Shown in pieces: positions 1-64,000 of a DNA stretch of 64,000 nt. Position 1 is the first letter of the stretch. The number at the start of each line of letters is the position of its first letter. The position numbers were made by a program, and so were the translations under genes. The stretch comes from Ulva prolifera (taxonomy: Eukaryota; Chlorophyta; Ulvophyceae; Ulvales; Ulvaceae). The notes beneath the pieces were generated by a model, which was not told the origin of the DNA, did not search any database, and saw only the letters and a list, made by a program, of their open reading frames with translations. The DNA lies in contig CM041201.1 of the NCBI GenBank assembly GCA_023078555.1, positions 2,177,713 to 2,241,712 on the forward strand, written 5' to 3'.

Positions 1-792
1 GCTGCACACATGTCTGTCCGGCTTTGCCCTTGCAACACACATGTGCAGCACGGTTTTTGCATGCGTGACCAGTGCACTACAGCCACACACGGCTAAGCGC
101 TAAAACAAACAACCCCGCCCTCATCTATAACGCTGCACCACACTGCAATGCAACGACAAGTGCGGCAAGGGAGGAAACATTGTAAAAGCAACGAGCAGCG
201 CAAGGACAGGTAAACCAACCCAGCACAATGCACTCAAACCACAGTCTGCCGCCAACACACACCACGCACCTTGTCCTTGTGACACACACCATGCACCCGA
301 GCCACCCCTCGACCGAGCACAACACAAATGTGCCCGGGGTCACGCCGATTGAGCATGGACGTCATCTCTGATGTACACAAACCACACACAGATTCACACC
401 AACACGCACACCCACCCACGCCTGCCCATACACCACACTGTGTAATCCGATCATCTGCGCAACCATCGAGTCGCTCAATCAACCCGAACCTGGCATGTGC
501 AGCAAGCGCGCGTCGATTTGCTGCAGCGCTCACCAACATAGATCCCCCACTCGAACGAGGGCACCCCCGGCACACGCTTGACCGTTGCAATCGCCAAGCT
601 GTCCTCACATCATCACACGCATTGAACATTGCACTGACTCTTTCCTCGCCTCACCCTTTGCCTCGACCATTTCGACCAACGGCACGAACACCGCACAAGT
701 GCGAACATGTCTAATCAAACACATGACAAGAACCTCCACCCAAACTACACTGCAATGAGTCACTCTTGATCTCCCTTGGCACCCGCCAACAA
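1..792. other. no gene recognised
   Basis: The stretch is rich in CA/TG dinucleotides. Overlapping open frames occur on both strands, but none has a recognisable domain, a clear codon bias or a consistent splice structure. I see no support for a gene. Confidence 0.4.
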
Positions 793-1605
793 TCAACAAT
801 CGGGATCCCGTAACTTTGCAATGACTCTTGTCTCAGAGTCTACAATGCGCGCCATTAATCGTGGCTCAGACGCCTGACCCATAGCCTCAGCCTCCTTGAT
901 CCGTGCAAGGACTCGTTCCTCAGACTTCCTGAGCTGTTCAGTGCTTTGTTGCTGAGAGTCCCTGAGCTTTGCAGTAATTCGCTGCTCAGAGTCCAAAAGC
1001 CTTTCAATGAACCGTTGCTCAGAGTCCCTAAGCCTTTCAGTGATTCGTTGCTCCGAGTTCCGGATAGCGTCGGTGATATGGGAAGTAGTGTCGAGATAAT
1101 ACCACGTCAAAACAAATACACCCCACATCAATATCGCACACTCCGGAAAGAATGGCACATTCCCGTCCAAAGCCGCCTTGACCTTGAAGGGGGATAATGT
1201 GCTGCACAGACAGCCCGTTCGATCACGTTGTACGATGAAAGCGGCGTGCAACGTACCAAAGCGCGCTTCTGGAAGCGACATATGATAGCATGGACCGCAC
1301 ATTGCGGAGACGTCCGACACGCACCGACTAGGATGACGAAGCCGACGCCCACGCACATCAAGGGTTGCAATTCCCGGGCTAGGCCTGGATCGGACAATGC
1401 GCATATCAATCCTTTTGAAACTGCATGATGGCCATAATACACGAGCGATGGTGGACATCGCTTCGCGTATGATTTCTTGTAACACACGTCGAGAATTTTG
1501 CAAAGCTGCGTTAGATGTGTCTTTGCGCCTTGATACGCAATCCTTCAGCGGTACATACAACTTTAAACTGTCTAAACAGTATCTTTGCTTCGGCCGTCGT
1601 AGCAA
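793..1605 (-). CDS. hypothetical protein: one TM segment and 11-residue coiled-coil repeats
   Basis: I do not recognise this protein. A single open frame of 270 codons ends at 793. Its N-terminal half is compositionally poor and may be intron or UTR. The convincing part is the C-terminal 110 residues. There a hydrophobic segment (ILMWGVFVLTWYYL, about residues 158-171) is followed by seven or eight imperfect 11-residue units of the type RDSEQRITERL, rich in Glu, Arg and Ser with Leu or Ile at fixed positions. That spacing fits a hendecad coiled coil projecting from a membrane anchor. In the DNA the units are 33-bp tandem repeats. The start codon is uncertain and the gene may be spliced. The open frame could instead be a by-product of a 33-bp minisatellite without stops. 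Confidence 0.4.
   Translation of the reverse strand: MLRRPKQRYCLDSLKLYVPLKDCVSRRKDTSNAALQNSRRVLQEIIREAMSTIARVLWPSCSFKRIDMRIVRSRPSPGIATLDVRGRRLRHPSRCVSDVSAMCGPCYHMSLPEARFGTLHAAFIVQRDRTGCLCSTLSPFKVKAALDGNVPFFPECAILMWGVFVLTWYYLDTTSHITDAIRNSEQRITERLRDSEQRFIERLLDSEQRITAKLRDSQQQSTEQLRKSEERVLARIKEAEAMGQASEPRLMARIVDSETRVIAKLRDPDC
826..1072 (-). repeat. 33-bp tandem repeat coding for 11-residue units
   Basis: About seven imperfect 33-bp units, each containing a CTCAGAGTCC-like core on the plus strand, lie head to tail. One unit is longer. The period is a multiple of three, so on the minus strand it gives the 11-residue coiled-coil repeat of the surrounding ORF. Confidence 0.7.
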
Positions 1606-3863
1606 CCAGCTTTGTCCTGCAGCCTGTCAGCTACTCGCTCTCGACGCCTATGCTCGCCTGACGACCCGGGAGTAATAATCTCGTATGCTTATATGCATAC
1701 AGCATGATTATACGCATATAAATACCCGCGTATAATCATCGAAATTTTTTACAGTTCATATGGTACTTACTCGACACACACGAATCGAAATGTGACACGA
1801 TACCTTCTGAGCTAGTGAAATGAGCTCGTCGCAAACAGCTGTGAAGCAGCCTTCCAGAGCCAAGAGTACAGGATACTGCATACCATAATTATTGTAGGGA
1901 TGCTGTTGTGAAACAGGCGGGTGCTTGTCCTATTCGACGCCGCACTCAGAAGTGTTCAACGTATAGCCTGCAGACATCGGTACAGCCCGTCAGTGTGATT
2001 CACATTGGCTCTCCAGTGGCCGACTTTAAGGGTGTGTGTTAGATGGTTTGTGAGTTGTGAGGTCAAGTAGCCCCTGAAATCTGCAGCCAACACGGTGGTG
2101 TGGCAACTATGAAAGGCTGGTGCCATGGTGTTGAGGAATGTTATGGCTGTTTGTGCCACGAGTGAGGTCAAAAAATCATGTTCAGCCTCAGAATGAAACT
2201 GCGTGACACCCAGGGCCACCACCGCACCCATTGTGCTCATATGGGATTAAACAGTGTTGTGGACCTGCATCAATGTCGACGCTGCCAGATGCAGCCTCTG
2301 CCACGACCACCAGCATATGTGTTTCACAGCTTGTCGATCAGCATTTCCATCACCTCGCATCTCCAAAACCCGCGATTCCTCAGGTTCAAGTTTCCGTCTG
2401 CATGCTGCCTCATCGCCCATTCATCGTTCGCCAGTTTTCTTGTGCATCCCCGGCATTCAATTGAGACATATATTCGTTTCCGTGAAATCGTTTGCAGCTG
2501 GTATTGCGTCTCACTGAGTGACATTGCTTTGCGGGACTTACGATTCAGTTCTGGAGTGCGGCATGATGCATGGTGCTGACGCGAGGAGAGCGATTGTGCA
2601 TCAAACTCGCGATCGCTTGCAGTGTCTGCAGAACGTACGTCGAGCGCACTGTCTATGCCAGAGCCGTTCGATGGCACGAACCACGACGAAAATGCTGAGG
2701 GAGATCGCAACTGTGGTATTTCCTGCGCGGTGCAGTAGAAAGGTAGCTCTTCGTCGCCTGTTCAAACTCACAAAGGAAAAGACGCTTGCCCGCTCTGTGG
2801 CCGGGGTCCAGCGGCACAGCGAGCGCGTCGAGTCGGGACGAAGGTGTCTGTGACGACGCGTCACGACGCATGACAGCCAAGCCTTGCTGAGAATGCACTC
2901 AGCGCAGCCCGAACAAGTGGGGTGCACCATCGATTCAAAATGACGCCAATTTAGAGGTCGAGCCGCGGCCACTACATGCAGCTCCGGCCACTGCCGCTAC
3001 TGTGGCCCGGAATTTGCGCGTTTCACTGTACCAGCCCAAGCCTGACAAAACGGCCCCGCCCCGGGGTGGCTGCAAGGCAGCCGGGACACGCGCAGTAGGC
3101 ATGCTGGGTCGTGCAGGGCGCGTTGTATTCACGCAAAACTGGCACCATCTCCTTTCATAGCGTCTGCATACATCTTGCCATCCATGCATCCATCCCCAGG
3201 TCTGGCCCAGAAGCTTTGGATGATGCCAACCCAGCAGTGGCGCCTGAGACTCTGCATGTGTTGCCCGCCATGCTTGTGTTGACAGTACGCAATATCATGC
3301 ATCTCTAAGAAATGTGTGAACAAAACGAAGAGGCAAGATTGGACGTTTGGAAGATGCATCATGCACACAATGTGACCTACTTTTTGAGTTGAGAACTGTC
3401 ACAACAGGTGTGTGCTTGCCATCCGTTGCATATCCAGGGGCACAACGGGCAGCCGACACGCTGACGTCACACAGCCCAGGCGGCTGAAGGCAAATGTTTG
3501 CATGCCAGCGATTTGCAGTAGTGCGCTCATACCAGTGGTCAGGTTAAAAAGCCACAAAAGTGCCCAGAAAGCTGGCATACTGTGGGGGAAAAACGCCGAC
3601 GCCAGAGCACCTGCGGTGCTACCCCAGCATCACAAGCATCACCGCGTCCTGGATGCCATCCATCAGAAGCAACTGCACACGGGTCACATCTGCATGCATG
3701 GACGGAGCAACTGCACTTGCCGCTGCACGCCGCCAGCCAGCAAAGCGGGAACTCGCGTGCAGGAACGCATCTGCGACTCCGTGCAAACAACACCCCGGAG
3801 CTGTGCGCTGAATGGCGCCGTGCTGTGCGCTGAATGGTGCTGTGCTGTGCGCCCAGGGGCACG
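1606..3863. other. intergenic, possible unrecognised minus-strand exons at 2.3-3.2 kb
   Basis: At 1680-1760 there is an AT-rich patch with palindromic TATGCATA-like motifs and a TATAAATA string. The minus strand at 2324-2710 and 2653-3189 has hydrophilic open stretches that look more exon-like than their surroundings, with possible AG acceptors between them. No family is recognisable and I cannot build a consistent gene. Confidence 0.3.
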
Positions 3864-6343
3864 CTACGCCGGCACGGCCGCCTCCTCCGTCAGCTCGACA
3901 GCGGTGTCCGCATACTCACCTGCCATCAGCGTGGCGGGCTCCTCCGCGGCGTTGGTGACCTCGACCGCGCCGGCGATGGCAACGCCGGCCGCAAAGACCA
4001 CCGGGCCGGTGACCTTGAGGCTCGTGCAGCCCTTGAGGGACGGGTAGCCCTCCACGAGCGCCTCCATCTTGTCCACGAGCTTGTAGTGCTTGTCATCGAG
4101 CTTGATGAGCGGCTGCTGCTCCACCGCGAGCTCGACGGTCGACGCCTCGGTCACGACGTACGCGTCGGAGCGCAGGCAGAAGAGGTCGCTGCAGGTCTTG
4201 ACGGGCGCGAAGCGCGTGCGCGGCACGACGACCGCACCTGCGCCGTCAAAGCACTCGACCGCGCTGCCCATCGCCGTCTCGAGCTGGAACACCGGCGCCG
4301 TGCTGCTGTCGCGGGGGTTGACGGTCTTCTTGTTCTTGATGAGGGGCAGCGGCAGCATGCCGTTGCTCGCGGCCATCGTCTCCTGCAGCGCCTCGAGGTT
4401 CACCCAGAGGTTGTTCGTGTTGAAGAACTTGTGCTTCCCGATGTCCTCAAACGCGTCCTTGTCGTCCGGCGCGCACATCGCACTCTCCCGCAGCATCAGC
4501 TTGCCTGCAGACGCACCCACACACACACTTGAGCCGCGCAGCATCCGGCTCAGGTCGGCTGCGGCAGCACACCGGCACTGTGATGGGTGAACGGCATGAG
4601 ACCGACCTGCGCTGCTCTGGGGAGCAAGCCCACGGCCAACGCCACAGCCGGAGGCATCAGTGTGCCACGGAGTGTAATGTTGCAGGATTGCGCTTCAGGG
4701 GCTCACGTAAGGCACGGCTCCCGGTGGAGGATGAGGGCAGTTGACAGGAGCTGTTTGAACTCAGGTGCGGCGAGACGGTTGTGTGGCTGCTGGCCTCCGG
4801 CGCTTTCTCTGACGCTCCCGGGTGGGCCAGCGCGGACCACCCGGAGCAGCTGGGCAAGGACGGAGCGCTGTGATCAGCGCAGCAGGGGGGGAACGTTCAG
4901 ACGGCACATCACCGCTGTCAGTGCTCGAATTTGGAATCGCCGCATGGGTGCCGCACCGTCAGATGTGCGGCGGCAGAGGTGCCCGCCCTTCTTGTCGGAG
5001 GCTGTGCGCTCGGCAACCTCCATGCAGAAGGGCTGCTGCGTCGTGGCAAAGTGGTTGAGGAGCTTCAGGTCAAGGGTGGCGCCGAGGTTGTCCGAGTTGC
5101 TGACAAACACATACTTGATGCCCTCTGACAGGAGCTTCGCGAGCATTCCTGACCCGAGGAGGGATGGGTAGATATCACCGTGGCCTGGGGGGCACCTGCA
5201 GCGAGCGACGTGAAGCATGTGTCAGCAATGATGCTTGTCCAGGAGCTGCATAGCAAAGCATATTGCGCCAGCTGGCGCCTGGCACAGGTGAGCTGTCCAT
5301 GGCATCAGCTGCAGAGCGGTGGTTGCTGAGCGTACCACTCCATATCTGGGTTCTCCGGGAATTCCACGGGGTCCATAGTGGCTGCGTCGATCTTCGGAGA
5401 CTTGTTCTGCAGCAGCTCCCAGCCATCCTCCGCAACCAGGTCTGGGTGTGTCCCGGACAGATGCTCACGCGTGTCAGCCGAGGTGGAGAAGGAGTTCATC
5501 AGAACGAACCGGACATTGCTACCGAATGACTCCCGCGTCTTCTTGACCTTCAAGTACGGAAGAGGGATCGCTCAAAGGCTCAGTTGTGGGGACTCGGCCG
5601 CACATGGCTCACACAGGTGCTCCCATGCATGCCACTGCCAAGCGCACCTGCTCTGCGATGAGGTCCAAAAATGTCTTCCCATCCTTGACTGGCAACAGTG
5701 ACTTGGCTTTCTCAAGGCCCATGGATGTACCGAGGCCACCATTAAGCTTGAGCACAGCTGTAGCGGACAACAGCGTCTGTGCGTCCTCGGGGTCTTCCAG
5801 CTCCTCGTACACCGGGAGAGACTGCAAGGTCCGACATCCTCAAATTACAAGACTGGCCAGCAGCATGTGCGAGACAGATGTGCGCGTGGGATGCGTTTGA
5901 CTGTATCTCACACGATACGTTCATAGCGACCGCACGCGTCCAGCTGGCAGTGAGTGACCGGCCAGGTCCGACACACTTTGCGATGCACACCACAAAAGCA
6001 CCACCGATTCGACTACTGTGACGGGCTCGTGCTGATACGTGCCACACGATTCGTCGTTTTCCAGCTGCTCCGCATGTGATGGCACTGCCAGCGCGAAACG
6101 TCGGATGTGTCAACACAGATTGCGTCTGCGCCCAACCGTCACTGCAGTGGCCCCTGAAGACGTATAAATGTCAAGCGAGATGATCAGGCGTCGCAAATAA
6201 GCACAAACCTCGATGGCTTCGATGCTTCCTTCCGGCACAATGCCATCGACACCCGCCACGAGCTGTTCGTAATTGTGACGAAATGCAGCAATAGCAGCTT
6301 CGTTGAGGCCATCAGCCTTCATTTTCTCCTCGAACTTATCCAT
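3864..6343 (-). CDS. UGP: UTP--glucose-1-phosphate uridylyltransferase (UGPase), five exons
   Basis: Makes UDP-glucose from UTP and glucose-1-phosphate in the cytosol, the entry point to sucrose, cell-wall and glycoprotein sugars. Minus-strand exons: 6343-6209, 5821-5648, 5547-5336, 5195-4957 and 4504-3864. All junctions are GT-AG and keep frame, giving 466 residues, close to the usual 470. Exon 1 starts MDKFEEKMK. Exon 2 holds the nucleotide-binding loop KLNGGLGTSMG and the conserved KSLLPVKDGKTFLDLI. Exon 3 holds RFVLMNSFST. Exon 4 holds CPPGHGDIYPSL and the UTP-contacting NSDNLGA. Exon 5 holds KFFNTNNLWVNLEAL and ends in the left-handed beta-helix (LKVTGPVVFAAGVAIAG). The family is the eukaryotic plant and animal type, not bacterial GalU. 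Nothing suggests inactivation. Confidence 0.95.
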
Positions 6344-8341
6344 GGTGATTCAAGCAGCACACTTCCAATGCTGACCGCGCTGCGAGATTTGCGATGTGTG
6401 ACGTGCGATGTCTGACGTGCAAGCGATGGGCCACTGTTAAACCACAAGGTTGACAAACAAAAACTCAGTGTGTCCTTCAGCGGCCTATGAGTCGAATGGA
6501 GGAGCTAGGCATCATCGCACACGACCGTGATTTCCCATGAAATCGCGCACCCGCGATGTCTCGGATCTGTCGAGAAGACTTGTAACAGTTAGTTGTATGC
6601 TCTGCAGGCATCATTTTCGCGCAGGACAATCCGATGCAGCGCTTGACGTTCCCCACACCCGCATTCCATCAAACACGTTGACCGATTCGAAGAATTTGAT
6701 CTTTCCAACACCTGCATGGGTGTGCTCCTTTTAGAGACATGTTTCGTATGCAGTGTCAATACACAGCCTGCCATCATGCAGGTGATGCAGTGCTTGCAGT
6801 TCACCACCAATCGCCCTGAAATTGTCCTCTTCGAGTACTAGTACCACAAAAGGGCGTCTGGCCTTCTGGCAGTTCAGTCAAAGGCAGTGCAAGGTTGTTG
6901 CACGCCCTTGACTACATCACAAAGAAGGCAATGCAGACATTGTTTGTCGAACACGAATGCGTGCCTAGAGGGCCGTCAACACATTATGAGTGACTGTGTG
7001 TTCAAAAGAACACGACAGCGGCAAATCCAGGATCTCTCTCTGGCACCAGGCGTGGCCGGCTCTGCGCAGCCATACATCCGCAGACTCATCTGCGTTTATC
7101 GTCAGACAGCATTGCGCGAACATCAGCTATGCTGAACATTCTTGTCAGAGGTGCATCTGTTCAACTGAAGGCAGCATGTATACGGCATGCTGCTAGCAAG
7201 TAACGATACAGATGCTATGTTTCAACCGTGTTTGTGGCCTGCAAAGTCCCCGTGTTGAACTCTTTGCAACAGCGCGGTGCCAATGAGAAGTATTGAGTGA
7301 GGCTGAAAGATAGACACACAGTGGCCACGCGTGCGCCAGTGTGCCCCCACCCGCCTCCAGGGGAGGGTTGTGTGCTTGCAAACTTTCGCCATACAGTGCA
7401 GTACTCACATCTAGGCCATGCAGGCGATGAACGAGGGTGCGGCCAAGTGCTCCTCTACAGGAGTTGCCGCGAGTTGGTTTGGTGACTCGTCGGTTGTTGA
7501 GTACAGTAAACCTGAGTTGACTGAGCCGGATCCTGAAGAGGACATTGGCAATTCCGAGTAAACGGGACCATGTGCCAAAGGTTGGCTGGACCGGACATTG
7601 TTGGGTGCCTTGGTCAAACTGGCTCAACTATGGACAGCACCGCAAGAACCCCATGCATGATGCACCCAGTGCTGTGGAAGCGCGCCTCCAATCACAGCGC
7701 TGCATGCATGCATGCGCTTCACCTCCGAAAGGAACTGCTGACTCACTGCATTCAGTAGGGCGATATCGTATGCTTTCTATACATTCTGCAATCCACATTC
7801 CAGCATCGGCTTCGTGCCTGTGGCGTTCATGCGGCCCTCAAGCACCACAGACACGGAGACGCATCCCACAACCGTACTGCGATGCTAGCTCAAGCAAATT
7901 ACATAAAGCATGTGAGGCCGGGCGCGGCTTGCACCCAGGCGGCACGGGCCACAGTCGCTGCTTGAGCCAGCGAGCCTCGAAGCACCCAGTGCCCAGGGCG
8001 CGATGGCAGCCCTGCTGGCGGGTGGGTGGCAGCCGGTGATGTGGCGCCGAGGCTGCGGAGGCTGCGGAGGCGTGCCGGGTCACCCCACAGCCACCGCCCC
8101 CGGGCCACTTCTTCGTACACGGCAGAGCGGACACATGCACGATGCACCAGGGCAGCCACCGGCCGCGTGAAGGCACAGACGCCTCAGCGCCACCCAGCAC
8201 CCAGCCCCACCAAGCGACAGGCAGCATTCGCCCCGTCGCCACGCGGTTGAGGCGTGGTCGCTACAGCCTACACAGCGAGACGCTGTTCCTGTGGCGCAGC
8301 GCAGCAGCACCGGCCACGCCTCATGAAACAGCCCCTTACAG
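6344..8341. other. intergenic between UGPase and rhodanese gene
   Basis: The UGPase promoter must lie just right of 6343. Short open frames at 7.2-7.6 kb and 7.8-8.3 kb show no domain. A stretch near 7495-7515 resembles one near 15760-15790 (both carry AGTAAACCTGAGT or its complement), which suggests a short dispersed repeat. Confidence 0.4.
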
Positions 8342-9600
8342 CTACTCGTCAAACATGTAGACCTCCCTGCCGTCTTGCACCCAGGCGCCCATGCCGTTCT
8401 TCAGCACCCGCACGCCACGATACCCCGACATCACGAGCTGGTACGCTGCCACGAGCGACCGGCTCTGGATGCCGATGGCCGTGACCCCCTCTTGCGGCTC
8501 CAGCGTCCCGCCGATGGCGCAGCACACCACAACGCCCGCCTCCTTATCACCCACAGCTTCGCCCACTTCTGCAATACTTGCCTCCAAATCATTAGTACAC
8601 ATTACATTTTCGAAATCCTGAAGTGTGGAAGGGCAGCGGGCTGTGGTCGTGTCATTTCTGTCTGCTGTTTTCGCAGGCTGGCGATGTGGCCGGGATGGGG
8701 CAAAGCACCTCAAAAGCAAGGCGATGCACATCGACAGGAGGGCGAGAGGCGACAACAGCACGGGGGCTCCGCATGCTGCTGCGTGGGATAGCACATGGAC
8801 ATGTACAGCATACAGGCATGGCTGCGGCGGTTGAGAGGCAGGACTAACCTTGCATGAAGTCTGGATTTGGTTCAGTGCCGTTCATGACTCCGAACAAGAA
8901 GTATCCTACTCTGCGTGCAACCTTGTACGCGTCCCAGCCCTCGATGGGCCGGTACAGCGGCACGTTCACAGATCCTTGAATGAAGCCCTGCATCACACAG
9001 GTGGGTGTCGCCCGAGGTGCTCCCACCATGCTGCAGCTGACTGGGTGCAGCCATGTCAGCTGTTGGGGGTGTGGACAACACGACAGGCACGGTCAAGAAG
9101 AGTGGGCAGTTTCGGTCACCAAAACCTGGCTATGCAACACCCGAAGCACGACAGAGCGACAGAGAAGTGGCAAGTGTCTGGCAAGGAGGGGTGTGTACTC
9201 GTGGTGGTCAGCCCCTCAACCGCTTCACCAAGGATCTGGCGAACATAACAAGAAAGGAAGTATGCTCACCATGGCCATGCCAAGGTCCACTTGGCTGCAG
9301 CTCAATCGAGCACTATCCATCCACATGGCATCTATGAAGGCATCCACGTAGGGACAAAGAGAGTCGCTGCCAGACAGAGTGAGCTGAGAACCATGCGAAT
9401 GGCACACACGACAGCGACGCACCTTGCTGTATTGCTCCGCTGTCCGCACATCTAACACAGGAATACCCTTTTCTTGACAGATCGGCACCTCATGAGGGTT
9501 GACAAAGGTGACATTGTTGCTCTTCAGTGTTTGCATCATCTCCATCCAGGCAGCAGGCTCCGTTGGGGTCCGTCCGTCAACATTCAAACTAGTGCATCTT
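8342..9600 (-). CDS. rhodanese-like domain protein, probably plastid; 5' end unresolved
   Basis: A single-domain sulfurtransferase-like protein of the plant chloroplast type. Minus-strand exons: about 9600-9423 (5' limit uncertain), 8987-8849 and 8640-8342 (stop). Exon a carries PVLDVRTAEQYSK. Exon b carries GFIQGSVNVPLYRPIEGWD and FGVMNGTEPNPDF, typical of plastid rhodaneses. Exon c carries the active loop VVVCCAIGGTLEP, with the candidate catalytic cysteine, then SRSLVAAYQLVMSGYRGVRVLKNGMGAW. The obvious acceptor at 8617 would break the frame. The acceptor at 8641 (CCACAG) restores it and adds eight residues, so I prefer it. A transit peptide would lie upstream of 9545, where I could not place exons. 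Function is inferred from the family; members need not be true thiosulfate sulfurtransferases. Confidence 0.85.
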
Positions 9601-11006
9601 GACCGGATCACACGTGGCCTCCTGCATGCAGCCATGACTGAGCATTCCGGGCTGCAACGTAGTTCAAGTGTCCATGGCCATTGCCTCCGACACGAGCGTA
9701 TGTAGTTTGGACATCTGATGCCGCAGAAAACCACTGGCACGGGGAACCGGACAATTCACAAAGAGGTACAGCAGGCAGTAATTTGCATGCTCAGTTGGCG
9801 GTGCCCTGGCACGGTGACACGAGTATCCAGAGCCCCTGGAGCACCCAGCACAGACTGGATGACAATCGTTCGTGCCATGCAGGCTGCGCATCAAATGCAG
9901 GATGCACGCCTTATACAGGCTGCACACCCGGGGCAAGTGAAAGATATTTTTTGAGATCATATGCCTCAATGTAAGACCATTCCGTGAGCTCCTGAGCGCT
10001 GTTGATTTTGGGAAAGCACCTGGCCACCTTCTGTTGTGAGCACGACGGAGACGCGATGTGTGAGCGTGATGAACACGCGGTCGATCGAGTAGGCATATTT
10101 CTTCACAACACGGTCTCGAATGTGGCGGAGCTACGATGCACCACACCGACAGCACTGTATCGAGAACACGCAGTGCTGGGCTGTGCAAGGCCCGAAGCAG
10201 ATCAGCTGATGGATGCAGGCTGGCAGATAGACTGATGCTAAATTGTGTACACTCAAGTTCTGCTGCAATGCAGCCAGAGATCGGTACGTTTGTCAGGCGT
10301 TCTTACTTCATTGGGCACCGACAGACGGATCCCCACCGGGATCCCGCGAATCACACGCCCTGTCGCCACTTACACGTTCCTTTCGAAACGTCGCGAGTCA
10401 CTTTCTGGTTTGTCGCAGATCACTCAAGCATGCGCAGAGATGAAGAACTGATGATTTGCTCTTGCCTGGGTGATTTAATCTCGGCACCACGTGCAGTCGT
10501 GAGCTGTACCGTCTTCGGGAGACCCGTGATCAGGCTGGATTGGCCACTCTGCTAGGTCTTGTATAGACCACGGCGATCCACGCATCTCTGTCCCACGCTG
10601 TAATTGAAACCACAACTTGTACCCTGGAGATCGTTACAGCCAAACATGGCATCCAGTCGGATAGTTGTCGTTGGCGAAGCTGACCCGGAAGAAGTCATGT
10701 CCACACCCATGCTGATGTGTATGAGTAACGACAAGGGAAGCCTGCAGGACACAGCATCGTGCTTTTCCATGACCAGTCCATACATTTACAAACGGAAGCA
10801 AGCTTATGCATGCTAGCAAAACCGATACAATGCTCCGCATAGCTGCCTGTGATACATCATGATGTGTATTCAGGCCATAAAGCATGCCATTGTCGCCCTG
10901 CGCATCACGTTGGATGCATTTTTTCTGTCAAATCTTCACTGTCCAGTCCAGCAGAACTGGGGCCCTTCCGCCACAGCACCTTCGTCACTGCATGCATCAC
11001 CTGTGG
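9601..11006. other. no firm gene; may hold the 5' exons of the rhodanese gene
   Basis: A first exon with a plastid-targeting peptide for the minus-strand rhodanese gene is expected here. Open stretches on the minus strand at 9911-10096 and around 10020-10125 look weakly exon-like, but they match nothing I know and do not join cleanly. Confidence 0.3.
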
Positions 11007-13747
11007 CTACGCCATCGGCCAGCGGTCGTCTGCCCCGTCATCGTCAGCACCGCGGCCTCGCTCGGCACTTCGGCTGCGCCGCTCCGGGCTTCGGGAACGG
11101 GGGGATCTACTCCTGCACAAACACTGGCCGCTTCAGTATGGGGACAGATGCCAGGTGATGCACGAGCAGTGGCCATGATCCCTCAACCAGCATCAAGCAT
11201 GTACTCAGTCCGCCAGAGAACATCTGCAGCGTTGCGATCTCAGCACCGGACATTTGCTGCTCCAGAGGATGGACATGCCATGTGCATGCAATCTGTACGG
11301 CCAGCAAATGTTTGGCTGCTGTTGACAGAAGTGTCAAGTCACAGTCGGCGCAACAGTCGGCGCATCTGTGATGCTACATGTGGCGCGGCTCCCGCTTCTG
11401 CACAATCTGGCGCAACCCGCATGCGCCTGGCGGAATGTCCATGGCTTGTCACAGGCGATACACGAGTGAACAAACCAGACAGACCACGGTTCCAGTGGAT
11501 CACCATTCAACATGCCGCAACATGCCAGAACATTCCGCAGACGCATGGCCAATCGGCCGCAGTGAGTGCCGGACAGCCCAAGCTGTGCTCAGCAAAGCCT
11601 CCACAGCACCCACGCCATGGGGCGAATGCAGACAGGGGAGCCGCACCGGCCGCCACGGTTGCCACCACGCATGGGGCTCGCAGATCTCCGGCCCCGCCGG
11701 GAGGGCGACAGGCGGCGGCCCCGGCGGCGGCCGGAGCGGCGGGACGGTGGCCTCGGCGTGCGGATGCGCTTCACAACATCCCGCTCCAGCTTCGAGCCCA
11801 CGAGCATCACGCTGTCGCGGTGCTTCGACATCTCGATCAGGCCACCGATGTCGTCAAACCACTGGCACATGGTGGAGAACGAGGGGAAGCCTGCATGACG
11901 GGCGCACGCTTGGCGGATGACAGCAGAAGACAAGCGGATCTGCCCAGTACCAGCTCGGCTGCACCCCCGGGGTCCAGAGCAGTCGCACGAAGGCGCCCAG
12001 GCGCCTGCCACCCACGTGTCCTCAATCAGAGCTGCATCCATGGCTGAGGGACAGCAGTGGCTTCTTGTCTGTGCATTGACAGTGGAAGGCCCGAGGAATG
12101 GTGCACGCTTTACAGGCCATCACACGCAGGGCGAAGTGGCTTCGGGGGGCCCGTGCATGCACAGGTGGCTACGCATGGGTGCTGCGCCGTTGCAGAGTAC
12201 AGTACCTCGGGCGGTGCTGCATCCCGGAGGGACGGGCCTTCACACATGCCGGCGCACAGCTCATTCCAGGGCTGCAGGCACTCACCCTCCAGGCACACAG
12301 CAGGCACGCCGGGGGGTGGCCGCAGGGGGCGCCGCGGGCAGCGCAGGCCTGCCGGAGTCGGCGGGCCCGCGCAGCCGCAGTCGGCGAGCGAGATCGGAGG
12401 GGTGCATGCGACTCAAGGCGAGGGCGCGACCACAGGCTACAGGTGCGTCATGCCAAATGGGCGTGCATGGGCGGCCGTGTCCATGCTGCAAACCCGGTTC
12501 CACCCTGGCAGCAAGCATGCGATAGGTCCACCACAGCAGACTTCCAGCACGATGGTAGCGTGCACCGAGTGCATGGCACCGGTTGGACGCTGTTCGTGCG
12601 CTTTGCCAGGGCAAAACACAGACACAGAACACCAAACTGTGCACTGTAACATGTGCAGTGGCGTGGCAGGCACATGTTGCGCAAGAGATGCTGAAAAGAG
12701 TTCAGACGATGCTCATCATTGTGGAATGACCAGGGCAAGTGAACATGTCCACACGCACTCAGGTCTGCACACGGGGCCCCCAGCTTGTGGGATGCATCTC
12801 AATGCACTGTTCACACCTGTCTCGTCTAGTCTGTACGTGGGGTCTAGCTTCTTCATACAGTCATTAATTTTTGAAACGTTGCATGGGAGCCTCGTGGTCT
12901 CCAGTGTCTCCCGCAGTCCATCTTCAAATAAATTCATCAGCCATCGCTCCGGCTTACGGTAGGAATGTACATCAGTCCTGTGACGCCTGCACTGAGCTTC
13001 AGGTTTGGAGCCTGTGCTATGTGTTCAGTTGAATTCAGTGCCAGGAGAACGTGAGCTCGGTCTGGCCCAGCTCTCAGCGCTCACGAGAACCGACTCACCT
13101 TTCCCGGCGACCCTTGTCACGGCCGCGAGATCTTGACCTAGACCTTGTACGGGACCTTGTGCGCCCACGACCACGTCCATAGCTACGGCTTCGGCTGCGT
13201 CGCCTTCGGTAAGGGGAACCACGCTCGCGCCTGCGTCTGTCGGGTGTGCGACTTCGCGAACGGGAGTAACTCCTTGAAATATCGCGCGACACTGAACGGC
13301 GTCGTCGAGGAGTCTCTGATCGGGAATATGACCTCGTGCGACGTCGGGACGCAGAGCGTGACCGTGAGCGCGAACGCGACCTCGAACCCGACTTGGACCT
13401 TGTAAGTGAGCGAGACCGACGTCGTGGAGCAGGCGAGGCCTCTCTTTCGGCACTTGCGCGTCCATTCCTGTAAATTGTGTGCTGCAATGAATTCGCTCGG
13501 ATGCAGCAGGCCAGCAAAGCATCGGTAACACTTCGCCAGCCACTGACCACGCAAGCTCAACAGTGCATAAGGCATGGCAAAGTGATATATGAAGCATTGC
13601 ACGCCCAGCATCGCGGCAGTTGAAAGCACACTCTGCGGGGGCCTCCGTTCTCGGAGACCCGCTTACTGCACGGTCTCCAGAATTCCTTGGACTATCTGGT
13701 TTGCCAGGAAGAACTTCCACAGACTTTTCTCTACCTCCATCAGACAT
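11007..13747 (-). CDS. arginine/serine-rich protein with LOTUS (OST-HTH)-like domain
   Basis: Minus-strand exons: 13747-13667, 13481-13099, 12986-12817, 11890-11647 and 11112-11007. All GT-AG junctions keep phase, giving 327 residues. Residues 1-40 are a short acidic leader (MSDGGREKSVEVLPGK). Residues 41-154 are a classical RS domain (SRSRSRSRSASRRR and similar), the hallmark of pre-mRNA splicing and speckle proteins. Residues about 167-245 form a compact domain split by the 926-bp third intron: KINDCMKKLDPTYRLDETG joins directly to FPSFSTMCQWFDDIGG. The pattern helix, LDPxF-like strand, G-F-x-SF and a final VMLVG strand is that of the LOTUS/OST-HTH winged helix, an RNA-binding fold. The tail is again RS-rich (RRGRRLSPSRRGRRS, then SPRSRSPERRSRSAERGRG). 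Likely nuclear and RNA-related. The RS call is firm; the LOTUS call is inference. Confidence 0.75.
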
Positions 13748-14138
13748 GGCGCGATATGGGTTTTGCTACCTATCGTAGGTGCACTACAGCACGAGTCCCG
13801 CAACTCAACCCTCCTGCCAAAAAGATGTGAGCAGTCTGACTGCCTTCACAACCTCGACTGTCAATTTGCGTCCGCAATCAAAAGCATACGGCGAATGACA
13901 ACGTGATCACCGTAGTACAAGCAGCACGTCGGTTTCAGCCGACTAGTCGCGAGTTTCTCACCTGACGCCATTCACACAAGAAATCCGTAGGTCACAGGTG
14001 CTGCAGTTATCAGGTGCGAAGCTCCGCGCGGCGTGCAGGACTTCGGCAAAATATTGCAAAAATGAAGAACTGTACCACCGAACCTGGGGCGGGTCGTGTT
14101 GGTATCGCACTGCCCTGTCCGGGCATCTGGCATGCTCC
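13748..14138. promoter_or_regulatory. divergent intergenic promoter region
   Basis: About 390 bp separate the starts of the minus-strand RS-LOTUS gene and the plus-strand ALG3 gene, so both promoters must lie here. I see no clear TATA box. Confidence 0.4.
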
Positions 14139-16626
14139 ATGATCAGGCGTCCGCCCATCCTGGGCCGCTTATGCGATCCCCATGACTTGACCTTCCATCT
14201 CCTAGTGTGTGTGGCTGTGTTCGTTGGTGATGCTGTTCTCACAGCGCTCATCATCAACAAAGTGCCATGTATGTCATTCTTGAGCCTGCTCCACAAGCTT
14301 CCCTGCCTGCGGACGGTGTTTACCAACCCAAGCACTGAAACAAACCTGCAAATGTAGACACCGAGATAGACTGGGAGGCGTACATAGAGGAGGTCGATGG
14401 CTTTCTTGGCGGTGAATTGGACTATGCCAACTTACGAGGTGGGACAGGCCCCCTCGTCTACCCGGCCGGATTTGTTTACCTCTTCTCGGCGATACGATGG
14501 ATGACACAGGGCTCAGTTGCACAAGCGCAGGTGGGACACCATGCTCTGCTGGGTATTGATGAATGCAGTTCACAGTGCAGTGGTTAGTGTCCAACACAGC
14601 AGCCGATGTCTGCCCCCTTCTGGCACATTGACAAGCGACACGACCGACTGTTCGTGACTGTTCATAGCATTCATGGTGGAAGTGAATGTCTTCTCGGTGC
14701 AGGTGCTGTTTGCAGCCCTCTACCTTGCAACCGAGGCTCTGGTGATGCTGCTGTATGCCCGCAGCGCTGCAGTGCCGCCCTACGTGCACGCTCTCCTGGC
14801 CATCTCCAAGCGCATCCACTCCGTCTACGTCCTCCGCCTCTTCAACGACTGCTGGACGATGCTGCTGGCGTACGTGGCAGTGCTGCTGCTGACCCAGCGC
14901 CGCTACGCTGCAGCTGTCCCCATGTTCAGCCTCGCCGTGTCGACCAAGATGAACGTGCTGCTGCTTGCCCCCGGCGTCCTCGCCGCCTGCCTCCTGGTGC
15001 TCCCCTCACTGCCCCCCACCGTCATCCTCTCTGCAGACACACTTCACAACAGCTGCGATCATTGTATAGCACGTCACCAGAGCATTCCACCAAGCATGTA
15101 CTCCGTGCGCGCCAGATGGCTGGTGGTCTGGCTGGTGGTCTGGCTGTGGCGGCCTCTGGCGGTGGCTGGTGGTGTGGCTGCCCGCCGCATTCACGCGACC
15201 ATGCACCGCCGGGGATGCCCTTCGGCTTGTTGCCTGTTGCAGCGCTCTGGCATGTGCGCAAGGCGTTATCGGCGGATGTGGTGCAGGGGTCCAGCGTGGC
15301 GTCACTGGCCTGGGGCGTCGGGGCGGGGGTCCTGCTGCAGCTGGGCCTGGCAGCGCCGTTCCTCATGCATGCGCCAGCCTCGTACCTCTCCCGCGCCTTT
15401 GAGTTCTCAAGGTGTGGCAGTCCGGCCTGCCTGCCACACGCATGCCCCGCCGCCGTCTGTGTCATGAAGTTGAGTGCATCGCACCAGATCTGATGCCGCG
15501 GGGCGCCAGCATCTGCGCTGAGGCGCCTCGACGCAGCAGCCACGCGCCCGCACCATGCCAAACATACATCGCCTTGATGCCCGTAGCCTCTGTCGCTGCC
15601 CTTGCAGCACAGTCGCTGCTGAGCTGCCTCACCACAACAGCACCAGCTGCAACTGCACGTGCCCAGTGTGGCTCAACCAGATCGTGGATTTCACCCCACC
15701 AGCGTACACGCAGCCATCGATGTGCCTGCAGACATACATAATCAATGCCCAATAGGATACAGCTCAGTAAATTCAGGTTTACTTTACTTTACACATGTAG
15801 CCACACAAACCTGCTCAATGCACCCAGACACGCAGCCTGCCGGGGCCTGGACGCCCGCGTCGCCCACGGCCTCTAGAGCACCGCATCTGTGGAAGCGCCT
15901 GCGGTGGGCCTGCGTGCATGCATGCACTGGCCGCCGTGGCTTCTACTCTGTCGCCTTTCTGTTGCAGTCCAGGGATACAACTGCTATGCCACTCCAGACC
16001 GTTGCTCCTCGCGACATGCAAGGGTCCAGTGATGTAGCAGCCACGTCACTGTGCTGCAGCACGTCCCACACTGCAGAACAGGCATGCCTCAGCGCCCGAG
16101 CGCCGACCTCTACGTGCCCTGCCGCCGAGGTGCTCCGCCGCGCAGGGTCTTCATGTACAAGTGGACTGTCAACTGGCGCATGGTGCCGGAGGACGTGTTC
16201 CTCAGCCGCAGTTTTGCCGCCGTGCTGCTCGCCGCACACCTGCTCCTCCTGGCCGCGTTCTTCCACCGCCGGTGGACCGCCCGTGCAGGCGGTGCTGCTG
16301 CCGCAGTGACGGCCTTCTTCTCCCGCGACTCTGCCCGCACCGTCCTCACGCCGGCGCAGACGCTGACGGCGGTGTTCACCGCGAACTTCATCGGCATCAT
16401 CGCCGCGCGCTCGCTGCACTACCAGTTCTACAGCTGGTACTTCCACTCGCTGCCGTTCCTGCTGTGGCAGACGCGGCTGCCGGTGCCGGCGCGGCTGGCG
16501 CTGTTCGGCACGATCGAGTACGCGTGGAATGTGTTCCCCTCGACGGCGATGTCGTCGTCGGCGCTGCTGGCTGCACACGCCGTGCTGCTCGGGGCGCTGT
16601 GGATCGGTCCGCGGTCGGGCTCGTAG
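14139..16626 (+). CDS. ALG3: ALG3, dolichyl-P-Man alpha-1,3-mannosyltransferase
   Basis: ER-membrane enzyme that adds the first lumenal mannose (alpha-1,3) to Man5GlcNAc2-PP-dolichol in N-glycan precursor assembly. Exons: 14139-14268, 14358-14530, 14703 to about 14996 (an in-frame alternative donor lies at 15020), 15287-15411 and 16146-16626; about 400 residues. Exon 1 ends in IINKVP, which joins to YTEIDWEAYIEEVDGFL; this and GPLVYPAGFVYLFSAIRW are ALG3/GT58 signatures. Exon 3 has SKRIHSVYVLRLFNDCW and VSTKMNVLLLAPG. Exons 4-5 have AAPFLMHAPASYLSRAF, then RVFMYKWTVNWRMVPEDVF. The rest is hydrophobic, as expected for a multi-pass protein. The start at 14139 is preferred because it leaves the usual short N-terminus before the first membrane span; upstream frame is open to 13998. 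The gene appears functional. Confidence 0.93.
15960..16040 (+). repeat. short dispersed repeat inside ALG3 intron 4
   Basis: The stretch around CCTCGCGACATGCAAGGGTC matches a stretch at about 36600-36690 (CCTCGCGACGTGCAAGAGTC), with further matching bases on both sides. Its class is unknown. Confidence 0.45.
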
Positions 16627-17916
16627 CGCACCACCCGCTGGCGCATGCTCGATAGGTGGAGCTGCTAATCCGGCGGGGGCCAGCCGCGGGCGTGGATCGT
16701 CGACCGCGTCCCGGCGCTTCCATGTGGAGAGATGACGAGAGCGGGGCGCAGAACGTGGGGGTGGCATGAGTGGGTCCGCCTCGCAGTGATTCCCTTGCGT
16801 AGAGGGTGAGTAGGCGACCGTTGCAACACATTGTTGTTTCGACGGTGACGTGGCTGGGCTTGTGCGTTGCCCGATGGTGCTGCCGGCCCCTCCGAATTCG
16901 TCCTTGTAAAACACATTATTTTTGTGACCTGCAAGTCGCAGTGGCATGCATGCGTGTCTGGCCCAGCCTCGAAACCGCGTACAGAGCTGTCACGTAGCAA
17001 TGAGTCAGCAGCGCGAGTGTTTCACGGATGTGCGAAGTATGCCTTTCCTTGGGGCACATCGGTTTTTGGCGACGTTCCACCTGCATTCTATTGTGTGGTT
17101 TGCCATGCCGTTCCAGGACAACGTGCAAGTGGCTGCTGTTTCATCAGCAGCTCCATGAACCCGAGACAAGGATGGCAGCGAAGGCTGGGTGTCTGGTGTT
17201 GTATGTGCAAGCTGGTGTTGCTGGGATCTCGAACTTGATGTAGCCAGACGAAGTAGCCAGACTGAACATCTGGGGCCCTGAAGCGCGGGGGTGGAGATAT
17301 TGCAACTGCTGTCAGCTGACGTGATGCCTGCAGGCGAACCCGGCACACGCGGCCTGCTCATACCGTCTTGACAGCCTGAAACCGGTAGGAAATGTCACAT
17401 GGGTGCTCTCAAGCCATGTGACGCTGACACGGGGCTGCCGCCGTCACGTGTTGCATTGTCGGTCTAGAGCACTGTAGTAGCGATGATCTTGTGATGAACG
17501 TTCATGAACTGAATGGTGAAGCATCAGTAGAGCACAAACTTAAAATTAAAAAATCCGACGCTGCTGACGTGGCCCAAGCGCATCGGTACGGGCAACATGG
17601 TTTCGTTCTCCCAAGCGATGCTGCATGCTGTCCATGGCCCGATCTGGCCCGATGCTGTGCCCGGCTGGCTAGCGCTTGATGCGTCAGCAGCGTGCACCTG
17701 CTGCATGCGTATGAAAAGGGGATCACAGGGCGTGGTTGGGAACTAAGTATGCACGGGGAAACGTCAAGTGGAGAGCCAGCTCAATTTGCAGCTCTGTGGA
17801 CAGCATCCGATCATTCCGGCCTGCGTGTGCACACGGTAGTAAAACGGATCGTGGCTGCGCGCAACGATCCCCGTCGCCATGTCCAACCTCGAACCGCATG
17901 TTGACGGCTAGGAGAT
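16627..17916. other. intergenic, nothing recognised
   Basis: No ORF here has a domain or consistent splice signals. The region should contain the ALG3 3' end and the promoter of the receptor-like kinase gene. Confidence 0.4.
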
Positions 17917-20900
17917 ATGTACAGCGTCTTCTGGAAATCTCTGTCGATCTTGTACCTGCTTACCGTTCTTCCCCCTTCGTACCTAGCGCAGACATGTGAT
18001 GAAGGCACGGCTGAGGCGCTGCAGGCATTCGCTGAACCTGCGGCCACAAATGCAACGATCAGGCTGTCAGGAGGCTGCACGTACGATTCTTGGCGTCGCA
18101 TGTTGGCCGTGGCCAGCAAGGCAAATGGGTCGCGCACATACAGTGCACGATGCAGCTGCTCTTCCGGATCACTACAGCAACCTGGCTTACGACATCGCAG
18201 GATCTTGAGCCCGCACAAATTTCTCATTATCTGCCGTGTTTGCTGTTCTGCGTCGGTGGCTGCGCAGCATGCTAGGCGCATCATCTGCATGGCCTAAACG
18301 ATGTATCAAGTAGGTTCTCATGTTCTCCCCGGGCTGCAGCCCACAATGTCGCATGCGCAAGCAGCCATCGTCAGGACTTTTAAAAAAAAATCTGCAGGTC
18401 GCATCGAGTGTTTTCAAGCGAGCAAGTGCTTGTCCAGTCTGGCAGAAATGTCGTCTTGGAGTGTGCTGGGAGGGCATGGCTCGACCCGACGAAGGTGGTG
18501 CTGCCTGACACCGGGGCGTCCGTCGAGTATAAGGACTGCAGACTGCAGAACTTCGACTTCCCTGGTACAGTTCAGAGGGACGGCAGCCGCACTTTGCTTA
18601 CGGACTCCTTCATTGACCTGGATTCAGACTGCTCGGTATGTGCTGTTTCAACACCAAGCATGATCTCAAGCCCGACCGCATCGGGACCCGTTCCCAAGGC
18701 ATGTAAAACCTGAAGATCCCTGCTAGTAGATAGGATCTGCCTTTGCATGCGCTCTGACCATGCAACGTCTCAGTTCGTAACAGTCGCTGTCATGCTGCAG
18801 TTTCTACGAGTCGCTCCCCAGGCACTTGTGAGCACGGTGCTCGCCAATCAACCAGAGTCACGAGTCCACCTAGGCCCGGTCTTAGAAGATGGAGAAGCGG
18901 TGGCCTTTCACATCCACGAGGCCTCGTTCCAGCCCCTCTCCAAGTCCACAGTGCAGTATCTGTTCTCCAACACAACCATCTATTGCGCCGGCCGCCTACA
19001 GCTCGCGATTGATGCAAGGCAGGCCGCAGTCACAGGCGCGCCTTTCATCGATGCTACAGGAGCGACGTACTCTCCGCCCAGCAGCAGCCCCCAAGCGGCT
19101 GCGCCCGCCAGCTCTGATGCCAGCAGCCCCGACTTGTCATCAGAACAGGTGCAAGCAAACGCCGACAGCAGCCCTGCGGCACAAGATCCAGGCGACCGCG
19201 AGAATGTGATTCTCATCGCGGCACTCTGTGCCGCAAGCGCAGGTGCGCCACACCCAGCAACAATGCGTGTCATGCCCCAGATGCCGTTGGTGGAGCTCCT
19301 CCACATATCTCCTATCACCTATCGCTGAGAGAGGTAGGTCCCAAGGATGCGAACCACTGGTGGAGGCGTCCCCCGGCGGACGCCTGATCATTGCAGCCGA
19401 CACGGCCTCGCAGTGCCCACAAGGTAGCGGTCCGCAGCTCGCGCCTTGACATACTTCGTCCTTATCAAACAGCTGTGACTTCTTCACACCAGGTGGCAGG
19501 GGGGGGGAGGTGATTTGACACCCCCACGCCCTAGCCATTATCAATCTCGAACAGCATCTTCACTGCAATTAGGTAGGAACCACGGGCCCCAGGTGACCCG
19601 GGCATCAACGGTCATCATTATTGCATGGACGCCAGGGGTCTGGCACCTCGGGCATCGAGCCAAGCGCACTGCCCAGCATCTGTCCATATCACCGACGTGT
19701 CTGCTGTGCAGTGTTTGCCGTTGCGGTCGCGGCCGTGGCCTTCGTCCTGCTCCGCCGCCGCAGCTCTCATCCCGAGGCCGTGCTGGTGTCCCAGTCCCCC
19801 AAGCCACCCACCCCCCGGACGCCGCTGTCCGTCACCAGCACGTCCATGCAAGCCCTCAGCCGCCCGAGCTCCGAGCACACACCTTCCACCGGGCTCCTCC
19901 ACAGCCGCGGCTCCGCACCTCTGGCCACACCCCTCAGCGCAGAGCTCGCCGTCACCACCCACTCCTCCGGCCCCACCGCCTCCACCTCGCCCGCGCGCCG
20001 AAGCCACGACAGCATCGACATGCCGCTGCCGGCGCACATGCACAGCCTGCGCAGCATGCACAGCACGCACAGCGGCAGCTGGGGCGTGGGGAGCACGATG
20101 CCCAGCAGCGGCGACGCGAGCTCGGTCCTGCCGGGCGCGCGGCACATGTTCCGGCGCAGCCAGGTGCAGCGGGCGCCGGCGTCCGGCCGCAGCTCCCCCG
20201 GGAGCTCGGTGGGCGCGCAGCACGCGCAGCACGGCGGAGGGGCGGACGGCCGCGTGAGGCGCAGCCCCGAGCTGCGGTCCGGGTCAAGCAGCGGCAGCGC
20301 GCGCAGCCTCTTCCAGGCGGCGGTTGCCAACATGCAGGTGCGGCCGGCACCCGCATCCTCATGCCTGCGCCGATGCAATTCAGATCCGCATGCTTGACGC
20401 CGACCCCATAGCCCCCGGTGCTCTGCGTCACCAGCAGACACGCATGCGGCAGGCGCGTCCCATCTTTACCAAGGGGAACGGGGGCACCCGGCTCATATTG
20501 TTAGAAGAGAAAATGGTGCAACGTGTTGCGGCGAGGAGCACACCTCCACTGGCGGGTGTGGGAGCCTGTGCCGCTGTGTGGGCCCTGCTGGGGGCCCGCG
20601 CCTGTGTGCTGGCTGACGTGCGCAGCGTGCTGTGCAGGGCATCATGCAGGCGGAGCTGCAGGACACGGAGCTGCACCTGTCGGCCGTGCTCGGCGAGGGC
20701 GGCTTCGGCACCGTCTACCGCGGTTCGCGACCCCCCTCTGCACCCGGCCCCTTGACTGACACGTCAACCCATCACTGACATGTCATCACACACGGTCAAA
20801 CAAACGTCCTGGTTGTATTCGTGAGTAGCAGCCGATCGCGGGCCTTCGCAGACATGCCGAGCTGTGCGTGTGCCGCATGCATGGCGGCCCAGCGTGGTAC

Positions 20901-23608
20901 GGCGCCGCTGCTTGCCGCTGATGTGGCTCGGCCGTGGTGCAGGGGAGTGGCGGGGGCTGCCGGTGGCGGTCAAGACGGTCGTGTTCCAGAGCCGCGAAGC
21001 CGAGGTCGCCAAGTCGGCGGTGGTGTCCGAGGCGGCGATCGCGGCGGGCCTCGTGCACCGCAACGTCGTGCGCACCCACCACCACGACGTCGTCCGCGTC
21101 TCCGCCGGCCGCGGCGCCGAGCAGAGCATCTTCAAGTTCATCCTCTTCCAGGCGCGCGCCCCCTCCCCTGCCCCACGCTCTCGAGGCAGACCTGCCGGGC
21201 CTGTGAACGCACACCGCTGCAGCAACGGTGTCCACAGGGGGCGCCAGATGCATGATGACAGCCGTGCGGCGCGGCGAGCCGGCCGTGCGTCGGTGTACAC
21301 AGCGTGCCGAGGCGTCGGCTGTTGCCACGGTGTGCGTGGCCGCGGCCGCGGAAGCGTGACGATAAACGCGGTGCAGGATTATTGCAACGGTGGCACGCTG
21401 GAGGCGGCGACGGCGGCGGGGGTGTTCGACCAGGCGCACCCGCGGCACTGGCAGCGCGTGATGGCGACGCTGGCGCAGGCGGCGTGCGGCATGGCGTACG
21501 TGCACAGCAGCCGAGTCACCCACGGCGACCTGAACCCCTCCAACATCCTCCTCAAGGTCCGCCCCCCCCCTCCGCCGCATGCTCCCCGGCACCGCCCCTC
21601 CACATCGGCAGCCTGTCGTGTGACTCGATACGAATTCAATCTATACAGCTTGATTCAGGTCACCTAGCCTGTCATGAATGAGTCACTCGGATGGTAGGCA
21701 GTTTGCATCGCCCGTGCTGGTCGATGCGTGGAAGGCCTGCAGCTGATCGGTCAAGCAGCCACGATGCCTTGAGCACTGATTCATGTACCTCTCCAACCCC
21801 TAGCAACGCCGTGCACACTCGGGCGCACTGACAGCCACTCTCTGCGGCCCTGCTCCTCACAGGCGGGCGCATGCATGCAGTTCAGCGAGGAGGTGCACGG
21901 CGGCGCCGCGGAGGCGCTGGACGCGGGCGCCGCGGAGGTCAAGATCAGCGACTTTGGGCTGTCGCACCACCTGCGCCAGAGCCGCACGCACGCGTCAGGA
22001 CGCGCGGCGGGCACGCCCTTCTACATCGCGCCGGAGGTCGCGCAGCAGCGGCGGCTGCACCAGGCGAGCGACGTCTTCTCCTTCGGCGTCGTCATGTGGG
22101 AGCTCATGTCGGGCCTCAGCATCTGCGAGCCCCGGCGGTGCGCCCCGCCTCCCCCCTTGCCCGCGCATCGCGCCCTCCGTCGCGCTTGTGATGGGTGCTT
22201 TGCTGTAACCGCACGACCCCGTGCCACCGAGTGCACATGCGACGTCCGTCACCCCCATGCGCCGCTGCTCGCGTTGCCGCTGTGCCTCTATCCTCGATCA
22301 GCCTCATGGGAATGCAGGTCAAGCGTGTCCACTAGTGGCGTGTCGGCAGGCGGCTGGGGGCGGCGGTCCGACGGCAGCGCCGGCAGCCGGGCCGTGGAGG
22401 GCTTCATGCGGCACCCGGACTTCCCCTCGATGCCGCGCTGCACGCCCCTCACGTTCGTGCTCGCGATGAAGGCATGCCTCAGCGCGGACCTCGCCGAGCG
22501 GCCGACGTTCGGTGACCTGCAGCTCATCTTTGACGACGTCATCGCCGAGGTCGCCTCCGGCCACTACATCAACAGCGCCGGCCAGGCACAGGTATGCTGC
22601 GCGCCCCTGATGCATGCATCTGGCTCACAAATTGCCTGCGCCCTGTACAGTGACGGCCCACCTCTTCACGCGTCCCCGAGCGCTTTTTTCAAAGTCTACC
22701 CAATCAGTGCCGGGGAGTTCGTACAGAAACTCCCCCTCCTGCAACAAACGCAGATCCCTCCCTCACCGATTCCCCATCAAGCTATCTGTATCTGGAGTGC
22801 TGCTGAACGAGTCTGCCACCGCGTGCTGTTGCCGGGATAAGTGTCCGTTCTGCTGTTCTACGCTTGCCACATGGTCTGGCTGTGGCATGCATCGACACCC
22901 TGCGGGTGACGCTGCTGTGGCGTGCAGGCCAGCTTCACCATCGACCCTGACGGCACGTCGGCTGACCTCGCACGTACGCGCCGCCGCGGCACGAGCCCCG
23001 CGCCACCCCCCATGAAGCCCCGGTCGCTGCCCCGCTCCGGCCAGGCGCGTGTGCCGTCGTCTCTGCCCCTCACCATCCCGGAGGAGATCGGTGGGGGAAC
23101 GTTTGACTCGCTCTCCGACTCGCCGCCTGTCAGCCCCCCCGCCCAGCACGATGCGTCACGTAGCGCCAACACGCGGTCCACACCCGGTTTCCCCACAGAC
23201 ACTCGCCGCATGCCCAGCTCGGCAGGCGGCAGCGCTTCGAGCCGCTTGCCCGAGCGTGCCGCGCCTGCGGAGGCGCTGCCGCCGCGGCCACACAGTGCCT
23301 CTCTACCGCGGCCGATGCATGATGACTCACGCGAGCACCCCGCGCTGCCTCAACAGCTGCCTGCGCCAAGTGGCGATAGGCCGAGCATGCACGCGGGTGG
23401 ATCCCGGCACGATAGAGTCGCGGATAGTGCGCGCAAAGCACATGTGGGGGGTCCGCCACACAGCAGGGATGGGCAGGCGCCCGAGGTGGCGGTCGCTGTC
23501 AGGGGCACCGGCAGCCCGGTCGCGGACGCCCAGCGCAGCTCCGAGCAGACTCAGGAACTGCCGCATAATCCGTCGATGTCACGGCCCGCTACAAGCAAAC
23601 CGTCATGA
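17917..23608 (+). CDS. receptor-like TKL-type protein kinase, ten exons
   Basis: Exons: 17917-18080, 18398-18635, 18801-19242, 19712-20337, 20638-20722, 20943-21151, 21377-21556, 21863-22137, 22318-22591 and 22928-23608. Every junction keeps phase, giving 1057 residues. A signal peptide (LSILYLLTVLPPSYLAQ) precedes an ectodomain of about 250 residues with several Cys and N-glycosylation sequons but no domain I can name. One TM helix follows at about 272-298 (ILIAALCAASA + VFAVAVAAVAFVLL, joined across intron 3). A 200-residue Ser/Pro-rich linker leads to the kinase at about 495-830: G-loop GEGGFG, VAVK, HGDLNPSN, DFGLS, GTPFYIAPE, DVFSFGVVMWEL, ERPTFGDL. The C-tail of about 225 residues is Ser/Pro-rich and disordered. 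In the catalytic loop HRDLK has become HGDLN, so the usual lysine is Asn. Ligand and substrate are unknown. Confidence 0.88.
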
Positions 23609-26285
23609 GCACAGCGGCTGGCGGGATGCCAGCGCTTGTTGCGGCCTGCACTGTTCTAGCGTGCTCAATGATAGGCTCATCGGCCAATGCAGCCGCCCAG
23701 TCTGGAGTGTTTGCCCCCTGTTTTGAATTTGCCCGTCCGTGTCATTGTCCTGCAGGATGTATGCTGGCCAGCGACGCGCCTCGGATGCTCATCGCCATGT
23801 TGCTCCGCATGAGAAGGATGAGACAGCATCCTTGGCTGGATGCGGCGGCAATCACGTGTTTGGCAGGGCTGGTGTGTTATGGTTGCTGTTCATGCCAGTA
23901 CTATGTTGTCATGGTCATTGTACATTTCACGTGGTGAACCTTTTCCAGAATCTCCGCCTTTGTGCGCTTCGTCCTTGGATGAATCTGCTCTGCGGACTGA
24001 TGTTGCCAATGTCAGCGTCGCTGCGCTCGCCTCAGTGTCAGCACCTCCCGCTACGTTGTCAACACTTTCTTGCCCACTGTAGGTTGGCAAGTGCCAACGA
24101 GACCTACATGACTTGACGGTCGCCAGAACTAGATCAGGGAATGCGGCCACGTCCCACGTCATGTGTGGTGTTCCTGCCTGTGCAGCTCTGCAGCTAGGCG
24201 AGTCAACGGGTCAGTCAAGACCATCAGGTTGAGGTTGGGCACACGTGCATGAAACCTGTTCTCTTGCAGGTTAGCACCTGCCCGTGCGGCGCTCTGTACC
24301 AGTGCAGCAAAAACAACATTCCAGTTTCGGAGCATAAACACGTGCTGCGGGTTGTTCATAAGACAGCTGATGTCCATCCTGATTTATCCATGCAACTCTG
24401 GAAGTGCAGGAGAGTTGATGGTTGTTTGACACTGCTGCCGCTTGTGATTCTTTGATAGAGATACCATTTGGACTGTGCACATTCTGTTGCACAGAGAGCC
24501 CCAGATGCAGGCGCTTTCGATTACGATTGCATTCAATCAGACTATGGGGCATGCACGTCGAACAAGTCACCACATACCCACTAGCGAGGGTGTTTCCATT
24601 CCCTCGCGTTTGATACACAAAGGCAGGAACAGCGTCTAGTTCCCTGACCGCCCGATGCACAGCTGCGCCATTTGGTTTTGCGCGGGTGCCCACTTGCCTC
24701 CCCACGTAGTAGAAGATGTACACTGCCTGTGTTGTCGCCTCCCACGTCATGCAGTGCAGAATTAAGACTGCTTTCCGACAACATGATGAAGCTGTCAAAG
24801 TCGTGTGACTTTGCACGCGCGTGAACAACGTCTGCTGCACGATACAGAGATAAGAGACGGACTCAGGTCGGATACACATGCCACGGGCAGCCTCTGGACT
24901 GCACTTGGACAGCCAGGCTAATCCAAGGTTTCTCATGCACATTCATTCTGGTAAAGATACATGCCAGCGCAGGGGCTAGCGCTCACAAGCTGAATGCGGA
25001 GGTGTGCATACGTCGATCGTTGGAGAGTGGAAAGTTGGGGCTTGAGTAGGTCAGCAGAAGCAACACAGAGAGGGTTTCTTGAGCCGTCGTCGCTCTTGAA
25101 AGTCTGTTGTTGTACAGCGTATACGCTGGCATCCACGACTGCGTGATCTCCCGATAAGACACGGAGGTCTCGAGACATCGCGTGCGCGGTGGCCATGCTC
25201 AGAGAGCACCTGAGAGAAGGGCCGCTGTGCATTTGTGAAGGAGACCCCAACACAATCGTTCCTTACTTCTGTATCTGTGACGTCGCAGTTGGTACTGGTG
25301 CTTGTTGGTGCCTCTCCGTTCCATCCACAGAGTGACCAGCTAGTTAAAGATGGCTACCTCCACACTCTCCTCCAGGTGCGGCAACGATGACGACTATCAG
25401 TGGATACAGTGTACTTCTGCCCTCTGGATGTCCACCCAGACAGTATTGATTCCCGATTCGATGCCGAACGGGTGACCGACCCGCACAGGGTACATGCCAG
25501 CACACACTCACAGTGGCGCCTATCGCACCCTGTAAACTACGAACGATCTAAAGCGTGGGCTGTTTCTGTTAGACCTCGACTGACGCTTTCGTGTTGTCTA
25601 TGCAGGCCGCAGGTGCTTTCCCACAGACCCGCTGAGAAGAATCGCCCGACCTGAGTATGGAAATGCCAACGCGCACGCAGAATTGTACACATAAAATCAT
25701 TATTGTGGCCGTTGCGTTTAGCAACGTTCGTAGATTCCTTGTGATGGCCTAATTCTTGGCCACACCGATGTCGGTCCCATGACAGACGTTCGAAGCCTTG
25801 GAAGGAGGAATCTTATTCATGCGCCTTTCCAACAAATATCTTACACGCTGAGGGCTCCTCGCGATATTATTTTGCTTTGCAATGCTTTCTCGGTTGACAT
25901 GCTTCCATCGTATGGGGGTCTACGGGATCCGAACCCGACGTATCGTACCTGACACCTCCAGCATTTAACGCTGTTCTGTTCTGATGTGATCTGTGACTGC
26001 AGGCGCGATGCTCGTTCTCACGCGTGGCCTCTGCCAAGGTACGATATACCTCACTCGCCATCGCAGTCAATTGTTGACTTGACCAGCGTGCAGCTTGCTT
26101 CGCAGCAAACCCGCATCACCTTGTTGTTCGAGGATGTTTTGCTTACGTAGCGTGTGCGCAACTTGCCTTGCGCGCGTCCGGCTCTGTGCCCATGCCGCTT
26201 GTTCACGTGAGCAGTCCTGGATGCGACAGGTTTCGCTCATGCGGCCGAGAATAGAACAGTCGCACAGCCCAATATGACGTGAACC
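23609..26285. other. intergenic or unrecognised gene(s)
   Basis: Plus-strand stretches at 25160-25390, 25400-25490 and 25605-25680 look coding. Examples are VGASPFHPQSDQLVKDGYLH, VYFCPLDVHPDSIDSRFDAE and CFPTDPLRRIARPEYGNANA, the last running to a stop at about 25683. Phases did not close when I tried to join them, so I do not call a gene. On the minus strand a possible first exon (MASEVYRTLAEATREN) begins near 26060, head to head with PRK. The promoter and any first exon of PRK must lie within 26060-26285. Confidence 0.3.
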
Positions 26286-28664
26286 ATGTATTTGCAGGCC
26301 AACCGTGCCGTCATGCGTCGCACGACGCTGTCAGTTCAGGCCCAGAAGACTATCGTTGTCGGACTGGCCGCTGACTCTGGTGCGCGAACTGTACTGCAGC
26401 ACACGGCCAAACAAGCCAATTTTGCCCAAGCTGACGCTCATGTGTCGACGTATATCCCGCAGCACACGCATTGTTTTCTGACCAGGCCTGGCTGCATCAC
26501 AGGCACATCACACGCCGGAACACAATCAATAGTTGTGGTCGTATACAACGTTGACAGTCGAAGCAAGACTGCATCGCGAATGACAAGTGCAGTATCGTTT
26601 GTTCATGTCGCGATACCGAGGCTGCTGGTAATGGTTGACACAAGTAAATAGCTTACGTATGTTGCTGGTTTGTGTTGCCGTAGCCGCTTCCCTCCTGATG
26701 AACCAACAAGGTCGCAATAAAATTGCAGTAAGTACCGTATCGTTGAGATCTGTATCTTTGCAGGCTGCGGCAAGTCCACCTTCATGCGCCGTGTCACTGG
26801 TCTGTTTGGTGGGGACCCCAAGCCACCTGCTGGAGGCAACCCCGACTCCAACATGCTCATCTCCGACATGGCCACCGTCATCTGCCTCGATGACTACCAT
26901 TGCCTCGACCGCAACGGCCGTAAAGAGAAGAAGGTCACAGCACTGGACCCTAAGGCCCAGGACTTTGACCTCATGTGCGACGCCTTCCCTGTATCTGTGC
27001 TTTCATGGTTCCACTTGTGTGCCACCATCAACTGTCGATGATTGTGGACCCACGCCTGCTCAGAAACTGGAACCGGAGAAGCTGAATCCAGGCATTGCCA
27101 CACTTCAGGGTCCCTGACTGTAGAGTCTCAAGTCCAACATTGGCAATCATGCAGCAGAGTCGGCTGAGCGATGCAAACCTGGGTGGTCTGTTCATTGCAG
27201 CGCCACCGTGTCGCCGTGCACACTCGTGGCCACTGGCACCGTGTTAAGAGCCCACTGCTGTGCAGGTACGAGCAGGTCAAGGCCCTGAAGGAGGGCAAGA
27301 CCGTCCAGAAGCCCATCTACAACCACGTCTCGGGCCTGCTCGACCCCCCGGAGGAGACGACGGCCCCCAAGGTCCTCATCATCGAGGGCCTTCACCCCTT
27401 CTTCGATGACCGCGTGTCCGAGCTCTGCGACTACAAGATCTACCTCGACATCTCGGACGAGGTCAAGTTTGCGTGGAAGATCCAGCGCGATATGAAGGAG
27501 CGCGGCCACTCCCTTGAGAGCATCAAGCAGTCGATCGAGGCGCGCAAGCCCGACTTTGACGCGTACATCGACCCCCAGAAGGCCAAGGCCGACCTCATCA
27601 TCCAGGTGCGCACCCCAGCAGGCGCGGCCGAGGCTGCCCTGCCTGACTCTGCAGGCCAGTATCGGCTGGCTGGCTGGCCGCCATGGATGCAGTTGCGCCC
27701 GTGGCCAAGTGTTCCTTGCTTGGATGATTCTGTTCGCGACACATGCCCTTCCGAGACATGCAGCACCTGTCATGAAGTCTTCGGAAGATGACTGCGTCAT
27801 TGCGTACCGGGAATCACATATTTTCTGGGGCTGCCAGGGAACTTCATGATGCATGTGCAATCCTGCGCCCCTCTGCCTGTTGCACATCTGGGGCATGCGC
27901 AGAGATGAGCTGACATCAGCGTGCTGACTCAGCCAGGGTGCAGGTGCTGCCCACGCAGCTCATCCCCGATGAGGAGGAGGGCAAGATCCTGCGCGTGCGC
28001 ATGATCCAGAAGGAGAACGGCAAGGTCGACCCCGTGCACCTCTTCGACGAGGGCTCCACCATCTCGTGGATCCCCTGCGGCCGCAAGCTCAGCTGCTCCT
28101 TCCCAGGCATCAAGTTCCACTACGGCCCCGACGAGTGGTGCGGCCCTGCCCCCACCCTGGCCACATCGCACCCCCCCAGGCCACCTTGTGCCACTTGCCC
28201 ATGTTGCTGTGCTGTTGACGGTGTGACTGGCATTGCCGTGTAGCTGCAGAGTGTTGCATGTCATGTGTTGCATGCGTGCGTACTGGTGTGTGGGACGCTG
28301 CTCCCTTTGCCACTTGCCAGGCGCATTGCACACACCGACTGTGTTGCAATGCATGGTTACCTCTGCAACTCATGGCCATGCATGCTCTCACCCCTCTTGG
28401 CTGTGCAGGTATGGCGATGACGTGAGCGTGCTCGAGATGGACGGCCAGTTTGACAACCTCGAGGAGCTCATCTACGTCGAGTCCCACCTCTCCAACACCT
28501 CGGCCAAGTTCTACGGCGAGATCACGCAGCAGATGCTCAAGAACAGCAAGTTCCCTGGCTCCCAGAACGGTACCGGCCTCTTCCAGACCGTCGCTGGCCT
28601 CAAGATCCGCGATGTGTATGAGAAGATGACCCAGGAGACTGCCGCCAGCAGCAAGACCGCCTAA
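26286..28664 (+). CDS. PRK: phosphoribulokinase (PRK), chloroplast Calvin-Benson enzyme
   Basis: Phosphorylates ribulose-5-phosphate to ribulose-1,5-bisphosphate with ATP in the chloroplast stroma. Exons: 26298-26379 (preceded by an acceptor at 26297, or by an ATG at 26286), 26764-26974, 27266-27605, 27944-28137 and 28409-28664. Junctions keep frame, giving about 360 residues plus an upstream transit-peptide exon that I could not place. The P-loop GLAADSGCGKST is split by the first intron. ICLDDYHCLDRNGRK, FDLM joined to YEQVKALKEGK, GLHPFFDDRVSEL, KIQRDMKERGHSLESI, DEGSTISWIPCGRKLSCSFPG and YVESHLSNTSAKFYGEITQQ follow. Both N-terminal regulatory cysteines (P-loop and ICLDDYH) and the C-terminal pair (PCGRKLSC) are present, so thioredoxin control and CP12/GAPDH complex formation are expected. 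The class is the plant and algal dimeric type. Confidence 0.96.
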
Positions 28665-30344
28665 GCAGCCGCGAGCTGGCAGCGTTCTGTTGGGGGCCGG
28701 GGGCGCCGCCTGCATGGGGGTGAGCCTGGAGGTAGAGCGAGTGTGTCTGCGTCCAGGGTGTACTGAACAGTAGAGTGTTTAGAGGTTGGAGATGCTCTGT
28801 AACACGGCCGACAGGCATGCCATCCCGCGACGTGGTGCAGATACAGCTGATAATCGCTGGTCTGGCATTCGGGGTCACTCTTTATCACTCAGCAGCGCAT
28901 GTTGCATTGTTGAATTCCGATTCGCATTGCACAGTAGTCGTCAGGCCTTGCCTCGATATCTCAATGCTCAATTGTGCACATGAAGATGTCACGACCCGGG
29001 AGGGAGAGCCAAGAGCAGCACAATCCGCGAACGCACCTTGATTTGACAGCTCTGCCATCTGTTCCAGTGTTCGGCGACTGCATGCTGCTGCTCTCATAGT
29101 CTTGTGGGCACGACGAAGCTTGCCGGTGCTCGCAGATGTGGATCCGGTGGCGCCATTGTCTATCATACCGGCGATACCGGGGCCAATGACCAAGATCAGA
29201 TTGCAAAGATTGCAATGATACATGGATGAGATAAATGCAAGGATCTATGATGTCAAGGTGGAAGCCTGCTCACCTATGAGATGCCGCAGGGCATCGTGCG
29301 CGTGATGACAGGACGCGTTTGAATCATGCACTGCGACAGGCGAGCCCTCGACATTCTGCGCTTCGACGTGACAATCCATCATGCGCTGAGGCGAGCGCTG
29401 AGGCGAGCTTCAATGAAAATGTTTGAGGTATTTCTCAACTGTATGTGTACAGGCGAGCGCGCTTTTGTCGACAAGCGTGTGCTCCGCATGCTATCACAAG
29501 TCCTGTTGTGGCCCATGTAACCGCACATCCACGCAGAAGCATCTATATACGCTTAAAATCGTGGCTTGTTCGTCTCCTGACGGGCTTTCGTCCGCTTGCT
29601 CGGGTGCAACACGCGGCCTTCTCTGCGTCAGTCGCGTCTCGAGTACTGCATCCGCAAGAGAACCTTGGAGCGGACCACCGGCTCTCCACAGCCATAAGGT
29701 ATGTTGAAGTGTGAGCCGTTGATGCACCAATTGGGCCGTGAGCCGTTCATTGCTCTCACCCGGTGCATGTGTCGACGAGGCTTCCTGTGACGCTCTGGCC
29801 CGGGCATCGTTACGTTCCACATTCGTTATACAACCAGGGCGCGCAGCTGAGTGTGTCCGCTGATGTTGTATCTCCGCCGGACGTGATGTTCCACACGATG
29901 CGCGATTTGCACACGCACGCGAGGTTGACGCATGTGCCTGTGCGTCCCGTCTCCCTCAGTCGACGCTGCTGCACAGAAGCGGCGACTTCCTCACAATTAG
30001 AATTTCACCGCTATTATGTGCAACCATACTGCACGCATGGAATCTCTGAGTGGGTGCGGGAACATGCGCTGGCACACAGGTGTCGGACGGTTCACCTCAT
30101 CATGGCCAACGCACATCTGGTCATGATTTGTTCATACAAGGTGATTTGGTGCTGTCGGAAACGTCGTCTGTGCTGCAGGCATCACGCGACCTCCCCGGGC
30201 GGGGTCCCCAGGGCTCACACGTTGCGCAGTCTAGACACTGTGCTCCCAAGCAGTGGCCACCGCGACAGGCCCGGGATGCCCACAGTGGCTGGACCTCCAA
30301 ATAGCTACGCCCGCTGGTAGTGGCCGTTCGTGCTCGCGGTTGAG
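28665..30344. other. intergenic, possible minus-strand exons
   Basis: The minus strand at 28.98-29.21 kb (GNATGSTSASTGK-like text followed by a CAAG/GTGCGT donor) and at 29.69-29.82 kb is hydrophilic and exon-like. No family is recognisable and no complete gene can be built. The rest shows nothing. Confidence 0.25.
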
Positions 30345-32476
30345 ATGAATTATTACACGTTCGCGAACGCTCGGGCCATCAGAGCTGCTGCCAGCACACC
30401 TGGCACCGACCTCTCCTGGTGGCCCGCCTGGCGCCGAGCCTCGTCAGCCCCGGATAACACAGCGCAGCACAGAGCGCCGCCGTGGCGCCGCAACCGCTTC
30501 CTGATGCTGTTCAGCCTTTCCATGGGCGTCTGCCTGTGCGTGCCCTCGGCAGTGGCGCTGTTCGTGTACCACCAGAGCTCATGCGACCGAGGGGGGGCGC
30601 CGCCGGCGGCGGTTTCGCCCCAGGCGGCGAATGGGGGCACCCTCACAGAGCCACAGCCTCACCACGCAGCCACAGCGCACCTCCACGCCCAGCCCTCCGG
30701 ATGCTCAGGTGCGCATGCGGCAACCCCATGCGTGCGCCTGGCAGCAGCGGACCAGTGCAGCCAGGCTGGCGGTGACATCAGCCCTCAGGGTGACTTGTGT
30801 GCGCGTGAGCACCCAGTTGGTCTCGCATGCATGCAGTCAATGCCACGGCCCCGCGCCAGCAGATCGCCGCAGTGACAGCCCATGTTGCACCCCCGTACCT
30901 GCCTCTCCTTCCTGACGTTCACAGCCTTGTGTGCAGCCAACACGCGGCTTGGTGCAGCCGCTCCACAGCCCCTGTCATATGCACCATCGCCATCACCACC
31001 ACCACCACCACCACCACCACCACCATCACCATCACCATGCGGCCGCTGTGTTGCGGATCAATGTGTCGTCTGCGCGTCGTAGCAGCCGTGGTGGGCGAGG
31101 CGGCACTCTACATTCCTGCAGTGTATGTGCGCCGTTACCATCATGCCGTTTAGCATCTGCTAGGGGATCTCACTTGGCAGGGCATCAGCGTGTGAGTGTG
31201 TGAGCTGAGCACTGTACCAGCCCGTGGTGGGCGAGGCGGCGGCCCCCATGCGCGCAGCGCATGCATGCAGGCTCGCGCTTCGACGGCCCGGCTGTGCTGC
31301 TGTACCTCACCTTCCTCGCCGGCCTCTGCATCGCCCTCTCCACGCTCTCCTGCGGCCTCCTCTGCACCGCGCCGGGACCCCACGCCCGCGGCAGCCTCGC
31401 CGCGTTGCGCCGCCGCATCAGCGCCGCGCTGCCGTGGGCCGCCGGCGGCGGCGCGGGCGGCACGCCGGCGGCGCCGCGCAGCGGCCGCAGCTCGTCCGTG
31501 TACGGCGAAGGCACCTCCCGGGAGCTGCGCGGGCTGCGCGTCTTCACCGGAGTGGTGCGCACCCAACCCACATGTGCACCTCCGCAGAGTGCATGCCATG
31601 ACCCTGTGCAGCACATCAGCATTGCTCCTCAGATGCTCCACCCGCAGGTTGCACATCATGTGCAGTTGAGCCCACCAGCCACCGTGCTGTGCTGTGCAGC
31701 TGGTTCAGCTTCCGGACCACGACACGGCGGGCGCCCAGGCTCCGTCCGGGAGTATCCTCGTCGGCGTCATCGACGGCGGCAGCAGCCATGCCGCCTCGCC
31801 GGCCGACGGCCCGCGCAAGCCCCACCCACACCCCTGGGACGCCTTCTCACGGCACAGCCCCCCCGCCCTCCTGCCTGGCTCTGAGCTGCTGTCTCCCCAC
31901 CCGACGGCGCTGGTCGAAGCGCTGTCCTCACCCGCCGCGAGCTGTGGCCACGCCGCGTGTGCCGATCTGGCCGCCTGTGAGTCAGAGGCTGCGCGGCTGT
32001 CAGGAGAGCCGCCTGGCGCCACTGCGTCCACTGCCCATCCTGATGCGCCACTGGCTCCAGCCCAGGCGATGTGTGAACACAAGCAGCCTGGGGGTGAACA
32101 GCCAAGCGGCTCGAGTGGGCGGCCCCGGGCAGCCACAGAGGCGCTGGGGGCAGGCGCGCGTGGAGGGGGCGCACAAGCAGCCTCCTGCTCAGGTATCGAG
32201 TACGGGCACGCTACCACGGCAGTGCATGCGGGCGGCAGCGATTCCGGCACATGTGCCGGCGGCGGTGGCGCCACGGCGCTGCCATGCGTGGAGGGCCCGC
32301 CGTCCGGAGCGTCGAGTGGCGGTGTGCGCGATGCATGCGGCGAGGTGGGCGTATGCATGTGTGAGGAGCGGCGCAGCATCGGCGGCCAGGGGTCTGATTG
32401 TGGTCAAGGCGCATGCATGCACGGGCGGCACAGCATAGGCCGCGGCAGCGTGACAGGGGAGCCAGAGGGCGCATGA
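30345..32476 (+). CDS. hypothetical two-TM protein with long disordered tail
   Basis: I do not recognise a family. Exons: 30345-30708, 31271-31554 and 31700-32476. Both junctions are GT-AG and keep phase (SGCSG to SRFDG; FTGV to LVQLP), giving 474 residues if the first ATG is used. An upstream exon is possible. A basic N-terminal segment (PPWRRNRF) precedes a first membrane helix (FLMLFSLSMGVCLCVPSAVA). A short Pro/His-rich loop follows, then a second helix (VLLYLTFLAGLCIALSTLSC) and an Arg-rich stretch. The last 260 residues are Ala/Gly/Ser/Pro-rich with scattered cysteines and no domain. Such a tail is low complexity and its reading frame is supported mainly by openness and GC content. Confidence 0.6.
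30979..31038 (+). repeat. CAC/CAT trinucleotide microsatellite
   Basis: A run of CAC units, with CAT units at both ends, lies in the first intron of the two-TM gene. Confidence 0.9.
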
Positions 32477-35043
32477 GCGGCTGCTGCGTCGCGACTGCAG
32501 GCTAGTCGCGGTACAGTGCTGGCTCGCGGGCCGCAGCGGGGGGGAATAATGGGCTGGAAGAGGCCAGGTCACCCAGGCGCGAGCCTTTGCCGGAGCAGTA
32601 GTGCTGGATATAGACGCATTGTTTAGGTCTGCGTGTGTTGATAGCCGTAGGTAAGCGTAGGAACAGCATGCATGCCAGGCGCTTCGTAGCAGCCGGTGTT
32701 CCCATTGCACCCATTGGCGGTGAGCCACGGTGTTGCAGCAGCCGATGCATTGCCACACTGTGGCCCAAGATTGCACTTCTGTCTTGCACTTTTGTCTGTG
32801 TACAGCACTCCGAATTGAATGAGCGCAGCAGCCTGTTGTTCTCCCAAGTGCCTCTGTGAGACAGGGGATGGTCGCTGTGGTGGACAGCCTCAGCTGCGCG
32901 ATGCCACCGTTCTGTGTGTGTGCAAATTACCGACGCCGGGCCATTGCATGGCAGAGCACCAACACAAACAGCTACAACTCGTAAGCAGCAACATGTACCG
33001 TAACCACCACTGTGGGCCTGGGTGCCGCGCTTGCATGCCATGCTCTCGCTCTGCGCCCACCACTCCCTCACCACCTTCTGCAGGCGGCCTGTGCGCCAGA
33101 CAACACAAGACGCCCACGGCCGCCCCTGGACCTTCCCCGACTGGGCGGAACAGCCAGCTGGCGCATCTGACAGCACGCATGTTGCCTCGGCACCGCGCTC
33201 TTGCGTTCAAGGCTTGAGGTACTCAACATCTGGTAGGAGGGTTCAACCTGATCGCACACATGCTGATGCTGTGATAGGCAAGGAACGTCAGTCCGCTGAT
33301 CTCCGCCGCCGCTTGCAGCGTGCCTTCTGGATGCAGAGGACGCCCTTGTGTAATAACGTGGCATGCTCTCCGTGAATGCATGCTGGCCATGCATATGTGC
33401 ATAACCAGAATCGCAAGTGTACCGCTGCAGGGCTGCATGCAGTGTCGCCTGCGCGCAGCTGCGGCCACAGCGTCCGCACAAGGCCCTTGCTCCGGATGAG
33501 TGGATGTGTTGCTTGGATCGTCAGGTTGATGCGTGGAGCTGCACTGCCCCGTGCCCTGGCACGGTGCTCTGCCGTGCTCTGGAATGATCCGATCTTGTGT
33601 AGTTAGTTCAAAAGCAGCTGCAACATACGTGCCATTCAGTGCGCAGGCGGGCATCAAGGCCAGCTTGCAATGCACTGCACCTCATTGTACGCTGAACAGG
33701 TGGCGTGCACGCTGAGGAGGCTGGCGTGGCCATGGGGCGTCATGGGCGGCCCCAGCTGCTAGGGTGCTGCTCGGCCTCAGTGATGGCACGTGGCACCTTC
33801 TGGGCGCAGCAGCCTATTGGTGCGACATCAGCCCGCTGGATGGGGGGCGGCATGGATGTGGGGTGAATGTCTGTTGAGATGTGCATGGGCGGCTGCGCGA
33901 TGGGGTGCTTGAGCTTAACCCGACGTGCGCAGGGAGCATGGGTGTGGAAATTCTGCTGATCCCGTCGTTCCAGCAGCGTATCTGTGGGTGTGGTGTGGTG
34001 CTTTGGCTTGGCGGAGACTGGCAATGTGCTTGTGTTCCGCAATGCTGAATGATTGATGGTTCATTCACTCGGGTGTCTGCAGATGCCTGCGATCCGTCTT
34101 CAGCATCAAACAGTGGCCGGGAATTCTGCGCAATCCATCTTGGTGTTGTGCCATGCAGTGGCCCGAGCTTGTACTTGTAATCTGTTCCGATGCTACCGCA
34201 GGAGTGAGCGTGGGCTGCAGGATATCAGGTACAAAATCGAGCATCAGAATCATTGCTACTCTCATCAACCTAATCTGGCTCTCACCGACGATTAGTTACG
34301 CTACAAACATCGGCTCGAAAGCTGCAGCAGTGCAAGCAGCAGGGACGCGGCTGTATGCCTCTGGGACATGGAGCTTGTGACACAAAACACTCCCTGGTAC
34401 GATTCTGAGACACCAGATCGTCAAATTACATGCCGCCGAGGCGTGCGCGCTCTGACGGTGATGTCCGATTGCCTACTGGCCAGCTGGAGAGCAGCACCAT
34501 ACACACTCATGCAATGATTCCCGCCGTGCTGACAAATGCAGGGAAAAGAGTGGTGTGTGCTCGATGACGCAATGATGATGTCTCTCCGCGCATCAGTCCA
34601 GGACGCCACTTCCACCCAGTGCTGGAGCACTCAATATATCGAATACACCATTGGCGATGCAGGACCTCCAGTAGGAGACCAAATAGACAGAAGTTCGCAG
34701 GCAGACACGAATGTACGTGTCTTTAGTCTCGTGGAGTGACCAACGCGACATGTATCTCGAGATACAGGCCATGCATTTTCCTGCCGTGCCGGGCAGTGAC
34801 CTACAGCTGCAAACATACGGCGCATCACGGGCCCGCCTGCCTCTCAGTGTTTCGTCAACAGTTGCTCCAGATACTGCGCTGCATGGTCACGCGAGTGCGC
34901 ATGTGGGACCACAGACGGCTTGATGCCAGGTCATGCAGCAATTGATGCACAGGTCGGCCATGCAATCTGATTGTTCAACTGGCGAGGATGCATACGGTCG
35001 AAACTGATCATAGTTGTTTTCACTGTGTTGAGTGTATCATTGT
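32477..35043. other. intergenic, nothing recognised
   Basis: Open frames on both strands lack domains and coherent splice sites. The promoter and 5' end of the TrmL-like gene should lie at the right end. Confidence 0.4.
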
Positions 35044-36225
35044 ATGATTTGTCAGTCGTGCCGTGCTCGTTGCGGCGGTCGATTCACGTTCTCACCATCA
35101 CAGCGGAACGGGCGAGGCCGCTTTTCGACTCCAAGCCTCCCGATCGGCGGTCAAGAGCAACAGCATCGTCAAGATGTCGCAGTTGTACTTGTGGAGCCTC
35201 AAATTCCGCAGAACGCAGGCAACGTAGCAAGGACATGCGCAGCATCCAGGACTGCGCTGTCTCTCGTCGGACCGGTAGGATTTGATCTAGACTCTGCAAA
35301 GTACGCTGACTGAGTGTGCTGAAACCGAGTCTGCTTTCTTTGTTACGAGATCATGCCCGTGGAAGGGAGGACGGGTGCAGGTTGAAGCGAGCTGGTTTGG
35401 ACTATTGGCCGTACGTTTGCGTCAATGTCCACAAGGACTGGGGCAACTTCCTGAAGCATTATGACGAAAAGCCACCTCCGAAGAGGCTGGTGGCATTTAC
35501 CAAATTCTCATCTCTCAACTACGCACTTGATGGTACCTATCGGGAAGGGGACATGCTGTTGTTTGGGGCAGAGACTCATGGACTGCCGGATGGGGTGTGC
35601 CGCTCCTCTATCCTACGTGACATATCGAACGTGTGCCGTTGTTCTCCAGAGCTGTCGGCGATGAAATATGCGATTCAGCGAGCTTCGTTTCATGTGTCAA
35701 CTGCCCAGATTGCTGATCCAATCGACAAATAAAACAGCTGTCACGTGCATCACCAAGCTTTTGAGATGACCAATGTGCAGCCACACTACTTCAGAGCCAT
35801 TTGCCCAAGCATTCACCCCGGCTGAGTGCCGTGCTGCTGTTCGCAACACGGTCGAAGCTTGTGTAGGCTGCGGAGGACATTAAGGACCGGGAAGGAGTGC
35901 TTGTGAAGATTCCAATGGACGAAACGCATGTGAGATCGCTCAACCTGGCCACTAGCGTTGGGATTGGCCTATTCGAGGTGTGCTCTTGTCCACGCGCGTT
36001 GATGCGGGTTCATGTTGGATGGCCTCACTCTCACATTGCAGAAGCCGTGTCAAAATGCGCTTGATGTACACCATCGTCATGGGGATGCGCATCAGAGTGC
36101 TCATGTCGCCTTAGAGAGTGTGATTTTCATGGTGCGTGCAGGCGATTAGACAGTTGAACCCACCCAATTCGGGCGAGCTCGTGGCTTCTCAGGTTGATCA
36201 ACCACGCGCTGACCAGGGACAATGA
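35044..36225 (+). CDS. TrmL-like tRNA (cytidine/uridine-34) 2'-O-methyltransferase (SpoU family)
   Basis: An S-adenosylmethionine-dependent methyltransferase with the knotted SPOUT fold. By family it methylates the 2'-O of the wobble base (position 34) in tRNA-Leu. Exons: 35044 (start uncertain) to 35300, 35381-35594, 35867-35977 and 36142-36225. All junctions keep phase, giving about 221 residues. Motif 1 is VEPQIPQNAGNVARTCAA. Motif 2 is LLFGAETHGLPDG. Motif 3 is VLVKIPMDETHVRSLNLATS followed by VGIGLFE, across the last two introns. The order and spacing fit TrmL/CspR rather than TrmH. The basic N-terminal 40 residues before VAVVLVEPQ exceed the bacterial length and could be an organelle-targeting peptide, which fits a plastid or mitochondrial site. 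It is the last host gene before the transposon cluster. Confidence 0.88.
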
Positions 36226-36690
36226 CTGACTTCGCCACATCATGGTCAATCCCGCGTACAGATGCATCTCGAATTGTGTGTGTATGTGTGTGCATCTGTT
36301 GTTGACATCAGAGTTACGATTCTCAGTTTGATGTAATATTTGTTGATCGTCTACGAGGCAACATTGTCAGAGCCATAAGCATGCACCCCGAGAATTTCGG
36401 GAGAACCCAATTGCAGAAAACACACACAGGGTCTATATAGTGTCAAATTCCAATTCTACATGGGAGAATCGCTGTGATGTTATTTTCAATTCGCCTAGGT
36501 TCTGTCCTTGACATATTGAGGTTATGTGAACTGTCTGCCATCGGGAAGGTTCCCGCAGCCACTGTCCATGTGTGGCTACCCGGGTGCAGCCTGCACCGGA
36601 GCCTAGCTTTATGCGGTAGTACTGCCATGTCCTGTCCTCGCGACGTGCAAGAGTCCAGTGGTAGAGCGGTCTTATCACTGGACTGTCACA
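36226..36690. other. junction zone with dispersed repeat and 9-bp-stem hairpin
   Basis: No gene. The inverted repeat AGTCCAGTG (36652-36660) and CACTGGACT (36676-36684) forms a perfect 9-bp stem with a 15-base loop. The surrounding 100 bp resembles 15960-16040 in the ALG3 intron. Confidence 0.5.
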
Positions 36691-36882
36691 ATGTGCCGGT
36701 GGATGCCTTTCTGGGTTGAGAGCTCTGTTGCCGGAGCGTTTGATGTAGTTGTGCTTGGTTGTTTTCTTGGTTGTTGGCTGCGTTGAGCTTTGCTGGTTGC
36801 TTGTGTGGCAGCTGATCCGTTGGCAGGCTTGATATGTTTGTTTGCTTTGCCATACAATGGCCCGGTATGTGTAACTTGTGGA
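36691..36882 (+). mobile_element. 5'-truncated LINE fragment (3' end)
   Basis: The fragment begins within the last codons of the LINE protein (VPVDAFLG then stop, about 36700-36720). It continues through the 3' UTR to the standard tail GCCATACAATGGC...GTGTAACTT. It belongs to the same family as the larger copies at 38-39, 43-44 and 52-54 kb. Confidence 0.8.
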
Positions 36883-36895
36883 CCACCATATCATA

Positions 36896-37213
36896 CAATT
36901 CATCAAAGACAGCTGGTGGCATACGGCACAGGTCCATCCAACGACGCCTCCTCTCGTCAGGAGGCAAATTATCCCAGTTCATGCCCGGAGTGGGGTGATC
37001 GCCTTCGATGCACTGCAATAAATTACCGTTGTACATCCAAGTCAGTACTCTCCTTCCTACCCGGATCCGACGCAATTCGCGTATGTACTCAAGATCTATC
37101 GGCTCAAGATCGTCAAGCCATCTATTTGCACTATTCATGTACTCGTGGATCATGATGTCGTCGTCGCTATCTGACCCAAGAGGCATCAGGCCAGCGCACC
37201 CTGTCGCCATCAT
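36896..37213 (-). pseudogene. possible PIF/Harbinger transposase N-terminal fragment
   Basis: The open frame carries a Trp/Arg-rich stretch (NLPPDERRRRWMDLCRM) followed by PPAVFDELYDMV. This resembles the region just before the DDE domain of PIF/Harbinger transposases. It breaks off exactly where the LINE tail at 36691-36882 begins, so no catalytic core remains. Without a search this assignment is tentative. Confidence 0.3.
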
Positions 37214-37531
37214 TTACATTCGCGAAATTCATCTCGAAACGATCGAGAACAACTCCAAGCATCAACAGGTGTTAAATAGAGCATGTTACCATGTTTTTAG
37301 CTTGCTTATAGCTCTTTCCGCCTTCATGGGCCATTGCGTCCTCGTGACGCTCTTCGCCACTGAACACAGCACGCAATGTGACCGGTCACATCACCCGCGC
37401 CCACCCCATGCGTCCTTGATACGGCGCGTTCTGTCGAACACTGCCTAATGCAACTCTGCTCCTCATGAAGCAGCCCGACTCGGCTCCTTCCCTCATCCCT
37501 GCCTACGATACTCGGCATCCAGTCTAGATAA

Positions 37532-37877
37532 TATTTATTAAGGCTCAGTCCGTGGAATTGAGTGCTCTCGCTAGTCAAGGGCTTTGATTGGGAGTCTTTG
37601 GCCTTGCAAGCACTTGCATGATATTGCGTGCACGCAGCGTAGCACCTCCGCATGCTCACAGGTGGACATGAACCTTCGTGGCTGTAGGAGATTGTGATGT
37701 ATGCATTGCAGAGTCCAATTTCCAGCCGCCCGTCCTCGGCTGGAATTGATCCGTGGAGTTGAGTGTCCTCGCTAGTCAAGGGCTTTGATTGGAAGTCATC
37801 GGCCTTGCAAGCACTTGCATGTTATTGTGCGCACGCAGCGTAGCACCTCCTTATGGTCAGAGGTGGACATGGTCTAT
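37532..37877 (+). repeat. satellite array, 200-bp unit without LINE tail
   Basis: Nearly two copies of the unit that starts around GTCCGTGGAATTGAGTGCTC and runs through CTAGTCAAGGGCTTTGATTG to CAGCCGCCCGTCCTCGGC. None contains the LINE-tail insert found in the large array, so this is the unmodified state. Confidence 0.85.
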
Positions 37878-39261
37878 CAAGTTACACATACCGGGCCATT
37901 ATATGGCAAAGCAAACAAATACACCAAGCCAAAGAGCAACCGGCTGCCACCATAGCAATGATGCATTTGTGGTTGGTTGTTCTCTGGGGTTTTTGGCTGT
38001 GTTGCTTTCTTGTGGTTGCTAGTGTGGCAGCCGGTCGCTGGTTTGGCTTGATGTTGTTTGTTTGCTTTGCCATACAATGGCCAGACATGTGTAACTTAAT
38101 ATACCATAGCAATGACCAAATCTCAACCTAGCAAAAGACTCAGACAACATCTAAAAACAAACACATAAAACGCGCCACAACCAAAGCTCTCAACCCAGAA
38201 AAGCATCCACCGGCACATCAAAGCCATGGGTTAAATGCTTGCCGCACGACCGGGCGACTGCCGTCAGCGAGTGCGCGTGCATTTCCGCATTTCCCTTCTG
38301 CAACACACACGAAAGCAACTTGTACGCATTCATCACAAACACCGACTTGGAGACGCGGCCTGATGCCGCAGCAATCTCACCCAACTCCCGGATGTACTCC
38401 TCCGCCCGCGGCGCGAGCTTCCCATAGGACTCAACAGCAAACGGAACAAACTCATACTGCGGCTTATCGGCAAACTTCTCCCAATCATTCCGCTTGAGCT
38501 TCTCCGCAACCTTCGCCGCCGAGGCATCCTCCCTATACGACCCCTTACGCAAAGCATCCTTCCCAAGCGGATGCGTCACCGTCACGTCCACCATGACATG
38601 ACGCCCCCCTGGCAGGATGGCGAGGATTTCAGCCCTGTGCCGCCCCACTTTCCCTGCTCCGTGATCCCCATGCACGCCGGCGTACGGCGGCTCCATGCTC
38701 GTGGGCACCGAAGCACAAGAATGAATATGGCGCATTGCAAAAGCAAATTTATCATGGCGCGACGAAAGTTTCTTGTTGTTTCGGGTGCACAGCATAGGGT
38801 GATCGCCGCGTCCGATGCTCTCGCCGGAGCAATCGCACGGCGGCATCTCCACGGGGCCGCTGACTCGCTCACCGAGGCGGTGGCGAAGGATGGTGGTGAG
38901 GGAGAGGTTACCGATGGTGGTGTCCAGCCGTTGCCGGCCGGGGAGGGCGGACAAGAAGGCGCTACCGGGGGCGCCGCGGGCACTGCGCACACGAGCAGCA
39001 CCGAGCCTGCCTGCCTTCGTGCTCAAGTCCATCCCGTCCAGGAACGCCTTGACGGCCTTCTCACCCATGGACCTGGACACAGCATGTTGCAAGGAGGGGA
39101 GAACATGACGCACGCCTTTGCAAGAGAGGTCCGCCGGAGAGCCACCGTCGATCTTCCTGGAGACCTTCGTGACCCACTCCTCGACGTCAGGCAAGATGCC
39201 GCGGACGCAGTTCAGTCCTGCTGCAGGACCGGCGCGGCCGGCCCGTCGAGCCGCTGGAACA
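37878..39261 (-). mobile_element. LINE copy D, 5'-truncated, interrupted by a LINE tail
   Basis: The 3' end is AAGTTACACATACC at 37878 on the plus strand. The coding remnant (38190 to about 39261, minus) covers the last 350 codons with the Cys-His motif (CDCSG...GDHPMLC) and the restriction-like endonuclease (RAEILAILPGGRHVMVDVTV). The frame is open, but RT is lost. A plus-strand tail is nested at 37962-38102. Confidence 0.85.
37962..38102 (+). mobile_element. LINE 3' tail nested in LINE copy D, 13-bp TSD
   Basis: The 141-bp insert is flanked by ACCATAGCAATGA at 37949-37961 and 38103-38115. It runs opposite to its host element, giving head-to-head inverted tails. Confidence 0.9.
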
Positions 39262-39448
39262 CGGCGGTGGTTGGTCGTTGTCTGGGGTTTTTTGCTGTGA
39301 TGCTTTCTTGTGGTTGCTGGTGTGGCAGCCGGTCGCTGGGTTGGCTTGATGTTGTTTGTTTGCTTTGCCATACAATGGCCAGATATGTGTAACTTAATGA
39401 CAAGAAAGCATCACAACAAAAAACCCCAGACAACAACCAACCACAAAT
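39262..39448. mobile_element. opposed LINE 3'-tail fragments
   Basis: A plus-strand LINE tail (39262 to about 39396, ending GTGTAACTT) abuts an internal piece of the tail in minus orientation (about 39400-39448). I found no duplication around them, so rearrangement rather than simple insertion is likely. Confidence 0.7.
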
Positions 39449-39459
39449 GCAAGGCCAAT

Positions 39460-40057
39460 TACTCCCATTCAAAGCCCTTGACTAGCGAGAGCACTCAACT
39501 CCACGGATTAAGCCCAGCCGAGTACGGGCGGCTGGAAATTGGTCTGTGCAATGCATACATCACAATCTCCTACAGCCACGAAGGTCCATGTCCACCTCAG
39601 ACCATAAGGAGGTGCTACGATGCGTGCGCGCAATATCATGCAAGTGCTTGCAAGGCCAATGACTCCCAATCAAAGCCCTTGACTAGCGAGAGCACTCAAT
39701 TCCACGGACTAAGCCCAGCCGAGGACGGGCGGCTGGAAATTGTCTCTGCAATGCATACATCACAATCTCCTACAGCCACGAAGGTCCATGTCCACCTCTG
39801 ACCATAAGGAGGTGCTACGCTGCGTGCGCGCAATATCATGCAAGTGCTTGCAAGGCCAATGACTCCCAATCAAAGCCCTTGACTAGCGAGAGCACTCAAT
39901 TCCACGGATTAAGCCCAGCCGAGGACGGGCGGCTGGAAATTGTCTCTGCAATGCATACATCACAATCTCCTACAGCCACGAAGTTCCATGTCCACCTCTG
40001 ACCATAAGGAGGTGCTACGCTGCGTGCGCGCAATATCATGCAAGTGCTTGCAAGGCC
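39460..40057 (-). repeat. satellite array, three 200-bp units, minus orientation
   Basis: The motif TCCACGGA recurs at 39500, 39701 and 39901, so the period is 200-201 bp. There is no LINE tail inside. The array is cut at 40057 by the copia LTR, inside the word GCAAGGCC. Confidence 0.92.
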
Positions 40058-40303
40058 TGTCGAGAGAAATGGGTTTAGTCTAGGCCAGTGTGAACATGCA
40101 TGTAGTTGACGCACTTGTGTGATCATGAGGGTCGTGACAGAAGGGCGTACTCTGCATATATAGTCTAGATGTGGGCAGTGAGCTCTATCGAGTCTCACTG
40201 ACCTTCCCTCTGTCACGACAGGTATGTCTACATCTCTGCATCGTTCATGTCATGCTCCCGTCTCTGTAAGTCGAGTCTCACTGACCTTCCCTCTGTCACG
40301 ACA
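40058..40303 (+). repeat. LTR of copia A (246 bp)
   Basis: Begins TGTCGAGAGAAATGGG and ends CTGTCACGACA. A TATATA at 40157-40162 is a plausible promoter. The last 30 bp or so (GAGTCTCACTGACCTTCCC...ACAGG) also occur about 85 bp upstream, so the LTR has an internal copy of its own 3' end. Confidence 0.9.
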
Positions 40304-40314
40304 GGTTATGGGCC
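40304..40314 (+). promoter_or_regulatory. primer-binding site, half-tRNA-iMet type
   Basis: GGTTATGGGCC directly follows the LTR. It is complementary to the GGCCCATAACC anticodon-stem/loop region of initiator tRNA-Met rather than to the tRNA 3' end. That is the arrangement known for Drosophila copia and Volvox Osser. Confidence 0.8.
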
Positions 40315-40333
40315 TTTTTACGGATCCACTGCG

Positions 40334-41251
40334 ATGAATCTCAAAGATGTGAAGTTAGGCTTAGATCTAACTCCCACCAACGCAGTCCAATGGTTCCATC
40401 GTATGGAGCTATTGCTGCGCAGCGTCAGTTGCTGGAAGGTGGTCACAGAGGACGAAGGCACAGAGTCGATCAAAAATGCTGCCCGGCTTGCGATCTCATG
40501 CAACGTCGGAGACGACCTGATACATATTGTCAGCACGTCAGCTACTCCCAAAGAGATATGGGATGCCCTGAAGAAGCAGTTCTCAGGCGTGAGCGCAGCA
40601 CGGAAGATGGCTTTATCTCGCAGCCAAGCTTGCTTCCGAAAGTCTGCAGATGAGTCACTCGATCAGTTCATAACGAGAGCAGAGCAGCTCCGAGCTGAAC
40701 TAGCATCAGCACAGATGTTGAAAGAAGAAGAATTTGTTCTAGTCTTCCTTGCAGCTTTAGATGAATCCTCATATACGTCATGGGCGCAAGCAATTGCAGC
40801 ACAAGCAGAGCTTCCCACATTCGCGGATGTGACAGAGAATCTTCGTGGTACGTTTTACCAGAAGTTGCACACCACCGGTAGCACCTCGCAATCCGAGGCT
40901 TACCACACAGGTAGTACCCACTCTCAGCAAGAGTGTGACTACTGCCACCACAAGGGTCACCATATCCTTCAATGTTTCAAATTGAAAAATGATCAGCAAG
41001 CAGCACAGAGTGATCCCGGGTACAAGCAAGGCAGAGGCCGTGGTAGAGGCCGTGGCCGAGGCAGAGGCCGAGGCAGAGGTCATGGCCGTGGCTCCTATGC
41101 CAACCACACCAGTGCATTTGTCTGCATCGCTGCAACCAAGGTTGCAACTGACAGGTCCAAGTGGTTATTCGACTCAGCTTCGACTGACCACATGGTGAAT
41201 GACCCCACCGTTCTCCATGATGCCAAGCCCTTCAGCTCCAAGTGCACAGTT
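40334..41251 (+). pseudogene. copia A gag-protease fragment
   Basis: Starts MNLKDVKLGLDLTPTNAVQW. It contains a UBN2-type gag domain, a CCHC zinc knuckle (CDYCHHKGHHILQC), an RG-rich basic stretch and the protease motif WLFDSASTDHMV. The frame is interrupted at 41251 by the TRIM and resumes at 41573 with VANKQTAEVTAVGTVQL for about 45 codons. Integrase and RT are missing. Confidence 0.9.
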
Positions 41252-41572
41252 TGTCATGATGAGTCAACAAGCACTCAAGTATATATATGACCAGATCCTC
41301 GAAGGAAGTAGTACACCTTCGGGTGGGTGCTTTTCCTGACATGGTATCGGTGAGGGTGGTCATAGAGAGGATCTTAACCTCCATAGACGCAGGTTCGAAT
41401 CCGGGTAACTGCACCCGGATCCGCGTCCGCCTCCAAGTTTGTCTCCTCGGATCCTAGTCAGCGGTCCTTGAGTGAGGGGGGGTGTCATGATGAGTCAACA
41501 AGCACTCAAGTATATATATGACCAGATCCTCGAAGGAAGTAGTACACCTTCGGGTGGGCGCTTTTCCTGACA
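41252..41572 (+). mobile_element. TRIM (terminal-repeat retrotransposon in miniature), 321 bp
   Basis: Two 90-bp direct repeats (41252-41341 and 41483-41572) begin TGTCATGATGAGTC and end TTTTCCTGACA, with one difference seen (T/C at the GGGTGGGTGC/GGGCGC site). The 5-bp target duplication CAGTT lies at 41247-41251 and 41573-41577. A PBS-like TGGTATCGGTGAG starts right after the first LTR. The purine run GAGTGAGGGGGG precedes the second. The 141-bp interior codes for nothing but has a B-box-like GGTTCGAATCC. Movement would need proteins from another LTR element. Confidence 0.93.
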
Positions 41573-41754
41573 CAGTTGCCAACAAACAGACAGCCGAAGT
41601 CACCGCAGTTGGCACTGTGCAGCTCACCAACCATCATGGTAACCAGGTCACTCTCAAAGGCGTCTTGCTCGTCCCCACTCTACAGCACAACCTCATCTCT
41701 CTCAGCCGTGCAGGCAGTCCCATGTGAATGAATACACTCCAGTGTGGATGTTTT

Positions 41755-43441
41755 TTCACTCCTGACTCTTCGTCCATTGTATTCGTGACGCTACTGTGGC
41801 GCTCTGCTCCTGTGCGCCGCAGGCCTGCGAACACGATTCGCAGTAGATATTGGCATCTGAATATTTATTTTTGTTGTTTGGTCTGTTTGTCTGTGTTTTC
41901 AGCTGCGCTGAGGAAGTTCCGAGCGCTGTAACGACAGCGGTCGTGCAGCCCAGCGCCTAGGAGCACGAGCGTTCTCGTGAATCCAATGCCAATATGCTTT
42001 ATCTATTTCGTTAAATAGACTGCTGCGTTTAGTTTAGGTCCTCGCGTTCCGGACGGTGCCTTGTTGCCGTGGCTGTAAGTTGCAGTCCCGGTGGCTCTGT
42101 CTGTGAAGCGACTAGGAGCGGAGCTAAAAGAACCCGCCCGCGAAGCACAAAAAGAAAACAAAGTTTTTACAAAGTGCCAGGATTATATTTTATGACGACG
42201 CTCGGTTAGAGCATGTCCTCGACGTCGAAGAGAAGGCGTTCTGGGACGCCTGAAGGCGTCGCAGCTCCAGCACGCTCGCCCATCAAGCTCCAGCGCGCGC
42301 AGCTGCATCCAGAAGCAGAAGCGGAAGCAGCAGCAGCAAGATGTGCGGGCGAGTGCTGCTTGCAAGGCAGCCACGCAGAGGTCGTAGCTGAGGACAGCAA
42401 AGCAGATGAGACTCCAAAGCAACCGCCTGCAGCCGCTAGCCGGCTCCAGAAGCAGCTCGCAACCAAGTTACGAGTTGATTCTGTGCCAGCTAGCGCTCCG
42501 CGGTCGCGGAGGGCGAAGCTGAGAGAGGATCCCGGTGCTCTCTCTGGCCAGCCCTCCCGGAGCTGCTCTGAGGAACCTCCCTGCACTGAAGAAGCAGCCA
42601 ACGCTGCTCCAGCTGCTGAAGGTCCGTCAAGCACATCAGCCACGCCAGCCCCAGCGCCCACCCCTGCAGCAGCCACCGGAGCAGCGACGCCTACAGACGC
42701 ACCACCAGCGCATCGACCATCCTCCGACCGCCCGATTCCCACCAATGATGAACCCACCGACCGTGGAGCCACAGCCAGCGCAGGCGCCGCGCACCCCGTG
42801 GTGCAGCCTCAGCCGGACCTTCCCCCGCCGCCACCCCCGCCGCCAGCCCAGCCCGCCCCTGCCGACCCGCCTGCAGCCACTGCTGAACAGTCAGCACCTG
42901 GCGCGGGTGCCGGCACGCGCGAGCAGCCCGCCTGGCCCGCAGCCGCCGCCACAGGCGCCGGTACGAGCCGCGGTGGCGCCGGCAGAGCGGCAAAGGGGCG
43001 TGGAGGCGGCCGGAAGCAAGCGCCGAGGAAGCACAAAGGGCTGCGCGCCGCCCATGCCTGTCCACGCACAGGCCAACAACACGGCGGCGGCACCACCCGC
43101 AAGTTCATCAGGCGGGCAGTGTCAGAACAGCTCACCCGCGACTTTAGCCTCTGCTCTGCACAAGCCCTCGAGGCCATCTCGTCGGCAGCGGCAGAGGCAG
43201 GTGGCCGAAGTGCGCTGAACCAGGTGCTAGCCCCCATCGCCGCACTCCTCCGTCTCCCTTCGCTTGTCCTTGCTGAGCCACGTGGCGGCAGCGACACCGA
43301 CAAGCGTGACAAGCGCATGCTGGCCATTATGGCCAAGTACCGGCGTGGGGAGCTGGAGGACGAGGAGGGAGGCTTTGTGCCTTCGGTGACCCATCGGCGA
43401 AAGGAGATGACCGAGGAGGCGCGTCTAGCAGAGCGCGTTTA
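41755..43441 (+). mobile_element. probable LINE 5' region: 5' UTR and first ORF
   Basis: This segment recurs, inverted, at 58118-59822. Both copies begin at the same point (TTCACTCCTGACTC), which argues for a true element 5' end. It is assigned to the LINE family only because LINE 3' parts border both copies, so the link is inference. Confidence 0.55.
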
Positions 43442-43442
43442 A
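42213..43442 (+). CDS. Pro/Ala-rich ORF of a transposable element, 409 codons
   Basis: An open frame from ATG at 42213. It starts with a basic segment (SSTSKRRRSGTPEG) and has an Ala/Glu-rich middle, a poly-Pro run (DLPPPPPPPPAQPAPADPP) and an RGG-like basic patch (GRGGGRKQAPRKHKGLR). A helical C-terminus (FIRRAVSEQLTRDFSL, then SALNQVLAPIAALLRLPSL) follows. The composition suits a nucleic-acid-binding leader of a retroelement protein, but no catalytic domain is present. The stop at 43442 lies at the junction with an inverted LINE copy, so the natural protein may have been longer. Confidence 0.5.
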   Translation: MSSTSKRRRSGTPEGVAAPARSPIKLQRAQLHPEAEAEAAAARCAGECCLQGSHAEVVAEDSKADETPKQPPAAASRLQKQLATKLRVDSVPASAPRSRRAKLREDPGALSGQPSRSCSEEPPCTEEAANAAPAAEGPSSTSATPAPAPTPAAATGAATPTDAPPAHRPSSDRPIPTNDEPTDRGATASAGAAHPVVQPQPDLPPPPPPPPAQPAPADPPAATAEQSAPGAGAGTREQPAWPAAAATGAGTSRGGAGRAAKGRGGGRKQAPRKHKGLRAAHACPRTGQQHGGGTTRKFIRRAVSEQLTRDFSLCSAQALEAISSAAAEAGGRSALNQVLAPIAALLRLPSLVLAEPRGGSDTDKRDKRMLAIMAKYRRGELEDEEGGFVPSVTHRRKEMTEEARLAERV

Positions 43443-44162
43443 TAAGTTACACATATCTGGCCATTGTATGGCAAAGCAAACAAACAACACCAAGCCAAAC
43501 CAGCGACCGGCTGCCACACCAGCAACCACAAGAAAGCATCACAGCAAAAACCCCAGACAACAACCAACCACAAATGCATCAAACGCCCCACGACCAGAGC
43601 ACTCAACCCACAAAGTCATCCACCGGCACATCAAAGCCATGGGTGAAATGCTTGCCGCACGACCGGGCGACGGCCGTCAGTGTGCGCGCATACATTGTCG
43701 CATTGCCCTTCTGCAACACACACGAAAGCAACCTGTACGCATTCATCACAAACACCGACTTGGAGACCCGGCCTGATGCCGCAGCAATCTCACCCAACTC
43801 CCTGATGTACTCCTCAGCCCGCGGCCCGAACTTCCCATAGGACTCAACCGCAAACGGAACAAACTCATACTGCGGCTTATCAGCAAACTTCTCCCAATCA
43901 CTCCGCTTGAGCTGCTCCGCGACCTTCGCCGCTGAGGCATCCTCCCGGTGCGACCCCCTACTCAAAGCTTTCTTCCCGAGCGGGTGCGTCACCGTCACGT
44001 CCACCATGACATGACGCCCCCCCGGCAAGATCGCGAGGATGTCCGCCCGGTGCTCCCCCACGGCCCCAGCCCCGTGCTCCCCATGCACGCCGGCATACGG
44101 CGGCTCAATGCTCGTGGTCACCGAAGCACAAGAATGAAGATGGCGCATTGCAAGAGCAAAAT
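43442..44162 (-). mobile_element. LINE copy E, 5'-truncated
   Basis: The 3' tail is at 43445 (AAGTTACACATATCTGG on plus). The coding remnant (43603-44162, minus) has the restriction-like endonuclease (RADILAILPGGRHVMVDVTV and on to VPVDDFVG). It is nearly identical to the LINE at 52-54 kb. It stops abruptly at satellite sequence at 44162. Confidence 0.88.
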
Positions 44163-45163
44163 CTTCGTGGCTGTAGGAGATTGTGGCAGCTGGTCAGTTG
44201 TTTGGCTTGATGTGTTTGTTTGCTTTGCCATACAGGCCCGGTATGTGTAACTTTATCCCACTCGTGGCTGTAGGAGATTGTGATGTATGCATTGCAGAGT
44301 TCAATTTCTAGCCGCCCGTCCTCGGCTAGGATCAATCCGTGGAGTTGAGTGTCCTCGCTAGTCAAGGGCTTTGATTGGGAGTCATCGGCCTTGCAAGCAC
44401 TTGCATGTTATTGCGCGCACGCAGCGTAGCACCTCCTCATGGTCAGAGGTGGACATGGACCTTCGTGGCTGTAGGAGATTGTTGGCAGCTGGTCAGTTGT
44501 TTGGGTTGTTGTGTTTGTTTGCTTTGCCATACAATGGCTTGGTATGTGTAACTTTATCCCACTCGTGGCTGTAGGAGATTGCGATGTATGCATTGCAGAG
44601 ACCAATTTCCAGCCGGCCGTACTCGGCTGGGCTTAATCTGTGGAGTTGAGTGCTTTCGCTAGTCAAGGGCTTTGATTGGGAGTCATTGGCCTTGCAAGCA
44701 CTTGCATAATATTGTTGCACTTGGCTGTTGTCCAGGTTGTTGGCTGAGGTGAGCTTCGCTGGTTGCTTGTGTGGCAGCTGATCAGTTGTTTGGCTTGATG
44801 TGTATGTTTGCTTTGCCATACAATGGCCCGGTATGTGTAACTTGTACTTGCATGATATTGCGCGCACGCAGCGTAGCACCTCCTTATGGTCAAGTGTAAC
44901 TTTATCAATCCTTATGGTCAGAGGTGGACATGGACCTTCGTGGCTGTAGGAGATTGTGGCAGCTGGTCAGTTGTTTGGCTTGATGTGTTTGTTTGCTTTG
45001 CCATACAGGCCCGGTATGTGTAACTTTATCCCACTCGTGGCTGTAGGAGATTGCGATGTATGCATTGCAGAGACAATTTCCAGCCGCCCGTCCTCGGCTG
45101 GGCTTAGTCCGTGGAATTGAGTGCTCTCGCTAGTCAAGGGCTTTGATTGGGAGTCAGTGGCCT
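44163..45163 (+). repeat. satellite array with LINE-tail-bearing units
   Basis: The 200-bp satellite, mixed with units carrying the LINE tail between copies of TCGTGGCTGTAGGAGATTG. Two tail variants occur: one with the normal GCCATACAATGGC hairpin, one with ATG lost (GCCATACAGGCCC). The array is cut at 45163 by the LTR of copia C. Confidence 0.88.
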
Positions 45164-45409
45164 TGTCGTGACAGAGGGAAGGTCAGTGAGACTCGACTTA
45201 CAGAGACGGGAGCATGACATGAACGATGCAGAGATGTAGACATACCTGTCGTGACAGAGGGAAGGTCAGTGAGACTCGATAGAGCTCACTGCCCACATCT
45301 GGACTATATATGCAGAGTACGCCCTTCTGTCACGACCCTCATGATCACACAAGTGCGTCAACTACATGCATGTTCACACTGGCCTAGACTAAACCCATTT
45401 CTCTCGACA
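45164..45409 (-). repeat. 3' LTR of copia C
   Basis: Matches the LTR of copia A and the right LTR at 56466-56709 almost base for base. Downstream in the sense direction comes AGGCC and satellite. Confidence 0.9.
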
Positions 45410-45421
45410 CTCCCACGTAGT

Positions 45422-45868
45422 CTAAGGCACAACTCCTAGGGTCTGGCGATGCTTCTCAAACAACTGTTGAGGCAACGGCTTCGTCAATATGTCAGCTGGG
45501 TTATCAGCTATTGGCACTTGTACAAAACGCATCTGCTTGCGCTTGACCTTCTCCCTGATGTGATGATAGATCGTCTCAATGTGCCTCGTACGTGCAGCAG
45601 ACAATGGGTCCTCAATCAAACTCTTCGCTGCTTGATTGTCAATACCTACTGCAATACAATAAGAAGGCAGGCCCATTTGAGGGACCATGTTGAAAAAATA
45701 CTGCACTTCTTTCGCAATTTCTCCTGCTGCAATATATTCTGCTTCGGATGAAGACCTGCTCAAGGTCGGCTGCTTGGCCGATTTCCAGGCAATGGAACCT
45801 AACCCACATTTCACAACATACCCGGTCGTTGACTTCCGTGTCGACGTGCAACCTGCCCAATCTGAGTC
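45422..45868 (-). pseudogene. copia C RNase H end (separated piece)
   Basis: Carries the Ty1/copia RNase H end: DSDWAGCTSTRKSTTGYVV, SRSSSEAEYIAAGEIAKEVQ, NPADILTKPLPQQLFEKHRQ and the stop at 45422. It directly continues the ORF cut at 50605; copia B sits between them. Confidence 0.92.
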
Positions 45869-46176
45869 TGTTGAGAGAAGTGTGTTTAGCCTAGTGCTGA
45901 GCGCCCGCTGAGTAGACATGCTGACTCGCGCTGACTCGCGCTGACTCGTGCTGAGTCAATGTAGCGGCTAATGCATATCATGCAGCAACAGTGTGCTAGT
46001 GGTCATGACTGTGGGATATTGATCTGCATATAGTGTAGCTGTAGTTAGTGAGCATCACAGAGTGCTTGCTAACGACCCACATGTCGTGACAGGTGTGACC
46101 TCAAACTCATTGCATCAATATGTCGCCGTCTCTCATGTAACACAGAGTGCTTGCTAACGACCCACATGTCGTGACA
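45869..46176 (+). repeat. 5' LTR of copia B (308 bp)
   Basis: TG...CA ends. Contains three 12-bp tandem units (GCTGACTCGCGC type) near its start. About 37 bp of its 3' end (CACAGAGTGCTTGC...GTCGTGACAGG) are duplicated upstream at about 46044-46092. Confidence 0.95.
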
Positions 46177-46187
46177 GGTTATGGGCT
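46177..46187 (+). promoter_or_regulatory. primer-binding site of copia B, half-tRNA-iMet type
   Basis: GGTTATGGGCT directly after the LTR; the first ten bases match the internal site of initiator tRNA-Met, as in copia A and C. Confidence 0.78.
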
Positions 46188-46220
46188 TTTGACGAATCCA
46201 CTGCGTTTCAAAGATCTGAA

Positions 46221-48734
46221 ATGAATCTTAAAGATGTCAAGCTTGGCATTGAGCTCACTCAAGCCAATGCTGTCCAATGGTTTCAGCGGATGGAAATCCT
46301 GCTTAGAAGCCTTGAATGCTGGACCGCCGTTGCCAATGATGCTGGTGACGTTGCTCATAAAAACGCAGCTCGACTTGCACTTGCATGCAATGTCGGAGAT
46401 GATTTAATACATCAAGTCAGCCCCACAGCATCTCCCAAAGACATATGGGACGTGCTGAAGAAGCAGTTCTCCGGTGTCAGTTCGGCTCGGAAGATAGCCT
46501 TATCTCGAGCTCAAGCCAGCTTCAGGAAAAATGCTGATGAGTCACTCGACACCTTCATCACCAGAGCAGAGCATTTACGCGCTGAATTGATCTCAGCCCA
46601 AATGCACAAGGAAGACGAGTTTGTTCTCACATTTCTAGCCGCTCTTGATGAATCTGACTTCTCATCATGGGCTCAAGCCACATCGGCTCGGCCCACTCTG
46701 CCCTCATTTGATGACGTGACTGAGAATCTCAGAGGCACCTTCTATCAGAAGCTGCATGACACGTCATCATCATCCCGGTCCGGAGCTTATCAGATAAGCT
46801 CAGATCAGAGACCTCAATGTGAGTATTGCCACAGACCAGGCCATCAGATTCTCCAGTGCTTCAAACTGAAGAATGATCAGCTTTCCTATGAGAATGATTC
46901 CAATGCTGGCCGAGGCGCAGGCCGTGGTAGAGGCCGTGGCAGAGGCCGTGGCCGAGGCCGTGGCCGTGGATATCGTGGCAGTGGCAGAGGTTCTGGTGCC
47001 AATGCTAATCAAGCATCTGGCCCTCCAAGCACCAGCGCATTTGCTTGCATTGCAAATGCTGTGTCCTCACAAGCGTCCAGATGGCTCTTTGATTCAGCAG
47101 CTACCGATCACATGGTGAATCGAGCTGAGTATCTGCATGACATTACTGCCATGCAATCAACATGTACTGTAGCCAACAACCAGACCGAGGAAGTTTCAGC
47201 CGTTGGCACAGTCAAGCTGACCAATCATTGCGGTGAAGAGGTCGAGCTGAAGAATGTGCTGCTTGTTCCGAAGCTGCAAGACAATCTGATATCTCTCAGC
47301 CGTGCTGATGAAGCAGGGCTCTCGTACACAGGCGAGAAAGACAAGATTATTCTTTGCAATGGCTCCAAGCAGCTCTTGAGAGGCGACAAAGTCAATCGTC
47401 TCTACTGTGTACAGTGTGAGCCGATCATCTCAGATCAGGTGATACAGGCTGCTGCTGCATCCCATGTGAATGATGCCATCATATGGCATCGCAGATTCGG
47501 CCATGCAGGCCACAGCACCTTGGCAAAGATGTCCCGAGGAGAGACTGTGCAAGGCCTGCCCCCAGCTCGTGTGTTTGATGAACAGCTCAAGTCAACAGCT
47601 GTGTGCACCCCGTGTGCAATAGGGAGGATGAAGAGAGAATCATTTCCCGCAACACACCGCAGAGCATCTGCCAAGCTGGAGCGTCTGCACACTGATATTG
47701 CAGGACCATTTGAAACATCCGCAGGTGGTGCCAATTACTACCTGATGGTCGTTGATGACTTCAGTGGCTATAAAGTCATCGTCCCGATTGCCAGAAAATC
47801 TGATGCAGCAGATGCACTGATGAATCTCATTCCGAAACTTGAGAAGAAGTACAATGCCACTGTTCGTGCCGTGCGCTTTGATCGCGACACAGTGTTTCTG
47901 TCCAACAAAGTGCAGTCCTTCCTCAATGACAGGCACATTGAGTCACAAGAAACATCAGGCTACAGCCCAGCTGAGAATGGGCATGCAGAGCGAGGCATCG
48001 GCTCTTGCTCAGCTTTGCGTGACTCTCTGATGGCAGATGCAGGCTTAAAGAAGAAGTATTGGGCAGAGGCAGCAATGCATGCCGTGTACCTGTCCAACAT
48101 CATGTCCAGTGAAGGTGAGCCATCATCATGGCAGCTCCTGAAAGGCACCAAGCCTGATATCAGCAATTTGCACATCTGGGGCTGCACGTGCTTCGTGCGA
48201 GTCCCATCCGAGAAGCGCAAGAAAGGTCAACTCCCAGCCAAAGCAGTCGTGGGTAAGCATCTTGGCTATGCTCAGCCAAATTTCAAAGCATTCAGAATCC
48301 TGCTTCCTGATGGCAAGGTCCAGATCTCCAGAGATGTGAGGTTTGATGAGTCGGCAGCACCAGCAAGCGATGATCGCTTCGACATGTTGTCAGATGTGAT
48401 GGACGCAGCGGCGCCGCCACAAGCGCCACCGCAAGCGCCACCACAAGCAGCATCGCAATCACAGCCTCAGATTCAGCAGCAATTGCAGCAGCAAATTTCT
48501 CTGCCATTGCCGCCGGCGCATGTGCAGCCACTCATGTCGACAAATCCGCTCTATGATGAACAAGAGCAAGCGCCTGAGGATCCAGCTCCAGAAGAGGAAC
48601 CTTCTGATGAGTCCGCCGTGCAACCCGTCATGCCACGGCGCAATCCTCCGCGCAAACGACAGCCACCTCAGGATCCTTATCGGCAATTCATGCACGGTCT
48701 CCCACGCAACGCCCATGTGAATTTTCGGCTGTAG
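46221..48734 (+). CDS. copia B ORF1: Gag, protease, integrase
   Basis: 837 residues. UBN2-type gag at about 20-170, zinc knuckle CEYCHRPGHQILQC at 200-213, then an RG-rich basic stretch (GRGRGRGRGRG). The protease motif WLFDSAATDHMV is at 288-299. A GAG-pre-integrase HHCC-like region follows (IIWHRRFGHAGHSTLAKMSRG; CTPCAIGRMK). The integrase core has LHTDIAGPF (D492), VRFDRDTVF (D554) and SPAENGHAER (E590), a D-x35-E spacing. The GKLGYAQP-like segment and a Gln/Pro-rich linker end at NFRL and a TAG stop at 48732-48734. RT lies in the next ORF in the -1 frame, whereas copia elements usually have one continuous frame. All catalytic residues are present. Confidence 0.95.
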   Translation: MNLKDVKLGIELTQANAVQWFQRMEILLRSLECWTAVANDAGDVAHKNAARLALACNVGDDLIHQVSPTASPKDIWDVLKKQFSGVSSARKIALSRAQASFRKNADESLDTFITRAEHLRAELISAQMHKEDEFVLTFLAALDESDFSSWAQATSARPTLPSFDDVTENLRGTFYQKLHDTSSSSRSGAYQISSDQRPQCEYCHRPGHQILQCFKLKNDQLSYENDSNAGRGAGRGRGRGRGRGRGRGRGYRGSGRGSGANANQASGPPSTSAFACIANAVSSQASRWLFDSAATDHMVNRAEYLHDITAMQSTCTVANNQTEEVSAVGTVKLTNHCGEEVELKNVLLVPKLQDNLISLSRADEAGLSYTGEKDKIILCNGSKQLLRGDKVNRLYCVQCEPIISDQVIQAAAASHVNDAIIWHRRFGHAGHSTLAKMSRGETVQGLPPARVFDEQLKSTAVCTPCAIGRMKRESFPATHRRASAKLERLHTDIAGPFETSAGGANYYLMVVDDFSGYKVIVPIARKSDAADALMNLIPKLEKKYNATVRAVRFDRDTVFLSNKVQSFLNDRHIESQETSGYSPAENGHAERGIGSCSALRDSLMADAGLKKKYWAEAAMHAVYLSNIMSSEGEPSSWQLLKGTKPDISNLHIWGCTCFVRVPSEKRKKGQLPAKAVVGKHLGYAQPNFKAFRILLPDGKVQISRDVRFDESAAPASDDRFDMLSDVMDAAAPPQAPPQAPPQAASQSQPQIQQQLQQQISLPLPPAHVQPLMSTNPLYDEQEQAPEDPAPEEEPSDESAVQPVMPRRNPPRKRQPPQDPYRQFMHGLPRNAHVNFRL

Positions 48735-48751
48735 GGCTTGCTCCTGAGCCC

Positions 48752-50284
48752 TTGACCATTGAAGCAGCACTTGCTGGACCTGAAGTGCCGTTTTGGCAAG
48801 TTGCAGCTGATGAGGAGTACAATTCCCTCGTGTCAATGAATGCATGGGAACTCATGGCAGTGCCACGTGACAAAAAGGCCATTCCATCCAAATGGGTGTT
48901 CAAGAGGAAGTTGAACGCAGATGGTTCAATTGAGCGCTACAAAGCGCGCCTTGTGATCAAAGGCTTCTTTCAAAGACCTGGGGTAGACTACAATGCAGTC
49001 TTTTCTCCAGTTGTGCGTGCAAGCACAGTCCGCTTGTTCTTCTCTATCGTGGCAAGCTTCGATCTTGAGTGCCATGCCATTGATATAAAAAATGCCTTCA
49101 TCCAGGGCGATCTAGAAGAGCAGATATTCATGCAACAGCCAGCGGGATATGATGATAACACAGGCCGTGCTTGTCTCTTGAACAAAAGTCTGTATGGCCT
49201 CAAGCAGGCTCCACGTGTGTGGAACAAGCTGCTGTCAGCCCACATTATCTTCCTGGGATTTGTCCAGAACAAGAGCGATGGTGCATTGTTCATGTTGTTC
49301 TCTGAGCAACTCGGCTTTGTCCTCCTCCTTTGTTATGTGGACGACATTCAGATTGCTGCCAAGAAATTAAGCAGCGTTCAGAAGATCAAGCAAGCTATCT
49401 TGCTCAAATTCCCTGGGAAAGATCTGGGTGAGTCAAAGTTCTTCCTGCAAATGTCAATTCAACGAAATCGCCAACAGAAGCTCGTCTACTTAAAGCAGCA
49501 ACGCCACATTGAAAAGCTGATTGATGAGCACAATCTTCAAGATGCATGGCCAGTGTCAATCCCAATGATCGTCAATGTATATAAAGACCCATCAGGTCAA
49601 ACAATCACAGATCCAACCGCCATTTCGCAATACAAGTCTATTGTGGGAGCTCTTCTCCACATTGCCAACCACACCAGGCCAGATGTTGCGTTCGCTGTCT
49701 CCTACCTGGCCAAATTTACTGCTCAGCCAACATGCAGCAACTTTGCTAGGCTGAAAGATGTGCTGCTGTACCTGCATGGCACTGCTTCCTACAGCTTGAG
49801 ACTAGGAGGCCCTGAATGTGCATTGCATGGTTTCTGTGATTCTGACTGGGCTGGTTGTGTGTATACAAGGAAATCAACGACAGGCTTCATTGTGAAGTGC
49901 GGCATAGGTAGCATTGTTTGGAAGTGTTCCAAGCAGGCCACCGTGAGTCGCTCATCATCAGAAGCAGAATACATAGCAGCTGGAGAGATTGCAAAAGAAG
50001 TACAGTATCTGTACGACATGGCTCCTCAAGTGGGCCTTCCTCCTGCTTGTATACCAATAGGGATTGACAACAGGGCAGCGAAGAGTTTAATTAAAGATCC
50101 ACTTTCAGCTGCCCGGACTAAGCACATAGAAATTGTTTTTCATCATGTGAGAGAGAAGGTGAAGCGACAGCAGATGAGATTCATAGCAGTTCCAACAGCT
50201 GACAATCCAGCTGATGTTTTAACGAAGCCACTGTCGCAACAGATGTTTGAGAAGCATCGTCAGACGCTTGGCGTTGTGCCCTAG
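48752..50284 (+). CDS. copia B ORF2: reverse transcriptase and RNase H
   Basis: 510 residues from 48752; the frame is open upstream and overlaps the end of ORF1, offset by -1. The RT domain (RVT_2) runs from NAWELMAVPRDKKAIPSKWV through IDYNAV-like VDYNAVFSPVVRASTVR, HAIDIKNAFIQGDLEEQIFM and SLYGLKQAPRVWNK to the catalytic LLLCYVDDIQIA. RNase H follows with DSDWAGCVYTRKSTTGF, SRSSSEAEYIAAGEIAKEVQ and KHIEIVFHHVREKV, ending KHRQTLGVVP. No ATG lies near the ORF start, so translation probably depends on frameshifting or readthrough from ORF1. The frame is intact. Confidence 0.95.
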   Translation: MTIEAALAGPEVPFWQVAADEEYNSLVSMNAWELMAVPRDKKAIPSKWVFKRKLNADGSIERYKARLVIKGFFQRPGVDYNAVFSPVVRASTVRLFFSIVASFDLECHAIDIKNAFIQGDLEEQIFMQQPAGYDDNTGRACLLNKSLYGLKQAPRVWNKLLSAHIIFLGFVQNKSDGALFMLFSEQLGFVLLLCYVDDIQIAAKKLSSVQKIKQAILLKFPGKDLGESKFFLQMSIQRNRQQKLVYLKQQRHIEKLIDEHNLQDAWPVSIPMIVNVYKDPSGQTITDPTAISQYKSIVGALLHIANHTRPDVAFAVSYLAKFTAQPTCSNFARLKDVLLYLHGTASYSLRLGGPECALHGFCDSDWAGCVYTRKSTTGFIVKCGIGSIVWKCSKQATVSRSSSEAEYIAAGEIAKEVQYLYDMAPQVGLPPACIPIGIDNRAAKSLIKDPLSAARTKHIEIVFHHVREKVKRQQMRFIAVPTADNPADVLTKPLSQQMFEKHRQTLGVVP

Positions 50285-50296
50285 ACTATGGGGGCG

Positions 50297-50604
50297 TGTT
50301 GAGAGAAGTGTGTTTAGCCTAGTGCTGAGCGCCCGCTGAGTAGACATGCTGACTCGCGCTGACTCGCGCTGACTCGTGCTGAGTCAATGTAGCGGCTAAT
50401 GCATATCATGCAGCAACAGTGTGCTAGTGGTCATGACTGTGGGATATTGATCTGCATATAGTGTAGCTGTAGTTAGTGAGCATCACAGAGTGCTTGCTAA
50501 CGACCCACATGTCGTGACAGGTGTGACCTCAAACTCATTGCATCAATATGTCGCCGTCTCTCATGTAACACAGAGTGCTTGCTAACGACCCACATGTCGT
50601 GACA
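50297..50604 (+). repeat. 3' LTR of copia B
   Basis: Identical by eye to 45869-46176. Confidence 0.95.
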
Positions 50605-51672
50605 GAGTCACAAAAACCATGAAGAGCGCACTCTGGTCCTCCTAATCTTAAGCTGTATGAGGCTGTGCCTTTGAGATACAACAAAACATCTTTCAGTCTT
50701 GCAAAGCTGCTACCTGTAGGTTGAGCAGTAAACCTGGCAAGAAATGACACAGCAAATGCAATATCAGGACGAGTGTTGTTGGCAATGTGGAGCAGAGCTC
50801 CGACGATGGACTTGTATTGCGAGACAGCTGCAACATCTGTGATGGTTGGACCTGCAGGGTCTTTGCTGAGATTGGTGATCATCGGGATTGCAATCGGCCA
50901 TGCGTCCTTCAGTCCGTGCTGATCGATGAGCTTCTCGATGTGTCGTTGCTGCTTCAGGTGGATCGTGCGGGCTGCTCTGTTGCGTTGCATTGTCATCTGC
51001 AGGAAATACTTGGAATCTCTTGTGTCTTTGCCTGGAAACTTCGTCAAGATGTCTTTCTTGATGTTCTGAACACTGGTGAGCTGCTTTGCTGCGATCTGGA
51101 TGTCGTCAACGTAGCAGAGGATCAAAACGAAGCCAAGCTGTTCTGTGTACAGCATGAAGAGTGCTCCATCACTCTGGCTCTGAACAAATCCCAGAAACAC
51201 GAAGTAGGCCGTGATTGTCTTGTTCCACACACGTGGAGCCTGCTTCAGCCCATACAAGCTCTTGTTGAGCATGCAAACCTGACCTGAGTCATCATCATAC
51301 CCGTCTGGCTGCTTCATGAAGATCTTCTCTTCAACGGCTCCTTGGATGAATGCATTCTTGATGTCAATGGAATGACACACAAGATCAAAAGAGGCAACGA
51401 TGGAGAGAAAAAGGCGCACGGTGCTGGCACGCACAACGGGGGCAAAGACCGCATTGTAGTCTATACCTTCTCTCTGATAAAACCCTTTTATCACCAAGCG
51501 GGCTTTGTAGCGTTCAATGGAGCCATCTGCATTGAGTTTCCGTTTGAAAACCCACTTGCAAGGAATGGCGTTTTTGCCTGATGGCAGCCGCACCAGCTCC
51601 CACGCATTCATGGAAACCAGGGAGGTGTACTCCTCTTCAACCGCCGCTTGCCACATGGGTGCCTCAGGTCCA
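50605..51672 (-). pseudogene. copia C RT domain (middle piece)
   Basis: Carries RVT_2 from MWQAAVEEEYTSLVSMNAWE to SLRLGGPECALHGFCDS, with the catalytic CYVDDIQIA. Cut on the right by a LINE tail at 51673 and on the left by copia B. The neighbouring pieces continue it in frame. Confidence 0.92.
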
Positions 51673-51749
51673 GCCGGTCGCTGGTTTGGCTTGATGTTGT
51701 TTGTTTGCTTTGCCATACAATGGCCAGATATGTGTAACTTATCAGCATG
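51673..51749 (+). mobile_element. 77-bp LINE tail inserted in copia C, 14-bp TSD
   Basis: The insert AGCCGGTCGCTGG...GTGTAACTTATCAGCA lies between two copies of GGTGCCTCAGGTCC. The intact sequence is seen in the copia fragment near 57080. The last bases (ATCAGCA) are not in other tails and may be untemplated. Confidence 0.92.
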
Positions 51750-52084
51750 GTGCCTCAGGTCCGGCGAGAGCTGCTGTCAGCGTCGTGGGCTCCGGGGGGA
51801 GCCCTACAGGTGAAAATTTACGTGAGAACTTTGCGGCAAGCCATGGAGATATTTCTGATATGGATCCTGTGGAGGCTGTTTTGTGCGAGGTGGATTGCGC
51901 CGTGGTGTGTTCGGTTGGGAGTCTGGCGCTGCAATATTGCCTTGTGCTGCATCAAACAAAGGATTGACTGCCATGAGATGCACAAGATCCGGCTGCACGG
52001 CAGGCTGTTGCTGCTGTGGTTGCACGGCAGGCTGTGGCTGTTGCGGTGGCAGCTGCGGCTGTTGCGGTGGCTGCTCTGGTTGCT
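51750..52084 (-). pseudogene. copia C integrase end and ORF1/ORF2 junction
   Basis: A Gln/Pro-rich linker, then DPYQKYLHGLPQSSHVNFHL and a stop at 51806-51804. The -1 frame reads on as GLPPEPTTLTAALAGPE, the same layout as in copia B. Right of it lies the LINE. Confidence 0.9.
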
Positions 52085-54233
52085 CGGCGTAAGTTACACA
52101 TATCTGGCCATTGTATGGCAAAGCAAACAAACAACATCAAGCCAAACCAGCGACCGGCTGCCACACCAGCAACCACAAGAAAGCATCAAAGCAAAAATCC
52201 CAGACAACAACCAACCACAAATGCATCAAACGCCCCACGACCAGAGCACTCAACCCACAAAGTCATCCACCGGAACATCAAAGCCATGGGTGAAATGCTT
52301 GCCGCACGACCGGGCGACGGCCGTCAGTGTGCGCGCATACATTGTGGCATTGCCCTTCTGCAACACACACGAAAGCAACCTGTACGCATTCATCACAAAC
52401 ACCGACTTGGAGACCCGGCCTGATGCCGCAGCAATCTCACCCAACTCCCTGATGTACTCCTCTGCCCGCGGCCCGAACTTCCCATAGGACTCAACCGCAA
52501 ACGGAACAAACTCATACTGCGGCTTATCAGCAAACTTCTCCCAATCACTCCGCTTGAGCTGCTCCGCGACCTTCGCCGCTGAGGCATCCTCCAGGTGCGA
52601 CCCCCTACTCAAAGCTTTCTTCCCGAGCGGGTGCGTCACCGTCACGTCCACCATGACATGACGCCCCCCCGGCAAGATCGCGAGGATGTCCGCCCGGTGC
52701 TCCCCCACGGCCCCAGCCCCGTGCTCCCCATGCACGCCGGCATACGGCGGCTCAATGCTCGTGGTCACCGAAGCACAAGAATGAAGATGGCGCATTGCAA
52801 GAGCAAAATCATCATGGCGCGACGAAATATCCTTGTTGTTTCGAGTACACAGCATAGCATGGTCTCCGCGTCCGACGCTCTCGCCGGAGCAATCGCATGG
52901 CGGCATCTCCACGGGGCCGCTGACTCGCTCACCGAGGCGGTGGCGAAGGATGGTGGTGAGGGAGTGGTTACCGATGGTGGTGTACAGCCGCCGCCGGCCA
53001 GGGAGGGCGGACAAGAAGGCGCTGCCAGGGGCACCGCGGGCACTGCGCACTCGAGCAGCACCGAGCCTGCCTGCCTCTGTGCTCAAGTCCATGCCATCCA
53101 GGAACGCCTTGCCGGCCTTGTCACCCATGGACCTAGACACTGCATGCTGCAAAAAGGGGAGAACATGACGCACTCCTTTGCTGGAGAAGTCCGCCGGTGA
53201 GCCACCATCGATCTTGTCGGAGACCTTCGAAACCCACTCCTCGACGTCGGGCAAGACGCCGCGTATGCAGTCCCAGTCGCGCTGCATCGCCGGCGCGGCA
53301 GGCCCGTCGAGCCGCTGGAACACGGCAGGGCCGTCAGCAACGACCCGTTGAGCCACCGCGACGCCGGTGAGCAACGCCGCTTTCGCCTCAACTGGGTGGG
53401 TCATACGCAGCCTAAGGCCGCCGTGGCGAATCGGCAACAACATCTGCTGCACTGCCGAGCTCATCTGAACGAGCACGCCAGACGGATCCTGCGTGACCGG
53501 CACCTGCGCAATGCTCGCCACCGCGGCGACGACAACGCCTTCGAGGGCGCGTGTCGACTCGGCCAGGAGCTCCCACCTGGTCGTGCGCTGGTGGTGCACC
53601 ATGCGGACGGCAAATGACTGCCGGAGCAGCAGCAGCTGTACCTGCTTGGTGACCGGCAAGCGCATGAGCCGATCGATCTCCGCGATTGCCTTCGCGGCAG
53701 CGGCTTTCAGCCGCGCGCGGACGAAGGCGTCGGTGCCGACGTGGGTGCCGACCACTGTGATGCCGTCCTCTCTGTGGGGCACGCCGGTGGACTGCTGGAT
53801 GGCACGACACTCTTCGTGCGCCTCGGCACAGGGCGCAAACACGCCACTCTTACCCGGCACGATGGTGAGGCCGACCGAGCGCGCGCTGCCCGGACCATCC
53901 CCGCAGAGGCGGCCTAGGACCTTGCGCAACGCAGGCCCGCGGCCCACGGCAGTGAAGTCATCGAGGTACGACATGCTGGGCGCCTCCGGGACTGCTGCCG
54001 CTAGTGCCGTCAAGACTTCCTGGAAGCCCAATGCAAACAGCAGCGGCCCCAGCGGGTCGCCCTGCCGCACCCCACGCTGCGACTCAATCACAGTGCCGCT
54101 AGCGGCACCCACCACATGGAGTTGGGTGGCGGCACCGTACCCGAATTGGAAGAACGGGAGCAGCTCCGGCAGCGCTTTCAAAACCCCGCGCGCAACGGCG
54201 GTGCGGTGGATCTCGTTGAAAGCATTCCGCATG
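52085..54233 (-). mobile_element. LINE with restriction-like endonuclease, 5'-truncated, 14-bp TSD
   Basis: A 2149-bp insertion in copia C between two copies of CTGCTCTGGTTGCT (52071-52084 and 54234-54247). The 3' end is GCCATACAATGGCCAGATATGTGTAACTTA without poly(A). It is the longest copy here and defines the family. Confidence 0.95.
52250..54232 (-). CDS. LINE RT / RLE endonuclease, N-terminally truncated
   Basis: 660 open codons. The first ATG is only the 5'-truncation point, so the fingers of the RT are missing. RT motifs are RGVRQGDPLGPLLFALGF (about residue 54) and the catalytic SYLDDF (about 94). Near 445 lies a CxC...H...C cluster (PPCDCSGESVGRGDHAMLC) followed by RHD. From about 510 comes a PD-(D/E)XK-type endonuclease: HRADILAILPGGRHVMVDVT, then Lys in AAKVAEQLKRSDW. 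RT followed by a Cys-His knuckle and RLE is the order of R2/NeSL-type elements, and the RLE part of Dualen/RandI elements of Chlamydomonas. Probably inactive because truncated, but no internal stop. Confidence 0.9.
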   Translation of the reverse strand: MRNAFNEIHRTAVARGVLKALPELLPFFQFGYGAATQLHVVGAASGTVIESQRGVRQGDPLGPLLFALGFQEVLTALAAAVPEAPSMSYLDDFTAVGRGPALRKVLGRLCGDGPGSARSVGLTIVPGKSGVFAPCAEAHEECRAIQQSTGVPHREDGITVVGTHVGTDAFVRARLKAAAAKAIAEIDRLMRLPVTKQVQLLLLRQSFAVRMVHHQRTTRWELLAESTRALEGVVVAAVASIAQVPVTQDPSGVLVQMSSAVQQMLLPIRHGGLRLRMTHPVEAKAALLTGVAVAQRVVADGPAVFQRLDGPAAPAMQRDWDCIRGVLPDVEEWVSKVSDKIDGGSPADFSSKGVRHVLPFLQHAVSRSMGDKAGKAFLDGMDLSTEAGRLGAARVRSARGAPGSAFLSALPGRRRLYTTIGNHSLTTILRHRLGERVSGPVEMPPCDCSGESVGRGDHAMLCTRNNKDISSRHDDFALAMRHLHSCASVTTSIEPPYAGVHGEHGAGAVGEHRADILAILPGGRHVMVDVTVTHPLGKKALSRGSHLEDASAAKVAEQLKRSDWEKFADKPQYEFVPFAVESYGKFGPRAEEYIRELGEIAAASGRVSKSVFVMNAYRLLSCVLQKGNATMYARTLTAVARSCGKHFTHGFDVPVDDFVG

Positions 54234-56435
54234 CTGCTCTGGTTGCTGGTTGACCTGCGGATGCGGCATTGCTGTCTCCATCAGATTAGAGCAGTCGTTG
54301 TCAATCCGGGCATCGCTGGCAGGTGCTGCTGATTCATCAAACTTGACATCCCTTGAGATGATGACTGAACCACTGGGCAACAAAACTCTGTATGCTTGGA
54401 AGTTTGGCTGGGCAAACCCAAGGAACTTGCCCACTGAAGATTTGGGCGGAAGCTCACCCTTTTTGCGCTTCTGCGCTGGAATCTTGTAGAGGCATGTGCA
54501 GCCCCACACATGCAAGTCACTGATGTCAGGCTTGCTGCCTTTGAGCAGCTCCCATGCGGACGGGCCGCCATTGCTGCTCATGATATTGGAGAGGTATGCA
54601 GCATGCACCACTGCCTCTGCCCAATATATATTCTTTAAACCGGAATCCGACAATAGGGCATCACGAATGTCCGAGGTGCTGCCGATGCCGCGCTCAGCAT
54701 GCCCGTTCTCCGGCGGGCTGTAGCCAGATGTAGGCTGTGGCTCAATGTGAATGCTTTTGAACCATGCTTTCATGCGGTTTGAGAGGAACACTGCATCTCG
54801 ATCAAACCGCATGTACTGGACTTTTGAATCGTACTTGTTTTCAAGCCTCGGGATGATGTCCATGAGGCAGTCTGCAGCATCTGACTTGCGAGCAATTGGA
54901 GTTACGAGCTTGTAGTTGCTGAAGTCATCAACAATCATGAGATAATAATTAGCCTTGCCCGGTGTCGTCACAAAAGGACCAGCAATGTCCACATGAAGCT
55001 TCTCTAGCTTCTTGGTTGCACGTTGGTGTGAGGCTGGAAATGGTTTGCGTTTCATCTTGCCTTCAGCACATGGTGTGCATACGGCTGTTGATTGGAGCTG
55101 CTGTTCAAATGCTTGTGGTGGCGGCAATCCGCGCACTGTTTCACCTCTTGACATCTTTGCAAGGGTGCTGTGGCCAGCATGGCCAAGTCTGCGATGCCAT
55201 AGGATGGCATTGTCTGAGTGGGACACGTTGGCAGCCTGTATGTCAGGCGCGGAGCCCGAGAGCACGGGCTTGCATCGCACCTCGTAGAGACCATTTGTCA
55301 AAGGCCCTACCAGCAGCTCTGTACGCTGATCCCTGAGGATGATTTTGTTGTTTTGGCCAGAGTAGGACAAACCTGCTTCGTCTGCACGGCTGAGAGAGAT
55401 GAGGTTGTGCTGTAGAGTGGGGACGAGCAAGACGCCTTTGAGAGTGACCTGGTTACCATGATGGTTGGTGAGCTGCACAGTGCCAACTGCGGTGACTTCG
55501 GCTGTCTGTTTGTTGGCAACTGTGCACTTGGAGCTGAAGGGCTTGGCATCATGGAGAACGGTGGGGTCATTCACCATGTGGTCAGTCGAAGCTGTGTCGA
55601 ATAACCACTTGGACCTGTCAGTTGCAACCTTGTTTGCAGCGATGCAGACAAATGCACTGGTGTGGTTGGCATAGGAGCCACGGCCACGACCTCTGCCTCG
55701 GCCTCTGCCTCGGCCACGGCCTCTATCACGGCCTCTGCCTTGCTTGTACCCGGGATCACTCTGTGCTGCTTGCTGATCATTTTTCAATTTGAAACATTGA
55801 AGGATATGGTGACCCTTGTGGTGGCAGTAGTCACACTCTTGCTGAGAGTGGGTACTACCTGTCTGGTAAGCCTCGGATTGCGAGGTGCTACCGGTGGTGT
55901 GCAACTTCTGGTAAAACGTACCACGAAGATTCTCTGTCACATCCGCGAATGTGGGAAGCTCTGCTTGTGCTGCAATTGCTTGCGCCCATGACGTATATGA
56001 GGATTCATCTAAAGCTGCAAGGAAGACTAGAACAAATTCTTCTTCTTTCAACATCTGTGCTGATGCTAGTTCAGCTCGGAGCTGCTCTGCTCTCGTTATG
56101 AACTGATCGAGTGACTCATCTGCAGACTTTCGGAAGCAAGCTTGGCTGCGAGATAAAGCCATCTTCCGTGCTGCGCTCACGCCTGAGAACTGCTTCTTCA
56201 AGGCATCCCATATCTCTTTGGGAGTAGCTGACGTGCTGACAATATGTATCAGGTCGTCTCCGACGTTGCATGAGATTGCAAGCCGGGCAGCATTTTTGAT
56301 CGACTCTGTGCCTTCGTCCTCTGTGACCACCTTCCAGCAACTAACGCTGCGCAGCAATAGCTCCATACGATGGAACCATTGGACTGCGTTGGTGGGAGTT
56401 AGATCTAAGCCTAACTTCACATCTTTGAGATTCAT
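54234..56435 (-). pseudogene. copia C gag-protease-integrase (5' piece)
   Basis: From ATG at 56435. Gag (MNLKDVKLGLDLTPTNAVQW), zinc knuckle CDYCHHKGHHILQC, protease WLFDTASTDHMV, pre-integrase ILWHRRLGHAGHSTLAKMSR and integrase (LHVDIAGPF, MRFDRDAVF, SPPENGHAER). The frame is open until the LINE at 54233 interrupts it at HPQVNQQPEQ. Confidence 0.93.
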
Positions 56436-56454
56436 CGCAGTGGATCCGTAAAAA

Positions 56455-56465
56455 GGCCCATAACC
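56455..56465 (-). promoter_or_regulatory. primer-binding site of copia C
   Basis: GGTTATGGGCC on the minus strand, abutting the 5' LTR at 56466; same half-tRNA-iMet site as in A. Confidence 0.8.
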
Positions 56466-56709
56466 TGTCGTGACAGAGGGAAGGTCAGTGAGACTCGACT
56501 TACAGAGACAGGAGCATGACATGAACGATGCAGAGACATGGACATACCTATCGTGACAGAGGGAAGGTCAGTGAGACTCGATAGAGCTCTACCCACATCT
56601 AGACTATATATGCAGAGTACGCCCTTCTGTCACGACCCTCATGATCACACAAGTGCGTCAACTACATGCATGTTCACACTGGCCTAGACTAAACCTATTT
56701 CTCTGGACA
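56466..56709 (-). repeat. 5' LTR of copia C
   Basis: 244 bp, nearly identical to the LTRs at 40058 and 45164. The right flank is a LINE coding fragment, not satellite. Confidence 0.9.
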
Positions 56710-56960
56710 TTTGCGCCCTGTGCCGAGGCGCACGAAGAGTGTCGTGCCATCCAGCAGTCCACCGGCGTGCCCCACAAAGAGGACGGCATCACAGTGGTCG
56801 GCACCCACGTCGGCACCGACGCCTTCGTCCGCGCGCGGCTGAAAGCCGCTGCCGCGAAGGCGATCGGGGAGATCGACCTGCTCATGCGCTTGCCGGTCAC
56901 CAAGCAGGTGCAGCTGCTGCTGCTCCGGCAGTCATTTGCTGTCCGCTTGGTGCACCACCA
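56710..56960 (+). mobile_element. LINE RT-region fragment
   Basis: Codes for FAPCAEAHEECRAIQQSTGV through KQVQLLLLRQSFAVRLVHHQ, matching 53590-53830 (minus) with few changes. Both ends are breakpoints, the left at the LTR and the right at copia sequence. Confidence 0.85.
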
Positions 56961-58117
56961 GCCTCCTCAGGATCCATATCAAAAATATCTCCATGGCTTG
57001 CCCCAAAGTTCGCACGTAAATTTTCACCTGTAGGGCTCCCCCCGGAGCCCACGACGCTGACAGCAGCTCTCGCCGGACCTGAGGCACCCATGTGGCAAGC
57101 GGCGGTTGAAGAGGAGTACACCTCCCTGGTTTCCATGAATGCGTGGGAGCTGGTGCGGCTGCCATCAGGCAAAAACGCCATTCCTTGCAAGTGGGTTTTC
57201 AAACGGAAACTCAATGCAGATGGCTCCATTGAACGCTACAAAGCCCGCTTGGTGATAAAAGGGTTTTATCAGAGAGAAGGTATAGACTACAATGCGGTCT
57301 TTGCCCCCGTTGTGCGTGCCAGCACCGTGCGCCTTTTTCTCTCCATCGTTGCCTCTTTTGATCTTGTGTGTCATTCCATTGACATCAAGAATGCATTCAT
57401 CCAAGGAGCCGTTGAAGAGAAGATCTTCATGAAGCAGCCAGACGGGTATGATGATGACTCAGGTCAGGTTTGCATGCTCAACAAGAGTTTGTATGGGCTG
57501 AAGCAGGCTCCACGTGTGTGGAACAAGACAATCACGGCCTACTTCGTGCTTCTGGGATTTGCTCAGAGCCAGAGTGATGGAGCACTCTTCATGCTGTACA
57601 CAGAACAGCTTGGCTTCGTTTTGATCCTCTGCTACGTTGACGACATCCAGATCGCAGCAAAGCAACTCACCAGTGTTCAGAACATCAAGAAGGCCATCTT
57701 GACGAAGTTTCCAGGCAAAGACACAGGAGATTCCAAGTATTTCCTGCAGATGACAATGCAACGCAACAGAGCAGCCCGCACGATCCACCTGAAGCAGCAA
57801 CGACACATCGAGAAGCTCATTGATCTGCACGGACTGAAGGACGCATGGCCGATTGCAATCCCGATGATCACCAATCTCAGCAAAGACCCCGCAGGTCCAA
57901 CCATCACAGATGTTGCAGCTGTCTCGCAATACAAGTCCATCGTCGGAGCCCTGCTCCACATTGCCAACAACACTCGTCCTGATATTGCATTTGCTGTGTC
58001 ATTTCTTGCTAGGTTCACTGCTCAGCCTACAGGTAGCAGCTTTGCAAGACTGAAAGATGTTTTGTTGTATCTCAAAGGCACAGCCTCATACAGCTTGAGA
58101 TTAGGAGGACCAGAGTG
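56961..58117 (+). pseudogene. copia pol fragment (integrase end and RT)
   Basis: Begins PPQDPYQKYLHGLPQ, has the NFHL stop at 57031-57033, then RT in the -1 frame with CYVDDIQIA, and stops at SLRLGGPEC, where it meets an inverted piece of the Pro/Ala-rich ORF. Nearly identical to copia C and useful as its uninterrupted reference. RNase H is missing. Confidence 0.92.
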
Positions 58118-58552
58118 TTCTGACACTGCCCGCCTGATGAACTTGCGGGTGGTGCTGCCGCCGTGTTGTTGGCCTGTGCGTGGACAGGCTTGGGCGGCGC
58201 GCAGCCCTTTGTGCTTCCTCAACGCTTGCTTCCGGCCGCCTCCACGCCCCTTTGCCGCTCTGCCGGCGCCACCGCGGCTTGTACCGGCGCCTGTGGCGGC
58301 GGCTGCGGGCCGGGCGGGCTGCTCGCACGTGCCGGCACCCGCGCCATGTGCTGACTGTTCAGCAGTGGCTGCAGGCGGGTCGGCAGGGGCGGGCTGGGCT
58401 GGCGGCGGGGGTGGCGGCGGGGGAAGGTCCGGCTGAGGCTGCTCCACGGGGTGCGCGGCGCCTGCGCTGGCTGTGGCTCCACGGTCGGTGGGTTCATCAT
58501 TGGTAGGAATCGTGCGGTCGGAGGATGGTCGATGCGCTGGTGTTGCGTCTGT

Positions 58553-58627
58553 CTACTAAGTTACACATATCTAGCCATTGTATGGCAAAGCAAACAAACA
58601 ACATCAAGCCAAACCAGCGACCGGCTG
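58553..58627 (-). mobile_element. LINE tail insertion, about 75 bp
   Basis: The tail (AAGTTACACATATCTAGCC to CGACCGGCTGCC) lies between two copies of TGCGTCTGT; the duplication is at least 9 bp, with one mismatch just outside. Confidence 0.85.
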
Positions 58628-58711
58628 CCTCACCAGGTGCGTCTGTAGGCGTCGCTGCTCCGGTGGCTGCTGCAGGGGTGGGCGCTGGGGCTGGCGTGGC
58701 TGATGTGCTAG

Positions 58712-58736
58712 TCAAGTTACACATACCGGGCCATTG
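58712..58736 (-). mobile_element. 25-bp LINE tail insertion with 14-bp TSD
   Basis: The insert is only TCAAGTTACACATACC plus GGGCCATTG. It is flanked by GGCTGATGTGCTAG at 58698-58711 and 58737-58750. The undisrupted sequence is visible in the other copy of the host ORF. Confidence 0.93.
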
Positions 58737-58967
58737 GGCTGATGTGCTAGACGGACCTTCAGCAGCTGGAGCAGCCTTGGCTGCTTCTTCAGTGCAGGGA
58801 GGTTCCTCAGAGCTGCTCCGGGAAGGCTGGCCCGAGGGTGGACCGGGGTCCTCTCTGAGCTTCGCCCGCCGTGACCGCGGAGCGCTAGCTGGCACAGATT
58901 CAACTCGCAACTTGGTTGCGAGCTGCTTCTGGAGCCGGCTAGCGGCTGCTGGCGGTTCATGTATTCA

Positions 58968-59163
58968 AGTTACACATACCGGGCCATTGTATGGCAAAGC
59001 AAATCAATACACCAAGCTAACACACACAACAAGCCAATAAGACAAGCGAGCGGCCGCCAAACGAGCAACCACCAGAACTTGGGGAACTAGAACGCCTCCC
59101 AACACACAACCCGGACATCAACCAAAATCAAGATCATCAAACGCTCTAGGAACAGAGAAGGCG
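58968..59163 (-). mobile_element. LINE 3' end, divergent subfamily, 12-bp TSD
   Basis: About 196 bp between two copies of GGCGGTTCATGT. The body beyond the tail differs from the other copies, so this is another LINE subfamily with the same terminal hairpin. Confidence 0.85.
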
Positions 59164-59822
59164 GTTCATGTGGAGTCTCATCTGCTTTGCTGTCCTCAAC
59201 TTCGACCTCTACGGCGCTGCCTTGCAAGCAGCGCTCGCCATCAGATCTTGCAGCTGCTGCTTCATCTTTTGCTTCTGGATGTAGCACAGCGCGCTGGAGC
59301 TTGATGGGCGAGCGTGCTGGAGCTGCGACGCCTTCAGGCGTCCCAGAACGCCTTCTCTTCGACGTCGAGGACATGCTCTAACCGAGCGTCGTCATAAAAT
59401 GTAAACCTGGCACTTTGTTTTCTTTTTGTGCTTCGCGGGCGGGTTCTTTTAGCTCCGCTCCTAGTCGCTTCACAGACAGAGCCACCGGGACTGCAACTTA
59501 CAGCCACGGCAACAAGGCACCGTCTGGAACGCGAGGACCTAACCTAAACGCAGCAGTCTTTTAACGAAATAGATAAAGTATATTGGCATTGAATTCACGA
59601 GAACGCTCGTGCTCCTAGGCGCTGGGCTGTACGACCGCTGTCGTTACAGCACTCGAAACTTCCACAGCGCAGCTCTAAACACAGACAAATGGACCATAAA
59701 ACAAATCTAATTAATCAAATGCCAATATCTACTGCGAATCGTGTTCGCAGGCCTGCGGCGCACAGGAGCAGAGCGCCACAGTAGCGTCACGAATACAATG
59801 GACGAAGAGTCAGGAGTGAAAC

Positions 59823-60239
59823 CAAGGGGAGGCAAGGCGGCCCTGTGCGTTGTGAACCATTGTCGGAGGAGGGTTTCCAGGTGTTAAAGCCCTGCTGTCA
59901 TGTCATCATGTGGAGTGGTCATGTAGAGTGGTCAATGTCCTTTGCGCAGCCAATCCTCTTCCTATAAAAAGATGATCTGATGTGTCTGTTGTTGATAGGA
60001 ACCAGTGAAGTAAACCCAGGTCTACTCTGCCTGACATGCGTGTGCCCTGCAGCAGTGTGCAGATGTGTGTTGGTGGAGGTCAGCAGCTCATAAGTCCAGA
60101 TCACGAGCATGCATGCTACACAAGCACCACACGGTGGACACCTCATCAGGTGATGAGCTGATCAGCTGTCTGGTTGTCCATGAAGAAGATCTGGATGTGA
60201 TCTGGATGTGATCCGCTGCATCTAACAGGATATTGACAG
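59823..60239. other. unassigned sequence between LINE 5' region and satellite
   Basis: No ORF or repeat recognised. It may be pre-insertion host DNA. Confidence 0.4.
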
Positions 60240-60484
60240 CTCCTGTGGCTGTAGGAGATTGTGATGTATGCATTGCAGAGTTCAATTTCCAGCCGCCCGT
60301 ACTCGGCTGGGCTTAATCCGGGGAATTGAGTGCTCTCGCTAGTCAAGGGTTTTGATTTGGAGTCATTGGCCTTGCAAGCACTTGCATGATATTGCGCGCA
60401 CGCAGCGTAGCACCTCCTTACGGTCAGAGGTCGACATGGACCTTCGTGGCTGTAGGAGATTGTTGGCAGCTGGTCAGTTGTTTG

Positions 60485-60526
60485 TTTGCTTTGCCATACA
60501 ATGGCCAGATATGTGTAACTTGATAA
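60485..60526 (+). mobile_element. 42-bp LINE tail inside a composite satellite unit, 14-bp TSD
   Basis: Flanked by TGGTCAGTTGTTTG at 60471-60484 and 60527-60540. The insert has the ...GGCCAGATATGTG form, so it is a newer, different subfamily than the tail it landed in. Confidence 0.9.
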
Positions 60527-61111
60527 TGGTCAGTTGTTTGGGTTGTTGTGTTTGTTTGCTTTGCCATACAATGGCTTAGTATGTGTAACTTTATCCCACT
60601 CGTGGCTGTAGGAGATTGTGATGTATGCATTGCAGAGTTCAATTTCCAGCCGCCCGTACTCGGCTGGGCTTAATCCGTGGAATTGAGTGCTCTCGCTAGT
60701 CAAGGGCTTTGATTGGGAGTCATTGGCCTTGCAAGCACTTGCATGATATTGCGCGCACGCAACGTAGCACCTCCTTACGGTCAGAGGTGGACATGGACCT
60801 TCGTGGCTGTAGGAGATTGTTGGCAGCTGGTCAGTTGTTTGGGTTGTTGTGTTTGTTTGCTTTGCCATACAATGGCTTGGTATGTGTAACTTTATCCCAC
60901 TCGTGGCTGTAGGAGATTGCGATGTATGCATTGCAGAGACCAATTTCCAGCCGGCCGTACTCGGCTGGGCTTAATCTGTGGAGTTGAGTGCTTTCGCTAG
61001 TCAAGGGCTTTGATTGGGAGTCATTGGCCTTGCAAGCACTTGCATGATATTGCGCGCACGCAGCGTAGCACCTCCTTACGGTCAGAGGTGGACATGGACC
61101 TTCGTGGCTGT

Positions 61112-61188
61112 GGATAAGTTACACATATCTGGCCATTGTATGGCAAAGCAAACAAACAACATCAAGCCAAACCAGCGACCGGCTGCCA
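61112..61188 (-). mobile_element. 77-bp LINE tail inserted in the satellite, 14-bp TSD
   Basis: Flanked by ACCTTCGTGGCTGT at 61098-61111 and 61189-61202. Minus orientation, opposite to the amplified tails around it. Confidence 0.9.
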
Positions 61189-64000
61189 ACCTTCGTGGCT
61201 GTAGGAGATTGTTGGCAGCTGGTCAGTTGTTTGGGTTGTTGTGTTTGTTTGCTTTGCCATACAATGGCTTGGTATGTGTAACTTTATCCCACTCGTGGCT
61301 GTAGGAGATTGTGATGTATGCATTGCAGAGTTCAATTTCCAGCCGCCCGTACTCGGCTGGGCTTAATCCGTGGAATTGAGTGCTCTCGCTAGTCAAGGGC
61401 TTTGATTGGGAGTCATTGGCCTTGCAAGCACTTGCATGATATTGCGCGCACGCAGCGTAGCACCTCCTTACGGTCAGAGGTGGACATGGACCTTCGTGGC
61501 TGTAGGAGATTGTTGGCAGCTGGTCAGTTGTTTGGGTTGTTGTGTTTGTTTGCTTTGCCATACAATGGCTTAGTATGTGTAACTTTATCCCACTCGTGGC
61601 TGTAGGAGATTGTGATGTATGCATTGCAGAGTTCAATTTCCAGCCGCCCGTACTCGGCTGGGCTTAATCCGTGGAATTGAGTGCACTCGCTAGTCAAGGG
61701 CTTTGATTGGGAGTCATTGGCCTTGCAAGCACTTGCATGATATTGCGCGCACGCAACGTAGCACCTCCTTACGGTCAGAGGTGGACATGGACCTTCGTGG
61801 CTGTAGGAGATTGTTGGCAGCTGGTCAGTTGTTTGGGTTGTTGTGTTTGTTTGCTTTGTCATACAATGGCTTGGTATGTGTAACTTTATCCCACTCGTGG
61901 CTGTAGGAGATTGCGATGTATGCATTGCAGAGACCAATTACCAGCCGGCCGTACTCGGCTGGGCTTTATCCGTGGAATTGAGTGCTCTCGCTAGTCAAGG
62001 GCTTTGATTGGGAGTCATTGGCCTTGCAAGCACTTGCATGATATTGCGCGCACGCAACGTAGCACCTCCTTACGGTCAGAGGTGGACATGGACCTTCGTG
62101 GCTGTAGGAGATTGTTGGCAGCTGGTCAGTTGTTTGGGTTGTTGTGTTTGTATGCTTTGCCATACAATGGCTTGGTATCTGTAACTTTATCCCACTCGTG
62201 GCTGTAGGAGATTGCGATGTATGCATTGCAGAGACCAATTTCCAGCCGGCCGTACTCGGCTGGGCTTAATCTGTGGAGTTGAGTGCTTTCGCTAGTCAAG
62301 GGCTTTGATTGGGAGTCATTAGCCTTGCAAGCACTTGCATGATATTGCGCGCACGCAGCGTAGCACCTCCTTACGGTCAGAGGTGGACATGGACCTTCGT
62401 GGCTGTAGGAGATTGTTGGCAGCTGGTCAGTTGTTTGGGTTGTTGTGTTTGTTTGCTTTGCCATACAATGGCTTGGTATGTGTAACTTTATCCCACTCGT
62501 GGCTGTAGGAGATTGTGATGTATGCATTGCAGAGACCAATTTCCAGCCGGCCGTACTCGGCTGGGCTTAATCTGTGGAGTTGAGTGCTTTCGCTAGTCAA
62601 GGGCTTTGATTGGGAGTCATTGGCCTTGCAAGCACTTGCATAATATTGTTGCACTTGGCTGTTGTCCAGGTTCTTGGCTGAGGTGAGCTTCGCTGGTTGC
62701 TTGTGTGGCAGCTGATCAATTGTTTGGCTTGATGTGTTTGTTTGCTTTGCCATACAGGCCCGGTATGTGTAACTTTATCCCACTCGTGGCTGTATGAGAT
62801 TGTGATGTATGCATTGCAGAGTTCAATTTCCAGCCGCCCGTACTCGGCTGGGCTTAATCCGTGGAATTGAGTGCTCTCGCTAGTCAAGGGCTTTGATTGG
62901 GAGTCATTGGCCTTGCAAGCACTTGCATGATATTGCGCGCACGCAGCGTAGCACCTCCTTACGGTCAGAGGTGGACATGGACCTTCGTGGCTGTAGGAGA
63001 TTGTTGGCAGCTGGTCAGTTGTTTGGGTTGTTGTGTTTGTTTGCTTTGCCATACAATGGCTTAGTATGTGTAACTTTATCCCACTCGTGGCTGTAGGAGA
63101 TTGTGATGTATGCATTGCAGAGTTCAATTTCCAGCCGCCCGTACTCGGCTGGGCTTAATCCGTGGAATTGAGTGCACTCGCTAGTCAAGGGCTTTGATTG
63201 GGAGTCATTGGCCTTGCAAGCACTTGCATGATATTGCGCGCACGCAACGTAGCACCTCCTTACGGTCAGAGGTGGACATGGACCTTCGTGGCTGTAGGAG
63301 ATTGTTGGCAGCTGGTCAGTTGTTTGGGTTGTTGTGTTTGTTTGCTTTGTCATACAATGGCTTGGTATGTGTAACTTTATCCCACTCGTGGCTGTAGGAG
63401 ATTGCGATGTATGCATTGCAGAGACCAATTACCAGCCGGCCGTACTCGGCTGGGCTTAATCTGTGGAGTTGAGTGCTTTCGCTAGTCAAGGGCTTTGATT
63501 GGGAGTCATTGGCCTTGCAAGCACTTGCATGATATTGCGCGCACGCAGCGTAGCACCTCCTTACGGTCAGAGGTGGACATGGACCTTCGTGGCTGTAGGA
63601 GATTGTTGGCAGCTGGTCAGTTGTTTGGGTTGTTGTGTTTGTTTGCTTTGCCATACAATGGCTTAGTATGTGTAACTTAATCCCACTCGTGGCTGTAGGA
63701 GATTGTGATGTATGCATTGCAGAGTTCAATTTCCAGCCGCCCGTACTCGGCTGGGCTTAATCCGTGGAATTGAGTGCTCTCGCTAGTCAAGGGCTTTGAT
63801 TGGGAGTCATTGGCCTTGCAAGCACTTGCATGATATTGCGCGCACGCAACGTAGCACCTCCTTACGGTCAGAGGTGAACATGGACCTTCGTGGCTGTAGG
63901 AGATTGTTGGCAGCTGGTCAGTTGTTTGGGTTGTTGTGTTTGTTTGCTTTGCCATACAATGGCTTGGTATGTGTAACTTTATCCCACTCGTGGCTGTAGG

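Follow-up and report, generated by a model that had tools for sequence, protein, structure and literature searches.

A composite satellite bearing a LINE tail in Ulva prolifera: probable single insertion, amplification and recurrence

The composite unit and its insertion scar

The stretch of DNA analysed here (the window; 64,000 nucleotides of contig C6 of Ulva prolifera) contains a LINE- and Copia-rich island made of nested fragments and Copia open reading frames, in which satellite DNA lies (36806-59015), and, at its right end, the beginning of a composite satellite array (60245-64000, forward strand); no match to the LINE tail of this satellite was found in positions 1-36805, and Rfam gave no match in the 64-kb window at the gathering threshold. 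A preliminary description had correctly placed the array at the right end, but started it at 60240, satellite homology beginning at 60245. The array continues beyond the window to C6:2298471, for a total of about 60.5 kb, where it stops at a 100-N assembly gap, so that its size and copy number are minimum values. A small separate block of tail-bearing units (44165-45165, forward strand) carries both variants of the tail, an unrecombined copy of the insertion E3 and the micro-tail E9, which are discussed below.

The main class of units measures 301 bp, composed of 201 bp of satellite monomer, 81 bp of LINE 3' tail (the E1 tail) and 19 bp of target-site duplication. In the unit taken as an example, all on the forward strand, the upstream copy of the duplication (TCGTGGCTGTAGGAGATTG) lies at 63286-63304, the tail at 63305-63385, the downstream copy at 63386-63404 and the 201-bp core, which starts with the latter, at 63386-63586. 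Re-examination of the sequence gave the same sum and exactly the same 19-mer coordinates as had first been reported, whereas the claim that each unit has 301 bp describes the main class only, spacings of 357, 392 and 287 bp being present too.

When sites were anchored on the 3' end of the tail alone, with no duplication required, the 19-mer followed the tail directly in 151 of 173 (146 exact, five with one mismatch) and flanked it on both sides in 130, while it was found, with up to two mismatches, in 0/173 of a control span farther upstream; a chance origin of the scar is therefore not plausible. The 22 anchored ends that lack a downstream 19-mer comprise 21 copies of micro-tail E9 and one site interrupted by a full LINE, and the number of tails with the 19-mer downstream only (21) fits that of E3/E1 chimeras (34 E3 5' junctions less 14 own 3' ends, i.e. 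20). The 127 complete E1 tails are truncated at the same point, give or take one base, and have a common 3' end, with only 17 distinct sequences among them; these identities are partly built in, because the search pattern demanded the duplication at the insertion point (site A), two of its positions being free to vary, but the 173-site count agrees without it. Across the 88.9-Mb genome, all 140 exact 3' junctions fall within a single 76-kb stretch (C6:2221957-2298388). The genome-wide comparison of insertion point and duplication that had been proposed returned, for 301-type units, one site, one 19-mer and one 3' end.

That the array was inflated by collapse and re-expansion of repeats during assembly is very unlikely. 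The array does end at a gap, exact repeats of more than 600 bp are frequent in it and their mis-assembly is possible, but the units differ in single-copy events (the insertions E2, E5, E8, E12 and E13 and a pair of near full-length LINEs), and no N occurs in the initial 3.7 kb of the array, which lie within the window.

The E1 tail exists in two variants of 81 and 78 bp, which are several changes apart and linked in part to different core clades, as could be expected if two independent insertions at site A had been followed by mixing between monomers. This reading is rather unlikely, given that both variants have the same duplication, start within one base of each other at the 5' end and carry TATCCCAC, an identical run of eight bases, after AACTT, and that hybrids between them exist. 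The 301-type class is best read as the product of one insertion that was then amplified in tandem, a reading supported by the one insertion point, the one 19-mer, the one 3' end and the presence of empty monomers on both C6 and C1.

Empty sites and the state before insertion

Unmodified 200-bp units had been noted at 37.5 and 39.5 kb; they were found as tail-free monomers at 37542-37872 (forward strand) and as a trimer of 3.0 copies of 200 bp at 39448-40057 (reverse strand). Tail-free monomers, whose lack anywhere else in the genome had been named as evidence against an insertion, are thus available on C6 as well as on contig C1, where related monomers have the site empty in 10/10 cases. Empty sites were also read at 11 junctions inside the array (10 by script, one by eye from the script's list) and at four in positions 1-60000 of the window (three by script, one by eye), the script having a fuzzy left edge and labelling many rows wrongly as 'other'. 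In a tree rooted on C1 and built from the 109 complete cores that passed a length filter, cores with other inserts being excluded, each of the two core clades has tail-free monomers from outside the array at its base (support 0.84 and 0.79), those at 37542-37872 in clade I and the trimer in clade II.

These observations weigh against the reverse order of events, in which the 301-bp unit would be ancestral and the 200-bp units would derive from it by deletion between the 19-bp repeats. A sequence difference at the site also supports empty monomers of the array as the state before insertion: GGGTG is present at 10 of their 11 junctions (GGTTG at the other), where GGCTG is present in 126/127 downstream duplications. 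Recombination between the duplications would, on the other hand, excise the tail cleanly, and some tail-free monomers of the array could be revertants; GGGTG is also found in 6/127 upstream duplications beside tails, so that tail-free array monomers are not fully distinct from tail-bearing ones. A 301-bp ancestor is nevertheless highly improbable and was rejected on the basis of the ten empty sites on C1, the identity of the tail as a LINE 3' terminus that recurs at numerous other locations between different flanking sequences, and the basal position of the tail-free monomers outside the array. The state before insertion, the scar and the amplified product, which the preliminary description had placed together in one window, are all present there.

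The LINE family, its target sites and recurrent insertion

A copy of the source family lies in the island at 52091-54232 (reverse strand), with a reverse transcriptase (RT) frame at 52250-54232 (RVT_1) that ends about 160 bp before the terminal sequence at 52091 shared with the tail. The family has a common 3' end, variable 5' truncation and RT-encoding relatives in the genome, as expected of a LINE that moves by target-primed reverse transcription. That the tail is a free-standing short element was rejected, since many dispersed copies extend upstream into the LINE, with truncation points that vary, as judged by eye. A 1220-residue frame (L010:5681-9343) shows only RVT_1 in Pfam (E up to 0.1), with no APE-type endonuclease, and its sole PDB match (E up to 0.01) is 9nl2, an R2 retrotransposon protein (E 6e-5); the 660-residue RT fragment of the window matches 8gh6 (E 0.009), which we take to be R2 as well, and 9nl2 (E 0.1). 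These matches, although weak, make R2-type proteins the nearest to this RT among solved structures. The motifs CDC...H...C and RAD...DVTV, conserved between two copies of the LINE, are presumably candidates for a C-terminal zinc knuckle and a PD-(D/E)XK endonuclease.

The target-site duplications of the tails vary in sequence, from the 19 bp of site A to those of dispersed tails, of which 22 of 47 are flanked by an exact repeat 10 bp long or longer, against 2.1% of 940 mismatched controls. Within the satellite, 12 LINE-derived insertions were read (at least 11 besides E1), five of them with at least three copies, i.e. four besides E1; no more than one substitution was tolerated in the copy counts, which are minimum values. 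The strongly 5'-truncated inserts keep the last 16-252 bp of the element, and insertions lie in both orientations and at various positions. E2 (61112-61189, reverse strand, one copy) is flanked by a separate 13-bp duplication that overlaps site A; E3, a 131-bp tail with a 15-bp duplication (ACTTGCATRATATTG), is found unrecombined at 44715-44845 (forward strand); the tail-free monomers at 37542-37872 are adjoined by a tail match at 37876-37949 (reverse strand), a further insertion of the family. Assignment to the LINE is less certain for the very short inserts E9, E13 and one on contig C5 (16-23 bp), which may belong to it on the evidence of short matches and 7-12-bp duplications.

Tails have also recombined with one another, producing hybrids and new unit lengths. 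In the E3/E1 chimera at 62649-62783 (forward strand), the longer E3 tail, which entered the monomer at position 152, is joined to the E1 3' end in a 287-bp unit, while at 60464-60599 (forward strand) a second tail, E12, is nested within an E1 tail. The earlier claim of one insertion spread by tandem amplification, therefore, stands for the 301-type class but is incomplete: further insertions took place, and, because tails recombine too, the spread was not just simple tandem copying. Different insertion points among tail-bearing units had been named as evidence against that claim; the 301-type class shares one, and the differing points that do occur belong to other classes, each of which bears its own duplication and is a separate event.

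Whether the LINE itself recognizes site A, with many independent insertions making tandem amplification unnecessary, has to be weighed at this point. E1, the full-length E11 (both forward, with the 3' junction at the same base) and E2 (reverse, within 10 bp) all lie at or beside site A, which hints at a preferred site, and the duplications of two dispersed tails (L024 and L029) differ at one base only. However, if about nine events are considered, the chance that two on the same strand hit one base is roughly 9% (a hand estimate), E3, E5, E6, E8 and E9 occupy other monomer positions, and no varied 5' truncation points were seen among E1-type insertions, whose 127 complete tails are as uniform as described above. 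Nor was R2-style insertion at one conserved gene site found, with no identical pair among the 22 dispersed tails whose duplications reach 10 bp. Strict site-specific insertion was rejected in view of the shared truncation point, the other insertion sites and the non-identical dispersed duplications, and the explanation as a whole is quite improbable.

LINE islands, other satellites and known systems

The island on C6 extends over C6:2.214-2.299 Mb, and similar LINE/Copia islands are found on C1, C2 (two), C3, C4, C5, C7 and C10, with none among the matches listed on C8 and C9. Of the listed LINE matches, 47/53 fall within 1.09% of the genome, against 0/19 for a control LINE family, the islands having been drawn after the matches had been seen. 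The genome protein searches scored the best 67 of 1378 and the best 77 of 836 candidates; the island tally takes in 72/72 rows of one protein search and 73/81 of the other, the eight lower-identity rows left out being one inside an island and seven outside. Inspection by eye of the outermost 150 bases at four contig ends revealed no telomere repeat. An LHCII-like protein fits a genome of the green lineage. The islands, which resemble the transposon centromeres of green algae, are probably centromeres, a reading that derives from their position and composition.

A second satellite family, unrelated to that of C6, is present on C4 and C5 and bears amplified tails of the same LINE (62 junctions on C5, 15 on C4, each set confined to its own contig among the matches listed), with different insertion points and different tails on the two contigs. 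For the A form on C5 (30 junctions), the upstream sequence differs where sampled, and another event may be involved. Capture and amplification of LINE tails apparently took place as separate events on other chromosomes, possibly at centromeres.

The overall scenario, to which we assign a probability of roughly 0.85, runs as follows. Copies of the LINE cluster in islands, generally a single one on each large contig, and enter the island repeats by target-primed reverse transcription, many of them strongly 5'-truncated. On C6, one 81-bp tail entered a 201-bp monomer and duplicated 19 bp, and tandem amplification with recombination between monomers, probably driven by unequal exchange or gene conversion, carried the 301-bp unit over the approximately 60-kb array. 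More tails struck the same satellite in both orientations and at other positions, some being amplified and recombination yielding new unit lengths, and the unrelated C4/C5 family bears amplified tails of the same LINE, which differ in kind and position between the two contigs.

It is distinctly unlikely that the tail is useful in itself, approximately the final nine of its bases (GTGTAACT and next) acting as a common motif of kinetochore chromatin or as homology for exchange between centromeres; if so, the LINE would distribute a centromere element to many chromosomes. These bases are present in nearly all tails read, micro-tails included, and are common to the C6 satellite and the unrelated C4/C5 family. 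Variation among amplified tails is 0.002 in the last 20 columns and 0.027 in the first 60, which is no test of selection, because the few sites separating the two variants make most of the difference.

Among known systems, compared here from the available portions of each source, Zepp/ZeppL (PMC8226300, PMC11005252) forms clusters, at one place per chromosome, of nested and mostly 5'-truncated 3' ends, a pattern that the Ulva LINE may match, with nested and truncated copies in islands of which two lie on C2 and none is listed on C8 and C9; Zepp/ZeppL is of L1 type, with endonuclease and RT, whereas the Ulva frame has RT and no APE-type endonuclease in Pfam, and tandem satellites, prominent in the Ulva islands, are stated to be absent from two Chlorella centromeres (PMC11005252). 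In Cuscuta europaea, L1-CS likewise entered one satellite, CUS-TR24, repeatedly, at mapped monomer positions (PMC8091179), but the authors, in the available text, regard the multiplication of one insertion as a compound monomer as the less likely course, while Ulva presents such amplification and empty sites in addition to recurrent insertion. Sunflower has the centromeric HaCEN-LINE on almost all chromosomes and a chromosome-specific 187-bp tandem repeat on one pair (PMC4628103), in a study that included CENH3 ChIP, with no LINE tail within the repeat described in the portion available. Poplar Celine (PMC11288735) and Drosophila G2/Jockey-3 (PMC11620609) are non-LTR elements concentrated at centromeres, and satellites replacing retroelement-rich centromeres are described in Drosophila (PMC11620609); Celine duplications are unique to each copy, and the accessible parts of the two papers report an amplified compound monomer for neither element. 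Pieces of transposable elements in monomers, as in Ulva, characterize both the composite satellites proposed to arise from transposon 'graveyards' (PMC12628747), a hypothesis that concerns monomers assembled from parts of several elements, and maize CRM1TR/CRM4TR (PMC3648361), which are wholly transposon-derived, whereas in Ulva the monomer that preceded the insertion survives together with the scar and the product.

Composite satellites derived from transposable elements are a known process, of which C6 is a well-documented and recurrent case with each step visible; as expected of a compound satellite, tandem units with one insertion point and junction coexist with uninserted ancestral monomers. 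No title describing this locus was found in openly licensed literature on centromeres of Ulva and other green algae, composite satellites and restriction-like LINEs. The birth of new satellites and their takeover of centromeres is a long-standing question, the steps of which are usually erased; in Ulva, the empty monomer, the scar, the amplified product, later insertions and tail recombinants can be read in one stretch, and the mechanism proposed for composite satellites, as outlined in the available part of PMC12628747, becomes traceable from one event to the next. Should the islands prove to be centromeres, Ulva would provide a genome of the green lineage that mixes transposon and satellite centromeres, unlike the two Chlorella centromeres as described in the accessible text of PMC11005252.

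The 301-bp unit and its origin

The window is C6:2177713–2241712 (C1–C10 are large contigs of the assembly), with a GC content of 56.7%; LHCII-like light-harvesting proteins encoded in the genome suggest an alga of the green lineage. A tandem array with a period of 301 bp starts at position 60245 and extends past the window up to C6:2298471, ending at a 100-N gap; 34,754 bp of the 60.5-kb array span are satellite core. In the regular unit, a 201-bp core is followed by a 19-bp sequence and an 81-bp insert, after which the 19-bp sequence is repeated as the opening of the next core. These numbers bear out the preliminary description, in which the unit was a 201-bp core, an 81-bp LINE tail and a 19-bp duplication, and the tail-free monomers that it had placed at 37.5 and 39.5 kb are present at 37542–37872 and 39448–40057. 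The insert, here E1, is a LINE end, the same sequence terminating other LINE copies within the window, as it does after a reverse transcriptase (RT) open frame on the minus strand (52250–54232).

Anchoring on the tail 3′ end alone, the duplication not being demanded, led to 173 places. The 19-mer stands directly downstream in 151 (146 exact and five with one mismatch), the remaining 22 being micro-tail E9 (21 ends) and a unit interrupted by the near full-length LINE E11, while in a control span it occurs with up to two mismatches in 0/173. For E1, the postulated sharing of insertion point and target-site duplication is indeed found, 130 of the 173 tails being flanked by the 19-mer on both sides, and all 140 copies of the exact 36-base 3′ junction in the 88.9-Mb genome (44 contigs) lying within C6:2221957–2298388 (reversed control, no match genome-wide). 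At 21 ends the 19-mer is downstream only, near the 20 expected from chimeras of E1 with a second insert, E3. By a stricter pattern, 127 complete units were retrieved, with 17 distinct tail sequences (81-bp tail in 85 units, 78-bp in 32); the two duplications of a unit are identical in 60 and one base apart in 66, as compared at the two positions that the pattern lets vary. Thus, the proposal of one insertion followed by tandem spread is supported for the E1 class, but does not account for the array as a whole, where further LINE inserts and tail recombination are also present.

Sequence comparison indicates that the E1 insertion point (site A) went from empty to filled. Empty, core-to-core junctions number 11 in the array (ten that the script called and one picked out of its list by eye) and four in window 1–60000 (three and one, respectively). 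Those of the array carry GGGTG in 10/11 cases and GGTTG in one; filled sites nearly always have GGCTG downstream. GGGTG is also found in six of 127 upstream duplications beside tails, so that the separation of empty from filled monomers is incomplete. In a related 181-bp satellite on C1, about 69% alike where the alignments are long, the site is empty in 10/10 monomers. A tree built from 43 distinct C6 cores, with nine C1 monomers as the root, splits into two clades, in each of which the outside tail-free monomers are basal (support 0.84 and 0.79); tail-bearing units occur in both, so tails have passed from one core lineage to another.

Two side observations concern these repeats. A lone fragment of the C1/C6 satellite (71%) lies at C3:6970749–6970890, outside every LINE/Copia-rich cluster (island) of the genome. 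By eye, a 322-bp insert within the array at L009:7138–7459 (L-numbers denote sampled stretches of the genome) shows two direct terminal repeats of about 88 bp (TGTCAGG...TGACA), and the 5 bp GTCAT are duplicated around it; we take it to resemble a miniature, TRIM-like LTR element.

Further inserts, recombination and the LINE

Further LINE-derived inserts came to light when the array was decomposed by comparison with the monomer, the duplications being judged by eye and the shortness of the micro-tails limiting assignment: E2 (site A, minus strand, 13-bp duplication), E3 (monomer position 152, 131 bp, 15-bp duplication), E4 (minus, within the duplication of E9), E5 and E6 (both minus, 14- and 11-bp duplications), E8 (252 bp, 11-bp duplication), E9 (16-bp micro-tail, 12-bp duplication), E10 and E11 (near full-length LINEs of about 4.5 kb, 16- and 11-bp duplications), and E12 and E13 within tails. 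By junction pattern, the array holds at least 128 copies of E1, 34 of E3, 32 of E9, five of E6, three of E4 and one of each of the other seven. The 3′ junction base of E11 is that of E1, and E2 lies at most 10 bp away; chance coincidence of the events around site A is only mildly unlikely by hand estimate, and an insertion hotspot is possible.

E3 has 34 upstream junctions versus 14 downstream junctions of its own, the remaining copies continuing into the E1 3′ end to give 287–289-bp units. Hybrids of the two E1 tail variants occur as well, and multi-kb blocks recur at 98–99% identity, a 2.3-kb shift being the commonest among exact 600-mers.

The array includes near full-length LINE copies at L010:5681–9343 and C6:2279716–2281796; the former has a 1220-aa open frame, and the family may therefore be recently active. 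A Pfam search with E up to 0.1 identified an RT domain in this frame (RVT_1, E 2e-10); an APE-type endonuclease was not found. Among solved structures, a single relative passes E 0.01, an R2 retrotransposon protein (E 6e-5). Near the C-terminus, two LINE copies have in common a conserved cysteine-histidine knuckle and RAD...DVTV motif, which would fit a restriction-like endonuclease. Elsewhere, 22/47 tails are flanked by an exact repeat of 10 bp or more, against 2.1% of 940 mismatched controls; the 22 repeats all differ from one another, those of L024 and L029 by a single base. The LINE resembles Zepp in the way it clusters, nests and is truncated but, as far as examined, falls outside the L1-type Zepp elements.

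Other satellites and the islands

Other islands were examined as 8-kb samples of four (C2, C3, C4 and C5). The C2 sample has LINE tails, a large satellite not being seen in its 8 kb; that of C3 (L059, C3:8318001–8326000) is nearly filled by a 121-bp satellite (about 60 copies at 92%) with one tail, flanked by a 15-bp near-duplication with one mismatch. C4 (L057) and C5 (L056) carry higher-order satellites based on 55/110 bp, with periods up to 831–901 bp, which are alike at 77–79% and gave no match with the C6 family. In the C4 sample a LINE tail occurs at six places with near-identical flanks and, by eye, a near-duplication ACAATGAA-ACA with one mismatch; its exact junction has 15 copies, all within C4:5704206–5748920. 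In that of C5, a 23-bp micro-tail has ACTCCACGT on either side at three places, and all 62 copies of the junction pattern lie within C5:6921953–6979218 (by hand count of the list, 32 of a T form and 30 of an A form). The A form has different upstream sequence where sampled, and may be a separate event. As read from these junctions, amplified LINE tails recurred in another satellite family, on C4 and C5.

The best relatives of the LINE form islands at C1 919–975, C3 8301–8383, C4 5672–5792, C5 6903–6987, C6 2215–2281, C7 4417–4594 and C10 1550–1571 kb, besides two on C2 (3155–3204 and 9124–9141 kb). They contain 47 of the 53 listed LINE matches and 58 of 73 Copia matches (59/81 with the eight lower-identity rows left out of that count), 67 of 1378 LINE and 77 of 836 Copia candidates having been scored; they make up 1.09% of the genome and were drawn after the matches were seen, so that the p-values of the enrichment are not independent of the drawing. 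A second LINE family (38–39% identity) has 0/19 matches inside. Among the matches listed, the C3 island has no Copia, and C8 and C9 no island. There is no tail match in the window before 36806 or in the 10 kb to its left, and one in 40 kb sampled further right (L045–L048). The islands are probably centromeres.

The two LINE/Copia islands of C2 (3.10–3.21 and 9.10–9.17 Mb) may stem from a fusion of chromosomes, the loss of a centromere or an assembly misjoin. Right of the C6 island are 72-bp tandem repeats, perhaps coding (L045:4258–6747 and L047:3776–5236). Window 40180–41251 and 55518–56589 form an inverted pair (1072 bp, 99% complementary, 14 kb apart) that overlaps Copia gag-type ORFs, with other near-identical pieces close by.

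Relation to known systems

Green-algal centromeres built of LINE or Copia have been described (PMC11005252, PMC8226300), in sunflower a LINE accompanies a repeat found on a single chromosome pair (PMC4628103), and TE debris has been proposed as the origin of composite monomers (PMC12628747). In Cuscuta, LINEs entered one satellite repeatedly; the authors weighed whether one insertion had given rise to a compound monomer and disfavoured this, and they also name older compound satellites, e.g. Sobo (PMC8091179). The combined case was not found in the accessible part of the openly licensed literature on composite satellites, green-algal centromeres and LINEs; the C6 composite satellite is therefore regarded as a variant within a known kind of process, what is new being the empty monomer, the scar, the amplified unit, the repeated further insertions and the recurrence in another satellite family, together.
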